In this document: one piece after another, positions 1 through 64,000 of the stretch
Position numbering within the stretch: position 1 is the first letter of the stretch
Layout of the letters: the number at the start of each line of letters is the position of its first letter
NCBI GenBank assembly: GCA_019456255.1
Contig: VRUG01000005.1
Span: forward strand, 62,001 to 126,000
DNA: 64,000 nucleotides
Source: Planctomycetota bacterium
GTDB taxonomy: Bacteria; Planctomycetota; Phycisphaerae; Sedimentisphaerales; Anaerobacaceae
Reading direction: 5' to 3'
The notes under the pieces: model-generated
The model's input: only the letters and a program-made list of their open reading frames with translations
The model's database searches: none
What the model was told of the DNA's origin: nothing
Made by a program: the position numbers and the translations under genes

Positions 1-911
1 AATTCTTCTGTTTTATTTCCAAATGCTTCTTTGGTTAATAACCCAACAAATTCTTGCCTAACTTTTAAATCTTCTTCTGTGGGACTTTCAAAGTATTTTT
101 CCCACTCGTTGCTATCCACCTTGTTTTCTTTCAAAAGCTCAACCAGTTCTTCTTTAAAAATTACCCCTATAAATGGAAGAAAAATCTTTAGCTGTTCAAC
201 AATTTTTTTAAACTCAAGGCTGACAAAGTCTACATCAATCTGCTGGGTATTTGAGGCTATTGTGGTTTGACTTAAATGGTCATTTATTTTTTGTTTAGCA
301 TTTGATTTTAAAACCTTCCAACTTTTGTCATTATCCATGACCTGATTTAATATTTCAGAATACTGTTTTTGTTTCTCAACATCATTTACAAGTTTAACAA
401 ATAATTGCCCCAGTCGATTGCCGCCCCCAGGTTGTAGTTCTCTATCTGAATTTCGTAAAGCACCCAAGTGCACATAATAAAAAAGATCTAATAGTGCGTC
501 TGGAAGACGTTGCCCTTCATTTTCCCCTCCCCAATATTTCATTCTTATTCTTTCTTCTCCATTTTTATCGATACAGGTAAATTCTACATGAAGCTGTAAT
601 TCAAGTTCGGTTTGATTTGCCGCTAGCAATTCAATAAAGATTCCCCTTTCTTCTTTGCTATCGGGAATAAAAGTGAGGTCAAACCTTATTGTATCACTTT
701 TTTTTCCATACCGATTTATGAAAAAATCATGACTCCTTACTCGTATTTCTCTTCGCTGGTATCCCAATCCTAAACAAATTCGTAATGCATCAAGAATGGC
801 TGTTTTCCCGCTGTTATTTTCACCAATAATTACATTTAAAGTTTTGCGAAAAGAGACATCTAACCGTTCTATTCCTCTAAAATTCTCAATATGTAAATTC
901 TTTAAATACAT
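1..911 (-). CDS. OLD/RecF-like ATP-binding protein, 5' part (runs off left edge)
   Basis: I translated this by hand from the ATG at 911; it stays open to base 1 (about 303 codons), so the C-terminal part is missing. The protein begins MYLKNLHIENFRGIERLDV and has a Walker A GENNSGKT near residue 32, followed by ILDALR. This is the usual start of OLD-family and RecF/SMC-like AAA ATPases ('FxxIxxFRxxxxL', then 'GxNxSGKT'). In known OLD proteins a Toprim nuclease domain follows the ATPase, but that part lies outside the window, so nuclease activity is not shown. The gene is distinctly AT-rich compared with the metabolic genes further right, which may mean recent acquisition. GajA of Gabija and stand-alone OLD nucleases have this architecture; the neighbour that would decide lies beyond the edge. 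Confidence 0.8.
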   Translation of the reverse strand, partial: MYLKNLHIENFRGIERLDVSFRKTLNVIIGENNSGKTAILDALRICLGLGYQRREIRVRSHDFFINRYGKKSDTIRFDLTFIPDSKEERGIFIELLAANQTELELQLHVEFTCIDKNGEERIRMKYWGGENEGQRLPDALLDLFYYVHLGALRNSDRELQPGGGNRLGQLFVKLVNDVEKQKQYSEILNQVMDNDKSWKVLKSNAKQKINDHLSQTTIASNTQQIDVDFVSLEFKKIVEQLKIFLPFIGVIFKEELVELLKENKVDSNEWEKYFESPTEEDLKVRQEFVGLLTKEAFGNKTEE

Positions 912-1111
912 AATAAAGCCTCTTGAACTATCATTTGGCAAATGCCTCCAATTAAAACTCCCACCTTTTCATTCTATCCCTAAAACCAGCAATTTGTCAA
1001 CTTCATTCCTCCGAAATAAAATCCGCCTGCTCCGACCATCCTGTAAATTCAATTTTTCATCATGCCTGCCGCGGCGGAGTTGCAAACGAAGACGGGTTAA
1101 AATAGGCAAGC

Positions 1112-1138
1112 AACTTTTTCGCAAATTGCGAAAAAGTT
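1112..1138. repeat. Perfect 13-bp inverted repeat
   Basis: Arms AACTTTTTCGCAA (1112-1124) and its exact complement (1126-1138) around one central base. It could form a hairpin or cruciform or be a dimeric protein site. It is not followed by a T run on the plus strand. Confidence 0.8.
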
Positions 1139-1193
1139 CACCATCTTGCCAACTTTTCAATCAAACGCGCAAGTCCCAATTTTGAGAATTTGC

Positions 1194-1230
1194 AAATTGC
1201 GCGCATTTCGATGCAAATCGCGCGCAATTT
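1194..1230. repeat. Perfect 11-bp inverted repeat with GCGCGC arms
   Basis: Arms AAATTGCGCGC (1194-1204) and GCGCGCAATTT (1220-1230) separated by 15 bases. It lies 55 bp from the palindrome at 1112 and in the same non-coding block. Confidence 0.8.
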
Positions 1231-1631
1231 ATACCAAAACGCGCGCGTTTTTACCATTTTTCAACCACTTTTTGACCCTTTTTTCCTCTCAATATGAGAA
1301 ACTTGCGCGTTTCATCGCGCCTATTATTCCCAACTTGACTAACCTAAAGCGAATCACGACCCTCTATCTCCCAAAATCAACCAAATAGTAAATTGTCATT
1401 AGTTTATTGTCATTAGTCATTTACCGCATTATCATTAGCCAATAGTCAATAGTAAATAGTCAATTTTCAATCTCAAACGTCCGTTTTTAGACAAGGCGCA
1501 AACAAACGACTTACAGCAATTTTTAATTACGACTCACCCCAAACCTCCCAACTTAAACCCCATTTTCAACCAAATAATCAACATGCTGCAGGCCTTCCTT
1601 AACTTAAAACTAAGAACTCAAAACTCAAAAC

Positions 1632-1663
1632 TTTTGTTATTGTTTCTAATAACAATAACAAAA
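1632..1663. repeat. 13-bp inverted repeat upstream of the tRNA
   Basis: Arms 1632-1644 (TTTTGTTATTGTT) and 1651-1663 pair perfectly over a 6-base loop; a long T run follows at 1672-1680. The shape resembles an AT-rich terminator just before the tRNA gene, but all stem pairs except two are A-T, so terminator function is uncertain. Confidence 0.5.
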
Positions 1664-1706
1664 AAGCTTGCTTTTTTTTTCTATCACGTTATTATAACTG
1701 AACTTG

Positions 1707-1780
1707 GGGCGGTTAGCTCAGTCGGCTAGAGCGCCTGCTCGACACGCAGGAGGTCACAGGTTCAAGTCCCGTACCGCCCA
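1707..1780 (+). tRNA. tRNA-Val (anticodon GAC), atypical loop
   Basis: A 74-nt cloverleaf: acceptor GGGCGGT/ACCGCCC, D stem GCTC/GAGC, anticodon stem CCTGC/GCAGG, discriminator A, no encoded CCA. The seven-base loop reads TCGACAC, which places GAC at positions 34-36 (valine). Two features are odd. Position 33, almost always U, is C here. The T stem ACAGG/CCCGT has an A51-C63 mismatch. The usual loop for this type would be CTGACAC, so bases 32-33 look swapped. It may be functional, edited, or a decaying copy. Confidence 0.85.
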
Positions 1781-1861
1781 TTCTCAAGTCCTTATAAATA
1801 AAGGACTTGACGCGCATTTTCAATAACTGAGAAACCTGAAAATATATAAAAGGACAGCTTC

Positions 1862-3358
1862 ATGAAAGATGAAAAACCAATCCCAAAACCCCCCAAACGC
1901 AAAAAAATCAGTCGCCGCCAATTCCTTAGTACAGCAGCACTTACGACTGCTGGCCTAACTGCCGGGTGCGTGAATCCATCTCTGTTCCCCGCCTCGCCAG
2001 GCAGCGCAATATCCAAATCTCCAAACGAAAAACTCAACATCGCCGGCATTGGTATAGGCGGTATGGGCAAATGGAACATGCTTGAATTAGCTGATATTGA
2101 GGTTACAAAAGTTGATGGCAAAAAAACTGTTGGTGAAAATTTAGGTAATGGCGAAAATGTAGTTGCACTCTGTGACGTCGATTTTGACCTCTCAGCTGAG
2201 ACTTTTGACCTTTTTCCAAAGGCGGCAAAATACAAAGACTACCGCAAAATGTTCGACAACGAAAATATCGACGCTGTTGTAATAGCTACCCCGGACCACA
2301 CCCATGCAGCTATCGCGATGGAAGCTATCAAAAGAGGCAAACACGTTTATCTGCAAAAGCCTATGACATATACAGTTAAGGAAGCTCGCATTGTTACCGA
2401 AGCTGCCAGAAAAGCTGGCGTCGCAACTCAGATGGGCAATCAGGGTCATTCCGGTGAAGGTATTCGTCTGATATGCGAATGGATTTGGGATGGTGCGATT
2501 GGAGATGTGCATCGAGTTGATATGTGGACGAATCGTGCGATTTGGCCGCAGGGAATTTCGCGTCCAACAGAAACTCCGCCTATCCCAGCAACATTGGATT
2601 GGGATAAGTGGATAGGCCCAGCTCCTTATAGAGCTTATCATCCTGCTTATCTGCCGCGATTTTGGCGTGGGTGGTGGGATTTCGGAACAGGTGCGTTGGG
2701 TGACATGGGCTGTCATATTATGGACCCTGCTTTTTGGGCGCTGAAACTCGGCGCTCCGGAAAGTATCGAAGCAAGCGCATCAGAGCGCAGATTAGCTGTA
2801 GAAGGCAGTGACTGGGGTCGTCGCGATGATGCGTATGAAACTTTTCCAACCGCAGCTATAGTTCGTTATAAATTTCCGGCTCGTGGTGACATGGGTCCGA
2901 TGAAATTGAATTGGTATGATGGTGGACTTAAGCCTCCGCGTCCTGATTTTCTTGAGAAGGGCAGGCGCATGGGTGAGGGCGGCGACCCCGGCAGTGCCGG
3001 TGACAACGGTGTGATATTCTATGGTGACAAAGGCGCGCTGATGTGCGGCGCTTATGGCAGGAGTCCTCGGCTGATACCAGAGACTGATATGAAGGCTTAC
3101 AAGAAGCCGGAAAAAACTATTGAGAGAATTGCAGACAGTCATGAAAAAGACTGGGTTCGTGCGTGTAAGGGCGGGCCAAAAGCAACTTCGAATTTTGAAT
3201 ACGCAGGGCCATTTACCGAATCTGTTCTGCTTGGTAATGTCGCGATTCGGTTTGCGGGTAAAAAACTTGACTGGGATGGTAAGAAAATGAAAGTTACGAA
3301 TCTTGATGAAGCTAATGAATTTGTCCATCGTCCGTATCGTGAAGGATGGTCACTTTAA
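1862..3358 (+). CDS. Gfo/Idh/MocA-family oxidoreductase, Tat-exported lipoprotein
   Basis: 498 residues. The N-terminus has a twin-arginine signal: SRRQFL at residues 17-22, a hydrophobic stretch, then the lipobox LTAGC with Cys36, so a Tat-exported lipoprotein is likely. A Rossmann dinucleotide site follows (GIGIGGMG, about residue 62). The sugar-oxidoreductase motif is QKPMTYTV rather than EKP, a variant common in exported members. A well-placed AAAGGA precedes the ATG. Known relatives are NAD(P)-dependent sugar or inositol dehydrogenases; the substrate cannot be read from sequence. It is followed by an exported sugar-isomerase-like protein, so the pair probably act on the same periplasmic sugar derivative. 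Confidence 0.9.
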   Translation: MKDEKPIPKPPKRKKISRRQFLSTAALTTAGLTAGCVNPSLFPASPGSAISKSPNEKLNIAGIGIGGMGKWNMLELADIEVTKVDGKKTVGENLGNGENVVALCDVDFDLSAETFDLFPKAAKYKDYRKMFDNENIDAVVIATPDHTHAAIAMEAIKRGKHVYLQKPMTYTVKEARIVTEAARKAGVATQMGNQGHSGEGIRLICEWIWDGAIGDVHRVDMWTNRAIWPQGISRPTETPPIPATLDWDKWIGPAPYRAYHPAYLPRFWRGWWDFGTGALGDMGCHIMDPAFWALKLGAPESIEASASERRLAVEGSDWGRRDDAYETFPTAAIVRYKFPARGDMGPMKLNWYDGGLKPPRPDFLEKGRRMGEGGDPGSAGDNGVIFYGDKGALMCGAYGRSPRLIPETDMKAYKKPEKTIERIADSHEKDWVRACKGGPKATSNFEYAGPFTESVLLGNVAIRFAGKKLDWDGKKMKVTNLDEANEFVHRPYREGWSL

Positions 3359-3366
3359 AAATTTAT

Positions 3367-3429
3367 CCCCATAGATTTAAATATAAATCAGACATCCCCA
3401 TAGATTCATAAATGAATCTAAACATGGGG
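3367..3429. repeat. Dispersed CCCCATAGATTT palindrome, one and a half copies
   Basis: A truncated copy (from 3367) and a complete copy (3396-3429) of an inverted repeat whose ends are CCCCAT and ATGGGG and whose inner arms are AGATTCAT and its complement. Near-identical units occur at 6882 and 7110. It sits between the two sugar genes. Confidence 0.75.
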
Positions 3430-3467
3430 ACAAGCGAGGACACGTGGGGACATGAAAGGAGAAAAAG

Positions 3468-4409
3468 ATGCGCAGAAATACATTGATACTGGGTGTTGTT
3501 TTGGTAATGGCGGTTTTGTTTTTGAGTTCGTGTGCTTCGGAGAGCAAGTGCGGCTCGATGAAGACGAAATGTGATATGAAAGCGAAAGAAAAATGCTGTG
3601 CTAAGGAGAAAGCGCATTGCGATAAGAAAGCCAAAGCGAAATGCGGTAAGGAGTGGAAAAGTTGTCAATGGCGGTTAGGTATTCAATGCTGGACGTTCAA
3701 TCGTTACAGTTTATTTGAGGCGATAGATAAGGCGTCTGGTCTTGGTCTGAAATATATTGAGGCTTACGGCGGGCAGAAATTAAGTCCTGAGAATCCTGAT
3801 GTTAAGTTTGGTCATGAGATGCCTGTTAAATACAGGGCGCAGGTTAAGAAGAAATTAAAAGCAGCTGGTCTTACGCTGACAAATTACGGCATTGTTGGTC
3901 TTAGTAATGACGAGAAGCAATGCAGGGAGGTTTTTGATTTTGCCAAGGATATGGGGATAGAGACGATAGGCTCAGAGCCTTCAGAAGAGTCACTTGATAT
4001 GATCGATAGATTGGCGCAGGAGTATGAGATAAATGTCGCTATCCATAATCATCCTAAGCCTTCGCATTACTGGGATGCAGATACGGTGCTAAATGCGTGC
4101 AAGGGCAGGAGTAAGTATATCGGGGCTTGCGCTGATACGGGGCATTGGGTTCGTTCTGGGCTTGACCCGATCGAGATGATAAAGAAGCTTGAAGGGCGGA
4201 TAATTAGTTTTCACTTTAAGGAGATGGATGACGACCATGACGTTATTTGGGGGACCGGTAAGAACAGGGTCGGGCCTATACTTAAGGAACTTAGAAGGCA
4301 GAATTTTGCCGGCGTCTTTTCTATTGAGTATGAATATAAATGGGAGAACAATCTTCCCGAGATCGAAAAGTGCATCGAATACTTTAATAAGGTGAAAGCC
4401 GAGTTGTAG
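3468..4409 (+). CDS. Sugar phosphate isomerase/epimerase-like TIM-barrel lipoprotein
   Basis: 313 residues. The start ATG follows GAAAGGAG. A lipoprotein signal ends at LSSC (Cys22). Residues 23-66 form an unusual segment rich in Cys and Lys (about nine Cys, with repeated K-C and K-A-K pairs). From about residue 68 the protein matches the AP-endonuclease-2/xylose-isomerase-like TIM barrel: GIQCWTF, a long helix-strand pattern, HNHPKPSHYWD, ADTGHWVRSG and a C-terminal FSIEYE. His and Glu/Asp residues in these motifs bind the metal in family members. Together with the upstream oxidoreductase it probably processes an exported sugar. The Cys/Lys linker has no assigned role; metal binding is one guess. 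Confidence 0.85.
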   Translation: MRRNTLILGVVLVMAVLFLSSCASESKCGSMKTKCDMKAKEKCCAKEKAHCDKKAKAKCGKEWKSCQWRLGIQCWTFNRYSLFEAIDKASGLGLKYIEAYGGQKLSPENPDVKFGHEMPVKYRAQVKKKLKAAGLTLTNYGIVGLSNDEKQCREVFDFAKDMGIETIGSEPSEESLDMIDRLAQEYEINVAIHNHPKPSHYWDADTVLNACKGRSKYIGACADTGHWVRSGLDPIEMIKKLEGRIISFHFKEMDDDHDVIWGTGKNRVGPILKELRRQNFAGVFSIEYEYKWENNLPEIEKCIEYFNKVKAEL

Positions 4410-4506
4410 TAAAAAGTCTCCACAGATTGACACAGATTAATATTGATTTGCGCAGATTTTTAAAAGCGGAATTAAAATAGAAGACGGAAGTCCCCCATAG
4501 ATTGCC

Positions 4507-4538
4507 GAAACGACCGGGCAATTAAAAACGAATTGTCG
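4507..4538. repeat. Short dispersed inverted repeat (cgaccgggcaatt type)
   Basis: The core CGACCGGGCAATT, then 6-7 bases, then CGAATTGTC recurs at 7024-7054. The CAATT and AATTG arms are complementary, so each copy can form a small hairpin. Confidence 0.5.
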
Positions 4539-4569
4539 CAAAATAAGAATAAGTTGACACAGATTACAG

Positions 4570-4597
4570 TTGAAAGTTGATTTAGAAAAGTTATAAT
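4570..4597 (+). promoter_or_regulatory. Sigma70-type promoter for the TIR-like gene
   Basis: TTGAAA (4570-4575), 16-bp spacer, TATAAT (4592-4597). The start codon is about 80 bp downstream. This gene therefore appears to be transcribed on its own. Confidence 0.55.
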
Positions 4598-4677
4598 TCA
4601 TATTATCGGTAGCTTACATCGAATACGCACCTTTGCCCACGCCGAAAAGTGTTTGACTTAAATAGTGCGGAGAAAGT

Positions 4678-6180
4678 ATGAAAAGGAAGGTTATGGATAA
4701 ATGCGTAGTGTTTTATTCGTGGGAGTCCGATCTACCTAATTCTACAAATCGAGGCTTCATACAAAAAGCTCTTGAAAATGCGGCCAAATCAATTCGAGAT
4801 GACGACTCTATTAAAGTTGAGCCTGTCATTGACCGTGACACTCAAGGTGTGCCTGGTGCTCCAGACATTCCAAGTGTAATCTTTGAAAAAATTGAGCAAG
4901 CACAGATGTTTGTGTGCGATGTTTCAATCATCAATAAAAGGACGAAATTTCGTAAGACTACAAATCCGAATGTCTTAGTCGAACTTGGATATGCAATCAA
5001 AACTTTAGGTTTGGAACGAATTGTCATGGTAATGAACACTGCATTTGGCAAGCCAGAATTGCTACCGTTCGACTTGAACAAGAAGAGAGTTGTTCCGTAT
5101 TATTTACCCGAACATTCTGGCGATAAAGCTAAGGAACGCAATGAGCTAAAATCAAAGCTTGGAAATGCACTTCGAACTATTGTGAGCCATACAGACAAAA
5201 CAAGGACAAAAGGAAAACGGAGTGGAAAGAAAGATAAACTTAAGGAGGAATGCGAAGATGTTTTGCTTAACGGAAATAAGCAAGACTGGCTAGGATTAGT
5301 TGATGAACTTTGGTACAACATACCTAAAAAGTTGCTCGAATGGAAGCCAGAGGCTGAGCAAGTGTGGGGAAAGGGAGTAGCCGAGAGAGAAGAAGCCGCA
5401 AGGATGGAAGCAGTAGAGATATGTTTGCCGAGTTTTGTCCCAATTTTTGTGGCTGTCGAAAAAGGGCGAATGGACTTATGGCAGGAATCCACCGGGCCAC
5501 TGCGACAACTTTTATTGCTCTCCAATCAAATGGGTGCTGGATTTACAGACGTAATAGAAATAGGCTCTCATATGCTATATTTTGCAGGGAATCTTGGGAT
5601 GGCCATTGCAGCGAGGACAAAGCAGTTGGACTTTATAAGTAAGTGGATGCAGTTACCAATGCCCAGAGAGCAACACTATGAAGCAGATGGAAAACCATGG
5701 GCAGAAGTTAAATCTGCTCATTATTTATGGGGGCATTTTATGCAAGACCGCTTTCAAGAAATTCTCACGATATGTAAGTTGGATTACTTATCTGGATTTT
5801 TCACAGATAAGGAACAGCTTGTCAAATATCTGTTTCTTGGGAATTTGGGGCAATCATTGTACGAGCTAAGTCTATATATAAGGGACGAAAAAGATCGGAA
5901 GTCCATCGAAGATAAGGACAAAAAAAGGTTTCGCCATGATTTAATGGTACATCCGGTATGGATTTTGATGAACGCGGACGAGTTTAAGGCGGCTACATGG
6001 GAACTGTTCGGTTCGCCTGAAGGTGTACTTAAGTTTGCATTTCCAAATGAAAATGTCGATACTGAAAAGTTCTGGGAGTGGTGGAAGAATTGGAAAGAAA
6101 TTTGTAGTAGTAGTATGGGCAACAGGCCATTTCTATCCCGTAAAGCAAATTGGCTAACACTACCCGGAGAACCTATATGA
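4678..6180 (+). CDS. TIR-like nucleotide-binding protein with unknown C-terminal half
   Basis: 500 residues (or 495 from the second ATG at 4693, which also has a good AAGGAAGG site; the first has GGAGAAAG). Residues about 7-150 begin VVFYSWESDLPNS and continue with IDRDTQGVPGAPDI, FVCDVSI and NPNVLVELGYAIK. This pattern is seen in TIR-like and nucleoside-deoxyribosyltransferase-like domains, where the Glu of the 'NxxxElGyA' segment is a likely catalytic residue. Residues about 200-500 match nothing I recognise; they are rich in Trp and helix-forming residues. TIR-like domains in bacteria commonly degrade NAD+ or bind nucleotide signals in phage defence, but that is inference. No partner gene is adjacent. 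Confidence 0.7.
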   Translation: MKRKVMDKCVVFYSWESDLPNSTNRGFIQKALENAAKSIRDDDSIKVEPVIDRDTQGVPGAPDIPSVIFEKIEQAQMFVCDVSIINKRTKFRKTTNPNVLVELGYAIKTLGLERIVMVMNTAFGKPELLPFDLNKKRVVPYYLPEHSGDKAKERNELKSKLGNALRTIVSHTDKTRTKGKRSGKKDKLKEECEDVLLNGNKQDWLGLVDELWYNIPKKLLEWKPEAEQVWGKGVAEREEAARMEAVEICLPSFVPIFVAVEKGRMDLWQESTGPLRQLLLLSNQMGAGFTDVIEIGSHMLYFAGNLGMAIAARTKQLDFISKWMQLPMPREQHYEADGKPWAEVKSAHYLWGHFMQDRFQEILTICKLDYLSGFFTDKEQLVKYLFLGNLGQSLYELSLYIRDEKDRKSIEDKDKKRFRHDLMVHPVWILMNADEFKAATWELFGSPEGVLKFAFPNENVDTEKFWEWWKNWKEICSSSMGNRPFLSRKANWLTLPGEPI

Positions 6181-6286
6181 GCAAAGAAATATCAGACTTT
6201 ACAATAAAGTTAAAATATTAACCATGTAGAGTGTGCAACTTGTTTCCCCGTACGTTTTCGAGTTTTAAGCAGTCAAAAATACTTGG

Positions 6287-6778
6287 ATGGTTAGCATTAA
6301 AAATTTAATTGGAAGGGGTAAAATAGTGAATAATCGTTTAGCGGAGATTTTATTTTTAGTGATGTTCGGCATCTCTTTGAGCGCCTCTGTCACGAATGTA
6401 TTTAAGTCAATTTATCCTTACGGTGTAGGTCATGTCATTAAGGATGGATTTGCTGTATTTTTGATTAGAGTTTCATTTATTGCAATAATGGTGGGATTAT
6501 CTTCTTTGGGTTTCGTATTATCCTTAAAATTTTGTAGTAATGTTGAATCAAAAGGTGTGATTTTAGACTTTATTAACGTATCAACAATTCTTGTTTTGGC
6601 GGTGATACCATGGCTATGTGACCATATAACACGTATACTATTTTTGCCTTTTAGTAGGTTTGTTACTATACGTGAAGTAGAATTTGAAGGTGTAGATGTA
6701 TTTTTCATTGTCATATATCTCATGCTCATAGGTGCGATTTACCTGATACATCATTTGTGGGAGTCCTATATGACTTAA
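6287..6778 (+). CDS. Small integral membrane protein, unknown function
   Basis: 163 residues from the first ATG, or 150 from an in-frame GTG at 6326 that has a much better site (GGAAGGGG, 7-8 bases upstream); I prefer the GTG. Four hydrophobic segments are visible: about residues 18-40, 58-85, 94-115 and 138-158. There is no recognisable motif or signal peptide. It follows the TIR-like gene by about 100 bp on the same strand and is similarly AT-rich, so the two may have arrived together, but nothing ties them functionally. Confidence 0.6.
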   Translation: MVSIKNLIGRGKIVNNRLAEILFLVMFGISLSASVTNVFKSIYPYGVGHVIKDGFAVFLIRVSFIAIMVGLSSLGFVLSLKFCSNVESKGVILDFINVSTILVLAVIPWLCDHITRILFLPFSRFVTIREVEFEGVDVFFIVIYLMLIGAIYLIHHLWESYMT

Positions 6779-6881
6779 CAAAAATATTGTCCATATGGGG
6801 ACAGGCAGGAGTAAAATTAATGTCAGATAATTTTTGGATGTGTTTAGAATGACAAAACCCTGCCATAGTGATGGCAGGGCT

Positions 6882-6915
6882 CCCCATAGATTTATAGCTA
6901 AATCTGGCGATGGGG
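6882..6915. repeat. Dispersed CCCCATAGATTT palindrome
   Basis: Same ends (CCCCAT/ATGGGG) and inner arms as the 3396 copy, followed by ACAAG as in other copies. Confidence 0.75.
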
Positions 6916-7023
6916 ACAAGTAATCGGGATGGATTCCTGCTTGCGCAGGAATGACAATCTTTTGCAGGGATGACAAAGTAAGCGTTCAGATGTAGATTAG
7001 GGTTGAGATCCTTCACTTGTTCC

Positions 7024-7054
7024 GAGACGACCGGGCAATTGACGACGAATTGTC
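7024..7054. repeat. Second cgaccgggcaatt-type hairpin
   Basis: Shares CGACCGGGCAATT and CGAATTGTC with the unit at 4507-4538; spacer differs. Confidence 0.5.
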
Positions 7055-7109
7055 AGGATGACAGGGCCTTCGGCAGGCGCAGGACAAGTAACCGATATGG
7101 GGACAAGCC

Positions 7110-7143
7110 CCCCATAGATTTATAAATAAATCTGGATATGGGG
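7110..7143. repeat. Dispersed CCCCATAGATTT palindrome
   Basis: Third complete copy. Arms AGATTTAT and ATAAATCT are exact; the outer CCCC/GGGG are extended by one or two bases. Confidence 0.75.
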
Positions 7144-7162
7144 GCAGGTAGGAGAGAAATTT

Positions 7163-7774
7163 TTGCTGGAAGCGAAATACAATATAACAGCAATGTTCTA
7201 TGACGTTTTAGATTATCCGTGGGAGCTGATCTATCGTAAGTGGCGGCCTATATTGTTAGGAGATGTTCGTGGAAGAGTTCTTGAGGCAGGGGTGGGGACC
7301 GGGAGAAATCTAAGTCATTATCACGAGAGTGTGGACTTAGTCGGGATAGACCTAAGTGATAAGATGCTGGTGAAGGCTCGGAAAAGAGCAAAGAAGTCTC
7401 ATTGCAAAATCGAGTTAATACACGAAGACGCTACCATAATGAAATCTTTGGAATCGAATCAATTTGATTGGCTATTGAGTACATTTATGTGTTGTGTAAT
7501 GCCTGATGAGATTCAAGAACTTGCGATAGAACAATTTTGCAGGGTATTAAAGGTTGGCGGGCGTTTTCGTATCCTTGAAATGATATATTCAGAGAATAAG
7601 AAAATACGGAAGCGGCAAGAGTTTTTTGCACCCTTTGTCGAAAAAGTCTACGGTGCGAGATTTGATAGAAATACGCTTCGGTATCTTAAGCAATCGTCAA
7701 AATTGGAAGTGACAAGCACGGTTTTTTTAAAAGATGATGTTTACCTGCTGATGGAAGGGATTCGTCGAGAGTGA
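7163..7774 (+). CDS. Class I SAM-dependent methyltransferase
   Basis: 203 residues with a TTG start; GGAGAG lies about 7 bases upstream, and no later start fits better. Motif I is VLEAGVGTGRN (about residues 39-49), followed by the acidic end of the second strand (LVGIDLS) and motif IV/post-I residues in FDWLLSTFMCCVM. The C-terminal region (RVLKVGGRFRILEM) is typical of UbiE/COQ5-like enzymes. The substrate is unknown. A cupin protein follows 25 bp later, so the two may be co-transcribed. Confidence 0.85.
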   Translation: MLEAKYNITAMFYDVLDYPWELIYRKWRPILLGDVRGRVLEAGVGTGRNLSHYHESVDLVGIDLSDKMLVKARKRAKKSHCKIELIHEDATIMKSLESNQFDWLLSTFMCCVMPDEIQELAIEQFCRVLKVGGRFRILEMIYSENKKIRKRQEFFAPFVEKVYGARFDRNTLRYLKQSSKLEVTSTVFLKDDVYLLMEGIRRE

Positions 7775-7799
7775 TACTGTAGAGATGGAGTAAAATATT

Positions 7800-8135
7800 A
7801 TGTCGGAGCTATTCGGAGAGGCTATAAGAGATTTGCCTAAGGCTGATATACCGTTGGAAGGTCTTTCGGCTTATCTTTCGCAGGGAGAGAATCATCAAAT
7901 CCTTTTTATGGAATTTGCTAAAGATGCGCAGGTAGCTGAGCATAGTCATGATGAGCAGTGGGGGGTAGTAGTGGCGGGGAAGATAGATCTGACAATTGGG
8001 GGCGTTGAGCGAACATATTCAAAAGGCGATAGTGTCTTTATAGGTAAGGGTGAGAAACATTCAGCGAAAATATATGCTGGGTATGCGGATATTTCATTTT
8101 TCAACGAGAAGGATCGTTACAAGGTAAAGAAATAA
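7800..8135 (+). CDS. Cupin-domain protein
   Basis: 111 residues forming a single small beta-barrel. Cupin motif 1 is visible as HSHDEQWGVVVAGKIDL (His-x-His ... Glu ... Gly) near residue 43, and motif 2 as GEKHSAKIYAG (His near 79). The His and Glu residues are those that bind a metal in the family. Function is not predictable from sequence. It follows the methyltransferase gene on the same strand. Confidence 0.85.
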   Translation: MSELFGEAIRDLPKADIPLEGLSAYLSQGENHQILFMEFAKDAQVAEHSHDEQWGVVVAGKIDLTIGGVERTYSKGDSVFIGKGEKHSAKIYAGYADISFFNEKDRYKVKK

Positions 8136-8251
8136 TGTGGAAGCGTGAAAAAGGTGGAGGGATTTTGTGTTATTAGTCGATAGTGAGTTTTGCGGGGGCA
8201 AAGCGTATTGTTGCCTGACGGGAGAATTGACAATTAATTGGGGGTCTTGCT

Positions 8252-8746
8252 ATGGAACAGCATGTCCATATCAGCGAGTCGTTAAGAAATGATGCTACGG
8301 AGTTCGGTGATTTTTTGACGGCATTTTCGTTTAAGAAAACGAAGGGGGGTATCAGTATCAATATCGTTGGTTGCATGGAACTTCTGGAGCTTAAGGAGCG
8401 GGCTGACTGTATACGCGGTGTTATCTATCTGCATCGTCAGACTGTTCCTGTGATAGACTTGCAGAAGAAACTTGGCTTGGGAGCTACTAAGATTAGCAGT
8501 GAGGGCTGTATATTGTTGACGGAAGGGAGGAGCGGCGATGATTGTCAGGTTGGTATCATCGTTGAAGATATGGCAGATGTGTTGGCGATTGTTGGCAAGG
8601 ATGTTGAGGAATTGCGAAGCAGGGCGTCGAATCATTATGACTGCAGCAGTTCTGCGACGAGGAAGTATTTTAATCTTGCTGACGCGTTGATGGACATGGA
8701 CGAGATAATCGACGAGATCAAGCTGGAAGAATTTCAGGGCACGTAG
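8252..8746 (+). CDS. CheW-like chemotaxis coupling protein (orphan)
   Basis: 164 residues. A CheW fold covers most of the protein: FKKTKGGISINIVGCMELLEL, IRGVIYLHRQTVPVIDLQKKLG, a regulatory-strand segment QVGIIVEDMADVLAI and a final strand. The central 'RGxixxxgxxxPviDL' motif is the family signature. CheW normally links chemoreceptors to CheA, but no chemotaxis gene is nearby. The first 22 residues are an extra N-terminal extension of no recognised type. About 115 bp of gene-free sequence separates it from the cupin gene. Confidence 0.85.
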   Translation: MEQHVHISESLRNDATEFGDFLTAFSFKKTKGGISINIVGCMELLELKERADCIRGVIYLHRQTVPVIDLQKKLGLGATKISSEGCILLTEGRSGDDCQVGIIVEDMADVLAIVGKDVEELRSRASNHYDCSSSATRKYFNLADALMDMDEIIDEIKLEEFQGT

Positions 8747-8752
8747 GGCTTG

Positions 8753-8954
8753 TTATTGTGCGTTTGCGGCGAAGAGCTGGGGTTGATAGGTGGAGTTTTC
8801 CCAGTTTTCGGGGTACGCGTTTTGTGTGTCAGTGAGTTTGGTTTGGCTATCGGTGTGTGTGTTTAGAGTCTTAGCTGTTTGTTTGGTTTCGCTGCACCCA
8901 ATACAGAACAGTAACATCATAGATGGACAGAAAAAAAACAATCTTCCGTCTCAT
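8753..8954 (-). CDS. Small lipoprotein, apparently frameshifted at a T8 tract
   Basis: The reading frame ending at 8753 codes ...MMLLFCIGCSETKQ and about 45 polar residues, with a lipobox FCIGC, but lacks a usable start. In the next frame an ATG at 8954, seven bases after GAGAGGG, reads MRRKIVFF and then hits the wrong frame at a run of eight T (minus strand; 8931-8938). Removing one T joins the two into MRRKIVFFCPSMMLLFCIGC, a complete lipoprotein signal. So the gene is either phase-variable, corrected by polymerase slippage, broken, or misread at the homopolymer. The mature part is Thr/Asn/Gln-rich with no known domain. Confidence 0.6.
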
Positions 8955-9126
8955 ATTCATACCCTCTCAATCCGTCTTGCATTTCGCTGGGGCTATGTAA
9001 GGCCTATTATACCATGGGTATTATAGGGAATACTATTGTGGGAATTACGTATTTTCAGGTAAAATTTTGAATAAAATCCGAGAAAACGTCGGGCAAATAA
9101 GCGATTTGTTGCGAAAAAAGTTTTTT

Positions 9127-9723
9127 TCAGGCAGTTTTGTCTAGGCCGAGTGTTGCGACTTTTTTTACGAGGTCCACGATATTGTCGACCTTGAGTTTGT
9201 GCATGATATGACTTCGGTGTACTTCCACCGTTCTTACTGAGCGGTGAAGGGAATTAGCGATTTGTTTACTTGTTTGGCTGTTGAGGATGAGTCTTAGTAC
9301 GGTCATTTCTGTTTTTGTCAGAATGGAGTCGTGGGAATTGGAGAATTCGGTTTGGTCTATTGCTGACTGCACGAGTTTTATGAAGTCATCCCAGTCGAAC
9401 GGTTTTTCGATGAAGTCTACGGCCCCTGCTTTTACGGCTTTTACTGCCATTGGTACGTCTCCGAAACTTGTCATTAGAAGTACGGGCAACCATGGAATAT
9501 TTTTCTTTACCTCGATCATAAGTTGAATTCCGTCTTTGTCGGGCATCTTGACATCGGTGATGAGCAGCTTGCATGTTTTCGGGCTGATTTGCTTTAGGCA
9601 TTGTTTTGCATTGCTAAAGCATTGGCATTGATGTCCTGCCTTTTCGAGGTGGAGACAGACCGCATCAAGTATGCAGGAATCGTCATCAACAATGAAAACT
9701 TTTGTTTTGGATTTAGCTGCCAT
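9127..9723 (-). CDS. FixJ/NarL-type response regulator
   Basis: 198 residues. The receiver domain occupies residues about 7-122: acidic pocket Asp13-Asp15, phosphorylation site Asp57 in LLITDVKMPD, Thr/Ser in LLMTSFG and Lys in IEKPFDW. A LuxR-type helix-turn-helix follows (LTKTEMTVLRLIL ... SKQIANSLHRSVRTVEVHRSHIMHKL). No histidine kinase is in the window. The gene lies 54 bp beyond acsE on the same strand and has its own candidate promoter, so it may regulate the Wood-Ljungdahl cluster or be an independent gene. Confidence 0.9.
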   Translation of the reverse strand: MAAKSKTKVFIVDDDSCILDAVCLHLEKAGHQCQCFSNAKQCLKQISPKTCKLLITDVKMPDKDGIQLMIEVKKNIPWLPVLLMTSFGDVPMAVKAVKAGAVDFIEKPFDWDDFIKLVQSAIDQTEFSNSHDSILTKTEMTVLRLILNSQTSKQIANSLHRSVRTVEVHRSHIMHKLKVDNIVDLVKKVATLGLDKTA

Positions 9724-9729
9724 ATCTCT

Positions 9730-9758
9730 ATTATAACTTATGTTTGCTGTGTTGTCCA
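9730..9758 (-). promoter_or_regulatory. Promoter for the response regulator
   Basis: On the minus strand TGGACA (9753-9758), 17-bp spacer, TATAAT (9730-9735). The expected transcription start falls at about 9723, which is the first base of the start codon, so the mRNA would be leaderless or nearly so. Confidence 0.5.
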
Positions 9759-9777
9759 GTGTCGCTAAAGGCTTGTA

Positions 9778-10596
9778 TTAAGAGGCTTTATAGGCTTTTA
9801 GGTAGCTGTCAGAGTAAAGCTGTTTGTTCATCAGCATCTCTGCGGTGGCGACAACGTTCATTAGTTTTTTGTCGAGTACATCCACGATAGCAGAATCCAT
9901 ACCATGTGCCATTGCCATAGCAAGGAATGTTCTGTTTATAAGGCTTCTTTCGGAAGCACCCTGTGAGAGGTTCGAGAGTCCCATTGTCATATGTGGAGTC
10001 GGGTCGGAGAGGTATTTAATCTGGTCGACGGCAGCGAGGATGTTTCCCGGCTGAATCTGAGCGTTGGGGACTTTTACCGGCAGGATGATGGGGTCGATGA
10101 ATAGCCTTTGTATGTCGAAGTTTTTTTCCATAGCTTTTTGCACGATTTCAGCGGCGATAGCAACGCGAGTGTCGATGTCCTGGGGGACGCCGTTTTTGTC
10201 CATTGTAAGTGCAATGATGTTTACTTTTGGTCCAGCTTGATTTGCCATTTCGATAAACTTGTCGAGAATTTCGTCATCGTTCTTTTTGTTTAGAGGTGTG
10301 GAGTTTAGCATTCCGCCGTTGTCAGCGTTAAGAACTTTCAGGCCAGCTTCGATGACATCAGGTTTTTGAGAGTCGAGGCAGATGGGTGTCGAGCAAACTT
10401 CCTGAATAGCTTCGACGAGCCACTGTATAGTTCCCTGCTGGTCGGCGGCAGCGGTACCGACATTGACGTCGAGATAGCTTGCGCCCAATTCGGTTTGCTT
10501 TGTGGCGAGATCCTGAATGACTTTTTTATCCTTGTCTGCGATGGCTTGCTTTACATCGCTGAACATTCCGTTAATTCTTTCTCCAATTAAAATCAT
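9778..10596 (-). CDS. acsE: Methyltetrahydrofolate:corrinoid protein methyltransferase
   Basis: 272 residues, the usual size. It starts MILIGERINGMF, as in AcsE/MeTr enzymes, and has the pterin-binding TIM-barrel features of the family: DVNVGT, ICLDSQKPDVIEAGLKV, LNSTPLNKK, LFIDPIILPV and TMGLSNLSQGASERSLINRTFL. The enzyme passes the methyl group of CH3-THF to the cobalt of the corrinoid iron-sulfur protein AcsCD. A strong AAAGGAAGG site lies 7 bases before the ATG. It is the last metabolic gene of the cluster, 28 bp after acsD. Confidence 0.95.
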   Translation of the reverse strand: MILIGERINGMFSDVKQAIADKDKKVIQDLATKQTELGASYLDVNVGTAAADQQGTIQWLVEAIQEVCSTPICLDSQKPDVIEAGLKVLNADNGGMLNSTPLNKKNDDEILDKFIEMANQAGPKVNIIALTMDKNGVPQDIDTRVAIAAEIVQKAMEKNFDIQRLFIDPIILPVKVPNAQIQPGNILAAVDQIKYLSDPTPHMTMGLSNLSQGASERSLINRTFLAMAMAHGMDSAIVDVLDKKLMNVVATAEMLMNKQLYSDSYLKAYKAS

Positions 10597-10624
10597 GTTT
10601 CGACCTTCCTTTAGTTAGTTTGAA

Positions 10625-11581
10625 TTATTTCCAAATTTGATTAATGAAATTTTTGACAGCTTTTACGGCTCTTGGGTGTCTCATTCTGATGATGTCTGCG
10701 CCAGCTTGCAGGAGGCAGACAGCGGTAGTTGCTTCCCAGATAGGTCCTCTATCCTGGGCGGCTCCCCACTCTGGAGCGTCGACAGTTTTAGCTTCTTTTG
10801 CGCGCCATGCTTCGAATCCGACATCGCAAATCATCGGCATTGCCATCATCTTATCGCCTGAGAGGGCGGCTAATCGCTGGCGTTCCTGAATTGAATAGGC
10901 GTATTCGATGCCGTAACCGAGTGCTCCTGTTGACTGGAAGGTGACAATTTTTTCAAGTGGGAATCCCATGTCTGAGGTTAGTATGTTGACCTGCTTTGCG
11001 ATGTTGATGTCGAGCGGAGCAGCGGTGATTAGGTGGTGACCGTCAGCTAAGGCGATAGCTGTGAGAGCTTTGTAGTTGTCTTCTTCGACAGTTCCGACGA
11101 GACAGTTTTCACCTTTTGCAGCCTCGCTAACTTTCGGCATTACCAGATTATCTTTTTCGTTGTTTCCGCAACCCCATAGAATAAGCGGAACCCCGACAGC
11201 CTCGAGGATTTGTTTTGTTACGTTTTCGGCATGTTCGGCATCTTTGTCCTGAGTATCCGGGTGTATTCCTTCGAATTTGAGGCAGATCAAATCGGCCCCG
11301 AATTCATCGATACATTTTTTTGCCCATTGTGCGGGGTTGTCGAGTACATCTCCGTACGGCTCGGCAAGAATGTCAGGCCAGTCTTCGGGTTTTACGTCGA
11401 GTACGTCCATAGCGATGACGGGTTTTTCGCCTGCATCGCCTGGCGAACCGGCATAGACAACATTTTTAGCACCTCCTACAGTTATCGTAGAAGTACGCGT
11501 TCCGCCTTGTTCTTTTGTCGCTCCGAGAGTGACTTTGTTTACAGCGCCAACAAAAGATTCTGCAAGATCAGGAATCGGCAT
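10625..11581 (-). CDS. acsD: Corrinoid/iron-sulfur protein small subunit
   Basis: 318 residues, matching CdhD/AcsD. A TIM-barrel protein with GGAKNVVYAGSPGDAGEKPVIAMDV, CIDEFGADLICLKFEG, VPLILWGCGNNEKD, ITSDMGFPLEKIVTFQSTGALGYGIEY and a final IIRMRHPRAVKAVKNFI. With AcsC it forms the corrinoid protein that carries the methyl group between AcsE and acetyl-CoA synthase. The start has a clear GGAGG. It lies between cooC and acsE. Confidence 0.95.
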   Translation of the reverse strand: MPIPDLAESFVGAVNKVTLGATKEQGGTRTSTITVGGAKNVVYAGSPGDAGEKPVIAMDVLDVKPEDWPDILAEPYGDVLDNPAQWAKKCIDEFGADLICLKFEGIHPDTQDKDAEHAENVTKQILEAVGVPLILWGCGNNEKDNLVMPKVSEAAKGENCLVGTVEEDNYKALTAIALADGHHLITAAPLDINIAKQVNILTSDMGFPLEKIVTFQSTGALGYGIEYAYSIQERQRLAALSGDKMMAMPMICDVGFEAWRAKEAKTVDAPEWGAAQDRGPIWEATTAVCLLQAGADIIRMRHPRAVKAVKNFINQIWK

Positions 11582-11610
11582 TTCAAATCCTCCATTAATA
11601 TTAAAGTTAA

Positions 11611-12357
11611 TCAGATTTTAATAAGATTTAGTTTTTGCTCAAGTATTTTTTGTACCGCTTTGAAAGCTGGCGTATTTGTATCAAGCTGGGGGACAGTGAC
11701 GCCCTGGGCAGAGGCATTGAAAATCGCCTCGTCGTAGGGTATTGTCCCGAAAGTTTCGATACCGTCTATTTCTTTATGGTTTTCGGTTCTGTTCCAGATG
11801 ACACCGGTTTTTTTTACGATAATGGGCAGCGTTTTTACAAGAGCTGAAATTCTCTTTGCGGTCATCTCTCCGATAGGTGTGTGGTCGGCGACGATGAAGA
11901 GCCAATCGATATTGTTTGTGGTTCTTCTGGAGAGGTGTTCCATTCCTGCTTCGTTGTCGATGATGACGAAATCATAGGATTTATTTAGTTTGTCCATGAA
12001 TTGTCGGAGCAGATTGTTTGCGGCGCAATAGCAAGAAGGGCCCTCGGGTTGTCCCATAGTCAGCAGGTCGAAGCCTTTTGCTTCGGTGATGGCCTGCTGG
12101 ATGCCGTACTCGAAAGTTCTTGCTTTGTCCATTCCGGTATTGTCCGGTTTTTTTTGTTTTGCCTGTTCGCGAAGCTGGGAGATGGTGCCTTCGACATCGG
12201 TGCCCATAGTCATTGCAAGGCAGGCGTTCGGGTCGGCGTCGATGGCGAGAACTGAGCCTGACTTTGCCGATTGATTAATTAACGTTTGTATAATCATGGC
12301 GGCAATTGTAGTTTTGCCTGAGCCGCCTTTACCACTAATAGCAATAGTTGTAGCCAT
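11611..12357 (-). CDS. cooC: CooC-type nickel-insertion ATPase (CODH/ACS maturation)
   Basis: 248 residues. A deviant Walker A (GKGGSGKTT, residues 8-16) of the MinD/SIMIBI class is followed by AIDADPNACLAM and VIIDNEAGMEHLSRRT. A Cys-x-Cys pair (PSCYCAAN, about residue 112) matches the dimer-bridging, metal-binding motif of CooC. These ATPases load nickel into carbon monoxide dehydrogenase or acetyl-CoA synthase. A second paralogue sits upstream of cooS in the same cluster, so the two may serve different enzymes (CODH versus ACS). It lies 9 bp after the activator gene. Confidence 0.9.
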   Translation of the reverse strand: MATTIAISGKGGSGKTTIAAMIIQTLINQSAKSGSVLAIDADPNACLAMTMGTDVEGTISQLREQAKQKKPDNTGMDKARTFEYGIQQAITEAKGFDLLTMGQPEGPSCYCAANNLLRQFMDKLNKSYDFVIIDNEAGMEHLSRRTTNNIDWLFIVADHTPIGEMTAKRISALVKTLPIIVKKTGVIWNRTENHKEIDGIETFGTIPYDEAIFNASAQGVTVPQLDTNTPAFKAVQKILEQKLNLIKI

Positions 12358-12366
12358 GTTAACCTC

Positions 12367-14289
12367 TTAAATTTTACTCTTTAGTTTTATGTCAACAGAT
12401 GGGAACAGAGAAAGGTCCGTGTGGGGCAGGAAACTTGCTCTGATAAATTCTTCCATATAATTTTGATGACTCATTAAGTCCATATACGTCATGTTGTGGG
12501 CAATTTGTTCGGCAGTTTCGAGTGCCTGCTGACTTAACAGGACGGTTTTTGCACCAGCGATAGCGGTGTTGCCGACAAACTGAATTTTTTCTATCGGTAC
12601 ATCCGGGAGCATTCCGATTGTGACAGCTTGTTTTGTGTCGAGGAAATTTCCGAATCCACCGGCAAGGAAAACAGTGTCAATGTCTTCGGTTTTTGTTTGG
12701 GTCGAATGCATTAGTACGCGGATGGAGGCAAAGACGCCTGCTTTTGAGCGGATGAGGTTGTCGATGTCAGCTTGTGTGATGACGATTTCCTGATGGTCGT
12801 CGGTGGGTGGTACGAGCTGATATTGTTTGCCGTCTTCACCTTCGGAGAGTTTTTGTCCCAGATCTGTATTGAATTTTCCGGTCCTGTCTATGATGTTGTG
12901 TGTGAGTAATTCAGCGAGAGTATCGAGAAGACCCGAGCCGCAGATTCCGATTGGGTGCGAGTCGCCGATAGTTTTGTAGTCAATTGTGCCATCCGGCAGG
13001 ACTTTTAGTTTTTCGATTGCACCGGCACCAGCTCTCATTCCGTGTCTTACGCCGCTGCCTTCAAATGCGGGGCCTGCAGAGCTTGAAGCACAGACGATCC
13101 AGTCCTTGTTTCCAAGTACGACTTCGCCGTTTGTTCCGATATCGACGAGCAGTGAGATGCCTTCTTTTGTATAGAGGCGAGTTGCGAGGACACCGGCAAC
13201 GATGTCACTACCTACATAAGCGGCGACGCCTGGCAGGCAGTACAGGAGTCCTCTTTTGTTTATTTGTATGCCAGCTTCTGCGGCACGAATCGGAGGTACG
13301 AAACCGGCGGAGGCGACGTATGGTTCTCGTCGTATTCTCGTTGAGTCGAGATTTAATAAGAAATGTATCATTGCAGTGTTGCCTGCACAGACGCACGCGA
13401 TAATATTTTGAAGGTCTGTTTTTTGTCTTGAAGCGAGAGTGACAATCAAATCATTTACATCGTGGACGATACGGTTTTGCAGTTCGTCGAAGGCGTTGTT
13501 TTCTTCGCCGTAAATGATTCTTCGGATGTAATCTTCTCCGAAATTTATTTGGCTGTTATATGTCGCTTCGGTATCAATAGTCTCGGCGGTAGTGAGGTCG
13601 ATAAGGTGCGCGACGACTGTTGTTGTTCCGAGGTCGATAGCAACGGCGTAGTTTTTCCGGCATTGGTTACCGGCTTGTATTTCGATGACCTCTGTTGTTC
13701 CTCCACGTCGGCCTATGGTGACGGTGACTTTGTAGTCAGAGTCTTTCAGGAGGTGGGAGAGTTTTTGCAGGACGCGAAAACCAGTTTGTATTATAGGCGC
13801 ATCGACTTGCTCACGAATAGCGAGGTATAGTCTTTCGTGGTCGGCGGTATGGTCGCTGACGCTTGGCGGTGACATTTCGAGATAGAGCTTTTGTACGAGC
13901 GGGTTTAGGTTGAAGGTGTCGGTCTGGACCTTGCCGGTCAATTTTCCGAATCTGCTTGCATCGCTATCGATTAGTATCTGTCCTACATCGAGAGAATGCC
14001 ACTTTGGAACAGTGACGGTCATATCGGAAAGAATTTTTGTTTGGCAGGCGAGAACGATATTTTCGTTAATTTCTTCGGGAGTGAGCAGTGTTGTTGGTCT
14101 GCTTTTAAAATCACCATCGTCGACTACGACCTTACATTTTCCGCAGTATCCGTCGCCGCCGCAAATACTGCTGACGTATATTCCGACTTTATGTGCAGCA
14201 TCGAGCAGGGTGGTACCGGAATTGACTTCTGATTTTAGCCCGCTCGGCTCAAATCGTATGACGCATTTTTTTGTTTTAGGCTTTGCCAC
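12367..14289 (-). CDS. acsV: Reductive activator of the corrinoid protein (RACo-like)
   Basis: 640 residues; GTG start overlapping the acsC stop by one base. The N-terminal ferredoxin domain has the [2Fe-2S] Cys pattern CGGDGYCGKC (Cys43, 49, 52) plus LACQT. The C-terminal half is an ASKHA ATPase domain (DUF4445): AIDLGTTTVVAHL, LLVDIGTNGEVVLG, SSAGPAFEGSGVRHGMRAG and FLAGGFGNFLD. Known RACo proteins use ATP to reduce inactive Co(II) of the corrinoid protein to Co(I). Its position right after acsC fits that role. The alternative, another corrinoid system activator, is less likely in this operon. Confidence 0.92.
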   Translation of the reverse strand: MAKPKTKKCVIRFEPSGLKSEVNSGTTLLDAAHKVGIYVSSICGGDGYCGKCKVVVDDGDFKSRPTTLLTPEEINENIVLACQTKILSDMTVTVPKWHSLDVGQILIDSDASRFGKLTGKVQTDTFNLNPLVQKLYLEMSPPSVSDHTADHERLYLAIREQVDAPIIQTGFRVLQKLSHLLKDSDYKVTVTIGRRGGTTEVIEIQAGNQCRKNYAVAIDLGTTTVVAHLIDLTTAETIDTEATYNSQINFGEDYIRRIIYGEENNAFDELQNRIVHDVNDLIVTLASRQKTDLQNIIACVCAGNTAMIHFLLNLDSTRIRREPYVASAGFVPPIRAAEAGIQINKRGLLYCLPGVAAYVGSDIVAGVLATRLYTKEGISLLVDIGTNGEVVLGNKDWIVCASSSAGPAFEGSGVRHGMRAGAGAIEKLKVLPDGTIDYKTIGDSHPIGICGSGLLDTLAELLTHNIIDRTGKFNTDLGQKLSEGEDGKQYQLVPPTDDHQEIVITQADIDNLIRSKAGVFASIRVLMHSTQTKTEDIDTVFLAGGFGNFLDTKQAVTIGMLPDVPIEKIQFVGNTAIAGAKTVLLSQQALETAEQIAHNMTYMDLMSHQNYMEEFIRASFLPHTDLSLFPSVDIKLKSKI

Positions 14290-15626
14290 TATTTCCAGAC
14301 TTCCTGTAGATATTTAGGTAGCATAGAAGATTCTCTCGGCCCGACCAAGATTTCCCATCCTGTGGCTTCTTCGAGTTTTCCGCTCATGACGGCGACATAG
14401 CCCGGGATGATAAGTTTTCGGTGTTTGACCATATCTTCTACGCCGTATTTTGCGATGGCGTCTGCGACAACTTTTTCGTTTAGCTTGTCACCGGAGTACG
14501 CGGTTAGTACGCTTGTTCCTTCGGTGTCGACGACGATAATGTATGCCGGTACGCGGCTTGACTCGACGTCGGATTCAACGGTGTAATATGTCAACGAGAA
14601 GTTTGTAGTGAAGATGACCGGCGAATTTTCGTTCGGTTCTCCGATGGCGTAGACTTTCGGGTCGACCTGTATCGGTTTTTGCGGGTCGCTGTAGACGTTC
14701 ATTATGACGGTGAGCATAGTCAGTACAGCGGCGTGGTCTGTAGTGTCAATGACGACGATGCCGGAATATTTACAGATGAGACTTGTCGCGGAAGTGACCT
14801 GAGCGTCGGTGTCGGTGTCTGTGACAAATGACATTGTTGGGAAGCCTAATGGTCTAAAGACTTTTTTTAGTGAGAGTACGCGTAGTTGCGAAAGGCTGAA
14901 GAGTAATTCCTGCAGTGCCTTGCCGTCGAGATTCAGTACGATGTCATTTACGCCCTGGGCCTTGATTTTTTCTGTAAGTTCGGCGAGGGCTTCGATGGAA
15001 TCGGCTTTTGCCACGATTGGACAATTATTTTCTTTTGCGATTTTTGCCATGTCATCAGCGTTGTCGGCTGATGCGGATGCGATAAGGGGTACGGCGGCTG
15101 CGGTCTTTGCGACTGCGGCAGCCATAGCTGAAGGAGAATCGGAGCAAAGGATGATGGCCAAGTCGCTTGAGTCATTAACTGCGGCAGCGGCATTAGCGAA
15201 AGAGTCATCTGAACCACTTTCATTGATGATTGCGACAGCGTTAGCCTGGATATGGAGCCCGATTCTTTCGAATTTCAGTGAGTTTATATCATCGATGCGT
15301 TTTTTCAGGTCATCGCCCGCGAGTTTGTCAGAGAGTGTGACCGCTATAATTGTTGGGCTATAGAATTTTTCTTCGTGCCTGAACATAACGGTTTCCTGTC
15401 CAAGCTGAACCTCGCTGTCACCGGTGCCGAATTTAACCGACCTCATTGGGGGCTCTGCTGCTGCGGCGAGAGTTTCGGTTGCCTCATCAGAGACGCATGG
15501 GCAGTCTTCGAGTTTTGCTTTTTTCTGTGCAAGCTGCATAGCGAAAGCCAGACAGGTAGGCATGCCGCATTTTTTGCAATTCGTTTTTGGTAGCAGTTTG
15601 AAGATATCTAATCCTGTTAGTGCCAT
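14289..15626 (-). CDS. acsC: Corrinoid/iron-sulfur protein large subunit
   Basis: 445 residues, the usual length. The N-terminal [4Fe-4S] segment reads NCKKCGMPTC (Cys17, 20, 25) followed by LEDCP. A TIM-barrel middle and a C-terminal corrinoid-binding region follow (TNFSLTYYTVESDVESSRVPAYIIVVDTEG, HRKLIIPGYVAVMSGKLEEATGWEILVGPRE). With AcsD it shuttles the methyl group to AcsB. Alanine-rich stretches around residues 140-210 explain long shadow frames on the other strand. Confidence 0.95.
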   Translation of the reverse strand: MALTGLDIFKLLPKTNCKKCGMPTCLAFAMQLAQKKAKLEDCPCVSDEATETLAAAAEPPMRSVKFGTGDSEVQLGQETVMFRHEEKFYSPTIIAVTLSDKLAGDDLKKRIDDINSLKFERIGLHIQANAVAIINESGSDDSFANAAAAVNDSSDLAIILCSDSPSAMAAAVAKTAAAVPLIASASADNADDMAKIAKENNCPIVAKADSIEALAELTEKIKAQGVNDIVLNLDGKALQELLFSLSQLRVLSLKKVFRPLGFPTMSFVTDTDTDAQVTSATSLICKYSGIVVIDTTDHAAVLTMLTVIMNVYSDPQKPIQVDPKVYAIGEPNENSPVIFTTNFSLTYYTVESDVESSRVPAYIIVVDTEGTSVLTAYSGDKLNEKVVADAIAKYGVEDMVKHRKLIIPGYVAVMSGKLEEATGWEILVGPRESSMLPKYLQEVWK

Positions 15627-15669
15627 GACAATTTTCCTTTTAAAATATTTTTAATTCGCAGTTTGTTTT

Positions 15670-17859
15670 TTAGAACATGGGTTCCAGCGTAGCAGCTGGA
15701 TGATTTTTCTTTGTGATGTACTCAACGACTTCTTCTTCTGAGGTTGCGACTTTTTCGTCTGCTATCATATCGAAGAAAGCTTGCCCGTCGAGGCCCAGTT
15801 CATTAGCTCTTTCTATGAGTGTATCTTTAACATCTTCTTTTAATGCTGAAGGCATCCATACGATTCTTTTTATGCCGTCTTCAGCGGAGATGAATTTTTT
15901 GGAAGTAATGTAATGTTTCGAATGTCCGACGAAGCCCGGTACCTGATTTCCACCGCCCACGGTTCCAGCGAGGGTTGAGAATTTCATGCCGCATGGCGTC
16001 ATTTCGGGGTATTCACGGTTTACGATCATGATGCCGTTTGTCGAAGGCAGCAGTGCGGAGATGCACTCGAAGCAGCCGCAACTTGTCATCGGGTCTGCAA
16101 TCATGGAGTAGGCACTCATCTGTGCGATGGCTCCCTGCGAGTTTGACTTTATAAACTCATTTACTTTTTCCCACTGTCCGAGTTTTTCGTCAACCGGATT
16201 TCCCTTTGAAATTGGTTGATTCGGTCCTGAAGGAGTAATTTCATATGCAGCTCTTCCGTCGAGCCAGCTGTATGCACCGCATAGTCCGCTTCGTTCTGGA
16301 GTGATGACGCATACGTGGTTTGGTGCGAAGCTTTGACATAGTGTGCATGAATAGAAAGTGTCAACGCTTTCATCTGTCATGTCGGCCAGTCGTGCGTCAC
16401 GTAGTTCGTATGCTTTTAGAGCTTGCTCCTGCAATTTCACAACATCTTTTTCATTGGTGTAAATCTTCACCTGTACCTTGTCGACGATGCTTGAATAATG
16501 TTCGTGGAGCATTGCGTGGAGTATGCTTCCGAAATGCTGCAGCGTGAATCCAGCCTTTGCGGCATCTTTGCTGATCCTAACCCAAATGATGTTCCGCTGG
16601 CCCATGTGCCAGATACCCTGCGCTTCATTGAGGAAGGTATGTATTTGCCGTTCGAGTACCGGTTCGAAATCAGACTGCATTTTTCTTCCTGCGATCTCTA
16701 TGACAATACCGAGCGGTAATCTTTCACCGTCTTTTACGGTTTCAACATCGGGGCCTATGACTTCTATTTTTCCGTCTTCAACCTCGTTAGTGTTTTTCAT
16801 GATGAGCCATTCGAAAGCGGTAGTTTTTTGTCCTCCGAATTCAACGTGCATGTCATCTTTTTTGATTCTTTCACCTTCGAAAGCAGGGCTGTATGCAACA
16901 GGAATCGGCACTTCAGAGATCTTTATCTTCAGTCCTCTAACTTCGATGCATTTTTCGACGATCTGGTCGTGAGGGATATTTGATACGACGTGTTCATATG
17001 TGCAGACGCCGGTTGGGAGAATTTCGGGTATGTCGGAGTCGGCGATAACGGGGAAACCGTAGTTGATGGCGCCGGCGGCGGTAGCGTACCATTCGTCGGT
17101 TACCTCTCCTAAGGCCATGACGAAAGCGAAGACTCTGCTTTTATTGTATAGGAGGTTTCTTGTGAAGTCGCCGGGTTGTACGCCTCCGAAACTAAGGGCT
17201 GCTCTGCTCGCAAAGCCTAAGGCGTAGATTGCTGCGGAGATGTCGGGTCCGAAAGGTACGAGTCTTGTGTCCCATCCTAATTGTACACCGCCTTCGACGA
17301 GTTGCTGTGATAGTGTTGTTCCGTTTGTGTGTCCGGACATGAATACGTAAAGGCTTCTCTCCTGACATTTCAGTGCGATCTCGACAGCGGTTTTTACATC
17401 AGGGGCAGCGCCGACGATAGCAGCGAAACCCGGAGCGGAACCATCGACGAATTGTATGCCTCGTTCTCGGAGTATGACGTCGTCAGCTGCGCCGAGCCAG
17501 AGGTCATTAATTGGATTCGGTCCGATGAGGTATTTGCATGCTTCGATAATTTCTTCTGCGAAAAGGGCAGCCATTCCCGCGTCGAGAGCCGGTCCGAGGT
17601 ATGGAATCCATATGTCTTCGTTGACGGGCGGCGGGAGCAGAGGTTTTATTTCCTGTGCCATAACGTCTTCGAGGTCGGCAAGTGTTTGACATTCGCGCCC
17701 AGTCATAGAATGAATGATGGGCAGGTAGTAGGCAGTGTTTGGATATTCTACGGCGCATTCCTTGCCTTTTTCTTCGATAGCTTTTGCTAAGATCTGCTCG
17801 GCCTGTTCGGCGAGTTTGTGAGCACCACGAATTGCGGCCGAAGCTATTATTATTGACAT
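15670..17859 (-). CDS. acsB: Acetyl-CoA synthase (CODH/ACS alpha subunit)
   Basis: 729 residues, the full bacterial length with the N-terminal CODH-contact domain rather than the short archaeal form. A-cluster ligands are visible as FYSCTLCQSF, HVCVITPER, GLCGAYSW and the MTSCGCFEC segment whose Cys-Gly-Cys binds the labile nickel. It condenses CO from CODH, the methyl group from AcsCD and CoA into acetyl-CoA. A strong AAGGAGAA site precedes the ATG. It lies 32 bp after cooS. Confidence 0.97.
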   Translation of the reverse strand: MSIIIASAAIRGAHKLAEQAEQILAKAIEEKGKECAVEYPNTAYYLPIIHSMTGRECQTLADLEDVMAQEIKPLLPPPVNEDIWIPYLGPALDAGMAALFAEEIIEACKYLIGPNPINDLWLGAADDVILRERGIQFVDGSAPGFAAIVGAAPDVKTAVEIALKCQERSLYVFMSGHTNGTTLSQQLVEGGVQLGWDTRLVPFGPDISAAIYALGFASRAALSFGGVQPGDFTRNLLYNKSRVFAFVMALGEVTDEWYATAAGAINYGFPVIADSDIPEILPTGVCTYEHVVSNIPHDQIVEKCIEVRGLKIKISEVPIPVAYSPAFEGERIKKDDMHVEFGGQKTTAFEWLIMKNTNEVEDGKIEVIGPDVETVKDGERLPLGIVIEIAGRKMQSDFEPVLERQIHTFLNEAQGIWHMGQRNIIWVRISKDAAKAGFTLQHFGSILHAMLHEHYSSIVDKVQVKIYTNEKDVVKLQEQALKAYELRDARLADMTDESVDTFYSCTLCQSFAPNHVCVITPERSGLCGAYSWLDGRAAYEITPSGPNQPISKGNPVDEKLGQWEKVNEFIKSNSQGAIAQMSAYSMIADPMTSCGCFECISALLPSTNGIMIVNREYPEMTPCGMKFSTLAGTVGGGNQVPGFVGHSKHYITSKKFISAEDGIKRIVWMPSALKEDVKDTLIERANELGLDGQAFFDMIADEKVATSEEEVVEYITKKNHPAATLEPMF

Positions 17860-17891
17860 CTAAAATTCTCCTTCTCTAAGGTTAACTTTTT

Positions 17892-19829
17892 TTAAAGTTC
17901 CAGTGACCTTCGTTCTTCCATTGTGTAAAGTTTACGCTCTGTTTCTTCGTTTATTCCTAAAGCGTCACGCTTACTCTCGATATGTGCCAGCATTAATTGA
18001 GCTGCTTTTGCCGGGTCCGATTCGAGTGCCCAGTGTCCGCCGAACTCCTGTTCAATATCTTTTAGGAGATAATCTGTGACGTTGTCACTTCCGAGATATG
18101 GGAAGAGTTCTTTCGCGAAGACAACCATTACGCCGCTTGCGACGAAATATTGTCCGATAGCTAAAGCTTTTTCTGATATTGATTCGAGACAAGCACCGGC
18201 GAGTGGTAGTTCGCTGAGGTCCTCGCCGAGTCCTCCTTCTGCGACGATTTCCGAAGCTGCGACGAGCAGTCTGCTGTTGTCGACACAGCTTCCACATGCA
18301 AGTACCGGTGGGATGCCGACGGTTTCGCAAACTTCTCTAAGTCCGGGTCCGGCTAATTTGAGGGCTTCTTTTGGATTTAGGAGAGCCTGTTTTCCGCAGG
18401 CGATAGAGGCACATCCTGTAGTTAGTACGAGAACGTTGTTTTTAATCAGTTCTTTTGCAAGCTCGACATGTGTGTAGTCCATTGGTACCTTCGGGTTGCT
18501 GCATCCGACGATGGCGGCGATTCCCCTGATTTTTCCGTTCATGATGTTGTCGTTTAGAGGCCTGTAGCTTGCACGGAATTTTCCACCGAGCATATACTTG
18601 ATGGATTCGTTTGTGAAACCTGTGACGGCAGCTTGCTTATCGTCGGGGATGTGAACCTCGCCTCGATTCTTGAAATTGTCGATTGCTTTTACGATAAGCT
18701 CCTTTGCGGTCTTTAGTGCACAGTCTTCCTGAATCGGGATGTGCTCGACGCCGGGGATTTTAGCTTTGTCAGCGGTAGTAAATAGTTTTGTGTGGTAGCA
18801 GGCGGCAATTTTCTGTAGTCCCTGCATTACACACTGTACGTCTACTGCCATCATGTCGACGGCTCCTGTTGCGATGGCAAGTTCCTGACATAGGAAGTTT
18901 CCAGCGATTGAGACGCCGTGACGTGAGAGCAGTTCGTTAGCGGTACAGCAGATGCCTGCGATGTTAATTCCTTTTGCGCCGACTTCTTCGGCTTTTTTAA
19001 TAAGTTCCGGGTCCTGCGATGCAGCGACTATCATTTCCGAAAGTATAGGCTCGTGGCCGTGAACGATGACGTTTACCTGGTCCTTCTGCAGGACGCCGAG
19101 ATTTATGTTTCCGATTCCCGGTGTTGGCGAGCCGAACATGATGTCTTGCAGGTCGGAAGCTAACATTGCTCCGCCCCAACCGTCAGCAAGAGCGGTTCTT
19201 GTCGCGTGTAACAGGAGGCTCTTATAATCCTGGTCGACGCCCATTGTGCTTCGGTGCATAGCTTCTACGACTTCGCGGTCGATAGCACGCGGCGTGACGC
19301 CGGTTTTTTCCCAGATTTGTTTTCTCGGTTTGGGTGCACGTTTTACCATTAGCTGGTTGCCGTGACTTTTTCCGAATTCAGCAAGAGCGATCTCTCCGAC
19401 AGCAAGGGCGATTTCCTTGTCTGATTTATCCTTGGTTTCGACGCCGAATTCTTTTGCGATACGATGTAGTTTCTCGGGGTCCTTTACGCCATAGTCAGGA
19501 GCCTCACCTTTTGCGCCTGCGATGAAGACTTCGGCGACAGCTCGTCCGTGGTCGCTGTGAGCACTGACACCGCAAGCAACAGCACGTAGGAAATTTCGAG
19601 CGACGATAGTGTCGGCATCAGCACCGCAAACACCGAGTGGTGCTTTTTTAGAGATTCGACAAGGCCCCATAGTACAAATTCTGCAGCATACACCCTGCTT
19701 GCCAAATCCGCACTGAGGGGATTGCTGGTCGAGTCTGTCCCATGCGTTTTCCTGGCCAGCTTCGGCCATTAGGTCAATCATTTCCTGGGCAGCTTTTTCA
19801 CTGCTACGCTTTTTTGGATACATAACCAT
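17892..19829 (-). CDS. cooS: Anaerobic carbon monoxide dehydrogenase catalytic subunit
   Basis: 645 residues (acsA in acetogens). The start may be the ATG at 19823, six bases after GAGGA, rather than 19829. N-terminal cluster cysteines are in SPQCGFGKQGVCCRICTMGPC and CGAD; the C-cluster region includes HGHEPILSEM, GICCTANELL, VDVQCVMQG, GCSNPKVP, TTGCASIACGKQ and ACGSCVDNSR. This is the Ni-Fe-S CODH that reduces CO2 to CO for AcsB (or oxidises CO). Placement beside acsB argues for the CODH/ACS complex form. Confidence 0.97.
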   Translation of the reverse strand: MVMYPKKRSSEKAAQEMIDLMAEAGQENAWDRLDQQSPQCGFGKQGVCCRICTMGPCRISKKAPLGVCGADADTIVARNFLRAVACGVSAHSDHGRAVAEVFIAGAKGEAPDYGVKDPEKLHRIAKEFGVETKDKSDKEIALAVGEIALAEFGKSHGNQLMVKRAPKPRKQIWEKTGVTPRAIDREVVEAMHRSTMGVDQDYKSLLLHATRTALADGWGGAMLASDLQDIMFGSPTPGIGNINLGVLQKDQVNVIVHGHEPILSEMIVAASQDPELIKKAEEVGAKGINIAGICCTANELLSRHGVSIAGNFLCQELAIATGAVDMMAVDVQCVMQGLQKIAACYHTKLFTTADKAKIPGVEHIPIQEDCALKTAKELIVKAIDNFKNRGEVHIPDDKQAAVTGFTNESIKYMLGGKFRASYRPLNDNIMNGKIRGIAAIVGCSNPKVPMDYTHVELAKELIKNNVLVLTTGCASIACGKQALLNPKEALKLAGPGLREVCETVGIPPVLACGSCVDNSRLLVAASEIVAEGGLGEDLSELPLAGACLESISEKALAIGQYFVASGVMVVFAKELFPYLGSDNVTDYLLKDIEQEFGGHWALESDPAKAAQLMLAHIESKRDALGINEETERKLYTMEERRSLEL

Positions 19830-19931
19830 TCCTCATAAATTAGTGAGTATAGCCCCATTTAGCAGGGGCAATCATATTATTATATTTTCACACTGCTTTC
19901 AAGCAGAGCCTTATCAGTTAACTTCGAGATA

Positions 19932-20741
19932 TCAACTTTTATTTTCGGTATCAGAGGCGGTAGGTGACATAATTATATCTGTCAGTTTCTGTTTTGCCTG
20001 TTTTAGAGTTTCAACGAGTTTCGGGTTGCTTTCAAAAACGTTTTCACGCGAAAGGTCGGCCTGCTGGACGGCAGGGTCATAATCGATAGCTGCGATGATG
20101 GGAATGTCGCCGAGTTTTGATTTTATAATTTCAAGTTGTGCGCTATCAGTGATTTTGTTTGCGATAGCGACGATTTGTTTTACTCCTAATTCTTTTCCCA
20201 TTTTCGCGATGCTTATTGTTGTTTCAATACTTCGCGTTCCCGGTTCGACGACGACGAGCAGTGCGTCGATGCCTTGAATGCTTGCTCTTCCTAAAAATTC
20301 CGGTCCAGCTGCTAAGTCGACGAGCACGAGTTCATTTCTTTGCAGGATGGTGTAAGTGAGCAGGGCCTTTAGGAAAGCGCCTTCGGGGCATGCACATCCT
20401 GCGCCTCCGTGTTTTATTCCGCCCAGGACGAGCAGCTTTACGCCATGAGTTTTGAGGCAGTATTTGTCGGGCAGGTCACTTACTTTTGGATTTAGTACGA
20501 AGTATGCGCCGACGGCGTTGCCATCGGTGCCGGTGCGCTCGGCGATTAGCTGTTTCATGTTGATCAAAGGCTCGGGGGTTTTGTCGTTACCGATGCCGAA
20601 AGCACAGTAGAGATTTGTGTTCGGATCGGCGTCGACGGCGAGGACGTCAAAACCGTCATTGGCAAACAATTGTGCCCAAACCGCGCAAACGGTAGTTTTG
20701 CCTACGCCTCCTTTGCCTCCAATTGCTATTTTTAGTCCCAT
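19932..20741 (-). CDS. CooC/AcsF-type nickel-insertion ATPase
   Basis: 269 residues. Deviant Walker A GGKGGVGKTT (residues 8-17), AVDADPNTNLYCAFGIG, and the Cys-x-Cys metal motif in GGAGCACPEGAFLKALL; VLVDLAAGPEFLGRAS is the switch II region. Function as a CODH/ACS nickel-loading ATPase is well established for this family. It is the first gene behind the promoter at 20880-20908 and is 102 bp upstream of cooS. Compared with the second paralogue at 11611, it keeps the CxC within a more canonical CooC context, so it is the better candidate for CODH maturation. Confidence 0.9.
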   Translation of the reverse strand: MGLKIAIGGKGGVGKTTVCAVWAQLFANDGFDVLAVDADPNTNLYCAFGIGNDKTPEPLINMKQLIAERTGTDGNAVGAYFVLNPKVSDLPDKYCLKTHGVKLLVLGGIKHGGAGCACPEGAFLKALLTYTILQRNELVLVDLAAGPEFLGRASIQGIDALLVVVEPGTRSIETTISIAKMGKELGVKQIVAIANKITDSAQLEIIKSKLGDIPIIAAIDYDPAVQQADLSRENVFESNPKLVETLKQAKQKLTDIIMSPTASDTENKS

Positions 20742-20879
20742 GTAACCAGTTCTCGAAAATTAAATCAGGTCAAGAAGCCGGATACCGATTGAGCAGCTTT
20801 TGCTCATGCTCGGACCCCTTTTTCAACCCATTTTTAGCGGTTTTTAAGAGTAAAACCGTAAAACAACCTTAAACAGTGC

Positions 20880-20908
20880 AAATTAGCAGTTTTGATTATT
20901 TGTGTCAA
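20880..20908 (-). promoter_or_regulatory. Consensus sigma70 promoter driving cooC-cooS-acs
   Basis: Minus strand TTGACA (20903-20908), exactly 17 bp, TAATTT (20880-20885). This splits the cluster into a formate dehydrogenase unit upstream and a CODH/ACS unit downstream. Confidence 0.65.
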
Positions 20909-20944
20909 GTAGTTTGCGTCTAAATACTTATGCTTAGAACGCTC

Positions 20945-20962
20945 ATACGTAGTTATACGTAT
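20945..20962. promoter_or_regulatory. Inverted repeat upstream of the acs promoter (candidate operator)
   Basis: ATACGTA, 4-bp spacer, TACGTAT: perfect 7-bp arms. It lies 37 bp upstream of the -35 element, a position suited to an activator. Confidence 0.45.
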
Positions 20963-21063
20963 TTTTGTCCCCATTTTGATAAATCTGCTATTGTAATAAC
21001 ATAGGAGTTTACGTTAATAAGTTGCGTTGTGTTCAGGGATTGGTGGTGGAATATTCAGGAATT

Positions 21064-21660
21064 TTATTCGGGGTTTTTTATTATGGCATTTACCGCTGAA
21101 GTTACCGCTGTGAGCAGTGCGTCTAATAGGAAATGCTCTGCGGCGGTCTGGTCGAATAGTATTGAAGCTCGGGCATCGAATTCCTCGTCGGCTTCCCAGA
21201 TGACAAAAGTCAAAGGTATTCGCGGCAGGGCAATTATTTCTATGGCGGCATCGCCGAACTCACATTTTTTCGGGTTTAGTGAATCGGCTGCTTCGTATAT
21301 GAGTTGTGGATTTTGTCCGAAAGTTTGCGAGAGTTTTTTTGTGGGCAGCTCGTGCGGGCCCCTGAAGAAAAACTGACCGCCCGGAAGTGATTCTGCTTTT
21401 ACGAGTTTGCCTGATAGCGGCAGGTCCTTTGCATTTATCAGATACGCGAGTATGCAGAGTTGTTCGGTGAAACTTGCTGGTGTCGGTTCGGCATCGGGTT
21501 TAGTAGCTGATATTTGTTCATCCTGAATGTTGACGGAGTATTGGTTATTTAAAAAAGTGATAACATAGCAATCTGATTCGGGTAGGTATTCGCAGTTTGC
21601 TCTTTGCGCGGTTTGCGCGGGGTCAAGTTTTATAAGCTGTTGCCAAAGTTCTTCGTGCAA
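21064..21660 (-). CDS. DUF3786-family protein
   Basis: 198 residues. The N-terminus (LWQQLIKLDPAQTAQRANCEYL), the FFRGPHELPTKKL segment and the C-terminal IEIIALPRIPLTFVIWEADEEFDARASILFDQTAAEHFLLDALL are those I associate with DUF3786. The family is known to me from acetogens and sulfate reducers, often near corrinoid or CODH genes, but has no assigned activity. Here it is 43 bp after fdhA and upstream of the CODH/ACS promoter, so a role in C1 metabolism is inferred from position only. Confidence 0.7.
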   Translation of the reverse strand: MHEELWQQLIKLDPAQTAQRANCEYLPESDCYVITFLNNQYSVNIQDEQISATKPDAEPTPASFTEQLCILAYLINAKDLPLSGKLVKAESLPGGQFFFRGPHELPTKKLSQTFGQNPQLIYEAADSLNPKKCEFGDAAIEIIALPRIPLTFVIWEADEEFDARASILFDQTAAEHFLLDALLTAVTSAVNAIIKNPE

Positions 21661-21703
21661 GGAAATCTCCCTTTTGAATTAAGCGAAGAGTTGTAAATTT
21701 TGT

Positions 21704-24403
21704 TTACGCTTTTTTAACGGCAGCGGCGCAGACCTTGTATTCAGCGGTGCGGGTTATGTTGTCGAAAGCGTCGTTTGTCAGTTTGTTTGTCGGCTGGTCA
21801 ATAAAGTGGAACGGCATCCAGAGAGCCCCTGGCCTTACTTTATCGCCGATGACAGCTTCGACGGTGATATCGCCGCGACGTGTTCTTACGTTGACTTTGT
21901 CACCTTTTTTGACGCCTAATTTTTCGGCATCGGAGAAGTGCATTTCGATAAAGTTCCTGGACTGTTTTTGGCGAATTGGTTTGCTCTTTTGTGTCATGTT
22001 TCCGATGTTGTAGTTATATAGAGTTCGTCCGGTCGAGAGGATGAGCGGGTAATCTTCGTCGGTGGTCTCGGCTGGGTGGCGGAACTTGATCTTATGGAAA
22101 AGTCCTTTGCCTCGAACGAATTTATCTTTGTGCAGGTATCCTGTTCCGGGATGGTCGGGGTCAGGGCATGGCCATTGCAGGCCGATTTTGTCGATTCTGT
22201 CGAAGCTTATACCGCCATAGCTTGGAGTCAGCGAGGCCATCTCGTCGAAGACTTCGCTGGCATTGTTGTATGACATCGGGTATCCCATCGCGGTGCTTAT
22301 CAAGCATGTGATTTGCCAATCGGGTTTTGCCTGACCGGGCGCGTCGACGGCTTTTCTGATTCTCTGTACTCGGCGTTCGCTATTTGTGAACGTTCCATTT
22401 TTTTCCGCCCAACTTGTAGCGGGGAGTACGACATCTGCGAGCTTTGCGGTTTCTGACATGAAAATTTCCTGGCAGATAATGAATTCGAGCTTTTTCAGGC
22501 TCTCGATTACCTTTGCCTGATTTGGTTCACTAAGTACGGGATCCTCACCGAGACAGTAGAAGCCTCTCAGGATACCGTCGCCGGCTTGTTCGATGAAGTC
22601 GGTGACGCGTCCGCCAATATTGGTTGGGAACTTGATGTCCCATGCTTTTTCAAATTTTTCGCGTACAACTGGGTCGGCGACTTTCTGGTAGCCTGGCAGT
22701 ACTGAGTAGATTGCTCCCATGTCACATCCGCCTTGAACATTATTTTGTCCACGCAGTGGGTTTACGCCTGAAGAAGGTTTTCCGATCTGTCCGCAAAGCA
22801 TTGCCAGGTTTGCCAGATTCTGTACGTTTTCTGTGCCGCAGGTGTGCTCTGTAATTCCGAGGGTATAGAAGATGCTTGAGGGTGTTCCTTTTGCGTACAT
22901 TTCGGCGGCTTTGCGAATTAAGTCAGCGTCGACGCCGCATTCTTTTGCAGCTTTTTCTATTGTATAGTCTTTTAGGTTTTCTCTGAATTGCTCGAAGTCT
23001 TCGCAGCGATTAGCGACAAATTCTTTCGCATGGAAATCGTTTTCAATAATATAGTTCATCATCGCGTTTGTAAGCATGTTGTCGGTGCCGGGCTTGTGCT
23101 GGATGTGAACGTCGGCGTGTTTTGCTACCCATGTTTTTCTCGGGTCGCAGACGACGAGCTTTGCGCCTTTGGCGAGAGCTTTTTTCATTTCCAGACCGAT
23201 GATAGGATGTGCCTCTGTTGGGTTGGAGCCGATAATGAAAAAAGTTTGAACATCCTTTACTTCGTCGATCGAGTTTGTCATAGCTCCTGAGCCAAAAGAC
23301 GAAGCGAGTCCAGCGACAGTGGGTGCGTGACATGTAGTAGCGCACTGGTCGATGTTGTTAGTACCGCCAGCGGTTCGTGCGATTTTCTGCATGAGGTAGT
23401 TTTCTTCATTTGTGCATCTGCACGAACTTAAGAACGCTATGCTGTCGGGGCCGTACTTGTCGCGTATTTCTTTTAATCTTTTTCCGACTAATGCGATGGC
23501 TTCGTCCCATTCGGCTTCTCTGAATTGTCCGTTTTCTTTTATAAGCGGTTTAGTAAGTCGTTTGTCAGAATGGACATAATGAAATCCGAATCGTCCCTTG
23601 ACGCACAGGTTGCCGTCGTTGGGTACGCAGCTTTTTTCGCTTGTGACACGGACGATTTTTTTGGTTGTTGTGTTGACGTTGAGGTCCATCTGGCATCCGA
23701 CACCGCAATATGGGCATGTGGTTCGGACTTTTTTTAGTTCCTTTGTTTGGCCTTTACCTTTTGAGTATTTTTCGTAAAGCGCTCCGGTCGGGCAAGCCGA
23801 GATGCATTGGCCGCAGATGACACATGTCGAGTCAATCAGGGCGATATCGAAAGCGGTTGAGACTTCAACGTTTGAGGCACGTCCTTTAAAGGTCAGGGCG
23901 TTTGCCATTTGTACTTCTTCGCAAATTCTAACGCATCGGCCGCAACGAATACATTTATTTGAATCGTATTCGATGGCTTCGCTGCCGGTAGAGTAGTTTT
24001 CTTTTGGCTGAGCGGTTTCGGCGGCTTTGATTACATCTTCGCTTATCTGATAGTCGTATGCGTATCGCTGAAGTTTGCAGTCGCCGTTCGCGTCGCAGGT
24101 TGCGCAACTGCCGCGGTGTTCATAGAACAAAAGCTCCAGAACCGTTTTTCTAAGTTGTCTGATTTCGTCGGTGTCAGTTTGTATTACCATATCAGGGGTT
24201 ATTTCAAAAGTGCAAGCGGTGACGGGGTTTCTTTGCCCCTCGACATCGACGAGGCACATCCTGCATGCACCGACAGGTTTGATTCTTCTATCGTTGCAAA
24301 GATGCGGAATCTTGATTTTGTTTTCTTTAGCCAGTTCAAGAATTGTCTGGCCGGTCTTTCCGGTGACATTTTTTCCGTTTATAGTTACTTTTATATCAGC
24401 CAT
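21704..24403 (-). CDS. fdhA: Formate dehydrogenase catalytic subunit, NuoG-like N-terminus
   Basis: About 899 residues from the ATG at 24403 (MADIKVTINGKN); an upstream in-frame ATG at 24430 would overlap the previous gene by more than 20 bp. Domains in order: [2Fe-2S] ferredoxin (GACRMC), His/Cys cluster (CATCDANGDC), two [4Fe-4S] ferredoxin motifs (CIRCGRCVRIC, CVICGQCISAC), then the molybdopterin oxidoreductase with CPYCGVGC. The metal ligand is Cys in CATTCHAPTV, so this is not a selenocysteine enzyme. With the NuoE/NuoF-like subunits it should form an NAD-linked, perhaps electron-bifurcating, formate dehydrogenase or CO2 reductase. It supplies formate to the Wood-Ljungdahl methyl branch. 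Confidence 0.93.
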   Translation of the reverse strand: MADIKVTINGKNVTGKTGQTILELAKENKIKIPHLCNDRRIKPVGACRMCLVDVEGQRNPVTACTFEITPDMVIQTDTDEIRQLRKTVLELLFYEHRGSCATCDANGDCKLQRYAYDYQISEDVIKAAETAQPKENYSTGSEAIEYDSNKCIRCGRCVRICEEVQMANALTFKGRASNVEVSTAFDIALIDSTCVICGQCISACPTGALYEKYSKGKGQTKELKKVRTTCPYCGVGCQMDLNVNTTTKKIVRVTSEKSCVPNDGNLCVKGRFGFHYVHSDKRLTKPLIKENGQFREAEWDEAIALVGKRLKEIRDKYGPDSIAFLSSCRCTNEENYLMQKIARTAGGTNNIDQCATTCHAPTVAGLASSFGSGAMTNSIDEVKDVQTFFIIGSNPTEAHPIIGLEMKKALAKGAKLVVCDPRKTWVAKHADVHIQHKPGTDNMLTNAMMNYIIENDFHAKEFVANRCEDFEQFRENLKDYTIEKAAKECGVDADLIRKAAEMYAKGTPSSIFYTLGITEHTCGTENVQNLANLAMLCGQIGKPSSGVNPLRGQNNVQGGCDMGAIYSVLPGYQKVADPVVREKFEKAWDIKFPTNIGGRVTDFIEQAGDGILRGFYCLGEDPVLSEPNQAKVIESLKKLEFIICQEIFMSETAKLADVVLPATSWAEKNGTFTNSERRVQRIRKAVDAPGQAKPDWQITCLISTAMGYPMSYNNASEVFDEMASLTPSYGGISFDRIDKIGLQWPCPDPDHPGTGYLHKDKFVRGKGLFHKIKFRHPAETTDEDYPLILSTGRTLYNYNIGNMTQKSKPIRQKQSRNFIEMHFSDAEKLGVKKGDKVNVRTRRGDITVEAVIGDKVRPGALWMPFHFIDQPTNKLTNDAFDNITRTAEYKVCAAAVKKA

Positions 24404-24407
24404 AATT

Positions 24408-26258
24408 TTACTCTGTATCCACTGCGTCAAACGGGCATACGTCTCTGCATGCTCCGCAAGTCACACATTTTTCCTGAATAATTACGTGCGGAGTTTTCTT
24501 TTCTCCGGTGATAGCTTCTGTTGGGCAGACGTCTATACATTTTCCACAGGCCTTGCATTTTTCAGCAGAGATAACAAAAGTTGTCAGCTCTTTGCATATA
24601 CCTGCGGGGCACTTATGTTGTTCGACATGGGCGGTGTATTCATCTCGAAAATGCCTGAGAGTTGATAGTACGGGGTTCGGAGCGGTTTGTCCGAGTCCGC
24701 AAAGTGAGGCTTTTTTAATTGTATTGGCGAGTTCTTCAAGTTCGTTGAGGTCGCCTGGTTTTGCGTTGCCGTCGCAAATGTTATTAAGTATTTCGAGCAT
24801 TTTTTTGGTTCCGACTCTGCACGGGGTGCACTTTCCGCATGATTCGCTCTGTACGAATTCGAGGAAATATCTTGCGAGGTCTACCATGCAAGTTCGGTCG
24901 TCGGTGACGATGAGTCCGCCTGAACCCATGATGGCACCGAGTTGTTCGACGCTGTCATAATCAATTTCATGGTCGAGGAATTCTGCAGGTATGCATCCTC
25001 CTGAGGGGCCTCCTATCTGAGCAGCTTTGAAATTTCTTCCATCACTGACACCGCCGCCAATGTCGAAAATGATTTGGCGAAGTGTAGTACCCATTGGCAC
25101 TTCTACCAGGCCTGTATTGTTTACTTTTCCGGCGAGGGCGAAAATTTTTGTGCCTTTACTTTTTTCTGTGCCGATGTCACTGTACCACTTCGCGCCGTTT
25201 TTGATAATCAGCGGAACGTTTGCAAGTGTCTCGACGTTGTTGATGTTTGTCGGTTTATCGAGGTAACCTTTATGTGCGGGGAATGGCGGCCTTGGTCTTG
25301 GCATGCCGCGTTGTCCCTCGAGTGAAGCGATGAGAGCTGTCTCTTCGCCGCAAACAAAAGCGCCTGCTCCCATGCGAACCTCGATATCGAAATTGAAATC
25401 GCTGCCGGCAATATTTTCGCCTAAGAGTCCGAGTTGTCTTGCCTGGTCAAGGGCGATGTTGATATGCTCGACCGCGATGGGGTATTCAGCGCGGACATAG
25501 ATGAATCCCTGCGTTGCACCGATAGCGTATGCGGCGATGATCATGCCTTCTATGACTTTATGGGGGTCGCCTTCGAGTATTGCTCTATCCATAAATGCAC
25601 CGGGGTCGCCCTCGTCGGCGTTGCAGATTAGGTATTTTTCGTCGCCTTGTGCCTGGCGGCAGAAATTCCATTTTACTCCCGCGGGAAAGCCGGCTCCGCC
25701 TCTACCTCTAAGTCCTGAAGCGGTCATTTCGTCGATGATATCCTGTGGTTTTTTGCCATTTAGCATTTCCACAGCTGTCAGGTATCCGCCGGTAGCGATA
25801 GCGTCTTCAATCTTTGTGGGGTCGATTCTTCCGCATTTTTCAAGCACGATCTTTTTCTGTTTTTTATAGAACTCAACTTCATTAATGTTAGCGGTTTTTT
25901 CACCATTCTGAGAAACGGCGAGTTTTTCTACCGGTTTGCTGTTCTTGATAGTGGTTTCGATTATTTCATCGACGTCGTCGGGTGTTACCGAGCCGTAGAG
26001 GAAATCAAAAGGTTCGATAAGAATGGTAGGAGCTTTTGCGCAAATTCCGATACATCCTGTTTCAATGACAATGACTTGGTTATCGAGTTTTTGTTCTTTC
26101 AGACTTTGTTTGAATTTAGTTGAAATATCTTTTGCACCGAGTGCGCGGCATCCTGTCATGCAGATAAGGACTCTTATCTTGTACTCTTTTTGTTTGTCGA
26201 GCAGAGTTTGGCTTAGCTGCTGAAGGTCTGTTATTGAATTTATTTTTTTATCTGCCAT
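24408..26258 (-). CDS. NuoF/HymB-like NADH-binding flavoprotein subunit
   Basis: 616 residues. Residues about 20-115 form a thioredoxin-like [2Fe-2S] domain (CMTGCRALGA ... IETGCIGICAKAP). The NADH/FMN-binding core has GLRGRGGAGFPAGVKW, NADEGDPGAFMDRAILEGDPH and GAGAFVCGEETALIASLEG. SLBB and SCGKCTPCRVGTKKML follow. The C-terminus has two [4Fe-4S] motifs (CKACGKCIDVC, CVTCGACRDVC). This architecture is that of HydB/HymB/HylB in bifurcating hydrogenases and formate dehydrogenases. It lies 5 bp after the NuoE-like gene and 4 bp before fdhA. Confidence 0.93.
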   Translation of the reverse strand: MADKKINSITDLQQLSQTLLDKQKEYKIRVLICMTGCRALGAKDISTKFKQSLKEQKLDNQVIVIETGCIGICAKAPTILIEPFDFLYGSVTPDDVDEIIETTIKNSKPVEKLAVSQNGEKTANINEVEFYKKQKKIVLEKCGRIDPTKIEDAIATGGYLTAVEMLNGKKPQDIIDEMTASGLRGRGGAGFPAGVKWNFCRQAQGDEKYLICNADEGDPGAFMDRAILEGDPHKVIEGMIIAAYAIGATQGFIYVRAEYPIAVEHINIALDQARQLGLLGENIAGSDFNFDIEVRMGAGAFVCGEETALIASLEGQRGMPRPRPPFPAHKGYLDKPTNINNVETLANVPLIIKNGAKWYSDIGTEKSKGTKIFALAGKVNNTGLVEVPMGTTLRQIIFDIGGGVSDGRNFKAAQIGGPSGGCIPAEFLDHEIDYDSVEQLGAIMGSGGLIVTDDRTCMVDLARYFLEFVQSESCGKCTPCRVGTKKMLEILNNICDGNAKPGDLNELEELANTIKKASLCGLGQTAPNPVLSTLRHFRDEYTAHVEQHKCPAGICKELTTFVISAEKCKACGKCIDVCPTEAITGEKKTPHVIIQEKCVTCGACRDVCPFDAVDTE

Positions 26259-26263
26259 TTTTA

Positions 26264-26728
26264 TTAAGAGTAACTTTCCAGAATGCTTTGAATTTTATTT
26301 TTATTAAGGTGGCCGTAATAGTCGTTGTTTATCATCATTACCGGTGCGAGGAAACAAGTTCCGAGGCAGGCGACGGTTTCGAATGTGAATTTCATATCTT
26401 CTGTGGTCTGTCCGGGTTCGATTTGGAGCACTTCGGTAATTGCGTCAATCATTTTCGGGCCATTCTTGACATGACAAGCAGTGCCTCGGCAGCATCTTAT
26501 TGTATGTTTGCCATTGGGTTCGAGGTGAAACTGTTCATAGAATGTAATTACTCCGAAAATTTTGTTGGCGGGTATGTTGGTTCTTTTGCTAAGTTCGGCG
26601 ATTACCTGCTGGGGCAGGTAGCCGTATGCGGTTTGAATCTGTTGTAATAAAGGAATCAGGTCGCTAGGGGTGGTGGTTTTTGCTTCCAATATGTTGTCGA
26701 GCGGCTTTAAGTCCAAGTTTTGTGTCAT
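26264..26728 (-). CDS. NuoE/HymA-like [2Fe-2S] subunit
   Basis: 154 residues, standard for the 24-kDa subunit family. The four cluster cysteines are visible in CRGTACHVKNG and ACLGTCFLAPVMMIN; the N-terminal helices contain LIPLLQQIQTAYGYLPQQVIAELSKR and GVITFYEQFHLEPNGKH. It passes electrons between the flavin subunit and partners. It is the first gene of the formate dehydrogenase unit nuoE-nuoF-fdhA. Confidence 0.93.
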   Translation of the reverse strand: MTQNLDLKPLDNILEAKTTTPSDLIPLLQQIQTAYGYLPQQVIAELSKRTNIPANKIFGVITFYEQFHLEPNGKHTIRCCRGTACHVKNGPKMIDAITEVLQIEPGQTTEDMKFTFETVACLGTCFLAPVMMINNDYYGHLNKNKIQSILESYS

Positions 26729-27096
26729 GTTGTTTTCTTAATTACTAAGGGAACCTCTAAAAATTCATTTTGGCGAACAAGCGAATCTTTTTGCTTCTGG
26801 GCTACATCAGGAAAAAGCCGCCTTAGCTTTGGCTAAGACTGATTTTCCTTCCTTGCCAGAACACAAAAACCTTCTACTTGTCGCTCAAAAGCAATTATCA
26901 GAACTACCCTTAAGCTATAAAAGCTCTTTTGAGCGGTTTAAAAGTTCATAAATCAAGCGAATCATATAGTATAGCCGATCAAGTTTCAACCCCCTAAATT
27001 TTTTTGTAATTGGCGTTGCAAAAAACCTTGTAAAATAGTAGGAATTAAGTAAATTGTACGCTGAATTGAAAAGGTACCATATGTGAGGAGACCAAA
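26729..27096. other. Divergent intergenic region between the formate dehydrogenase and cytochrome genes
   Basis: No gene. It separates two divergent operons and should hold both promoters, but I found no convincing -35/-10 pair. The notable feature is the inverted repeat at 26882-26935 and a small hairpin CTTAGC/GCTAAG near 26823-26838. Confidence 0.5.
26882..26935. repeat. 10-bp inverted repeat with 34-bp spacer
   Basis: CGCTCAAAAG (26882-26891) and its exact complement CTTTTGAGCG (26926-26935). It lies between divergent operons; it could be an operator pair or the remnant of a small mobile element. Confidence 0.55.
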
Positions 27097-27633
27097 GTGC
27101 TAAAAAAAGTGCTGAAAAAAATCCTAAAATACGTGCCGATATTTGTTTTGGGGATAGTTTTTGCGGTATTATGCTTTTTGATGTTGAATATTGCAATGGA
27201 GCCTGTATCGACTCCGGAATACTGCGGGAGCAGCTGCCATGAGATGGGCAATGCCTACCAGAGTTGGGAGCTTTCGGTTCATGGAGCCAATAGAATTGGG
27301 TATCGAGTCGAGTGTGTAGATTGCCACCTTCCTCCGAAAGAGAAATTTTTTACGCATATTTTTGCTAAGGCTTATAAGGGTGCCAAGGACACTTATAAGC
27401 ATCATTTCGGGGGCGAATATGATGGCGAGCAGCAGCGTGAAAATGTTCTTGCGAGTTTGCCGAACGAGAACTGCCTTAGCTGTCATGATGATTTGCTTAA
27501 GAAGCCGTCACGTTCGTTTGTGAGGAAGGCGCATCTTAAGGTTTTAAAACCAACGGATGACTTTGAATATCGCTGTATTGAGTGTCATGAAAATGTAGGC
27601 CATGAGCGTGAAAGTAAATTGTTCTCACCGTAA
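27097..27633 (+). CDS. NrfH/NapC-like tetraheme cytochrome c
   Basis: 178 residues. An N-terminal membrane anchor (residues about 12-32) is followed by four c-type heme sites: CGSSCH, CVDCH, CLSCH and CIECH. The spacing and the early 'PEYCGSSCHEMG' segment match NrfH/NapC quinol dehydrogenases, which feed electrons from menaquinol to a periplasmic multiheme reductase. GAGGAG precedes the GTG start by about 8 bases. It lies 20 bp upstream of the octaheme cytochrome gene, the arrangement of haoC-haoA and nrfHA modules. Confidence 0.9.
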   Translation: MLKKVLKKILKYVPIFVLGIVFAVLCFLMLNIAMEPVSTPEYCGSSCHEMGNAYQSWELSVHGANRIGYRVECVDCHLPPKEKFFTHIFAKAYKGAKDTYKHHFGGEYDGEQQRENVLASLPNENCLSCHDDLLKKPSRSFVRKAHLKVLKPTDDFEYRCIECHENVGHERESKLFSP

Positions 27634-27653
27634 AGTTTTAAAAGGGGAAAGCT

Positions 27654-29031
27654 GTGGGATTGTCAAATTTTGGAAAGAGAATCGTATTTACGTTGCTATT
27701 AGTTGTCAGTGTTGTGGTTTTGCCGGCTTATTGTCAGGTAAATACAGGTCAGTTGGCATCACTGATGCTAAAGGAAATACGAGTTGAACGAGCTGTTTCT
27801 GAAGAGGCGAAGGCATGTATCGAGTGCCATTTGAATCAGAATTTTGGACTTGTAGCAGATTGGGCACAGGGCAGGCACGCTCACGCTAATGTCAGTTGTA
27901 TTGATTGTCATAGTGCAGGCGCAGCTGACAAAGATATAAGCACAGGTCATCTGGATTATTCAGAAGTGAAAATAAGTGCTATCGTTTCGCCTAAGGACTG
28001 TTCGAGATGTCACCCGAGCGAGGCGGCGGAGTACAGTCGCAGCAAGCACGCCAATACCCTTGAGATTATCTGGAAAATTGACCCGTGGCTTAATCACGGT
28101 ATGAATGTGGCTTAATCACGGTATGAATAATGATATTGAGCGTGTGACTGGATGCTTCTATTGTCACGGTACGGTGGTAAAAGTTGAGGATGGCAAGTTT
28201 GACAGTAAGACCTGGCCTAATGTTGGTGTTGGCAGGATAAATCCTGACGGCAGTAAGGGCAGTTGTTCGAGTTGTCACACGAGGCATAAATTTTCTGTTG
28301 CAGAGGCTCGTAAGCCTGAGGCGTGCGGTCAATGTCACTTAGGGCCGGACCATCCGCAGATAGAAATTTATAAAGAGTCAAAACACGGCGATATTTATGA
28401 CGCTGAAGGTCATACATGGAAATGGGATTCTGCTCCGGGGACGTGGACTCCGGGAATTGATTACAGGACTCCGACCTGTTCGGTTTGTCATATGTCTGGT
28501 ATCAATGGTGTGGCTACTTCGCACGATGTTACCGAACGTCTTGCGTGGGAGACTCAGGCGCCGCTAACGGTCAGGCCCAGTGAATTTAAGCCCTGGCCCG
28601 CAAAAACAGACTGGAGGACCGAGCGCGGGAAGATGAAGCAGGTATGTCTTGCGTGTCATTCTCCGGCGTGGACCGACGGGCATTTCGAGTATTTTGACGC
28701 GGTAGTAGCTAACTATAATGATGTTTATTACAAGCCGATGAAAAAGCTTAGCGATGAGCTTTATGAGAAGAAGCTGATGAGTAAGGAAAAGCCATTGGAT
28801 GAAAAACTTGAGATAGACCTTTATGAATTGTGGCACCATGAGGGCAGAAGGGCGAGATTCGGTGCGGCGATGATGGCTCCGGATTATACGTGGTGGCATG
28901 GTTTTTATGAGATGAAGAAAAGGTGTATGGATATTGAAGAGCAGGCAGAAAAATTGCTCAAGAGCGGAAAGCCTGGTAAGGTTTTTGATGTTAGGGGAGC
29001 TGGCGGTAATACTACTAAGCCTAAGTTCTGA
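27654..29031 (+). pseudogene. Octaheme hydroxylamine-oxidoreductase-like cytochrome, frameshifted
   Basis: Two overlapping frames (27654-28115 and 28105-29031) are halves of one gene. The first has a signal peptide and heme sites CIECH, CIDCH, CSRCH; the second has CFYCH, CSSCH, CGQCH, CSVCH, CLACH, then DYTWWHGFYE as in the HAO family. Removing one copy of the 22-bp tandem repeat at the junction restores a single frame of about 451 residues with eight hemes. HAO-like enzymes oxidise hydroxylamine or hydrazine, or in the NrfH-linked form reduce nitrite or hydroxylamine to ammonium. As read, the product would stop after three hemes. The rest of the frame is intact, so the break is recent, variable or an assembly artefact. 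Confidence 0.85.
28085..28128. repeat. Exact 22-bp tandem duplication inside the HAO-like gene
   Basis: 28085-28106 and 28107-28128 are identical. 22 is not a multiple of three, and the duplication introduces the TAA at 28113-28115. Confidence 0.95.
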
Positions 29032-29151
29032 GATTGAAAGCAGTTAGAGGGTTTTTTGCGTAAATTGCGCATTTTAGGGTAAAAAAGTGGCTTGTGATTA
29101 AATCGCAACTCTCTTTTCTTTTAAACGTTCACAGGGCAAATGTGTTTTTTT

Positions 29152-29236
29152 GTCATTGCGAGGCCTTTTTAAAGGCCGTGGCAATCTCAAACGCTCGAAA
29201 AACGAGATTGCTTCGTCGTGAACTCCTCGCAATGAC
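29152..29236. repeat. 85-bp interspersed palindromic element (GTCATTGCGAGG type)
   Basis: Ends GTCATTGCGAGG (29152-29163) and its exact complement (29225-29236). Inside are GGCCTTT/AAAGGCC and GCAATCTC (29181-29188)/GAGATTGC (29204-29211). This matches a repeat type seen in many unrelated bacterial genomes, with the motif 'CGTGGCAATCTC ... GAGATTGCTTCG'. Confidence 0.8.
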
Positions 29237-29367
29237 CGAAAAATGAGGTTTATACCCCGTGAACGGTTGCCTTTTCTTTATTTTTTGTGGTTTAATCGGG
29301 TAAATATTGGGGTAAGACGAGTTATAGTAGGCACTTAGGGTTTTTTGAGAATTTTTTTAAAAACATA

Positions 29368-29396
29368 TTGACAGAAAAGCTGTATGTTTATATAAT
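29368..29396 (+). promoter_or_regulatory. Consensus promoter of the rrf2-cys operon
   Basis: TTGACA (29368-29373), 17 bp, TATAAT (29391-29396): a perfect sigma70 match, 34 bp before the Rrf2 start. Such a strong core promoter directly before a repressor gene suggests autoregulation, with the operator overlapping or just after the -10. Confidence 0.75.
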
Positions 29397-29430
29397 ACTA
29401 TTCCGATTGATATGATGAGGTATTGAATAT

Positions 29431-29868
29431 ATGCGAATATCTAAGAAATGCCAATATGCATTGCGAGCAGTTTTTGAGCTTTCGTTGCGTAATAGCGGCC
29501 ATCCGGTGAAGATAAGCGAAATTGCGAAGGCGCAGGGTATTTCGGGTCGTTTTCTTGAGATCATATTGAATCAGCTTCGCCATGCGGGTTTTGTTGAATC
29601 GAGGCGTGGCAGTGAAGGTGGTTATTTACTGGTGAAGTCGGCAGAGACATTGACGGTTGGCGATGTTATCGAGGTTGTTCAGGGGCCAGTATCTGTGATA
29701 GGCAATGAGGACAATCATCTGGATTTTTTCGGTAGTTTTGCGTTTGAGCAGTTGTGGCAAGAGGTTAATGATACAGTGTCGCAGATATATCGGAATACAA
29801 CCTTTGCAGAGCTGATAAAAAAAGAGAAGGCCCGGAAGAGAGCATCGGTGCCGAATTATACGATATGA
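29431..29868 (+). CDS. Rrf2-family transcriptional regulator (CymR-like)
   Basis: 145 residues. The N-terminal winged helix is typical: MRISKKCQYALRAVFEL, ISEIAKAQGISGRFLEIILNQLRHAGFVESRRGSEGGYLL. The three clustered cysteines that hold the [2Fe-2S] in IscR and NsrR are absent (only Cys7), so it is closer to CymR-type regulators of cysteine metabolism. As first gene of the sulfate-assimilation operon it is the obvious candidate to control it, probably sensing cysteine, O-acetylserine or a CysK complex. That sensing mode is inference. Confidence 0.88.
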   Translation: MRISKKCQYALRAVFELSLRNSGHPVKISEIAKAQGISGRFLEIILNQLRHAGFVESRRGSEGGYLLVKSAETLTVGDVIEVVQGPVSVIGNEDNHLDFFGSFAFEQLWQEVNDTVSQIYRNTTFAELIKKEKARKRASVPNYTI

Positions 29869-29896
29869 GGCAAGAGTAAAGAGAGAAAGGATTGCA

Positions 29897-30673
29897 ATGT
29901 TAGAGCAATTAGCAAAATCAATTATCGCAGAGACGTCAGGCTATTCGGCTGAGGAGCTCTTGAAGTACGCTGTCGATAAATTCGGCGGGCGTGTTGCTTT
30001 GGCTTCGAGTTTCGGCGTGGAGGATCAGGTGCTGACTGATATGCTATGCAAAATTACCGGCAGGCCGAAATCTACTTTGGTCGACGGCACGCCGAAAACT
30101 TTCACTCCGAATGCCGCCGGGCCGAGAATTTTCACATTGGATACCGGCAGGTTGGCTCAGCAGACTTATGATGTGATGGATGAGACGAGAAAAAAATATG
30201 GCATCAAGATAAGGGCGTTGTTCCCTGATTACAAACAGATAGAAGAGATGGTTACCGAGCATGGCCCGAATCTTTTTTACGAGAGTGTGGAATTGCGAAA
30301 GCTGTGCTGTAAGTATCGAAAGATAGAGCCCTTGAAAAAAGAGCTTGCTGATTTAGATGTGTGGATTTGCGGGCTAAGGGCGGGGCAGTCAACTACGCGA
30401 ACGGAATTGCAGTCGGTTCAGGTTGATGAGGCGTTTGGTCTTATTAAGATTTGCCCGCTGGCAGATTGGACAGAGCAGCAGGTGTGGGACTACATCAAAG
30501 AAAACGATGTTCCTTACAACAAGCTGCACGACGAGGGTTATCCAAGTATTGGATGCGAGCCTTGCACGCGAGCGATAGAGAAGGGCGAAGATGTTCGTGC
30601 GGGTCGTTGGTGGTGGGAAGAGCCTATACAGAAAGAATGCGGTTTGCATCTAAAAGCTAAGGATGAGAAATAA
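29897..30673 (+). CDS. cysH: Adenylylsulfate (APS) reductase
   Basis: 258 residues. PAPS-reductase fold with [14 protein letters not shown], an unusual insertion of about 18 residues ([15 protein letters not shown]) before the TLDTGRL motif, and the double-Cys motif KLCCKYRK paired with GCEPCTR. The CC...CxxC set binds a [4Fe-4S] cluster and marks APS rather than PAPS reductases. It reduces APS to sulfite. GAAAGGA precedes the ATG; the gene overlaps cysD by one base. Confidence 0.92.
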
Positions 30674-31554
30674 TGGACCATTTGGAAGTACTCGAATCAC
30701 AAAGCATGTTCATTTTGCGTGAAGCGTATCGCAGCTTCGGCGACCTTGTGATGCTGTGGTCAATCGGCAAGGATAGTACGGTTCTGTTGTGGCTGGCTCG
30801 CAAAGCGTTTTTTGGCCATGTACCGATTCCGCTTATGCACATTGACACTACGTTTAAGGTTCCAGCGATGATAGAATACCGCGACCGCTTCGCAAAGCAG
30901 TGGAAGATCAACATGATAGTCGGCAAAAATGAAGAGGTTTTGGAAAGTAAAGAAACTTTTCCCGACGGTAAGACCAATCGTCTCCAGTGCTGTGCTTCAT
31001 TAAAAAGTGAAGCCTTAAAGCATACGCTAAGCGGAGACTGGCCTCGCTGGGTACTCAATCACAAGAGCGGTGAATACGAGAAGCAGCTTAACGGCAAGCC
31101 TTTTACGGGCGTTATCGTTGGTGCGAGGGCTGATGAAGAGGGCAGTCGAAGCAAAGAAAGATATTTTTCGCCGCGTGACCGGCATAACGATTGGGACGTT
31201 GCTGACCAGCCGCCGGAGCTTTGGAACCAGTTTAAAACTGATTTTGCACCCGGAACGCATGTTCGCGTCCATCCGCTGCTCGACTGGACGGAGTTGAATA
31301 TCTGGGAATATATCGAAAGAGAGAATATTCCGATCATCGACCTGTATTTTGATAATGGTGAGGGCAAGCGGTATCGTTCGCTGGGCTGTTATCCGTGCAC
31401 GTCGTCGGTTGATTCGACGGCAAAGAATGTGCGTGAGGTTATTGCTGAGCTGCGAGGCGGAAAGTTCGCGAATATCGCGGAGCGTTCGGGAAGAGAGCAG
31501 GACAAAGAAGATGGCAGCGGCCTGGAGACACTTCGTCGTGACGGCTATATGTAA
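30673..31554 (+). CDS. cysD: Sulfate adenylyltransferase subunit 2
   Basis: 293 residues. ATP-PPase loop SIGKDST (about residue 34), [23 protein letters not shown] and the C-terminal [11 protein letters not shown] segment followed by a Arg-rich tail ([22 protein letters not shown]) are hallmarks of CysD. With CysN it makes APS from sulfate and ATP. The start overlaps the cysH stop (ATAATGG), so translation is coupled. Confidence 0.96.
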
Positions 31555-31572
31555 TAGATATTGGAAAAGAAT

Positions 31573-33405
31573 ATGAGTCAAGTTGAAGAGAAAAATATTA
31601 AGTCAGAAAAAACATCGTCAGAGCAGATGAACATTGTTGTCATCGGCCACGTCGACCACGGAAAAAGTACGGTTGTCGGCAGGCTTTTGGCAGATACGGG
31701 GTCACTGCCCGAGGGTAAGCTCGAAGATGTTAAGGAGAGGTGCAAAAGAAACTCTAAGCCTTTTGAGTACGCCTTTCTTCTTGACGCCTTAAAAGACGAG
31801 CAGGCACAGGGTATTACTATCGATTCGGCGAGATGCTTTTTCCGTTCGGCGAAAAGAGAGTACATTATCATCGACGCACCGGGACATATCGAGTTTTTGA
31901 AGAATATGATATCTGGTGCCGCTCGCGCAGAAGCGGCGATGCTGGTGATCGATGCCCATGAGGGCGTTCAGGAAAATTCTCGCAGGCATGGTTATATGCT
32001 TAGTATGCTTGGTGTGAAGCAGGTTGTTGTTCTTGTAAACAAAATGGACCTGGTTGATTATTCCCAGACAGTGTTTGATAGTATAAAGGAAGAATACTTA
32101 GCTTTCCTGAAAGAAATTGATATTGAGCCGATGTCTTTTATTCCTGTTAGTGCTCGTGAGGGCGTTAATATTGTTTCGGTATCTAAGAAGATGTCATGGC
32201 ATGATGGGCTGTCAACTCTTGAGGCATTGGACAGTTTTGTAAAAGAGGCTTCTCCGGTCGACCAGCCTTTCCGTTTTCCGGTTCAGGATATTTACAAGTT
32301 CACCGAACAGGGCGACGACAGAAGAATTTTTGCCGGCAGGATAGAAACCGGAACGATAAATGTTGGTGACGAAGTGGTGTTTTTGCCATCAGAAAAAAAA
32401 TCCAGGATTTCCAGTATTGAAGGCTTTAATGTCGCTGAGCAGTCGCAGGCTTTTGCGGGTCAATCTACGGGCTTTACCCTCGCCGAGCAGATTTATGTCA
32501 AGCCGGGCGAGATGATGTGCAAAGTTGATGATACATTGCCTATTACCAGTACGCATCTAAAGGTGAACATTTTCTGGATGGCTCGTCAGCCGATGATCAA
32601 AGGTAAGAAATATAAGATAAAACTCGCTGGTACGAGGGTCCCTGTTTGGCTAAGGGATGTGGTGACAGTTCTCGATGCTTCGGATCTGACGACCGATTCG
32701 AATCGCCAGCAGATAGAACGTCACGATATAGCTGAGTGCGTACTTGAGACGCTAAAGCCATTGGCATTTGACATTACGCAGAATATCGCTCAGACCGGGC
32801 GTTTCGTTATTATCGATAATTATGAGATTGCCGGCGGGGGCGTTGTGCTCGACGAGGTTTATATCCCGACCAGCAGGATAGAACGTCGCGTTCAGCAACG
32901 AGAAAATAACTGGCAACGCAGCCGCATTACGCCTAAAATGAGATCTTCGAGATATAACCAACGCTCTACGCTGGTGCTGATTACCGGAGCGGCAGGTGAC
33001 GGAAAAGAAAATCTTGCCAAGGCACTTGAAGAGGACCTGTTCGAGAGTAAGAGGATGGTTTATTATCTCGGGATATCGAATTCGCTGCTTGGTATCGAAG
33101 ATAATATTGATGAGTCGGGCGAAAGAGATGAAAGCCTAAGGCGTCTTGGTGAGGTGTCGCACTTGTTTACCGATGCGGGGCTGATATTAATTACAACGAT
33201 TGACGACCTCGATGACTTTGAGCTTGAAATGATAAATACATTGAACAGGCCCAACGATTGCAGGGTTGTTAATATCGGCGCGAACCAGTTCACAAAAGCA
33301 ACGGTTGATTTGCAGGTTGATAATTTAGATAGCCAGAAAGAAGCTATTAAGAAGATAAAAGATTTGCTCGCGGAAAAGAAATATATTGTTGATTACTCAA
33401 TTTAA
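31573..33405 (+). CDS. cysN: Sulfate adenylyltransferase subunit 1 with degenerate APS-kinase tail
   Basis: 610 residues from the ATG at 31573 (GGAAAAG 5 bases upstream). The CysN GTPase part has [24 protein letters not shown] and NKMDL, then two beta-barrel domains to about residue 445. The C-terminal 150 residues align with CysC in position, but the P-loop is [10 protein letters not shown] instead of GxSGxGKST, and the DGDNxR and KGLY-type catalytic segments are not recognisable. APS-kinase activity is therefore unlikely. That fits the APS-type CysH next door, which needs no PAPS. Confidence 0.93.
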
Positions 33406-33419
33406 TAAAGAGAACTAAA

Positions 33420-34661
33420 ATGGAATTTGACAGTTTATCAATACATGGCGGTTACAGAGGCGACGAAACCGGTGCGACATCGGTGCCTATTCACCAGACG
33501 GTATCGTTTGCCGGTAAAACTGCTCAGGGGTTGGCAGATGTTTTTGCCGGCAAGGCGCCCGGCTACATCTATACTCGAGTGGCAAACCCCACTACGTCAG
33601 CACTTGAGGCAAGGCTTTTGGTCCTTGAAGATGGTATCGGGTGTATTGCAACATCGAGCGGAATGGCGGCGATATCAGCTGTTGTGATGGGATTGACTCG
33701 CAACGGCGATGAGTTGGTGGCGTCGAAAGGAATTTTCGGCGGGACGGTGTCCTTGTTTGAAAATACTCTGAGCCGATTCGGCGTTAAGACAGTTTTTGTC
33801 GATGCCGCCGATGCCGACCAGGTCGAAAAAGCTGTAAACAAAAAAACGAAGCTGATATTTATCGAAACTATCGGCAACCCTAAAATGGATGTTCCTGATG
33901 TGCCAGCGATTTCGGAAATTGCGAAGAAGGCGGGGATTCCGCTTGTTGTCGATAGCACGGTGACTACTCCGGCGATTTTCAGGCCCGGCGATTTTGGTGC
34001 TGACATTGTAGTTCATTCGACGTCGAAGTTTATTAATGGTCACGGCACGGCGATTGGCGGAGCGGTAATAGATACCGGAAATTACAACTGGTCGAAGGGG
34101 CCCTTTGAGGAGATTAAAAAGGCATCTGAGAATCTCGGGCGATTGGCATTTCTCTGGTATTTGCGTAACGTGATATATCGTGACCTTGGCGGCTGTCCGG
34201 CGCCGATGAATTCGTTTTTGATGCTGCAGGGGCTTGAGACGCTCGGCGCGAGGATGAGCAGACACAGCGACAACGCCGGCAAATTAGCTGAATATCTAAA
34301 GGGACATGCGAAAGTGAAATGGGTGAATTATCCCGGCTTGAAAGATAATGAGTTTAACGGAAGGGTTGTTAAATTTTTCAAAGGCCAGGGCGGCGGCTTG
34401 CTGACTTTCGGACTCGGTGACAAGGAAAAAGCGTTTAAGTTTATTGATTCGTTAAAGCTCGCAAGGAACGTCGCTAATTTGGGTGACGCGAAAACGTTAG
34501 TGATACATCTGAGTTCGACGATCTTCCATGAATTTGATGCTGCCCAGCGAGCGGATATGGGAGTTGGTGAGGATTTGGTCAGGGTTTCGGTTGGCATCGA
34601 GGACTTTGAGGATATAAAGAAAGATTTTGAACAGGCAATTAAAAAAGCAATTGAGGATTAA
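33420..34661 (+). CDS. metY: O-acetylhomoserine sulfhydrylase-like PLP enzyme
   Basis: 413 residues of the Cys/Met-metabolism PLP family. The cofactor lysine is in VHSTSKFINGHGTAIGG; YTRVANPTTSALEARL and the C-terminal VRVSVGIEDFEDI are family motifs. MetY adds sulfur to O-acetylhomoserine (or O-acetylserine). The next three genes encode a sulfur-carrier protein, its activating enzyme and a JAMM protease, which in Wolinella supply protein thiocarboxylate to MetY. So the sulfur donor here is probably the carrier protein rather than free sulfide. The carrier gene starts 2 bp after the stop. Confidence 0.88.
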   Translation: MEFDSLSIHGGYRGDETGATSVPIHQTVSFAGKTAQGLADVFAGKAPGYIYTRVANPTTSALEARLLVLEDGIGCIATSSGMAAISAVVMGLTRNGDELVASKGIFGGTVSLFENTLSRFGVKTVFVDAADADQVEKAVNKKTKLIFIETIGNPKMDVPDVPAISEIAKKAGIPLVVDSTVTTPAIFRPGDFGADIVVHSTSKFINGHGTAIGGAVIDTGNYNWSKGPFEEIKKASENLGRLAFLWYLRNVIYRDLGGCPAPMNSFLMLQGLETLGARMSRHSDNAGKLAEYLKGHAKVKWVNYPGLKDNEFNGRVVKFFKGQGGGLLTFGLGDKEKAFKFIDSLKLARNVANLGDAKTLVIHLSSTIFHEFDAAQRADMGVGEDLVRVSVGIEDFEDIKKDFEQAIKKAIED

Positions 34662-34663
34662 AA

Positions 34664-34876
34664 ATGAAAATTGTTGTCAATGGTGAAGAATTTGAAAGTA
34701 AAGACGGCTTGACGATAAGCGAGCTTCTTGTTGAGCAGGAAGTTAAGATGCCTGACATGGTTTCGGTTGAGCTTAACGGCGAGATATTGAAACGAAGTGT
34801 GTTTGAGACAGCGTCGCTTAATGAAGGTGACAAGGTTGAGTTTCTTTACTTTATGGGGGGTGGCCAGTGGGACTGA
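34664..34876 (+). CDS. hcyS: ThiS/MoaD-like sulfur carrier protein with masked C-terminus
   Basis: 70 residues of ubiquitin-like ThiS/MoaD type (MKIVVNGEEFE, LTISELL, VSVELNGEIL, LNEGDKVEFLYFMGGG). Working carriers end in Gly-Gly; here three residues (Gln-Trp-Asp, 68-70) follow GGG (65-67). The JAMM protease encoded two genes downstream is expected to remove the tail. The thiocarboxylate would then be used by the upstream MetY and/or CysK. The name follows the Wolinella HcyS system by analogy of gene order; it could equally serve molybdopterin or thiamin synthesis. Confidence 0.8.
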   Translation: MKIVVNGEEFESKDGLTISELLVEQEVKMPDMVSVELNGEILKRSVFETASLNEGDKVEFLYFMGGGQWD

Positions 34877-35676
34877 GTGAACAACAGATAGAGCGTTACA
34901 GCCGACACATAATTTTGGAGGAGGTTGGCGGGCAGGGGCAGGAGAAACTGCTTGAGTCCAAGGTGCTGATAGTCGGGGCAGGGGGTCTCGGTGCGCCGGC
35001 GGCTTTGTATCTGGGAGCGGCGGGAATAGGGACGATAGGGCTGATTGACGCAGATAAAGTTGATTTGACTAATCTTCAAAGGCAGGTGATTCATCATACC
35101 GCCGATGTTGGTGTTGAGAAGGTCAAATCGGCAGAGAATAAAATAAACGCTATAAATCCGGATGTCACTGTCAAGACGTATCATCAGTGGGCGAAAGCTG
35201 ACAATATAAGAGAGATAGTCCGTGAATATGATTTTGTGATTGACGGTACGGATAATTTTGCGGCGAAGTTTTTGGTCAATGACGCGTGCTGGTTCGAGAA
35301 GAAGGCATATTCTCATGCGGGTATATTGCGTTTTGACGGGCAGTTGATAACGGTTGTTCCGGGGCAGAGTACTTGTTACCGCTGTATTTTCGGTTCGCCT
35401 CCTCCTGTAGGTTCGGTGCCTTCATGTTCGCAGGCCGGTGTGCTTGGAGTTTTGGCAGGCGTTATCGGTTCATTGCAGGCGACCGAAGCGATCAAGTATC
35501 TGCTTGGAATTGGTGACTTATTGACCAATACTCTTCTTACGTATAACGCGTTGAAGATGCAGTTTCGGCGGGTGAACATAAAGCGTAACCCTGACTGTAA
35601 ACTTTGCGGCAGTGAGCCTGAGATAACTGAACTGATAGATGAAGAGCAGCCTGTGTGCGATTTGGAAAAGGATTGA
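34867..35676 (+). CDS. hcyF: E1-like adenylyltransferase for the sulfur carrier (HcyF/MoeB/ThiF family)
   Basis: 269 residues, GTG start overlapping the carrier gene by 10 bp. The nucleotide site is GAGGLGAPAALYLGAAG; DNLQRQ-like segment is LTNLQRQVIHHTADVG. Two zinc CxxC pairs (CYRC, CKLC) are as in MoeB. It adenylates the carrier's C-terminal glycine before sulfur transfer. No separate moeB is seen in the molybdenum-cofactor genes downstream, so it may serve a MoaD protein as well. The rhodanese domain of larger homologues is absent. Confidence 0.9.
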   Translation: MGLSEQQIERYSRHIILEEVGGQGQEKLLESKVLIVGAGGLGAPAALYLGAAGIGTIGLIDADKVDLTNLQRQVIHHTADVGVEKVKSAENKINAINPDVTVKTYHQWAKADNIREIVREYDFVIDGTDNFAAKFLVNDACWFEKKAYSHAGILRFDGQLITVVPGQSTCYRCIFGSPPPVGSVPSCSQAGVLGVLAGVIGSLQATEAIKYLLGIGDLLTNTLLTYNALKMQFRRVNIKRNPDCKLCGSEPEITELIDEEQPVCDLEKD

Positions 35677-35678
35677 CG

Positions 35679-36086
35679 ATGTCACAATTAGTTGTTGGTA
35701 AGGAGATATTAGAACAGATGATCGCCCAGGCGAAGGTTGCGGAACCGATTGAGGCTTGCGGGATACTTGCGGGTAACGCGGGGCGGGTTGAAAAATTTTA
35801 CGAGATGACTAACGTTGATAAGAGCAGTACGCATTTTACGATGGAACCATCTGAGCAGTTTTCCGTTATGAAAGATGCACGGGCGAATGGCCTTGAGCTT
35901 CTTGCGATTTATCATAGTCATCCGCTGACACCAGCGAGGCCCTCGCAAGAGGATATTCGATATGCGCTGACGCCCGGAGCGACTTATGTTATTTTGTCGC
36001 TTAAAGATGACGAACCTGTAATTAAAGGATTTACTATTGAAAACGGTACCGCGACTGAGGTGCCTGTAGAGGTAGCAGAGGAATAA
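35679..36086 (+). CDS. hcyD: JAMM/MPN+ metalloprotease (HcyD/Mec-like)
   Basis: About 135 residues from the ATG at 35679, 2 bp after the E1 stop with AAAGGA upstream; the longer frame start at 35655 lies inside the E1 gene. The JAMM signature is complete: HSHPLTPARPSQED gives HxHx7SxxD, and the upstream Glu is in EACGIL. Known relatives trim the masked C-terminus of sulfur carriers (HcyD) or release cysteine from CysO (Mec). The masked carrier just upstream is its likely substrate. Confidence 0.9.
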   Translation: MSQLVVGKEILEQMIAQAKVAEPIEACGILAGNAGRVEKFYEMTNVDKSSTHFTMEPSEQFSVMKDARANGLELLAIYHSHPLTPARPSQEDIRYALTPGATYVILSLKDDEPVIKGFTIENGTATEVPVEVAEE

Positions 36087-36087
36087 A

Positions 36088-38379
36088 ATGAGTGAATTGA
36101 AAGAACCTATTTTGCGAATACCTGAAACAGTGAAAGATGACACCTTTGCATATCGCGATGGGGTTAAAAAATATCTTGACGGTAGCACTTCTGAGGTTGC
36201 GTTTCGAGCGTATCGTGTGCCGATGGGAATTTATGAGCAAAGGACAGTTGGTAAATTTATGGTAAGAATACGAATCGGCGCCGGGTTAGCAGCGTCTGGT
36301 CAGTTGAGACGTGTCGCTGAGCTAAGTAAAAAATATGGTAACGGGATATTGCATGTCACTACCCGTCAGGATATTCAGATTCATGAAGTGAAAATCGAAG
36401 ATACTCCGGATGTTCTTGAGAGTTTGCTTGAGGTTGGGTTGTCGCCTCGCGGGGGCGGCGGTAATACTGTTCGCAATGTTACAGCTTGTCCGGGGACCGG
36501 TGTTTGCATGAATGAAAAGTTTAACATTTCGCCGTATTCGATAGCGACAGCGGAATATTTATTGCAGGATAGAAGCTCGTTTAATCTTCCTCGGAAATAC
36601 AAGATAGTTTTTTCAGGCTGCGCCGAAGACTGCGCGTATGCGTCGGTGGCGGATTTGGGTTTCTTTGCGCATAATGAAAATGGTGAGAATGGTTTTTCTG
36701 TATATGCGGCGGGTGGTTTGGGTTCGAGTCCCGCGGTAGCGGTTAAGATAGAAGACTTTGTGCCTGCGGGAGAGGTTTTGGAGGTGGCTGAGGCTATTAA
36801 GAGGCTGTTTGATAAGCATGGTGACAGGTCGAATAAGCATAAAGCGCGGCTCCGATATGTTTTGAAGCGAATCGGTATCGAAGAATTCGTTAAGTTATAT
36901 CAGCAGGAACGTGCGGTGATTAAGAAAGAAGGTTTGAAGGGTGAGATTCCGGAATTTCGCGACGTTACAGCTGCGTATCAAAAGAGTGGTGAGAGCGGCA
37001 ACGGTGACGTTAAGGTTACTGTAAATGTGTTGCCCGAAAAAACCGAGGGGCTATTCGGGGTCAGGCTTAATCTTGACCTTGGTGACATATCGGCAGATAG
37101 TTTGGCTAAGGCCGCTGACATAGCCGATGAATTCGGCACCGGTTTGATAAGGACGACGCAATTGCAGAATCTTTTGATAACATCGGTTAGAGGAAGTGAC
37201 ATTGAAAAAATTAAATCAGCTTTGAGCGGAATCGGGATTGATGTAAGTGCCGTTGATGAGCCTAAGGTTGTTGCCTGTGCGGGTGCTTCGACGTGTAAGC
37301 TCGGATTGTGTTTGTCACGAGGATTGGCAGAGGCGATATCTGAGAAGCTTGGTGAGGCGCAGATTAGAGATAAAGGCCGCGAAGTTGTGCGGATAAGCGG
37401 ATGTCCGAATTCGTGCGGCCATCATTTTATTGCTGATATCGGATTTGAGGGTAAGGCCAAGAGAATAGACGGTAAGTTGATGCCTTTCTACGACGTTTTG
37501 GTTGGCGCAAAGACTTATGAGGGCCAGGGCAAACTCGCTGAGCGAATCGGTTCGATACCTGCCAAGAGGATACCGGATTTTGTGGCAGAGGTGTTCGCTA
37601 AGGATGTCAAAGCAGAGCAGCTTGGGGAGTTGGTTAAAAGCTATGACATCTCCTGCGGTGAGATTACGGACGACTATTATTACGATTACGGCGCGTCTGA
37701 GGCGTTTTCGCTTGCCGGCAGAGGGCCTGGTGAATGCGGTGCTGGCGTGATGGATGTGATGAGAGTTGATATCGACGAGGCCAGGCGGGCAATAAAAACG
37801 GCATCAAGGGCAGCCGATAGTGGCAAGAAGAATCAGAGTTTGTATAATGCTGTTGTCGCATCGGCGAGGGCATTGCTGGTAATATATGGATTGGAGCCTA
37901 AAAAGGACAGAGAGATTTTCGCGGCTTTCACTGAGAATCTTATTGAGCCTGGCTGGGTCAAAGCTTCGGGGCAAAAAGTTTTGGAGCAGGCGGTTGACTG
38001 GCGAATGGGTGACACCGATTCGATTGAAGAGTTGGCGCCGGAGATTAGTGAGTTGGCAGAAAGAGTGGAAGAGCTTTTCCTGTCACTTGATGCGAGTTTG
38101 AAATTTAAAGCAGAGCCTTTTGCGCAGAAGAAAGAAAGTGCCGGAGCGGAAAGTAAAAGTCATCTTGCCGATTTGCGCGGCGTTGGGTGTCCGATGAATT
38201 TTGTCAAGGCCAAGCTTGCGCTGGAGAAAATCGAAGTCGGTGAGGTTCTTGAAGTTTTAGTTGATGACGGTGAGCCGGTGAGAAATGTTCCGGCAAGTTT
38301 TGTTGCGCAGGGACAGGAAGTTTTGGAGATTAAAAATGCAGGCGAACACTTTAGTGTAAGAGTGCTTCGTAAGAAATAG
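36088..38379 (+). CDS. Sulfite/nitrite reductase fused to helical and TusA domains
   Basis: 763 residues. Residues 1 to about 520 are a siroheme-[4Fe-4S] sulfite/nitrite reductase: TRQDIQIHEV, NVTACPGTGVC with SGCAEDC, then a second half with CAGASTCKLGLC and ISGCPNSCGHHF; the second pair should bind siroheme-[4Fe-4S]. Residues about 550-680 are all-helical (SLYNAVVASARALLVIYG), resembling HEPN-type bundles. Residues about 690-763 are a TusA domain with the conserved Cys in GVGCPMNFVKAKLAL. In this operon it should reduce sulfite to sulfide. The TusA domain may catch the product sulfur and pass it to the carrier protein. Confidence 0.88.
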   Translation: MSELKEPILRIPETVKDDTFAYRDGVKKYLDGSTSEVAFRAYRVPMGIYEQRTVGKFMVRIRIGAGLAASGQLRRVAELSKKYGNGILHVTTRQDIQIHEVKIEDTPDVLESLLEVGLSPRGGGGNTVRNVTACPGTGVCMNEKFNISPYSIATAEYLLQDRSSFNLPRKYKIVFSGCAEDCAYASVADLGFFAHNENGENGFSVYAAGGLGSSPAVAVKIEDFVPAGEVLEVAEAIKRLFDKHGDRSNKHKARLRYVLKRIGIEEFVKLYQQERAVIKKEGLKGEIPEFRDVTAAYQKSGESGNGDVKVTVNVLPEKTEGLFGVRLNLDLGDISADSLAKAADIADEFGTGLIRTTQLQNLLITSVRGSDIEKIKSALSGIGIDVSAVDEPKVVACAGASTCKLGLCLSRGLAEAISEKLGEAQIRDKGREVVRISGCPNSCGHHFIADIGFEGKAKRIDGKLMPFYDVLVGAKTYEGQGKLAERIGSIPAKRIPDFVAEVFAKDVKAEQLGELVKSYDISCGEITDDYYYDYGASEAFSLAGRGPGECGAGVMDVMRVDIDEARRAIKTASRAADSGKKNQSLYNAVVASARALLVIYGLEPKKDREIFAAFTENLIEPGWVKASGQKVLEQAVDWRMGDTDSIEELAPEISELAERVEELFLSLDASLKFKAEPFAQKKESAGAESKSHLADLRGVGCPMNFVKAKLALEKIEVGEVLEVLVDDGEPVRNVPASFVAQGQEVLEIKNAGEHFSVRVLRKK

Positions 38380-38417
38380 AAAATTGTTGAACTAATCGAG
38401 TTTAGAGGGTTATTGGA

Positions 38418-39338
38418 ATGAATATCGCAAAGGATATGACGGAATTAGTTGGTAGGACGCCATTGGTGTCATTGAACCGCGTAGGCGGAGACTGCAAGGG
38501 CAAAATAGCTGGCAAGCTTGAGTATTTCAATCCCGCGAGTAGTGTTAAGGACCGAATCGGTGTTAGTATGATTCTGGCAGCGGAGCGTGACGGTAAAATT
38601 AAGCCCGGCGATACGATAGTTGAACCGACGAGCGGTAATACCGGTATTGCTTTGGCGTGGGTAGCCGCGGCAAAGGGCTATAAGATGATTCTTACGATGC
38701 CTGAATCGATGACGATAGAGCGTCGCAAGATGCTTGAGTTGCTCGGTGCAGAGCTTATTTTGACAGCGGCAGAGAAGGGTATGCCCGGCGCGATTGAAGC
38801 AGCAGGAGAAATAGTCGCAAAGACCGAAGGTGCTTTTATGCCTCAGCAGTTTGAGAATCCTGCTAACCCTCAAGTTCACAGAGAGACTACGGCAGAGGAA
38901 ATCTGGAGTGATACGGATGGTCAGATTGATATTTTTGTAGCTGGCGTAGGGACAGGCGGAACTATAACCGGTGTCAGTGACGCGCTTAAAAAGAAGAAAG
39001 ACTCGCTTGTAACGGTAGCGGTGGAGCCGGCAGCATCGGCGGTGCTGTCTGGATGTGAGCCGGGTCCGCATATGATTCAGGGTATCGGTGCAGGTTTTGT
39101 GCCGGATGTTTTGAATGCCGATTTGATTGATGAAATTGTTCAGATAGAGAACCAGGAGTCTTTCGATATGGCCAGGCGTCTCGCGCGAGAAGAGGGGATT
39201 TTGGCAGGTATATCATCTGGAGCGGCAGTGGTAGCGGCGGTCCAAGTTGCCAAGCGTAAAGAAAATGAGGGTAAGCTTGTGGTAGTGGTATTGCCTGATA
39301 CAGCTGAGCGATATTTGAGCACAGAGTTGTTTTATTAA
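38418..39338 (+). CDS. cysK: Cysteine synthase (O-acetylserine sulfhydrylase)
   Basis: 306 residues. PLP lysine in [14 protein letters not shown], the [10 protein letters not shown] loop, [13 protein letters not shown] and the SSGAAVVAA region are diagnostic of CysK. It makes cysteine from O-acetylserine and sulfide, or from protein thiocarboxylate in CysM-type variants. Length is standard. It follows the reductase fusion by 38 bp. Confidence 0.95.
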
Positions 39339-39363
39339 TAGCTAATATTTGAAGGAGACAAAA

Positions 39364-39543
39364 ATGTCTTGTGACCCGAGTCAGGAATCGATAGCAGAAG
39401 TTACGCTGAAAGTTAACGGAGCAGATGTTGAATTGAATACGTTTGTTCAAGGTTTTGTTACCGAGACTATTACCGGTATGGTCAAGTCGCTGCGAGGTGT
39501 CGATGAGGTCAAGAGTGTCAGTTTGCAAATTACTCGCAAGTAA
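39364..39543 (+). CDS. Conserved-looking small protein, unknown function
   Basis: 59 residues from the ATG at 39364, preceded by GAAGGAG with a good spacer (an earlier TTG lies inside that site and is rejected). Sequence MSCDPSQESIAEVTLKVNG then ELNTFVQGFVTETITGMVKSLRGVDEVKSVSL suggests a compact alpha/beta fold with a helix between strands. I recall similar small proteins in sulfate reducers near molybdenum-cofactor genes but no function. It sits between cysK and the mobBA fusion in the operon. Confidence 0.7.
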   Translation: MSCDPSQESIAEVTLKVNGADVELNTFVQGFVTETITGMVKSLRGVDEVKSVSLQITRK

Positions 39544-39595
39544 GTGCTTACGGGTTTAGATGGAGTTTGGAAGATTGAACAACCTTTAGGTACGA

Positions 39596-40705
39596 GTGAT
39601 GATAAAAGTGCAGGGTATGTTAATGGTTGGAGCTTTCGGCAGGGATGTCGGTAAGACCAGGCTCGCGTGTGCACTGATAGATAAGTTTTGTTCGCGGGGA
39701 AATGTAGTTGGTATAAAAGTTACAGCGATAGACCATGTCAGGGACAGTTGTCCTCGTGGTGGTGACGGCTGCGGGGTTTGTTCAGCACTTCAGGGGCCTT
39801 TTCAAATCACCGAAGAAATAGACCGCAAATCCGGCAAGGATACGTGTAAGATGCTGGCGGCGGGCGCGAAAAAAGTTTATTGGCTTAGAGTTTTGAAATC
39901 ACATCTGGACGAGGGGGTCGAGGCGTTGATGGAAGTTGTCGGCGAGGGGAGTGTTTTTGTTTGCGAATCGAATAGTTTGCGTCTCGCGGTTGAGCCTGAT
40001 GTTTTTATTCTGGTTAAGGCGGCAAAATCCGAGGACCGTAAGCCTTCGATAGAAGAGGTTATAGGTTATGCCGACAGGGTGGTGACTTTTGACGGTGAAA
40101 TTGCTGACGGCCGGTGGTCGGTGAAGAGTCGGGCGACCGCAATAATAATGGCAGGCGGTGCGAGCAGCAGGATGGGGCAGGACAAAAGTATGCTGCCCAT
40201 AGAAGGGGAGTCCATGATAGAACATATTTATGGCCAGCTTGAAGGTAATTTTAGCGAGATTATCATAAGCAGTAATGAGGCTGACAAGCATGGTTTTCTG
40301 GGTGTGAAAGTAGTTGCTGACAGGGTGACCGGGCAGGGGCCTTTAATGGGAATTGCCTCGGCATTGGAAGAATCGGCGAATGATTTGAATTTTGTATTGG
40401 CCTGTGATATACCCAGACTTGATATAGATTTCGTTAGAGGGATGTTGAGAGGGGCCGGGGATTTTGACGCGGTAATACCGAGAAGGGGCGCAGATAAAAT
40501 TGAGCCATTGTTCGGGGTTTACAATAAGAGTATTCTTGGTAATATTAATAAGGCGTTGGAAGCTGGTAAGCGGAGGGTTAGCGAGGCGTTGGAGGCGAGC
40601 AACGTTAAGTATGTTGATATAAGTGACATTGACTGGTTGACAAATATTAACACAGTTGAAGATTATCAGGGATATATTGGGAGTAGTGACAGTGATATCG
40701 TATGA
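39596..40705 (+). CDS. mobA: MobB-MobA fusion (molybdopterin-guanine dinucleotide synthesis)
   Basis: 369 residues. The N-terminal 170 residues are a MobB-like P-loop domain (GAFGRDVGKTRLA) with a loop of cysteines (SCPRGGDGCGVCSAL) unusual for MobB. From about residue 180 follows MobA: IIMAGGASSRMGQDKSML, DRVTGQGPLMGIASAL, ACDIPRLD and PLFGVY. MobA attaches GMP to molybdopterin, forming the bis-MGD cofactor of enzymes such as the formate dehydrogenase in this window. The GTG (39596) or adjacent ATG (39599) may be the start. Confidence 0.9.
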   Translation: MMIKVQGMLMVGAFGRDVGKTRLACALIDKFCSRGNVVGIKVTAIDHVRDSCPRGGDGCGVCSALQGPFQITEEIDRKSGKDTCKMLAAGAKKVYWLRVLKSHLDEGVEALMEVVGEGSVFVCESNSLRLAVEPDVFILVKAAKSEDRKPSIEEVIGYADRVVTFDGEIADGRWSVKSRATAIIMAGGASSRMGQDKSMLPIEGESMIEHIYGQLEGNFSEIIISSNEADKHGFLGVKVVADRVTGQGPLMGIASALEESANDLNFVLACDIPRLDIDFVRGMLRGAGDFDAVIPRRGADKIEPLFGVYNKSILGNINKALEAGKRRVSEALEASNVKYVDISDIDWLTNINTVEDYQGYIGSSDSDIV

Positions 40706-41867
40706 GCAGGCACTTGAGATAGTATTAGATTCGGCGCGAGTTCTCGGCAGCGAGCACGTTGAAATTGCGTGCGCGGCAAATCGGATATTAGCCGAAGATG
40801 TTAAATCCGATATTGACATGCCTCCTTTTGATAAGTCGGCGATGGATGGTTATGCGTGTCGTCGAGAGGACCTCGGCAATGAGCTTGCAATAGTTGAAGT
40901 GGTTGCAGCTGGCGCGAGCCCGACAAAAAAAATTGGGGCGAATCAATGTGCAAAGATTATGACCGGAGCGCCGGTTCCTGATGGCGCTGATTGTGTTGTG
41001 ATGGTTGAGTACACTGAAAATCCGACTGAAGATACAATGCTTTTTACCGGTAAGGATACAACTGACAATATATGTTTTCAGGGTGAGGATATAAAAAGCG
41101 GTCAGGTGGTGCTTGGCAAGGGTCTTCTCATTGAGCCTCAGCATATTGCGACACTTGCTTGTGTGGGCTGTGTCGAACCTTTAGTTTCGGTTAGGCCTAA
41201 AGTCGGCGTTATAGTGACAGGTGATGAGTTGGTGGCCCCGAAAGAGGTGCCCGAGGCTGGCCAGATAAGGGACAGCAGCAGCGGTCAGCTTTGCGCTCAG
41301 GTTGAAAGAATGGGTGCAATCGCGAATAGTTATGGTATAATCGGCGACGACAAGGAGGTGATTGACAGGGCGGTCAAAAAGGCAATATCTGAAAACGATG
41401 TTGTTTTGATTTCGGGTGGTTCCTCGATGGGTGATTATGATTTTGTGCCTGAGATATTAAAGCAAAACGGTATCGAATTGCGTTTTGAAAAGATAGCGGT
41501 CAAGCCGGGTAAGCCGACAATTTTCGGTGTTTGCGAAGATGCTTTTTGTTTTGGTATGCCCGGCAATCCGGTGTCGACGTTTGTGGTTTTCGAGATTCTT
41601 GTAAAGCAGTTCCTTTATAAGATGATGGGCCATGAGTATAAGCATCATGATATACCGATGCCTCTGGCGAAAAAACTTAAAAGGAAAAAGACCAAGCGTC
41701 AACTTTGGGTGCCGGTAGCGATAACCGATGAAGGTAAGGCATTGCAGGTTGATTATCATGGTTCTGCTGACATCAGCGCTTTGTGCGGAGCGGACGGCTT
41801 GGTGAGTATGGATGTAGGCGTATCTGAAATTGAAAAAGAAACGGTAGTTAAGGTAAGGCTAATCTAA
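40692..41867 (+). CDS. moeA: Molybdopterin molybdenumtransferase
   Basis: About 391 residues from a GTG at 40692 that has GGGAG 8 bases upstream; the frame extends up to 40656 but that overlaps mobA further. Typical motifs: PPFDKSAMDGYA, KIMTGAPVPDGADCVVMVEYT, VGVIVTGDEL, LISGGSSMGDYDFVPEIL and VKPGKPTIFG followed by GMPGNPVSTFVVFE. MoeA inserts molybdate into adenylylated molybdopterin. The C-terminal domain IV is present. Confidence 0.95.
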   Translation: MISYEQALEIVLDSARVLGSEHVEIACAANRILAEDVKSDIDMPPFDKSAMDGYACRREDLGNELAIVEVVAAGASPTKKIGANQCAKIMTGAPVPDGADCVVMVEYTENPTEDTMLFTGKDTTDNICFQGEDIKSGQVVLGKGLLIEPQHIATLACVGCVEPLVSVRPKVGVIVTGDELVAPKEVPEAGQIRDSSSGQLCAQVERMGAIANSYGIIGDDKEVIDRAVKKAISENDVVLISGGSSMGDYDFVPEILKQNGIELRFEKIAVKPGKPTIFGVCEDAFCFGMPGNPVSTFVVFEILVKQFLYKMMGHEYKHHDIPMPLAKKLKRKKTKRQLWVPVAITDEGKALQVDYHGSADISALCGADGLVSMDVGVSEIEKETVVKVRLI

Positions 41868-41884
41868 TTAGGCTTTGAGAAATT

Positions 41885-42844
41885 ATGAGTATCGATTATC
41901 TAAGAATTTCTGTTACGGACAGATGTAATCTTCGGTGCGTTTACTGCAATCCGCTTGGCGAGAGCGGATTTATAAACCACGATGAGATATTGAAGTTCGA
42001 GGAGATCCATCGCATTGTCAGGCTCTTGGCGGGGCGAGGTATCAGGAAGGTTCGTTTGACCGGCGGTGAGCCTTTGATAAGGAAAAATGTCACCGAGCTT
42101 GTTAAGAAGTTGGCATCTGTCGAGGGGATAGATGAGTTGGCACTTACGACGAACGGTATACTTCTTGGTGAGATGGCAGCGGAGTTGAAAGATGCCGGCC
42201 TTGACCGTGTCAATATTAGTATTGATTCAGTTGGCAGGGACAATTACAAAGATATTACGGGATTTGATTTTCTGGAAAAAGCGACAGAGGGGCTGCACAA
42301 GGCTTTAGAGGTTGGTTTGGGGCCTGTTAAGCTAAACAGCGTCATCATAAAAGGTGTCAACGACAGTGCTGAGCAGATTTTGTTACTGGCGGGTATGAGC
42401 CTTAAGCTGCCGGTTACAGTTAGATTTATAGAGTATTATCCGACGGGTAATAATACCAGGCCTGCGGGGGACTATGTGCCGAATGGCGAAATCAAAAAGA
42501 TTATCGAAGGAAAATTTGGTCAGCTTGGCAATATTATCAATGGTAAATCTGATGGGCCCGCGTCGTCTTTTAAGATAGAAGGTTCTGCTGGCAGTATTGG
42601 TTTTATAAGCGGAAGGAGTTCGGTGTTTTGCGAGACGTGCAATCGGCTTCGCCTGACGAGTGACGGTAAGATAATGCCTTGTCTATATTCTTCTCAGCAG
42701 TATGATTTGAAAAAACTTATAAGGTATGAGGCGACGGATGATGAGCTGCTTGAATATTTCAAAATGATATTAGATAAAAAAAGCGAATATACAAAATTGA
42801 CTTCAACTTCATCAGATTTTTTGATGCAGGATATCGGAGGTTAA
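41885..42844 (+). CDS. moaA: GTP 3',8-cyclase
   Basis: 319 residues. Radical-SAM CxxxCxxC is at DRCNLRCVYCNP, the C-terminal second [4Fe-4S] site at FCETCNRLRLTSDGKIMPCLYS, and RLTGGEPLIRKN binds SAM. It carries out the first step of molybdopterin synthesis with MoaC, whose gene begins immediately after the stop. The canonical C-terminal GG tail of MoaA is present as DIGG. Confidence 0.96.
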   Translation: MSIDYLRISVTDRCNLRCVYCNPLGESGFINHDEILKFEEIHRIVRLLAGRGIRKVRLTGGEPLIRKNVTELVKKLASVEGIDELALTTNGILLGEMAAELKDAGLDRVNISIDSVGRDNYKDITGFDFLEKATEGLHKALEVGLGPVKLNSVIIKGVNDSAEQILLLAGMSLKLPVTVRFIEYYPTGNNTRPAGDYVPNGEIKKIIEGKFGQLGNIINGKSDGPASSFKIEGSAGSIGFISGRSSVFCETCNRLRLTSDGKIMPCLYSSQQYDLKKLIRYEATDDELLEYFKMILDKKSEYTKLTSTSSDFLMQDIGG

Positions 42845-43306
42845 GTGCTAATGGAAGACCCGAAGGGTATGGTAGATGTCAGCGGTAAGGAAGTAACTGT
42901 GCGGACGGCGAAGGCGGTTGGATGTATAGTTGTCGGCGGGGAGGGGTTTGCAGCGGTCAAGGAAGGTACGTGCAAAAAAGGGGATGTGCTCGCTACGGCG
43001 AAAGTTGCAGCGGTAGCGGCGGTCAAATCCACGCCTTCGATAATTCCGTTTTGTCACACGATATTGATTGAAGGGGTTGAAGTTGATTTTGAACTTAATG
43101 AAAAAGAAAAGTCTATAGCTGTCAGCGTGACGGTCAAATCGTCGGGTAAGACCGGTGTCGAGATGGAGGCAATCACGGCGGTTTCGGTTGGGTGCCTGAC
43201 GATTTATGATATGCTGAAATATATCGGTAAGGGCATGACAATAAGCGAGGTTAAACTACTCGAAAAGACAGGGGGTAAAAGTGGCGATTACAAAAGGTGC
43301 GATTAA
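42845..43306 (+). CDS. moaC: Cyclic pyranopterin monophosphate synthase
   Basis: 153 residues, GTG start at 42845 (or ATG at 42851). Motifs GMVDVSGKEVTVRTAKAVG, AAVKSTPSIIPFCHTILIEGVEVDF and TGVEMEAITAVSVGCLTIYDMLK contain the catalytic Lys, His and Glu of MoaC. It converts the MoaA product to cPMP. The 3' end overlaps the MOSC gene by 26 bp. Confidence 0.96.
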   Translation: MLMEDPKGMVDVSGKEVTVRTAKAVGCIVVGGEGFAAVKEGTCKKGDVLATAKVAAVAAVKSTPSIIPFCHTILIEGVEVDFELNEKEKSIAVSVTVKSSGKTGVEMEAITAVSVGCLTIYDMLKYIGKGMTISEVKLLEKTGGKSGDYKRCD

Positions 43307-43736
43307 GGCGATATCGATTTCGCAAAAGCGAGGGACGCAAAAGACGAATGTGCCCAAGGCCCATGTAGAGGTCGATTTCGGCATTAAAGGGGATGCTCAC
43401 GCGGGTAATTGGCACAGACAAATAAGCTTGCTGGCGGTCGAATCAATTGATAAGATGATTGCCAAAGGCGCGAAAGTTGTGCCGGGTAATTTTGCGGAGA
43501 ACATAACCACTGAGGGTATTGACTTGCTTGGATTATCTCTCGGCAGTAAGCTGAAACTCGGCAGTGACGCTGAACTTGAAGTGACGCAGTTTGGGAAAGA
43601 ATGTCATAATAAGTGTGAGATTTATGAGCAGGTTGGTGATTGCATTATGCCTCGGGAAGGTATTTTTGCGAAGGTTATCAGGGACGGCGAAATAAATGTT
43701 GGTGACATTATCGAGATAATTGAAGAAGATGATTAA
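43281..43736 (+). CDS. MOSC-domain protein
   Basis: 151 residues, GTG start. The beta-barrel MOSC fold is shown by VDFGIKGDAHAGNWHRQISLLAVES, PGNFAENITTEGIDL and LEVTQFGKECHNKCEIYEQVGDCIMPREGIFAKVIRDG. The conserved Cys in FGKECHNKC may bind sulfur or cofactor. Stand-alone MOSC proteins of this size are usual among anaerobes in moa operons; their exact substrate is unknown. It overlaps moaC and mogA, so translation is coupled. Confidence 0.9.
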   Translation: MAITKGAIKAISISQKRGTQKTNVPKAHVEVDFGIKGDAHAGNWHRQISLLAVESIDKMIAKGAKVVPGNFAENITTEGIDLLGLSLGSKLKLGSDAELEVTQFGKECHNKCEIYEQVGDCIMPREGIFAKVIRDGEINVGDIIEIIEEDD

Positions 43737-44208
43737 AGCGGCGATACTGACAATCAGTGACAGTTGTGCAGTTGGTAAGCGAGAAGATATTAGCGGACAC
43801 ACTATCGAGGAGATACTAACGGGTCATGAATTTCAACTCAGAAAGAAACGTGTCGTTCCCGACAGTCACGAAGCAATCGTTAAAGAGCTGAAATATTTTT
43901 CTGACAAAACAGATGTCGATGTTGTATTCACTACGGGCGGAACCGGGCTTGGTCCCCGCGATGTCACGCCCGAAGCAACGAAATCAGTATGCAAACGAAT
44001 GGTTCCGGGTCTGGCAGAGATGATGAGAACCGAAAGTCTTAAAAAGACTCCTAATGCGATGCTGTCAAGGTCGGTGGCAGGTATAAGGCATAAAACATTG
44101 ATAATTAATTTGCCTGGCAGTCCCAAGGCGGTTAAGGAGTGCCTGGAAATAGTTTTGCCTGTTCTGCCTCATGCGGTAGATATGATGCACGGCGGGGGCC
44201 ACAAATAA
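43729..44208 (+). CDS. mogA: Molybdopterin adenylyltransferase (MogA/MoaB)
   Basis: 159 residues from the ATG at 43729, which has GAAGAAG upstream and overlaps the MOSC gene by 8 bp. Motifs: ILTISDSCAVGKREDISG, VVFTTGGTGLGPRDVTPEAT, and LIINLPGSPKAVKECLEIVLPVLPHAVDMMHGG. It adenylates molybdopterin before MoeA. Whether it is MogA or MoaB by orthology cannot be decided by eye. Confidence 0.93.
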   Translation: MIKAAILTISDSCAVGKREDISGHTIEEILTGHEFQLRKKRVVPDSHEAIVKELKYFSDKTDVDVVFTTGGTGLGPRDVTPEATKSVCKRMVPGLAEMMRTESLKKTPNAMLSRSVAGIRHKTLIINLPGSPKAVKECLEIVLPVLPHAVDMMHGGGHK

Positions 44209-44223
44209 CGGGTTAGGAGTAAA

Positions 44224-44757
44224 ATGATTCTACTATCAAACTTATCGAAACTGTTCTTTTCATTTTTTAAGATAGGTTTGTTTGCTGTCGGCGGGGCGTA
44301 TTCATTTATTCCCATAACTGAAAGGGAGGTGGTGCAATACCAGCATTGGCTTGATAAGCAGGAATTTCTTGAAATAGTCGGTGTTGTGCGGATTTTTCCG
44401 GGTGCGATATCCATAAAGTTTGCTACTTACACGGGTTATAAGGTAGCAGGTATTCCTGGCGCGGTAGTTGCCAATTTGGGCAATCTTCTTGCTCCGGTAC
44501 TAATATTGTTATTGGCGAGCTATCTTTATTCCAAATATAAGGACCTTTCTGCGGTAAAATCGGCGTTTACTATGGTTCAATATGCGGTTTTTGCAATGAT
44601 TATCGCTGTTGCGCTGCAGTTGGTTGACAAGAAGCATGTTTTTGAGCCTAAACATATAATTGTAATAATTGCCTCATTTTTGCTATTTTTTCTGACTCGG
44701 ATTCACCCCGCTTTTATTATCCTTGGCGCCGGCATGCTTGGTATAATTCTTAGATGA
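44224..44757 (+). CDS. Half-size CHR-family (chromate/anion) transporter
   Basis: 177 residues, one CHR domain: FFKIGLFAVGGAYSFIPITEREVV, FPGAISIKFATYTGYKVAGIPGAVVANLGNLLAPVLILLL, then two to three further membrane segments. Full-length ChrA is a fusion of two such halves, and half-size forms usually come as adjacent pairs; only one is found here. Family members move chromate, and sulfate is a known competitor. At the end of a sulfate and molybdenum-cofactor operon it may transport sulfate, sulfite, molybdate or tungstate. That is inference from position. Confidence 0.85.
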   Translation: MILLSNLSKLFFSFFKIGLFAVGGAYSFIPITEREVVQYQHWLDKQEFLEIVGVVRIFPGAISIKFATYTGYKVAGIPGAVVANLGNLLAPVLILLLASYLYSKYKDLSAVKSAFTMVQYAVFAMIIAVALQLVDKKHVFEPKHIIVIIASFLLFFLTRIHPAFIILGAGMLGIILR

Positions 44758-45103
44758 ATTCCCTGCCGTCCGATAAAGCACGGTGTTTTTAGGCTGTTAG
44801 AAAAAACCCCTTGATTTTCCCGTATTTTTTTCGTTTTTTTCTTGAGTTTTGCCGACATGTCGTTAGTTTGTTACAAAATCGCAGGTATTGCCCTGTGGTT
44901 AGATAGGAGATATACGGTAGAAGCTTAGAGAAAGACTAATGCTTTAAAAATGACTTTGCCGATGTCTATGTATACAAAATAGTGTTTGAAAAACGGAGTG
45001 GGTGTGGACGGATATAAGGTTCGTCTTGAAAGTGTTGTTGATAACGATTTGAAAATTAGTCAAAACGAATATTACAGCAATAGTTTAGAAAGGAGTCTGT
45101 AAA
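44758..45103. other. Intergenic region before the porin
   Basis: 346 bp. No gene of normal size and no strong promoter seen. A 32-codon frame from a GTG at 45004 to the TAA at 45100-45102 reads right up to the porin start with CGGAG upstream; it is only a weak leader-peptide candidate. Confidence 0.4.
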
Positions 45104-46498
45104 ATGGATGTAAGAAGCAAGTGTAAGTTGAGTAAGTTGTTAATTGTGGTAGCGATAGTTGGGTTGTTGACCCCGGTTGCGGTTTTCGCCGATGCTGCTG
45201 CAGACGCAGCTTATGAAGCGCGGATCAGAAAGCTTGAAGGTCAGGTTCGTTCGCTTTTTAACGAAATGGCTAAGCTTAAAGCTGACCGAGCGAAACAACC
45301 AGCGGCTCCGGCAGCTCCGGCAGTTGACCAGGAACAGGTTGCCCGCATGGTCGCCAAAGCAATCGCCGAAAGCGATGTAGCACCAGGTGACGTCCCGCAA
45401 TGGGTCAAAAAGATGCGGTGGTCCGGCGATTTCAGGTACAGGCACGAAAGCTTGAATGCTAATGAACTCGAAGGCGACAACTTGCTTAATGAGCGTCGGA
45501 GGAATCGTATCCGAGCAAGGCTGCAGTTAGACGTGAAAGTAGATAAAGAGTGGGATGCTGTATTTAGAATTGCCAGCGGCAGCAGTGAAACTCCGACATC
45601 GACCAATCAGACACTTGGTGAATCCTCCAGCTCCGGTGAGGCTTTCAGCAGCAAGCAACTCTGGCTTGATTTGGCTTATGCTATCTGGCATCCAGACGCT
45701 TACCCAGACTTTCGTTTGACAATGGGTAAAATAAAGAATCCATTCTATCGTGTGGGTAAGAATGAGCTTATATGGGATAGTGATGTTAATCCTGAAGGTG
45801 GTGCTTTCAGTTACAAGAAGAATTTGGATGGTTCCACTGTAGCGTCTCTTGTTGGTGGTGCCTTTTGGCTAGTAGAACGCAGTATCGATGCAGATGCCGG
45901 CTATTTTGGTATCCAGGGAAAGTTGAAACGCAAATTTAGTAATGGCAGTCATCTGCTTGGTGGAGTCAGCTACTATGATATTGGTAACATTCACAGTAAT
46001 GCAGCACTTGGAACCGTTACATTTCAGGGCAACTCTGTCAAAACCGTTGCAGGTGCCCCTGCATATAGGTATGATTATGATTTAGTCGAGTTCTTCGGTG
46101 AATATGGTTTCAGATGTGGACCAATGCCTGTGGCCCTTTTCGCTAATTACATTGAAAACACTGTTGCAGCGGGAAGTGCCAATACCGCTTATTTCTTTGG
46201 TGTCCAGCTCAACAAGGCCAAAGCTCCGGGTTCATGGCAGTTCAAGGCCAGTTACCGTGACGTGCAATCTGATGCAGTCTTTGGAGGCTTAAGTGACTCT
46301 GACTTTATTGATGGCGGCACCGGCGGCAAGGGCTGGGAACTTGCTTATAAGTACCAAATGACCAAGAACATTAATTGTGCCCTTACATACTTTATCGACG
46401 TAAGGGACAGAAGATTGCTTAGTTCCGAAACCAGCGGCGGTAGCGGAAGCCAGTACTTTAATCGCTTACAAGCAGACTTGGTTTTCAAGTTTAAATAA
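45104..46498 (+). CDS. Outer-membrane porin with coiled-coil N-terminus
   Basis: 464 residues. A signal peptide (residues about 1-30, ending VFADAAADA) is followed by a short coiled coil (ARIRKLEGQVRSLFNEMAKLKADRA) and a Pro/Ala linker. From about residue 108 come many alternating aromatic/polar strands, ending in a C-terminal LVFKFK typical of beta-barrels. MRWSGDFRYRHESLNANE marks the start of the barrel. This is the 'putative porin' architecture seen in planctomycetes and delta-proteobacteria; the solute is unknown. AAAGGAG precedes the ATG by 7 bases. Confidence 0.88.
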   Translation: MDVRSKCKLSKLLIVVAIVGLLTPVAVFADAAADAAYEARIRKLEGQVRSLFNEMAKLKADRAKQPAAPAAPAVDQEQVARMVAKAIAESDVAPGDVPQWVKKMRWSGDFRYRHESLNANELEGDNLLNERRRNRIRARLQLDVKVDKEWDAVFRIASGSSETPTSTNQTLGESSSSGEAFSSKQLWLDLAYAIWHPDAYPDFRLTMGKIKNPFYRVGKNELIWDSDVNPEGGAFSYKKNLDGSTVASLVGGAFWLVERSIDADAGYFGIQGKLKRKFSNGSHLLGGVSYYDIGNIHSNAALGTVTFQGNSVKTVAGAPAYRYDYDLVEFFGEYGFRCGPMPVALFANYIENTVAAGSANTAYFFGVQLNKAKAPGSWQFKASYRDVQSDAVFGGLSDSDFIDGGTGGKGWELAYKYQMTKNINCALTYFIDVRDRRLLSSETSGGSGSQYFNRLQADLVFKFK

Positions 46499-46507
46499 CA
46501 GATTGAT

Positions 46508-46528
46508 AATATTCCTTTAAGGAATATT
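46508..46528. repeat. 10-bp palindrome after the porin stop
   Basis: AATATTCCTT, one base, AAGGAATATT. A perfect hairpin just downstream of the porin, in front of the stronger terminator; perhaps an mRNA-stabilising structure. Confidence 0.6.
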
Positions 46529-46546
46529 GGAAATTGTTTTTCAAAG

Positions 46547-46580
46547 GCAAGTTCGCAGATTTTTGCGGGCTTGCTTTTTT
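46547..46580 (+). terminator. Rho-independent terminator of the porin gene
   Basis: Stem GCAAGTTCGCA/TGCGGGCTTGC (11 pairs, two of them G-T) with a 6-base loop, followed directly by six T. Confidence 0.85.
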
Positions 46581-46641
46581 ATTTGCTTTAATGTAAGCTA
46601 AATGTGCTTATAGGTTAACAAATAGTAGAAGGGATAATAAT

Positions 46642-47529
46642 ATGGCGGATACAGATTCAGTGAAGGACGCGAAACAGTTTTACCAGGATGTTCCGATGGA
46701 GACACCGGGATTTTTCCTTAAGGGCAGCGGTTCGTTGGATTGGGGGATGAAGAATCGTTTGTCACGTATATTTAATCCTGAGACGGGACGAACGTTGATG
46801 CTGGCAATCGACCACGGTTATTTTCAGGGCCCGACAACGGGACTCGAGAGAATAGACCTTAACATCGTTCCCTTGATGCCTTATGCGGATGCTATTATGC
46901 TGACTCGCGGGATTTTGCGAACGACGGTGCCTGCGAGTCTGACAAAGCCGATAGTAATGCGCTGCAGCGGCGGGCCCAGTATTCTCAAGGAGCTTTCCGA
47001 TGAACATCTGGCGGTTGATATCGAAGATGCGATTCGGATGAATGTTTCAGCGATAACGCTTCAGGTATTTATTGGCGGTGAATTTGAAAGCCGTTCGATT
47101 CATAATATGACGCGACTTGTTGACATGGGATTGCGGTACGGTATTCCGACGATGGCAGTAACTGCTGTTGGCAAAGATATGAAACGTGACGCGAGATACT
47201 TTAGGCTCGCCTGTCGGATGTGCGCCGAGCTTGGCGTTCAGATCGTCAAAACTTATTACGTCCCTGATGGTTTCGATACGATAACAGCTTCATGTCCGGT
47301 GCCGATAGTTATGGCAGGGGGCAAAAAGATTCCTGAATTAGATGCTCTGACGATGGCCTACAATGCCGTCCAGGAGGGAGCTTCGGGAGTTGATATGGGT
47401 CGTAACATTTTCCAGTCCGATGCGCCGAAAGCTATGATGCAGGCGGTACACAAGATCGTTCACAATGATGTCAAGCCGGCAGAGGCTTATGAATTGTACC
47501 AGAGTCTCAAAGAACAAGAGGCGAAATAA
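46642..47529 (+). CDS. LsrF/DhnA-type class I aldolase
   Basis: 295 residues. TIM-barrel with [64 protein letters not shown] and [14 protein letters not shown]. The Schiff-base lysine is in VKTYY. It is close to LsrF (autoinducer-2 phosphate processing) and DhnA fructose-bisphosphate aldolases. It is followed after 2 bp by a dehydrogenase, which suggests a dedicated sugar-breakdown unit rather than AI-2 degradation; no lsr transporter is present. Confidence 0.85.
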
Positions 47530-47531
47530 AA

Positions 47532-48686
47532 ATGTCGTCAGAATCTAAAAAGCTTACGCAAGTGACATCTGTTGTCCGGGGGCTTTTATCGCAGCCTACC
47601 GATGACGCGGATAATCCTTTTGAGCATATTATTCTCAGAACACTTTCAAGCGGCGAAGCTGTTAGTTTTGCGTCGTCGGCTAAAAATGCTGACGCCGGTC
47701 AATATCCTGAGCCTTTAGTTAAGAGTGACAATCCGCCGCTTTTTTTAAGTGATACTGAGTCTGACAAATTGCGGGACAGCATTTCAAAATATGCTAAGCA
47801 GTACAAAGATAATCCTTCAATTGTATGCCTTAAGGATTTGGGAATACTTTATGTCGAGCAAAGCGAAAGCGATTCTACTTTGCCGCTTAAGAACAAAGTT
47901 GCGGTCGTGACCGGAGCAGCTGGTGCGATTGGTTATGGAATTTGTCAGGGTTTGCTTGAGAGTGGTTGCAGGGTGGCTGCTACTGACCTTGCAGGCAAGA
48001 AACTCGATGATTTTGGTGCAGAGCTTGATAAGAGTTGGCCCGGACGTGTTATATCGCCTGCGATTGATGTTACTGATGAAGATTCTATTAGCAGAGGTTT
48101 TGAAACGATTATTGAGACGTGGGGCGGGATTGATATTTTGGTTGTCAATGCCGGTATCCCAATGGTGTCGCACTTGATAGATATGGATATTGAGACGTTT
48201 AGGAAATTGGAAAAGGTAAATATCGAGGGCGCGATGCTGACACTTTCGGCAATTGGGCGTCACTTTATCAGCCAGGGTATTGGCGGGGACGTTATTGTTA
48301 TATCGACGAAAAATGTTCCAAGCCCCGGAGCCGGGTTTGGCGGTTACAGCGCGACAAAGGCAGCATGTCATCAGCTTGGACGTATCGCAAGTTTGGAACT
48401 GGCACAGTATGGAGTACGCGTTAATATGGTTGCGCCGGACGCGGTATTTGAGCAGGGCAAATATAAATCCGGTTTGTGGCAGGAGATTGGTCCTGACAGG
48501 ATGAAGGCCCGCGGACTCGATGAGAAACAATTGCAGGAGTACTACCAAAACAGAAATTTGTTGAAGGCCAAAGTTACGGGCAGGCATGTCGCGAATGCGG
48601 TATTGTTTTTTGCTACTCGTCAAACACCCACGACCGGTGCGACGATTCCAGTTGACGGCGGATTGCCGGACGCCACGCCTCGATAG
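47532..48686 (+). CDS. Short-chain dehydrogenase with N-terminal remnant of an aldolase/dehydrogenase
   Basis: 384 residues. Residues 1 to about 120 have no complete domain but resemble the linker and tail of the aldolase part of bifunctional RhaD-like aldolase/alcohol dehydrogenases. From about residue 122 a full SDR domain follows: VAVVTGAAGAIGYGI, a catalytic YSATK (Tyr-x-x-x-Lys), and a C-terminal TTGATIPVDGGLPD. It should oxidise or reduce a sugar-derived alcohol using NAD(P). Paired with the LsrF-like aldolase gene. Confidence 0.85.
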   Translation: MSSESKKLTQVTSVVRGLLSQPTDDADNPFEHIILRTLSSGEAVSFASSAKNADAGQYPEPLVKSDNPPLFLSDTESDKLRDSISKYAKQYKDNPSIVCLKDLGILYVEQSESDSTLPLKNKVAVVTGAAGAIGYGICQGLLESGCRVAATDLAGKKLDDFGAELDKSWPGRVISPAIDVTDEDSISRGFETIIETWGGIDILVVNAGIPMVSHLIDMDIETFRKLEKVNIEGAMLTLSAIGRHFISQGIGGDVIVISTKNVPSPGAGFGGYSATKAACHQLGRIASLELAQYGVRVNMVAPDAVFEQGKYKSGLWQEIGPDRMKARGLDEKQLQEYYQNRNLLKAKVTGRHVANAVLFFATRQTPTTGATIPVDGGLPDATPR

Positions 48687-48744
48687 AATCGTTCTCGCAA
48701 AATTAGCGGGCGCATTTCGCAAAAAGATTAGGGGGGTAGAGAAA

Positions 48745-48817
<73 letters not shown>

Positions 48818-48925
48818 TGAGGAAGCTGATTCTATCATAGAACGATAGTTTTCGCAAATAGATTTTCCTGTGATTCTTTTGTTACTAAACCGGCGGGTAT
48901 TTGTGTAATTGGGGTCTGAAGAAAG

Positions 48926-48954
48926 TTGTATTTTGCGGATTTAGTGCTTATATT
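48926..48954 (+). promoter_or_regulatory. Candidate promoter of the hyp operon
   Basis: TTGTAT (48926-48931), 17 bp, TATATT (48949-48954), about 62 bp before hypF. Confidence 0.4.
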
Positions 48955-49015
48955 AGCAGGCGGATATTTCCGACATAGAGGCAGGGGTTGGATTATTAAT
49001 TAGGTAAAAGCTGTT

Positions 49016-51307
49016 TTGATTAAACGAGAGAAAATATTTATTACGGGGCGTGTGCAGGGGGTGGGGTTTCGTCCAGCTGTCTACAGGATAGCAAAGTCAC
49101 TGGGGCTCACCGGTTTTGTGTATAACGATACAAAAGGGGTGACAATCGAGCTGCAAGGCGAGCAGGGCAAGTGTGAGGAGTTTTTAATGCGTTTGAAATC
49201 AGATGACAAGCCGCCACTAGCAGAAATTAAATCCTGTGAGGTGACTGAGGTCTCGGTAGTCGAGGCGCAAGAAGAATTTCGTATTGAAGCGAGTGACTTA
49301 GCGGGCAGTGCGGTTTCGCAGGTGACAGCTGACATGGTTGTCTGCGGCGATTGTCTCGCTGAGATGGCTGATGAAAATAATTTCAGGTATAAGTATCCGT
49401 TTATAAATTGCACGAACTGCGGTCCGAGATATTCGATAGTCAAGCGCATTCCTTATGACCGTTGTAATACAACGATGTCGAAATTCGAGATGTGCGAAAA
49501 TTGTGCAGCTCAATATTTGGATGTGAATGACCGCCGCTTTCACGCTCAGCCTGTGGCGTGCGGTAAGTGCGGGCCTAAAGTTTGGCTGACAGATGGCGGG
49601 GGACAGATAATCGACGAGCAAAGTGACAGTGCCATTGCTAAGACCGCAGAGTTATTAAAGGATGGGAAGATTGCGGCGATAAAGGGGGTCGGCGGATTTC
49701 ATCTGGCGGTCGATGCGCTTAATGTAGATGCGGTCAAAAGGCTTAGGCAACGCAAGCAGCGAGACTACAAGCCTTTTGCGATGATGACCGACTCGATTGA
49801 AAAGATAAAAAGGTATGCGGTAGTTGACGAAGTTGCTGAGCAGCTTTTGAAAAGTCCGCAAAGCCCGATAGTTTTACTTGAGAAAAAAGGCGACACGGCA
49901 ATAGCGCCAGCAGTTGCCGAGGGTGTTAGTATGTTTGGCTTTATGCTTTGTTATGCTCCGCTTCATTTTTTACTTTTCGCTGAAGGCCGGGAAGTTTTGG
50001 TGATGACCAGCGGCAATATCTCAGATGAGTCCTTGATTTGCCATAATGAAAAGGCTTTGGAGAAATTGGGAGACGTTGCCGATGTGTTTTTGATGCATGA
50101 TAGAGATATTTACCGGCGTGTTGATGATTCGATAATCCATATTATCGACGGGCAGGCGGTATTTTTGAGGAGAAGTCGAGGGTATGTCCCGACTCCGATT
50201 TTGATGCAGCAGGAAACTGAGCGGGATGTATTGGCAACGGGCGGGGACCTGAAAAATACTTTTTGCCTGGCCAAAGGGAATCAGCTTATTTGCAGTGAGC
50301 ATATGGGCAACCTGGAAGATGCGGGAGTTTATCATCATTATGTAAACTCGATAGGGCATTTGAGTTTTTTGTTCGACTTCGAGCCTGAAAAGGTGGTGTG
50401 TGACTTGCATCCCGGTTATCTTTCCACTCAATACGCTAAAAAGGTTTCCCATGATGAAATGATTATGGTTCAACATCATTGGGCTCATATTGCGTCAGTT
50501 TTAGCCGAGCACGGTCTTGGGGGCCCGGTTATTGGTCTTGCGTGTGATGGCACGGGTTTTGGCAGCGACGGGGCTATATGGGGCTGTGAGTGCTTGATAG
50601 CGTCGCTGGAAAAGTTCGAAAGATTCGGGCATCTGGATTATTATCTTCTTGCCGGCGGTGATTTGGCGAGCAAGGAAGCTGTCCGGGGTGTCTTGGGGCT
50701 GTTGAAAAAGATTTATGGTGACAGTTTTAAGATAGAGGATTTTCACTGGTTGCTTGAGCGAATCGAGCCGGACAAAAGTAAAATTAAGGTTATCTTGGAA
50801 CAGCTTGAAAAAAAGGTTAATACCGTTGAGACGTCGAGTCTTGGCAGAGTTTTCGATGCTGTAGCAGCTATGATTGGGTTGGGTTCGTATAATCATTTTG
50901 AGGCCCAGTTGCCAATGGCTCTTGAGGCCATTATCCAAAGCGGTATAGAAGAACACTATGATTTTGCTATTAGTGACGGTGAGCCGGCGCGGATCAGTTT
51001 TGAAAAGATGGTCGCCCAGCTGATTGCTGATGTTCGGGATGGCGTGGCTGAGGGAATTATTTCAGCTAAGTTTCATAATTGTGTTGCGGCGGCATTGGTT
51101 CAAATGGCTGTCAGGGCAAGGCAAAGTTGCGGTTTGGACACTGTGGCGATTAGCGGCGGGGTGTTTTGTAATAGATATTTGACGAATCGGCTGATAAAGC
51201 TCTTGAAGAAAGAGGATTTTTGCGTATTATTTAACAGAGAGGTTCCTGCTAATGATGGGGGCGTATCAGTTGGACAAGCGGCGATAGTTGCGTATGTTAA
51301 GACTTGA
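49016..51307 (+). CDS. hypF: Hydrogenase maturation carbamoyltransferase
   Basis: 763 residues, TTG start. Order of domains: acylphosphatase (RVQGVGFRPAVYRIA), two zinc-finger repeats (CGDCLAEM ... CTNCGPRYS and CENCAAQYLD ... CGKCGPKVW), YrdC-like domain (KGVGGFHLAVDA), then the Kae1-like carbamoyltransferase with HHWAHIASVLAEHG, GLACDGTGFGSDGAIWG and AISGGVFCNRYL. HypF makes the carbamoyl group that becomes CN on the NiFe hydrogenase active site. First gene of hypFCDEAB. Confidence 0.97.
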   Translation: MIKREKIFITGRVQGVGFRPAVYRIAKSLGLTGFVYNDTKGVTIELQGEQGKCEEFLMRLKSDDKPPLAEIKSCEVTEVSVVEAQEEFRIEASDLAGSAVSQVTADMVVCGDCLAEMADENNFRYKYPFINCTNCGPRYSIVKRIPYDRCNTTMSKFEMCENCAAQYLDVNDRRFHAQPVACGKCGPKVWLTDGGGQIIDEQSDSAIAKTAELLKDGKIAAIKGVGGFHLAVDALNVDAVKRLRQRKQRDYKPFAMMTDSIEKIKRYAVVDEVAEQLLKSPQSPIVLLEKKGDTAIAPAVAEGVSMFGFMLCYAPLHFLLFAEGREVLVMTSGNISDESLICHNEKALEKLGDVADVFLMHDRDIYRRVDDSIIHIIDGQAVFLRRSRGYVPTPILMQQETERDVLATGGDLKNTFCLAKGNQLICSEHMGNLEDAGVYHHYVNSIGHLSFLFDFEPEKVVCDLHPGYLSTQYAKKVSHDEMIMVQHHWAHIASVLAEHGLGGPVIGLACDGTGFGSDGAIWGCECLIASLEKFERFGHLDYYLLAGGDLASKEAVRGVLGLLKKIYGDSFKIEDFHWLLERIEPDKSKIKVILEQLEKKVNTVETSSLGRVFDAVAAMIGLGSYNHFEAQLPMALEAIIQSGIEEHYDFAISDGEPARISFEKMVAQLIADVRDGVAEGIISAKFHNCVAAALVQMAVRARQSCGLDTVAISGGVFCNRYLTNRLIKLLKKEDFCVLFNREVPANDGGVSVGQAAIVAYVKT

Positions 51308-51318
51308 AAGGTTTTTAG

Positions 51319-51561
51319 ATGTGTTTGGCGATACCAGCGAGGATAGTTGAACTCGAAGGTGATAATGCGACGGTTGACGCTATGGGCAATAAGTTCCGGG
51401 CAAAGACGACATTACTCGCAGAGGTCAAGTTGGGTGATTTGGTTTTGGTTCATGCCGGTTTTGCGATATCACTTGTTGATGAAGAGGAAGGTAGGAAGAT
51501 ATGGCAGCTTCTTGCTGAGATTAATGATTTTGAGAACACTTCAAACAGGGTTTCGGGGTAG
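51319..51561 (+). CDS. hypC: Hydrogenase maturation chaperone HypC
   Basis: 80 residues beginning MCLAIPARI; the essential Cys2 is present. GDLVLVHAGFAISLVDEEE is the conserved OB-fold region. It carries the Fe(CN)2CO unit with HypD. Follows hypF by 11 bp. Confidence 0.96.
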   Translation: MCLAIPARIVELEGDNATVDAMGNKFRAKTTLLAEVKLGDLVLVHAGFAISLVDEEEGRKIWQLLAEINDFENTSNRVSG

Positions 51562-51564
51562 TTT

Positions 51565-52644
51565 ATGCTTGAGAGAATTCATAAGGCGCAGGTGTTGATG
51601 GATAATACCTGTAAGGATTTTGGTCGTCAGATTAACATAATGGAAGTTTGCGGGACGCATACGGTTTCGATTTTCAGGAGCGGCATCAGGCCTACACTTC
51701 CCGATGGTCTAAAGCTTTTGTCCGGGCCTGGATGTCCGGTTTGTGTTACGGACCAGAGCTATATAGACATTATTTTGCAAATTGCTGACGACAAGGATTG
51801 TTTGATAGCGACTTACGGCGATATGATTAGGGTGCCGGGCAAGGGCGGCTCGCTTGAGAAGAAACAGCCCGGTAATAATATCAAGATTGTTTTGAGCAGT
51901 GAAGACGCGCTGCAATTAGCGAGAGAGAATCCGGATAAGACGGTTGTTTTTGTAGCGGTTGGCTTTGAGACGACGGCACCGGCGACGGCGGTTGCTGTCA
52001 AAGAGGCAGCAGCGGAGAATATCGAGAACTTCTGCGTTTTGAGCGGCCATAAGCTCGTCGTGCCCGCGATGCGATTACTGCTCGGCGAGAAGAACCATAA
52101 TATAGACGCTTTTTTGTGTCCAGGTCATGTCAGTGTGATAATTGGCTCGGGCGCTTATCTGGAAATTGCTGAGGAGTTTAATAGGCCCTGCGTTGTAGCT
52201 GGTTTTGAGCCTATGCAGATAATTGAAGGGTTGGCTGAAGTTTGCAGATTGCTGTCGCAGGAAAAGGCCCAGGTGACATCAATTTATTCAGCGGTGGTCA
52301 CCGAGAAGGGCAATCAGAAAGCTTTAGGAATAATTGACGAATGCTTCGAGGCCGCTGATGGTTATTGGCGGGGAATCGGAAAGATTGAAAAGAGTACATT
52401 GAAGCTTAGGGAAAAGTACAGCAAGTTCGATGCTTTTAAAAGATTCGGCATTACCGAGACACCGGTAGAGGATACGACAGGGTGTCGATGCGGCGAGGTG
52501 CTGTGCGGATTGATAGAACCGCAAGAGTGCGAGTTGTTTGGGGCCAGTTGCAGCCCTGAGAATCCGGTCGGGCCTTGTATGGTAAGTTCAGAGGGGACAT
52601 GTTCAGCGTGGTTTAAGTATGGGCGAAAGAAGAATCGTAGCTGA
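51565..52644 (+). CDS. hypD: Hydrogenase maturation protein HypD
   Basis: 359 residues. MEVCGTHTVSIFRSGIR, LLSGPGCPVCVT, VGFETTAPATA, LSGHKLVVPAM and the C-terminal cluster cysteines (CRCGEVLCG ... CELFGASCSPENPVGPCMVSSEGTC) are all present. It assembles the Fe(CN)2CO centre. Overlaps hypE by one base. Confidence 0.97.
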   Translation: MLERIHKAQVLMDNTCKDFGRQINIMEVCGTHTVSIFRSGIRPTLPDGLKLLSGPGCPVCVTDQSYIDIILQIADDKDCLIATYGDMIRVPGKGGSLEKKQPGNNIKIVLSSEDALQLARENPDKTVVFVAVGFETTAPATAVAVKEAAAENIENFCVLSGHKLVVPAMRLLLGEKNHNIDAFLCPGHVSVIIGSGAYLEIAEEFNRPCVVAGFEPMQIIEGLAEVCRLLSQEKAQVTSIYSAVVTEKGNQKALGIIDECFEAADGYWRGIGKIEKSTLKLREKYSKFDAFKRFGITETPVEDTTGCRCGEVLCGLIEPQECELFGASCSPENPVGPCMVSSEGTCSAWFKYGRKKNRS

Positions 52645-53666
52645 TGACGGGAAAGCAAACCGATAAAATCTTACTTGCTCATGGCGGCGGGGGGCAGCTT
52701 AGTGACGACTTGATCCGCAAGGTGTTTTTGCCCAAGCTGGGAAATGACACTCTGGCAGAACTTGGCGATTCAGCGAAGTTGGATCTTGATAGCGGCTCGA
52801 TATGTTTTACCACCGACAGCTATGTCGTTAAGCCGTTGTTTTTTAATGGGGGCGATATCGGCAAGCTTGCGGTTTGCGGGACGATAAATGATTTGGCGGT
52901 AGCTGGTGCCAGACCTGCGGCGCTATCACTGGCGTTGATAATCGAGACGGGTTTTGAGATAGCATTATTGGAAAAGATTTTAGACAGCATTGCCGCTGAA
53001 GCTAAAAAGTGTAATGTCAATATTGTCACCGGCGATACCAAGACTGTTGAAGTCGGTGCCGTCGATGGGATTTTCATAAATACCGCCGGGGTAGGTGTTC
53101 GCCTTGAAGGTGTGGAACTGGGCATGGATAAAATCGCCGTCGGGGATAAGGTTATCATTAATGGCACAATAGGCGACCATGGGATGACGATTATCTCGGC
53201 GCGGGAGGATATACAATTTCAATCAGAGCTTAAAAGTGATTGCGCATCGTTGGCAGGGCTTACCTGTCAATTGCTGGAGACGGTTGAAGGGATAAAATTT
53301 ATGCGTGACCCGACTCGCGGCGGGTTAGCGGTGACACTTAACGATGTTGCCAGGGCAAGCGGCTTTAGTGTTGAAATAAACGAAAATGATTTACCGATTG
53401 ATCCCATGGTCCAGGCAGCGGCTGATGTGCTTGGATTCGATATACTTAATATTGCTAACGAGGGTAAATTTATCACGGTGGTTTCAGCTGATAAAGCTGA
53501 GCAGTGTCTGAAGATTTGCCAAAGTCACCCTCTGGGAAAAGACGCGAATATCATCGGCGAAATTGTTGAAACTACGGATGTGCCGATGGTAGAGCTTAAA
53601 ACGAAAATCGGCGGCAAGAGAATTGTGCAGATGCCTTACGGTCGCGAATTGCCGAGGATATGCTGA
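52644..53666 (+). CDS. hypE: Hydrogenase maturation protein HypE
   Basis: 340 residues of the PurM/ThiL-type ATPase fold (LAHGGGGQLSDDLI, TTDSYVVKPLFFNGGDIGKLAVCGTINDLAVAGA, MRDPTRGGLAVTLNDVA). The protein ends RELPRIC, keeping the C-terminal Cys that is carbamoylated by HypF and dehydrated to thiocyanate. The stop overlaps the hypA start. Confidence 0.97.
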   Translation: MTGKQTDKILLAHGGGGQLSDDLIRKVFLPKLGNDTLAELGDSAKLDLDSGSICFTTDSYVVKPLFFNGGDIGKLAVCGTINDLAVAGARPAALSLALIIETGFEIALLEKILDSIAAEAKKCNVNIVTGDTKTVEVGAVDGIFINTAGVGVRLEGVELGMDKIAVGDKVIINGTIGDHGMTIISAREDIQFQSELKSDCASLAGLTCQLLETVEGIKFMRDPTRGGLAVTLNDVARASGFSVEINENDLPIDPMVQAAADVLGFDILNIANEGKFITVVSADKAEQCLKICQSHPLGKDANIIGEIVETTDVPMVELKTKIGGKRIVQMPYGRELPRIC

Positions 53667-54010
53667 TGCACGAGACGATGGTGGCCCAATCTTTGTTTGA
53701 GGTTATTCTGGCTGAATCGCGAAAGCAAAATGCCAGACCGGTTTCTGCTAAAATTTCCTGTGGTGCGTTCGACGCTGTCAATGATGAGGTGCTCAGTTTT
53801 GCCTTTGATGCGATTGCCAAGGATACCGCTTGCGAGGGCATGAAGCTGGAAATTGAGCATAAGCCGTTAAAGGGGCATTGTAAAAGCTGTGATAAGATTT
53901 TTGAATTTGAACTTTCATCGCCAAAGTGCTCTGATTGCGGCGGTGATTTTGAGATATTGCCGGATGAGCCTTTGCTGCTTGAGACGGTAGCTTTTGAATC
54001 GGAGGATTAA
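53666..54010 (+). CDS. hypA: Hydrogenase nickel-incorporation protein HypA
   Basis: 114 residues. The correct start is the ATG at 53666, overlapping the hypE stop, because it gives MHE with the nickel-binding His2; an upstream ATG at 53660 would bury it. The zinc site is CKSCDK ... CSDCGG. HypA delivers nickel to the hydrogenase large subunit with HypB. Confidence 0.93.
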   Translation: MHETMVAQSLFEVILAESRKQNARPVSAKISCGAFDAVNDEVLSFAFDAIAKDTACEGMKLEIEHKPLKGHCKSCDKIFEFELSSPKCSDCGGDFEILPDEPLLLETVAFESED

Positions 54011-54682
54011 ATGTATAACGTTGATATTGGGAAAAAAATCCTAAGTGCTAACGAAGAATTTGCTCTGAAGAACAGGCATTTTTTAGCGGAAAAGAAAAAG
54101 CTGTGCCTCAATATGATATCCTCGCCGGGTTCGGGTAAGACTACGATTTTGGCAAGGACGGTAACTGAATTAAAAGGCAGGCTTAAAATAGGGGTTATCG
54201 AGGGCGATATTCAAACTGAAATAGATGCTAAGCGAATCAGGGCCGCTGGAGCCGTTGCTGTCCAGATCGAGACAGGCGGTTCGTGTCATCTTTCCGCGGC
54301 CCAGGTGAGCGGTGTCCTTGAGAAGTTTCCGGTAGACGAAGTGGATGTGATAATTATAGAGAACGTTGGTAATCTGGTTTGCCCATCGGCTTTTGAGATT
54401 GGTGAGAGCGGCAAGATAGCGGTTCTCAGTGTAGCTGAAGGTGATGACAAACCTATAAAGTATCCCGCACTTTTTGCCAAAGCCAAAGTGCTTCTAATAA
54501 ATAAAACGGATATGCTTGCCAAAGGAGCGAGTGAAGATTTTGATATCGAACGTGTTAAAGCAGATGCTTACAAACTCAATAAAGATATTGAGATTTTTCC
54601 TGTGTCAGCTAAGACAGGCGATGGAATGTCACAGTGGTGCGATTGGTTGGTCAATGCGGTCGAAAAATTAAAATCAGACTAA
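54011..54682 (+). CDS. hypB: Hydrogenase nickel-incorporation GTPase HypB
   Basis: 223 residues. SIMIBI GTPase: SSPGSGKTT P-loop, VIEGDIQTEIDAKRI, QIETGGSCHLSAAQV, IENVGNLVCPSAF and LLINKTDML. The N-terminal CxxCGC motif and His-rich nickel store of some HypB proteins are absent. It immediately follows hypA and is 3 bp from the convergent nadD. Confidence 0.96.
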   Translation: MYNVDIGKKILSANEEFALKNRHFLAEKKKLCLNMISSPGSGKTTILARTVTELKGRLKIGVIEGDIQTEIDAKRIRAAGAVAVQIETGGSCHLSAAQVSGVLEKFPVDEVDVIIIENVGNLVCPSAFEIGESGKIAVLSVAEGDDKPIKYPALFAKAKVLLINKTDMLAKGASEDFDIERVKADAYKLNKDIEIFPVSAKTGDGMSQWCDWLVNAVEKLKSD

Positions 54683-54685
54683 CAC

Positions 54686-55303
54686 TCACCGATAGAGATT
54701 GTGCTGCTTGATATACTCAGCGACGGCGGGGCAGAGCATGTCAGTTACATCTTCGCTGGCAGTTAATTTTTTTCTTACCAGCGTACTGCTGATATTGATG
54801 AGGGGAGTTTCAATAACATTTTGCTTTAGCTTGCCGATGCGGGTTTGGTCCAGAGTGTCAGTAAGTTTTTCAAAGTCTGGCTTCTCAAATCCGGCTCGGT
54901 ACATCACGCACAGATTGCACCTGTCAATTAGCTCATCGATTTGGTACCAGTGCGGAAGTTCATCAAGACAGTCAGCACCAATTAGCCAGTATAGCGAGGC
55001 ATCGGGACCAAGGGTTTCCTGGAAATATTTTATTGTCTCTAAGGTATAGCTTGGTTGGGTTTTTTTTAATTCACAATCACTGACGCTGAACTTATTATTG
55101 TCGGCAATTGCAAGCGATATCATTTCGACTCTCGCATTATCACTTGCTTTGGGTGATATTTTTTTTAAAGGAGACTGTTTTGCTGGTATGAAAATGATTT
55201 TTTCCGCACCTATAACCTGCAGTGCATGCATAGCGACAGCTGTATGACCGATATGAATTGGGTCAAATGTTCCACCGAACAGAATTGTGTTTTTCTTAGC
55301 CAT
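54686..55303 (-). CDS. nadD: Nicotinate-nucleotide adenylyltransferase
   Basis: 205 residues. Nucleotidyltransferase motifs LFGGTFDPIHIGH (HxGH) and ISSTLVRKKL (ISxTxxR) are intact; LIGADCLDELPHWYQ is the mid-domain signature. It forms nicotinate adenine dinucleotide for NAD synthesis. The gene stands alone, convergent with hypB, with a long AT-rich upstream region. Confidence 0.95.
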   Translation of the reverse strand: MAKKNTILFGGTFDPIHIGHTAVAMHALQVIGAEKIIFIPAKQSPLKKISPKASDNARVEMISLAIADNNKFSVSDCELKKTQPSYTLETIKYFQETLGPDASLYWLIGADCLDELPHWYQIDELIDRCNLCVMYRAGFEKPDFEKLTDTLDQTRIGKLKQNVIETPLINISSTLVRKKLTASEDVTDMLCPAVAEYIKQHNLYR

Positions 55304-55807
55304 ATAACAATTAACAAGTAAATTGTTTGTTTTTTTTTAAAAAAGCCAAATTTTTTTAATTTTTTTTTAAGTTCCGAAAAACCATTTTAGAACAGCGATA
55401 ATTTACACAAAACGTGTTAACCATGATTCTGATTTTACTTTTTTTTAATAGCTTAAGTCAATCTTATAACACAAATAATTTTTTCTCTTTACAAGCAACT
55501 GTTGTTAAATAGGCCATTGAGTTAAATAAAACGCGTTTATAAAAAAAAGACAATAAGATGGCTATCAAGGTTAAAATTACAATTCCACAGTTATTTAAAG
55601 TTGTTTAGATGGAATTTGCTAATGAAAGGTAGATGGCATTGTTTGTTTTGCCTGTATGAGAGGTTGTTGTTGGTGTTGTTTGTGGCGTTAATTATAAAAA
55701 AAACGTGAAGTATTCTTAAACTTTTGGACGATAAAATGTTTAAATACGCGTTGTAACTATTTATTTAGTTTGAACGTGAAAATTAATTCAGCTGAAAGGA
55801 GCAATAG
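55304..55807. other. AT-rich intergenic region
   Basis: 504 bp with long T and A runs (for example 55321-55370) and no gene I can support. It separates nadD from the divergent lysine-repeat gene. No DnaA box cluster or clear promoter pair was seen. Confidence 0.5.
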
Positions 55808-55975
55808 ATGGCAAAGAAAAGAAAAGCTGCTAAAAAGAAAGTAGCGAAGAAGAAAGTAGCGAAGAAGAAAGTAACAAAGAAGAAAGCCAAGAAGAAAGCC
55901 AAGAAGAAAGCCAAGAAGAAAGCCAAGAAGAAAGCTAAAAAGAAAGCTAAGAAAAAAGCCAAAAAGAGAAAATAA
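55808..55975 (+). CDS. Lysine-repeat basic protein, histone-H1-tail-like
   Basis: 55 residues, start ATG with AAAGGAG 7 bases upstream and a strong terminator after the stop, so it is a real gene. The sequence starts MAKKRKAAKKKV and is then almost only KKKA or KKKV units, ending KKRK; about 70% Lys. Such tails occur in eukaryotic H1, in chlamydial Hc proteins and in AlgP-like proteins, where they bind DNA or RNA without specificity. Here the tail stands alone with no folded domain. A role in nucleoid or RNA binding is inferred from composition only. Confidence 0.85.
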   Translation: MAKKRKAAKKKVAKKKVAKKKVTKKKAKKKAKKKAKKKAKKKAKKKAKKKAKKRK

Positions 55976-56000
55976 TGCAGCAACTTAAGTAGGCTTTGTA

Positions 56001-56035
56001 GAGGCTCCTTTGTTAAGAAGGGGCCTCTTTTTTTT
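56001..56035 (+). terminator. Rho-independent terminator of the lysine-repeat gene
   Basis: Stem GAGGCTCCTT/AAGGGGCCTC (10 pairs, one T-G), 7-base loop, then eight T. Confidence 0.9.
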
Positions 56036-56087
56036 GACATCTTGTCATGGGTCTGAATTTGGGGTTTCATGGCCCGGTCTGTTTTCC

Positions 56088-56115
56088 TTGCAATTGACTT
56101 GCGATTCTTTATACT
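56088..56115 (+). promoter_or_regulatory. Candidate lysA promoter
   Basis: TTGCAA (56088-56093), 16 bp, TATACT (56110-56115). The same hexamers and spacer occur before accB (59385-59412, minus strand). Confidence 0.5.
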
Positions 56116-56180
56116 GGTCTGGCTAAGTTTAGTGATGTTTATGTTTTCACAGAGACCATAGGGCCAGAAAGAGTGAATGT

Positions 56181-57464
56181 ATGGATAGTTTTAGCTACAA
56201 AAAAGGTCAGTTATTCGCTGAAGAAGTTGCGGTTTCCCTGATTGCAGCCGAGGTTGGTACGCCGGTTTATATTTACAGTAAGGCGACTTTTCTGAGTCAT
56301 TTAGCAAAGATTCAGGAGGCTTTTGCCCAACTCGACACGACAATCTGTTATTCGATCAAGGCTTGCAGTAATGTCAATATCCTCAAGTTTATGGCTGATG
56401 CCGGAAGTGGTTTTGATATAGTCAGCGGCGGTGAATTGTACCGCGCTTTACAGGCGGGAGCTGATGCGTCAAAAATTGTTTTTGCCGGTGTTGGAAAAAC
56501 CGATAAAGAAATCCTCGAAGCTTTGCAGGCAGGCATCGGTTATTTCAATATTGAATCTGAGCAGGAGCTTGCAAATCTAATCACCCTTGCCGAGCAGAGC
56601 GGCACGGTAACCAAAGCTGCTCTGCGTGTTAATCCTGATGTTGATTACAAAACTCACGCTTATATAACAACTGGAACAAAAGAAACAAAATTCGGCGTTG
56701 ATATAGAGCGTGCACGGAAGGTCTTCGCTGATTACGGAGACAATAAAAGCGTAAAACTCTGTGCGATTCATGTGCATTTAGGTTCGAGCGGCAAAACCAT
56801 TGACCCGTACTGCGAAGCTGTAGAAAAAATATTGCCGTTAGTCGAGCAGCTTCGTGCCGAGGGACATACAGTGGATGCGTTGGACCTTGGCGGAGGCTTT
56901 GGAGCTGACTATGAAAGTGATACAGTTCCTTCTGCATCGGATTATGCATCAGGGATCGTGCCTTTATTGAAAGACAAGGGGCTCAAACTCATCCTTGAGC
57001 CTGGCAAAAGTATATGTGCCAATGCCGGTATAATGGTGGCGCGGGTTTTGTTTACCAAGCAAGGCGGCAGTAAGAAATTCGCGATAATTGATGCGGGTAT
57101 GAATGATCTGATCAGGCCTGCACTGTACGGGGCATTTCACTTTATTTGGCCTGTGCAGGTGGAGGAAAACTTAGTGCCTGATAGGCGAAGTGAAGACTTG
57201 CAATTGGACGGTACCGAGGTAATTGATATTGTCGGGCCTGTTTGCGAGAGCGGTGATTTTCTGGCCAGGGACCGAAGTATACCTGCTGTCAAACGGGCAG
57301 ATTTGCTCGCGGTCTTTTCTGCGGGGGCTTATGGCTTTAGCATGAGCAGCAATTACAACTCCAGATGCCGACCGGCCCAGGTGCTTGTCGATGGCAGCGA
57401 CTTTGAAGTGATTAGAGAACGTGAAAGCTACGAAGATTTGACGGCAAAGGAAAAGGACATCTAA
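56181..57464 (+). CDS. lysA: Diaminopimelate decarboxylase
   Basis: 427 residues. Fold type III PLP enzyme: the cofactor lysine is in CYSIKACSNVNIL; HVHLGSSG, LDLGGGFGADYE, LEPGKSICANAG and GPVCESGDFL match LysA. It makes lysine from meso-diaminopimelate. It converges with accC, only 12 bp between stops. Confidence 0.95.
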   Translation: MDSFSYKKGQLFAEEVAVSLIAAEVGTPVYIYSKATFLSHLAKIQEAFAQLDTTICYSIKACSNVNILKFMADAGSGFDIVSGGELYRALQAGADASKIVFAGVGKTDKEILEALQAGIGYFNIESEQELANLITLAEQSGTVTKAALRVNPDVDYKTHAYITTGTKETKFGVDIERARKVFADYGDNKSVKLCAIHVHLGSSGKTIDPYCEAVEKILPLVEQLRAEGHTVDALDLGGGFGADYESDTVPSASDYASGIVPLLKDKGLKLILEPGKSICANAGIMVARVLFTKQGGSKKFAIIDAGMNDLIRPALYGAFHFIWPVQVEENLVPDRRSEDLQLDGTEVIDIVGPVCESGDFLARDRSIPAVKRADLLAVFSAGAYGFSMSSNYNSRCRPAQVLVDGSDFEVIRERESYEDLTAKEKDI

Positions 57465-57476
57465 AACGGATGCTGC

Positions 57477-58814
57477 TTAGAGGCTCTTCTCGACAAAGCT
57501 TGTGTCTATGTTGCCTTTGACGAAAAGATTGTGCGAGAGAATATCCAGGCACGCAGGTATCGTAGTTTTGATAGGCTCGATGACGAATTCTCCCAAAGCT
57601 CTTTTCATCGTGGCAATCGCCTCTTCCCTGGTGTCCTGATGTACGATTATCTTGCATACCATCGAGTCATAATTCGGCGAGACGGTGTATCCCTGATGTA
57701 CGTGAGTATCAATTCTTACGCCGGGTCCTCCAGGTGAGATATACTTTGTGATAGTTCCGGGTGACGGCGCGAAGTTATTGGCGGGGTCCTCTGCGTTAAT
57801 TCTGCATTCAATTGCGACGCCGGTGTGTTTGATGTCTTTTTGCTTAATTTTCAGTTCTTCACCGCTGGCGATATGCAGCTGTAATTTAATCAGGTCATGC
57901 CCTGTCACCATCTCAGTGACGGGATGTTCGACCTGTATGCGTGTGTTTACCTCGCAGAAGTAAAAATTCTGATCCTTATCCATGAGAAATTCTACAGTAG
58001 CGGCGTTTTCGTAGTCGGCTTCTTTGATAATTCTAAGCGCTGCCTCACAAAGTTCTTTGCGTTTTTTCTCGCTGAGCACCGGGCATGGCGATTCTTCAAT
58101 CATTTTCTGGTGTCTTCTCTGAATGCTGCAGTCTCTCTCGTAAAAATGTACAGCATTGCCTTTTTTGTCAGCCATGATCTGCACCTCAACGTGCCTTGGG
58201 TCGACTATGTATTTTTCCAGAAACACTCTTGAGTCGCCGAATGCGACTTCTGCTTCGCTTTGAGCGGCGTTGAAGCCTGAGCGGAAGCTGATATCATTGT
58301 GTGCGACTCTCATCCCGCGTCCGCCTCCACCTGCGACAGCTTTTATTATAACTGGATATCCGATTTTATTTGCTAATTTCAATGCCTCAGCTTCGTTGTC
58401 AAGAATGCCCTCTGAACCGGGAGAAACAGGAACACCAGCTTTTTTTGCTAATTTTCGTGCCTCGATCTTATCGCCAAGCAGCCTCATGGCCTCTACCGAC
58501 GGGCCTATGAAAGCAATACCGCAGTCGTGACATATCTGGGCAAAATTTGCATTTTCCGCCAAAAAGCCGTAACCGGGATGAATCGCTTCGACATCAGTAA
58601 TCTCGGCGGTGCTTATGATTCGTGAGATGTTTAGATAGCTTTCGGCAGGGCTTGCAGGACCTATGCAAACAGCTTCGTCTGCAAGTTTCAGGTATGGAGC
58701 GTCCCTGTCGGCTTCGGAATAAACTACTACCGCTTCGACATTGAGTTCGTGACAAGCGCGGATAATGCGAAGAGCTATCTCACCGCGATTTGCTATTAGG
58801 ATTTTTGAAAACAT
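57477..58814 (-). CDS. accC: Acetyl-CoA carboxylase, biotin carboxylase subunit
   Basis: 445 residues from the ATG at 58814 ([18 protein letters not shown]); the frame is open further upstream to 58913 but would overlap accB. ATP-grasp motifs are visible: [47 protein letters not shown] and [20 protein letters not shown]. It carboxylates biotin on AccB, the gene 64 bp upstream. The carboxyltransferase subunits (accA, accD) are not in the window. Confidence 0.96.
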
Positions 58815-58878
58815 ATTCTCGTATCTCGTCTTAAAAGTTTCATATCTCGATTTTTGTGTTTGATTCGCGAGATATATT

Positions 58879-59340
58879 TTAGTCTGGTTTGACCTTGAAA
58901 ATAGGCTGACCAAATTCGACAGCCTGTCCGTCAGTAACTAAGATTTCAACAATAGTACCGGTAGTTTCGGCTTTTATCTCATTCATAACTTTCATAGCTT
59001 CGATTATGCAGACGACAGTTTGCGGGCTGACGTGAAAGCCTGTCTCAACGAAACATCCGGAATCCGGACTTGATCTGGCATAGAAAGTTCCTACGATTGG
59101 TGAAGTGATTTCCGTTAAGCCGTCATCTTGCGCGGCGGAGTCTTTGGCCTGTGATTGCGCAGCATCTGAACCTGCCTGAGCAACCTGATTAGGCATTGTA
59201 GTTATTATTTGTTGAGGCTGGGAACGCTTTAGATGAATTTTGTCGTCGCCATGTTTGATTTCGAGCTCGGCCAGGTCGTTTTCCTTCATAATGTCAATGA
59301 GCTTTTTTATTCTTTGCAAATCCGTATCTTTTTGCGACAT
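58879..59340 (-). CDS. accB: Biotin carboxyl carrier protein of acetyl-CoA carboxylase
   Basis: 153 residues. An N-terminal segment ([29 protein letters not shown]) and a Gln/Ala-rich linker lead to the biotinyl domain with EAMKVMNEI, where the Lys carries biotin. GAAAGGAC precedes the ATG. It forms an operon with accC. Confidence 0.96.
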
Positions 59341-59384
59341 TATCGCGTCCTTTCTTAATAGTTGCTCGGTTCATTAGCTAAATA

Positions 59385-59412
59385 AGTATATCCATGCGGG
59401 CTTTTATTGCAA
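59385..59412 (-). promoter_or_regulatory. Candidate accBC promoter
   Basis: Minus strand TTGCAA (59407-59412), 16 bp, TATACT (59385-59390), identical in hexamers and spacing to the lysA candidate. Confidence 0.5.
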
Positions 59413-59559
59413 GTAATTTCTGGGTGTTCTATGTCATCTGCCCGATGGCTGCGAGGTGTGCTAATTGCTTGTAGCAAAAGGGGTTAGACCGTAAAAACTT
59501 TGCTTATGGCAGGTAAAAACTTAGTTTGGCCAGGCTGTAACAGGAATCGAAAGGCTGAC

Positions 59560-60372
59560 TTAAAGGATTTCCAGAGCGACTGCGGTGATATCATCTTTCG
59601 GGTGCAGTTTGGCTTCCTGGTCCTTGATTAAGCTATTGAACATAGTCATCATCTTATCGACAGGATGATTTTTGATCTCACAAAATTCGTCTGTGAAGTT
59701 AAAGCCGGTTTGTTCGTCGAAAGCTCCGATTACAGGTTCTGCTCCATCGGAATAGAGGAATAATTTGTCACCCTTTTGAAGCTGAATAGTTTGCTGGATA
59801 TATTCAGTTTGCTCGAAAATCCCTAGTAATGAGCCCTGTATTTCCAATTGCTTCGGCGGCTCCTGGCCCCTTATGAGTATTGGATATGGGTGGCCCGCGC
59901 GAGAATAGGTAAGTTCCAATGTCTCGGTATTGAGCAGGCAATAGCAGCATGTCACGAACTGATGACCTGAGAGCTTCTGGGCAGTCATACGCAGATTCAA
60001 ATTTTTCATTACCTCAGCAGGTGAAAAAAGATGATAACTATTTCCGGTGGTTTCACGCATAACAAGTGCCTGCTTTAGAAAAATTGTAAGCAGTGCAGCA
60101 GGGACGCCGTGACCGACCACATCCGCTACATAAAAGCCTATATGCTGCTCATCGATGCGGGCGATGTCATAAATGTCGCCTGAAACCCATTCAGCTGGCA
60201 AAAATGTAGTTGCCCATCTGAGTCCCTCGCATTTCGGCAAATGCTTTGGCAGAAAGTCACGCTGAACCAGACCTGCCATACGAAGCTGTTCAGATAAATT
60301 GTCGGCAAGCTCTAATGCTTTGTGGATTTTTCTCCTTCTCTCATTAGCAGCTTTTAGGCCGGTCTTGATCAT
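59560..60372 (-). CDS. PP2C/SpoIIE-type serine phosphatase (RsbU-like)
   Basis: 270 residues. A short N-terminal helical region (residues 1-35, likely coiled coil) is followed by the PPM phosphatase: GLVQRDFLPKHLP, AEWVSGDIYDIARID, FYVADVVGHGVPAALL, RAGHPYPILIRG, LFLYSDGAEPV and HPKDDITAVALE. The Asp residues that hold the two metals are all visible. In other bacteria such enzymes dephosphorylate anti-sigma antagonists or act in two-component-like networks. No sensor domain or partner is encoded nearby. Confidence 0.9.
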   Translation of the reverse strand: MIKTGLKAANERRRKIHKALELADNLSEQLRMAGLVQRDFLPKHLPKCEGLRWATTFLPAEWVSGDIYDIARIDEQHIGFYVADVVGHGVPAALLTIFLKQALVMRETTGNSYHLFSPAEVMKNLNLRMTAQKLSGHQFVTCCYCLLNTETLELTYSRAGHPYPILIRGQEPPKQLEIQGSLLGIFEQTEYIQQTIQLQKGDKLFLYSDGAEPVIGAFDEQTGFNFTDEFCEIKNHPVDKMMTMFNSLIKDQEAKLHPKDDITAVALEIL

Positions 60373-60546
60373 CCGTATTCCTTTTGATTTTTTATAGGAC
60401 GTTCAGCAAAAAACGTGTTCCGTATTAGTATTTTCGGTTTGTAGAGGGGATATCCTTTGCGTTTTTTTGGTTTTTGTGCTGTTTATTTGTTAAAATTAAT
60501 TATTTGTGACAGGTGAGCCTGTTTTTGGTGTTTAGAAGGGGTAGTT

Positions 60547-61266
60547 TTAACCGGCGAATATGGCTGAACCGATACGCAGTATTGTCGCACCTTCTTCAAT
60601 TGCGATTTCGTAGTCTGAGCTCATGCCCATACTCAACTCAGTGAACCGCGGTCCTCCGATTTTCTCGCCTCTAATCTCAGCAAACAGTTCTCTGGCACGG
60701 ACAAAGCATGACCTTATTACGTCCTTGTCGCGAGTCAAAGGTGCCATTGTCATCAGGCCAATCAAATTAATATTCGGAAAAGACTCTATTTGCTCTGCCA
60801 GATGTATTGCCGCTCCGACAGGGACGCCGTATTTCTGAGGTTCCTGGGAGGTGTTGACCTGCATAAGGACATTTTGCGAGATGTCCATTTTTGCAGCATT
60901 AGCGTTTATTTCTTCAGCCAGTCTAAGCGTATCGACGGAATGAATTAGCGACGCGATGTCTAAAGCCTGCCTCACCTTGTTTCGTTGGAGATGCCCTATC
61001 ATGTGCCAGGTGACCTTTTCCGGCAGGTCCTCATCTTTTGCCTGGTCCAAAAACTCATCTACCTGCGCGGCAACCTTTTTAAGCTGTTGGATGCGATTTT
61101 CGCCAAGATCCGTAAAGCCCAAACGGATAATTTCTTTTATGTTTTTAATAGTTGTCGATTTAGTGACAACTATTAGTTTAATCCTCTTCGGGTCCCTGTC
61201 GGCACGTTCACAGGCAGATTTAATTACCTCTCTTACTCGTTCAATTCTTTCCGAAAGTTTTGCCAT
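60547..61266 (-). CDS. YggS-family PLP homeostasis protein
   Basis: 239 residues. The PLP lysine is in LIVVTKSTTIKNI; GENRIQQ, WHMIGHLQRNKV, VNTSQEPQKYGV, LMTMAPL, LSMGMSSDYEIAIEEGATILRIGSAIFAG are all diagnostic. It binds pyridoxal phosphate and buffers B6 levels. It stands as a single gene. Confidence 0.95.
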   Translation of the reverse strand: MAKLSERIERVREVIKSACERADRDPKRIKLIVVTKSTTIKNIKEIIRLGFTDLGENRIQQLKKVAAQVDEFLDQAKDEDLPEKVTWHMIGHLQRNKVRQALDIASLIHSVDTLRLAEEINANAAKMDISQNVLMQVNTSQEPQKYGVPVGAAIHLAEQIESFPNINLIGLMTMAPLTRDKDVIRSCFVRARELFAEIRGEKIGGPRFTELSMGMSSDYEIAIEEGATILRIGSAIFAG

Positions 61267-61362
61267 AAGTAATTATCGTGCCATTAAATTTCTATTCTGA
61301 ATCTACCTAAAACGAAAGCGTGTTTAAGTTATCAACTTATACATATTTTTGCCAGTTAAAAT

Positions 61363-62457
61363 TTAGGGTAAAAATTTCGATGTATTTCTTAGCTTAGCAG
61401 GCAGATATTTATTTACGACGAAATCCAGGCCGTGTTTCGCAAATGCCTGCTGCTCGACACGGACACCCATCTTCAGCATCTGGTTGATAGCTTTTTGCCA
61501 GGGCTTATGATGTTTCACAAACGGGTCGTTCTTGAGGGCATCTTTGGCTCTTTTGATGTCGACCTCTTTTAAGGGGTGGGTCGGCAGGTCATAAGTTATG
61601 ATGTCCTGCGGTGTTACGCCGAGAAAATGTACCGATGGTACGCAGAAAAACCTGTTCAAATGGGCGGCGTTTCCTGAACCGACTTTCAATGTGCGGTAGA
61701 TGTTGAAATAGCCGTATGGGTCGCCATCGACGAATGCGTAAACAGGAACTTTCAGCGATTCAGCGAGTCTTCTGATAAAACGTCTGCATGCCCGGGTCGG
61801 TACTCCACCCATGTTAACCAAAATACTTTTCGTTTTTCCCCAGTAGTCATATTTGACCAGCCTTTGGAACATACCCGCGGTTTCAATAGCGAGGATGAAT
61901 TTTGCCTCGCCCTCGAATTTTAGATTTTCAACTTCTGTCGGGATGGAATATGCCCCTGAGCCGAACTTCGTACAATCGATTTTGATTTTGTTGCCCTTGT
62001 TATCAGTGTCAATAACTATCAGTTTTCCTGCGATGTCACCGCCTTTTTCTTCAGGTGTAAATCCTAACTGTTCGCGGTTCACGCCGAACATCGCCTCGAC
62101 ATCATCCATTATCGTATCGGATTCTGTTTGCTCACTAAAGCCCGCCTGTCCCCAGTTTTTCGATATGTAGTATGCCTCTCTTTTCGTGGCCATATCGTTG
62201 GTCTCTATTAGCTCTTTAGATAGTGACATCAGCTTGAGGCTCTGGGCGAAAGTCTTCACCGTATTTACTGTCAGGGTCCGCTGTTTATTTTTGCCGAGCA
62301 TCTCGAAATAGCCTGTCTTCGGATGATATTTTACGTTGCTTAGCGAGCGAATCGGCGTAACCATTGTGGGGCTTTTGCTCTTTAAGATCTTTGCATGTAT
62401 CTCTTTAGCGTTATCAGTTATTTTTTTCGTCACAGAAGAACTTTTTAATTTTGCCAT
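61363..62457 (-). CDS. Topoisomerase VI subunit A / Spo11-like protein
   Basis: 364 residues. The winged-helix part has the nucleophile region KREAYYISKNW, where one Tyr attacks DNA. The Toprim domain shows its acidic residues in ILAIETAGMFQRL and VYAFVDGDPYGYFNIYRTLK. These are TopVI-A/Spo11 hallmarks. The ATPase partner TopVI-B is not adjacent (yjbQ and argS lie upstream, yggS downstream). Members of this family occur in archaea, eukaryotes and a minority of bacteria, planctomycetes included. It would make double-strand breaks with 2-base overhangs if a partner exists. Confidence 0.92.
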   Translation of the reverse strand: MAKLKSSSVTKKITDNAKEIHAKILKSKSPTMVTPIRSLSNVKYHPKTGYFEMLGKNKQRTLTVNTVKTFAQSLKLMSLSKELIETNDMATKREAYYISKNWGQAGFSEQTESDTIMDDVEAMFGVNREQLGFTPEEKGGDIAGKLIVIDTDNKGNKIKIDCTKFGSGAYSIPTEVENLKFEGEAKFILAIETAGMFQRLVKYDYWGKTKSILVNMGGVPTRACRRFIRRLAESLKVPVYAFVDGDPYGYFNIYRTLKVGSGNAAHLNRFFCVPSVHFLGVTPQDIITYDLPTHPLKEVDIKRAKDALKNDPFVKHHKPWQKAINQMLKMGVRVEQQAFAKHGLDFVVNKYLPAKLRNTSKFLP

Positions 62458-62892
62458 TAAACCACTCCATGAAAAATCAATGTTATCGGCACACCTTACC
62501 GCAAAGATTATTGCATTTCAAGCTATTTCGTGTTAATATGATTCCGAGAATATATCAGAAATTGGCGTAAAAAAGGCAAAAAAACTGTTTTTTAGCTTGC
62601 AATTTATTGTAGTAAAGAGTATACTACTGTCGATAAGTAAGGGGGACGAAAATCCTTTGAAAAAAGCTTAGCTGGCAGGTTTTTTGTTGTTAGTTTTTTT
62701 CAGATATGCTTAGATGTGGGTGAGAATAGCTTGAGAAGTGAAAAAATACTGCCTATGGCAGTTTACTAAACCTCGGCGAGGCAGCGTGGCACATCGGTTT
62801 CCCCCCCAGCCGGTTCCACCACCTCGCCCTTTTTATGCGCAGAAAAATACCGTCAAATTAAAAAATAAAATCATAGTAAATGAAAGGGGATT
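62458..62892. other. Intergenic region with a GC-rich hairpin
   Basis: 435 bp. A short ORF at 62738-63067 is not credible (proline/arginine-rich, overlaps yjbQ on the other strand). GGCGAGG (62775-62781) and CCTCGCC (62822-62828) pair around a partly self-complementary insert and are followed by CTTTTT; this may be a terminator on the plus strand or a dispersed repeat. The C8 tract near 62801 is unusual. Confidence 0.5.
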
Positions 62893-63303
62893 CTATTCGC
62901 CCTTGATTTGTACCTTTACTTTTCTATTTCGCGGGCCGTCAAACTCGCAGAAAAAAATTCCCTGCCATGTCCCAAGATTTAACGTCCCATTATTTAATAA
63001 AATTTGCTGGCTTGTACCTATCAGCGAGCTTTTTACATGTGAGTCTGAATTGCCCTCGCAATGCTGATACCCTGATTTGTTTTGCGGAATAAGGTCCGCC
63101 AGCGTTAGCAAAATATCGTGCGGGACATCGGGGTCTGCGTTTTCATTTATCGTAATGCCTGCTGTTGTGTGCGGGCAGTAAACAATCACGTCGCCGTTAG
63201 AAATACCCGATTCAGAAACCACTGCATGTACCTGGCTTGTGATGTCAATCATCTGGTTGCGATCCTTGCTGTTGACACTAAAATCCATTTCGATGATTTT
63301 CAT
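62893..63303 (-). CDS. yjbQ: YjbQ/UPF0047 family protein
   Basis: 136 residues from the ATG at 63303 (MKIIEMDFSV), which follows GGAGAGGAC closely; the longer frame up to 63333 would overlap argS. HTTAGITINENADPDVPHDI, HCEGNSDSHVKSSLIGTS and WQGIFFCEFDGPRNRKVKVQI are the conserved segments. Some homologues have thiamin-phosphate-synthase activity; the true role is unclear. It lies 10 bp after argS. Confidence 0.93.
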   Translation of the reverse strand: MKIIEMDFSVNSKDRNQMIDITSQVHAVVSESGISNGDVIVYCPHTTAGITINENADPDVPHDILLTLADLIPQNKSGYQHCEGNSDSHVKSSLIGTSQQILLNNGTLNLGTWQGIFFCEFDGPRNRKVKVQIKGE

Positions 63304-63313
63304 TTGTCCTCTC

Positions 63314-64000
63314 CTACATCTGTTCGACGACATTGATTCCTAAAAGTTCATGTAGACCGTGCCCGATAGTTTTTGCCGTCAGGTCGCAAAGTAAAAGCCT
63401 TGTCGGTCTTTGAGCCTTGTCGGCTTTTAGTACCGGACAATTGGTATAAAAGGCGCTGAATTTCTGGGCCAGTTCATACAGGTAGCTTGTTAAAAAGTTC
63501 GGCTTATAGTCGGCGGCGGCTCCTTCGATGGCTTCGCCGTAACGGCAAAGATGCTTGGCCAAATCCAATTCAGTCGGGTCGGTTAGATTCAATTCGTTTA
63601 TGCCCGCCAGTTCGGTCTTAATGTCAACATCTTTACTTTGCGCCTTGCGCTCGATTGATTTGATTCTTGCGTAGGCATATTGCATGTACGGTGCGGTGTT
63701 GCCGTCCATTGCCAGCATCTTCTCGAAACTGAAAATATAGTCGCTGGTGCGGTTGTTGGAATAATCTGCGTATTTGACCGCTCCGATACCGACGGCATTT
63801 GCGATTTCCTCCTTTTTATCATCACTTAGCTCAGGATTTTTTTCGTTAACGACTTTCCGGGCTTTTCCTACTGCTTCTTCGAGCAGTTCCTTTAGCTTAA
63901 TGTTTTCCCCGCTTCTGGTTTTGAAAGGCTTACCGTCCTCGCCGAGAACGCTGCCGAAAGTAACGTGCTTTAAGTCGGCATCTTTTGACCACCCAGCCAT
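63314..64000 (-). CDS. argS: Arginyl-tRNA synthetase, C-terminal part (runs off right edge)
   Basis: The frame is open through base 64000, so the N-terminal half (with the HIGH motif) is outside. Visible are the catalytic-domain end (HVTFGSVLGEDGKPFKTRSGENIKLKELL), AVGIGAVKYADYSNNRTSDYIFSFEKML, and the DALR anticodon-binding domain with AQKFSAFYTNCPVL and RLLLCDLTAKTIGHGLHELLGI. Charging of tRNA-Arg. Confidence 0.95.
   Translation of the reverse strand: MAGWSKDADLKHVTFGSVLGEDGKPFKTRSGENIKLKELLEEAVGKARKVVNEKNPELSDDKKEEIANAVGIGAVKYADYSNNRTSDYIFSFEKMLAMDGNTAPYMQYAYARIKSIERKAQSKDVDIKTELAGINELNLTDPTELDLAKHLCRYGEAIEGAAADYKPNFLTSYLYELAQKFSAFYTNCPVLKADKAQRPTRLLLCDLTAKTIGHGLHELLGINVVEQM

Follow-up and report, generated by a model that had tools for sequence, protein, structure and literature searches.

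How a conserved octaheme HAO-like cytochrome gene of an uncultured planctomycete came to be deposited as two reading frames, and whether such a break can be undone, is the question raised by this locus. An earlier note on the DNA had proposed that slippage between one and two copies of a short repeat reversibly turns an NrfH-linked nitrogen-oxide reductase on and off, and had named a recent mutation or an assembly artefact as alternatives. The repeat itself is present as described there, with TRF and an exact scan agreeing on a 22-bp unit in two directly adjacent copies of 100% identity on the forward strand (copy 1 at 28085-28106, copy 2 at 28107-28128). The array (28085-28128) is exactly 44 bp long; the units are flanked by different bases, which leaves the junction without microhomology. 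Within the window, that is, the whole 64-kb stretch of DNA analysed, this is the sole exact array with a unit longer than 15 bp, multiples of shorter units aside, and the probability of an adjacent 22/22 match arising by chance in 64 kb is negligible. A short inverted repeat (CCGTG-N7-CACGG, 28083-28099) straddles the left edge of copy 1; it is statistically weak (z about -1.4) and could possibly act as a polymerase pause hairpin.

Copy 2 introduces a +1 frame shift, which divides the gene into two fragments on the forward strand. The 5' fragment (ORF1, 27654-28115) encodes 153 aa with three CxxCH sites, begins with GTG, has a signal peptide-like N-terminus and ends at a TAA (28113-28115) that lies within copy 2. 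The 3' fragment (ORF2, 28105-29031) encodes 308 aa with five CxxCH sites and keeps the active-site Asp-His (GPDHPQ), and it has no signal peptide of its own. The chain is interrupted in the window as deposited; when only one copy is read, the frame is open over 451 codons and contains all eight CxxCH sites. Thus the two same-strand frames with three and five sites, the frame shift and stop brought in by the duplication, and the eight-heme protein of about 451 residues obtained on deleting one copy all stand as they had been claimed. The ATG of ORF2 at 28105 overlaps the end of ORF1 by 11 bases, an arrangement that invites the idea of two functional proteins, with ORF2 translationally coupled to ORF1 across the 28105/28115 overlap or reached by programmed frameshifting. 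This idea is highly improbable, however, given that the overlap is produced by the duplication itself (the ATG arises where the two copies meet) and not by a conserved frameshift site, that the relatives described below have no two-part coding at this point, and that the 3' half is without the signal peptide needed for c-type heme attachment.

By sequence homology, the interrupted gene is a member of the octaheme cytochrome c/HAO superfamily (OCC). For the 3' half, PF13447 (multihaem cytochrome) is hit at E=3e-29 and NF052343 (hydrazine dehydrogenase) at E=2.8e-20, the latter with a score far under the cut-off of its model. A profile of 38 intact relatives, used to search for structure homologues, matched the Ignicoccus hospitalis octaheme cytochrome (4qo5; E=4.5e-62), the Kuenenia reducing HAO-like protein (6h5l; E=6.5e-35) and Nitrosomonas HAO (1fgj; E=1.2e-29), and 4fas and 6hif were matched too. 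The similarity to solved HAO/OCC structures covers hemes 5-8 and the C-terminal helices, and together with the PF13447 match it supports the earlier identification of an octaheme HAO-like cytochrome. Residues D219/H220 of one relative (L019), which are invariant in the 38 relatives, align with D267/H268 of N. europaea HAO, which we take to be the catalytic, distal Asp-His pair of the active site. An AlphaFold model of L019 was of moderate confidence (pLDDT 62) and was used for fold class only; its C-terminal part matches HAO chains with Z about 11 (4n4n_E, rmsd 4.2 over 188 residues), and weak matches also came from several other multiheme proteins and helical bundles. The model agrees with an HAO-like fold in the C-terminal part of this relative.

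Oxidative HAO, whether hydroxylamine or hydrazine oxidising, carries a tyrosine cross-link to heme 4 (P460). The alignments to 1fgj stop short of the C-terminal site of the cross-link tyrosine, where an invariant PDYxWWHG motif is found. Outside anammox bacteria, the majority of HAO-like enzymes are reported to be of a predicted reductive type, with His at the key site, and nitrite or hydroxylamine reduction is the likely activity of the gene product by analogy with its family (PMC12758564).

Directly upstream of the HAO-like gene, on the same strand, lies an intact gene for an NrfH/NapC-like tetraheme quinol dehydrogenase (27097-27633), which matches PF03264 (NapC/NirT/NrfH family; E=5.9e-28) and, below its cut-off, TIGR03153 (NrfH; E=7e-24). 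An NrfH-like multiheme gene occupies the same position at 76 of the 82 loci with enough upstream sequence, and the proposed NrfH link is well founded in this respect. Heme site 1 of the NrfH-like protein, presumably the quinol-side heme as in known NrfH, reads CGSSCHEM (CX3CH; 27220-27245), and the other three sites are CX2CH. The CX3CH form is found at heme 1 in most of the Phycisphaerae NrfH partners compared (CGSRCHEM, CGGKCHEM, CGTACHEM), and CX2CH is kept there in the partners at L021 and L029. The gene is the only NapC/NrfH gene above cut-off in the host genome, in which neither a match to NrfA nor a second full HAO-like gene was found.

Several other features of these loci were recorded. 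At L098 (JAFDLS010000160.1, draft), the NrfH-like gene upstream of the HAO-like gene is apparently split into two overlapping frames and is a candidate for a broken or mis-assembled cytochrome gene. In L019 (MohnsGC08_bin174), a second multiheme pair (168 aa with four CxxCH, and 423 aa with eight) is located about 2.5-4.3 kb upstream of the orthologue, which suggests a paralogous NrfH/octaheme pair. Further along the window, a perfect sigma-70 consensus promoter (TTGACA-17-TATAAT, 29368-29396) stands just before a regulator-like ORF of 145 aa (29431-29868) that resembles Rrf2 by eye, and the ORFs at 29897-33405 look like a cysH-cysD-cysN sulfate assimilation cluster.

The ancestral state of the segment can be judged from relatives, which were collected from 14 of 60 related genomes and from 80 loci of GTDB species genomes, mostly of Phycisphaerae and Desulfobacterota and with no congener of the host genome in the set. 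The 3' half alone served as the query, which kept the search from favouring intact genes. Nearly all relatives that no contig end truncates carry the eight heme sites in a single uninterrupted frame, with a single copy of the segment around IWKIDPWLNHGMNNDIER, and the intact frame measures about 450-500 aa in nearly all full-length homologues, or longer when counted from stop to stop. This comparison with related genomes, which had been proposed earlier as a check, shows an unbroken frame to be normal for nearly all of them. None of the relatives compared contains the 22-bp segment twice, the distant homologues L015-L017 being too divergent at the duplicated segment for comparison. Across 92 related gene sequences (132 kb, a few genes being represented in both collections), exact tandem units reach 9 bp at most, and none is at the duplication site. 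Since the relatives carry one copy and no tandem unit longer than 9 bp, one copy is ancestral and two copies are derived, and the two-copy state is, on the sequences compared, private to the host genome among the genomes seen.

The gene shows no sign of long-standing loss. The repeat copies are identical, and there is no further stop or other disruption. Private changes number 4 at 199 near-invariant columns, the GTG start included, compared with 0-10 in intact relatives, and the root-to-tip distance of 0.85 lies among the values of Phycisphaerae relatives (0.78-1.05). The nonsynonymous divergence of each half is within the normal range; synonymous sites (dS) are saturated and no dN/dS ratio was derived. 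An old or decayed pseudogene was therefore rejected, as conservation and branch length are those of intact relatives. Given that both halves are as conserved as these relatives, the break must be very recent, if it is real at all.

The comparison with relatives favours a one-off event. The explanation preferred here, with a probability of roughly one half, is that a recent single 22-bp tandem duplication interrupts a conserved octaheme HAO-like gene and causes loss of function. Assembly error is ranked almost as likely and is a distinctly possible source of the array, in that two ends overlapping by 22 bp may have been joined unmerged, or a gap wrongly closed, with the real gene being intact. 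The host genome is a 4.07-Mb draft of 340 contigs (94.5% complete) with 100-N scaffold joins elsewhere, and spurious pseudogenes are known in low-coverage assemblies (PMC11017572). Furthermore, the duplication is exact, and the absence of decay that marks the gene is equally expected of an artefact, while no microhomology at the edges marks a slippage event; these points count against a recent duplication. However, the site lies inside a 177 kb contig and the whole window is free of N. When about 1.57 Mb of the host genome was scanned for exact tandem arrays (units of 14-300 bp), no array but the 22-bp one was seen to put a recognisable long gene out of frame. Arrays in long reading frames were nearly all multiples of three, and the remainder fell in short frames or in the L225 stretch. 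This isolation fits a sporadic event and not a recurring k-mer artefact, and no recurring assembly artefact of fixed length, whether 22 bp or another, is seen over the scanned sequence. The L225 stretch (8671-9083, G000:C333) is itself repeat-rich, with exact tandem units of 14, 35 and 132 bp in an open frame of 209 codons.

The reversible switch that had been proposed, a phase-variable ON/OFF control by slippage between one and two copies, has two attractions, namely that losing a copy restores the frame exactly and that an undecayed gene is expected if it is often ON. It is nevertheless very unlikely. The reverse step, from one copy to two, has no repeat to act on and only the weak hairpin at the left edge, which argues against an evolved reversible switch, and with no repeat in the ON state, switching OFF would lack a specific site. 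Two copies, or a tandem unit longer than 9 bp within the gene, are seen in no relative, the junction lacks microhomology, and no similar repeat is found in the other recognisable long genes of the scanned genome. The claim of on/off slippage is accordingly not supported, and it is the two alternatives named beside it, recent mutation and assembly artefact, that best fit a private, undecayed and isolated array. A family of phase-variable genes was also considered and rejected, given the lack of repeats in orthologues and of any comparable array in the scanned genome. No near-identical second copy of the region was found in the host genome, in which contigs shorter than about 3 kb read as N; a small contig with the alternative allele could thus have gone unnoticed. 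Less probable still is a bet-hedging switch of the NrfH-linked octaheme reductase, with both alleles maintained in the uncultured planctomycete population; a stable allele mixture, if true, would provide an uncommon example of phase variation affecting respiratory nitrogen metabolism in such an organism. Literature searches turned up no relevant report of metagenomic switches based on short tandem duplications.

If the recent duplication is real, the ancestral state would have been one conserved gene for a periplasmic octaheme HAO-like reductase that received electrons from the adjacent NrfH-like quinol dehydrogenase. The 22-bp duplication may have arisen by strand slippage or template switching in replication. 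The +1 shift would then place a stop after the third heme and yield an exported three-heme stub, and re-initiation at 28105 would yield a five-heme fragment without a signal peptide, which would stay heme-free in the cytoplasm. Heme attachment to c-type cytochromes is periplasmic and requires a signal peptide, so the 3' fragment is not expected to mature; with the stop after the third heme, this would leave the gene off in cells with the two-copy allele. The gene could be restored by precise deletion of one copy. Cells with a real two-copy allele would lack the octaheme HAO-like enzyme, and annotation would wrongly score as missing, or as two genes, the one full octaheme HAO-like reductase gene of this organism, whose genome has no detected NrfA. 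The consequence beyond the host genome is probably small.

The locus can be set against three known systems. Simple-sequence contingency (phase-variable) loci resemble it in that repeat copy number sets the reading frame, but here one 22-bp unit is present twice, in one genome alone among those compared, whereas the repeat tract that characterises a contingency locus, both when it is ON and across related strains or species, is absent from the 92 related gene sequences. With the OCC/HAO superfamily (4qo5, 6h5l, 1fgj) the gene shares the eight CxxCH hemes and the HAO active-site Asp-His, although it is shorter (about 450 aa) and interrupted. The haoA-haoC/NrfH pairs of Epsilonproteobacteria are NrfH-linked octaheme HAO-like pairs, and the likeness to them lies in the NrfH-like gene directly upstream, whereas the Phycisphaerae NrfH partners mostly carry CX3CH at the first heme.
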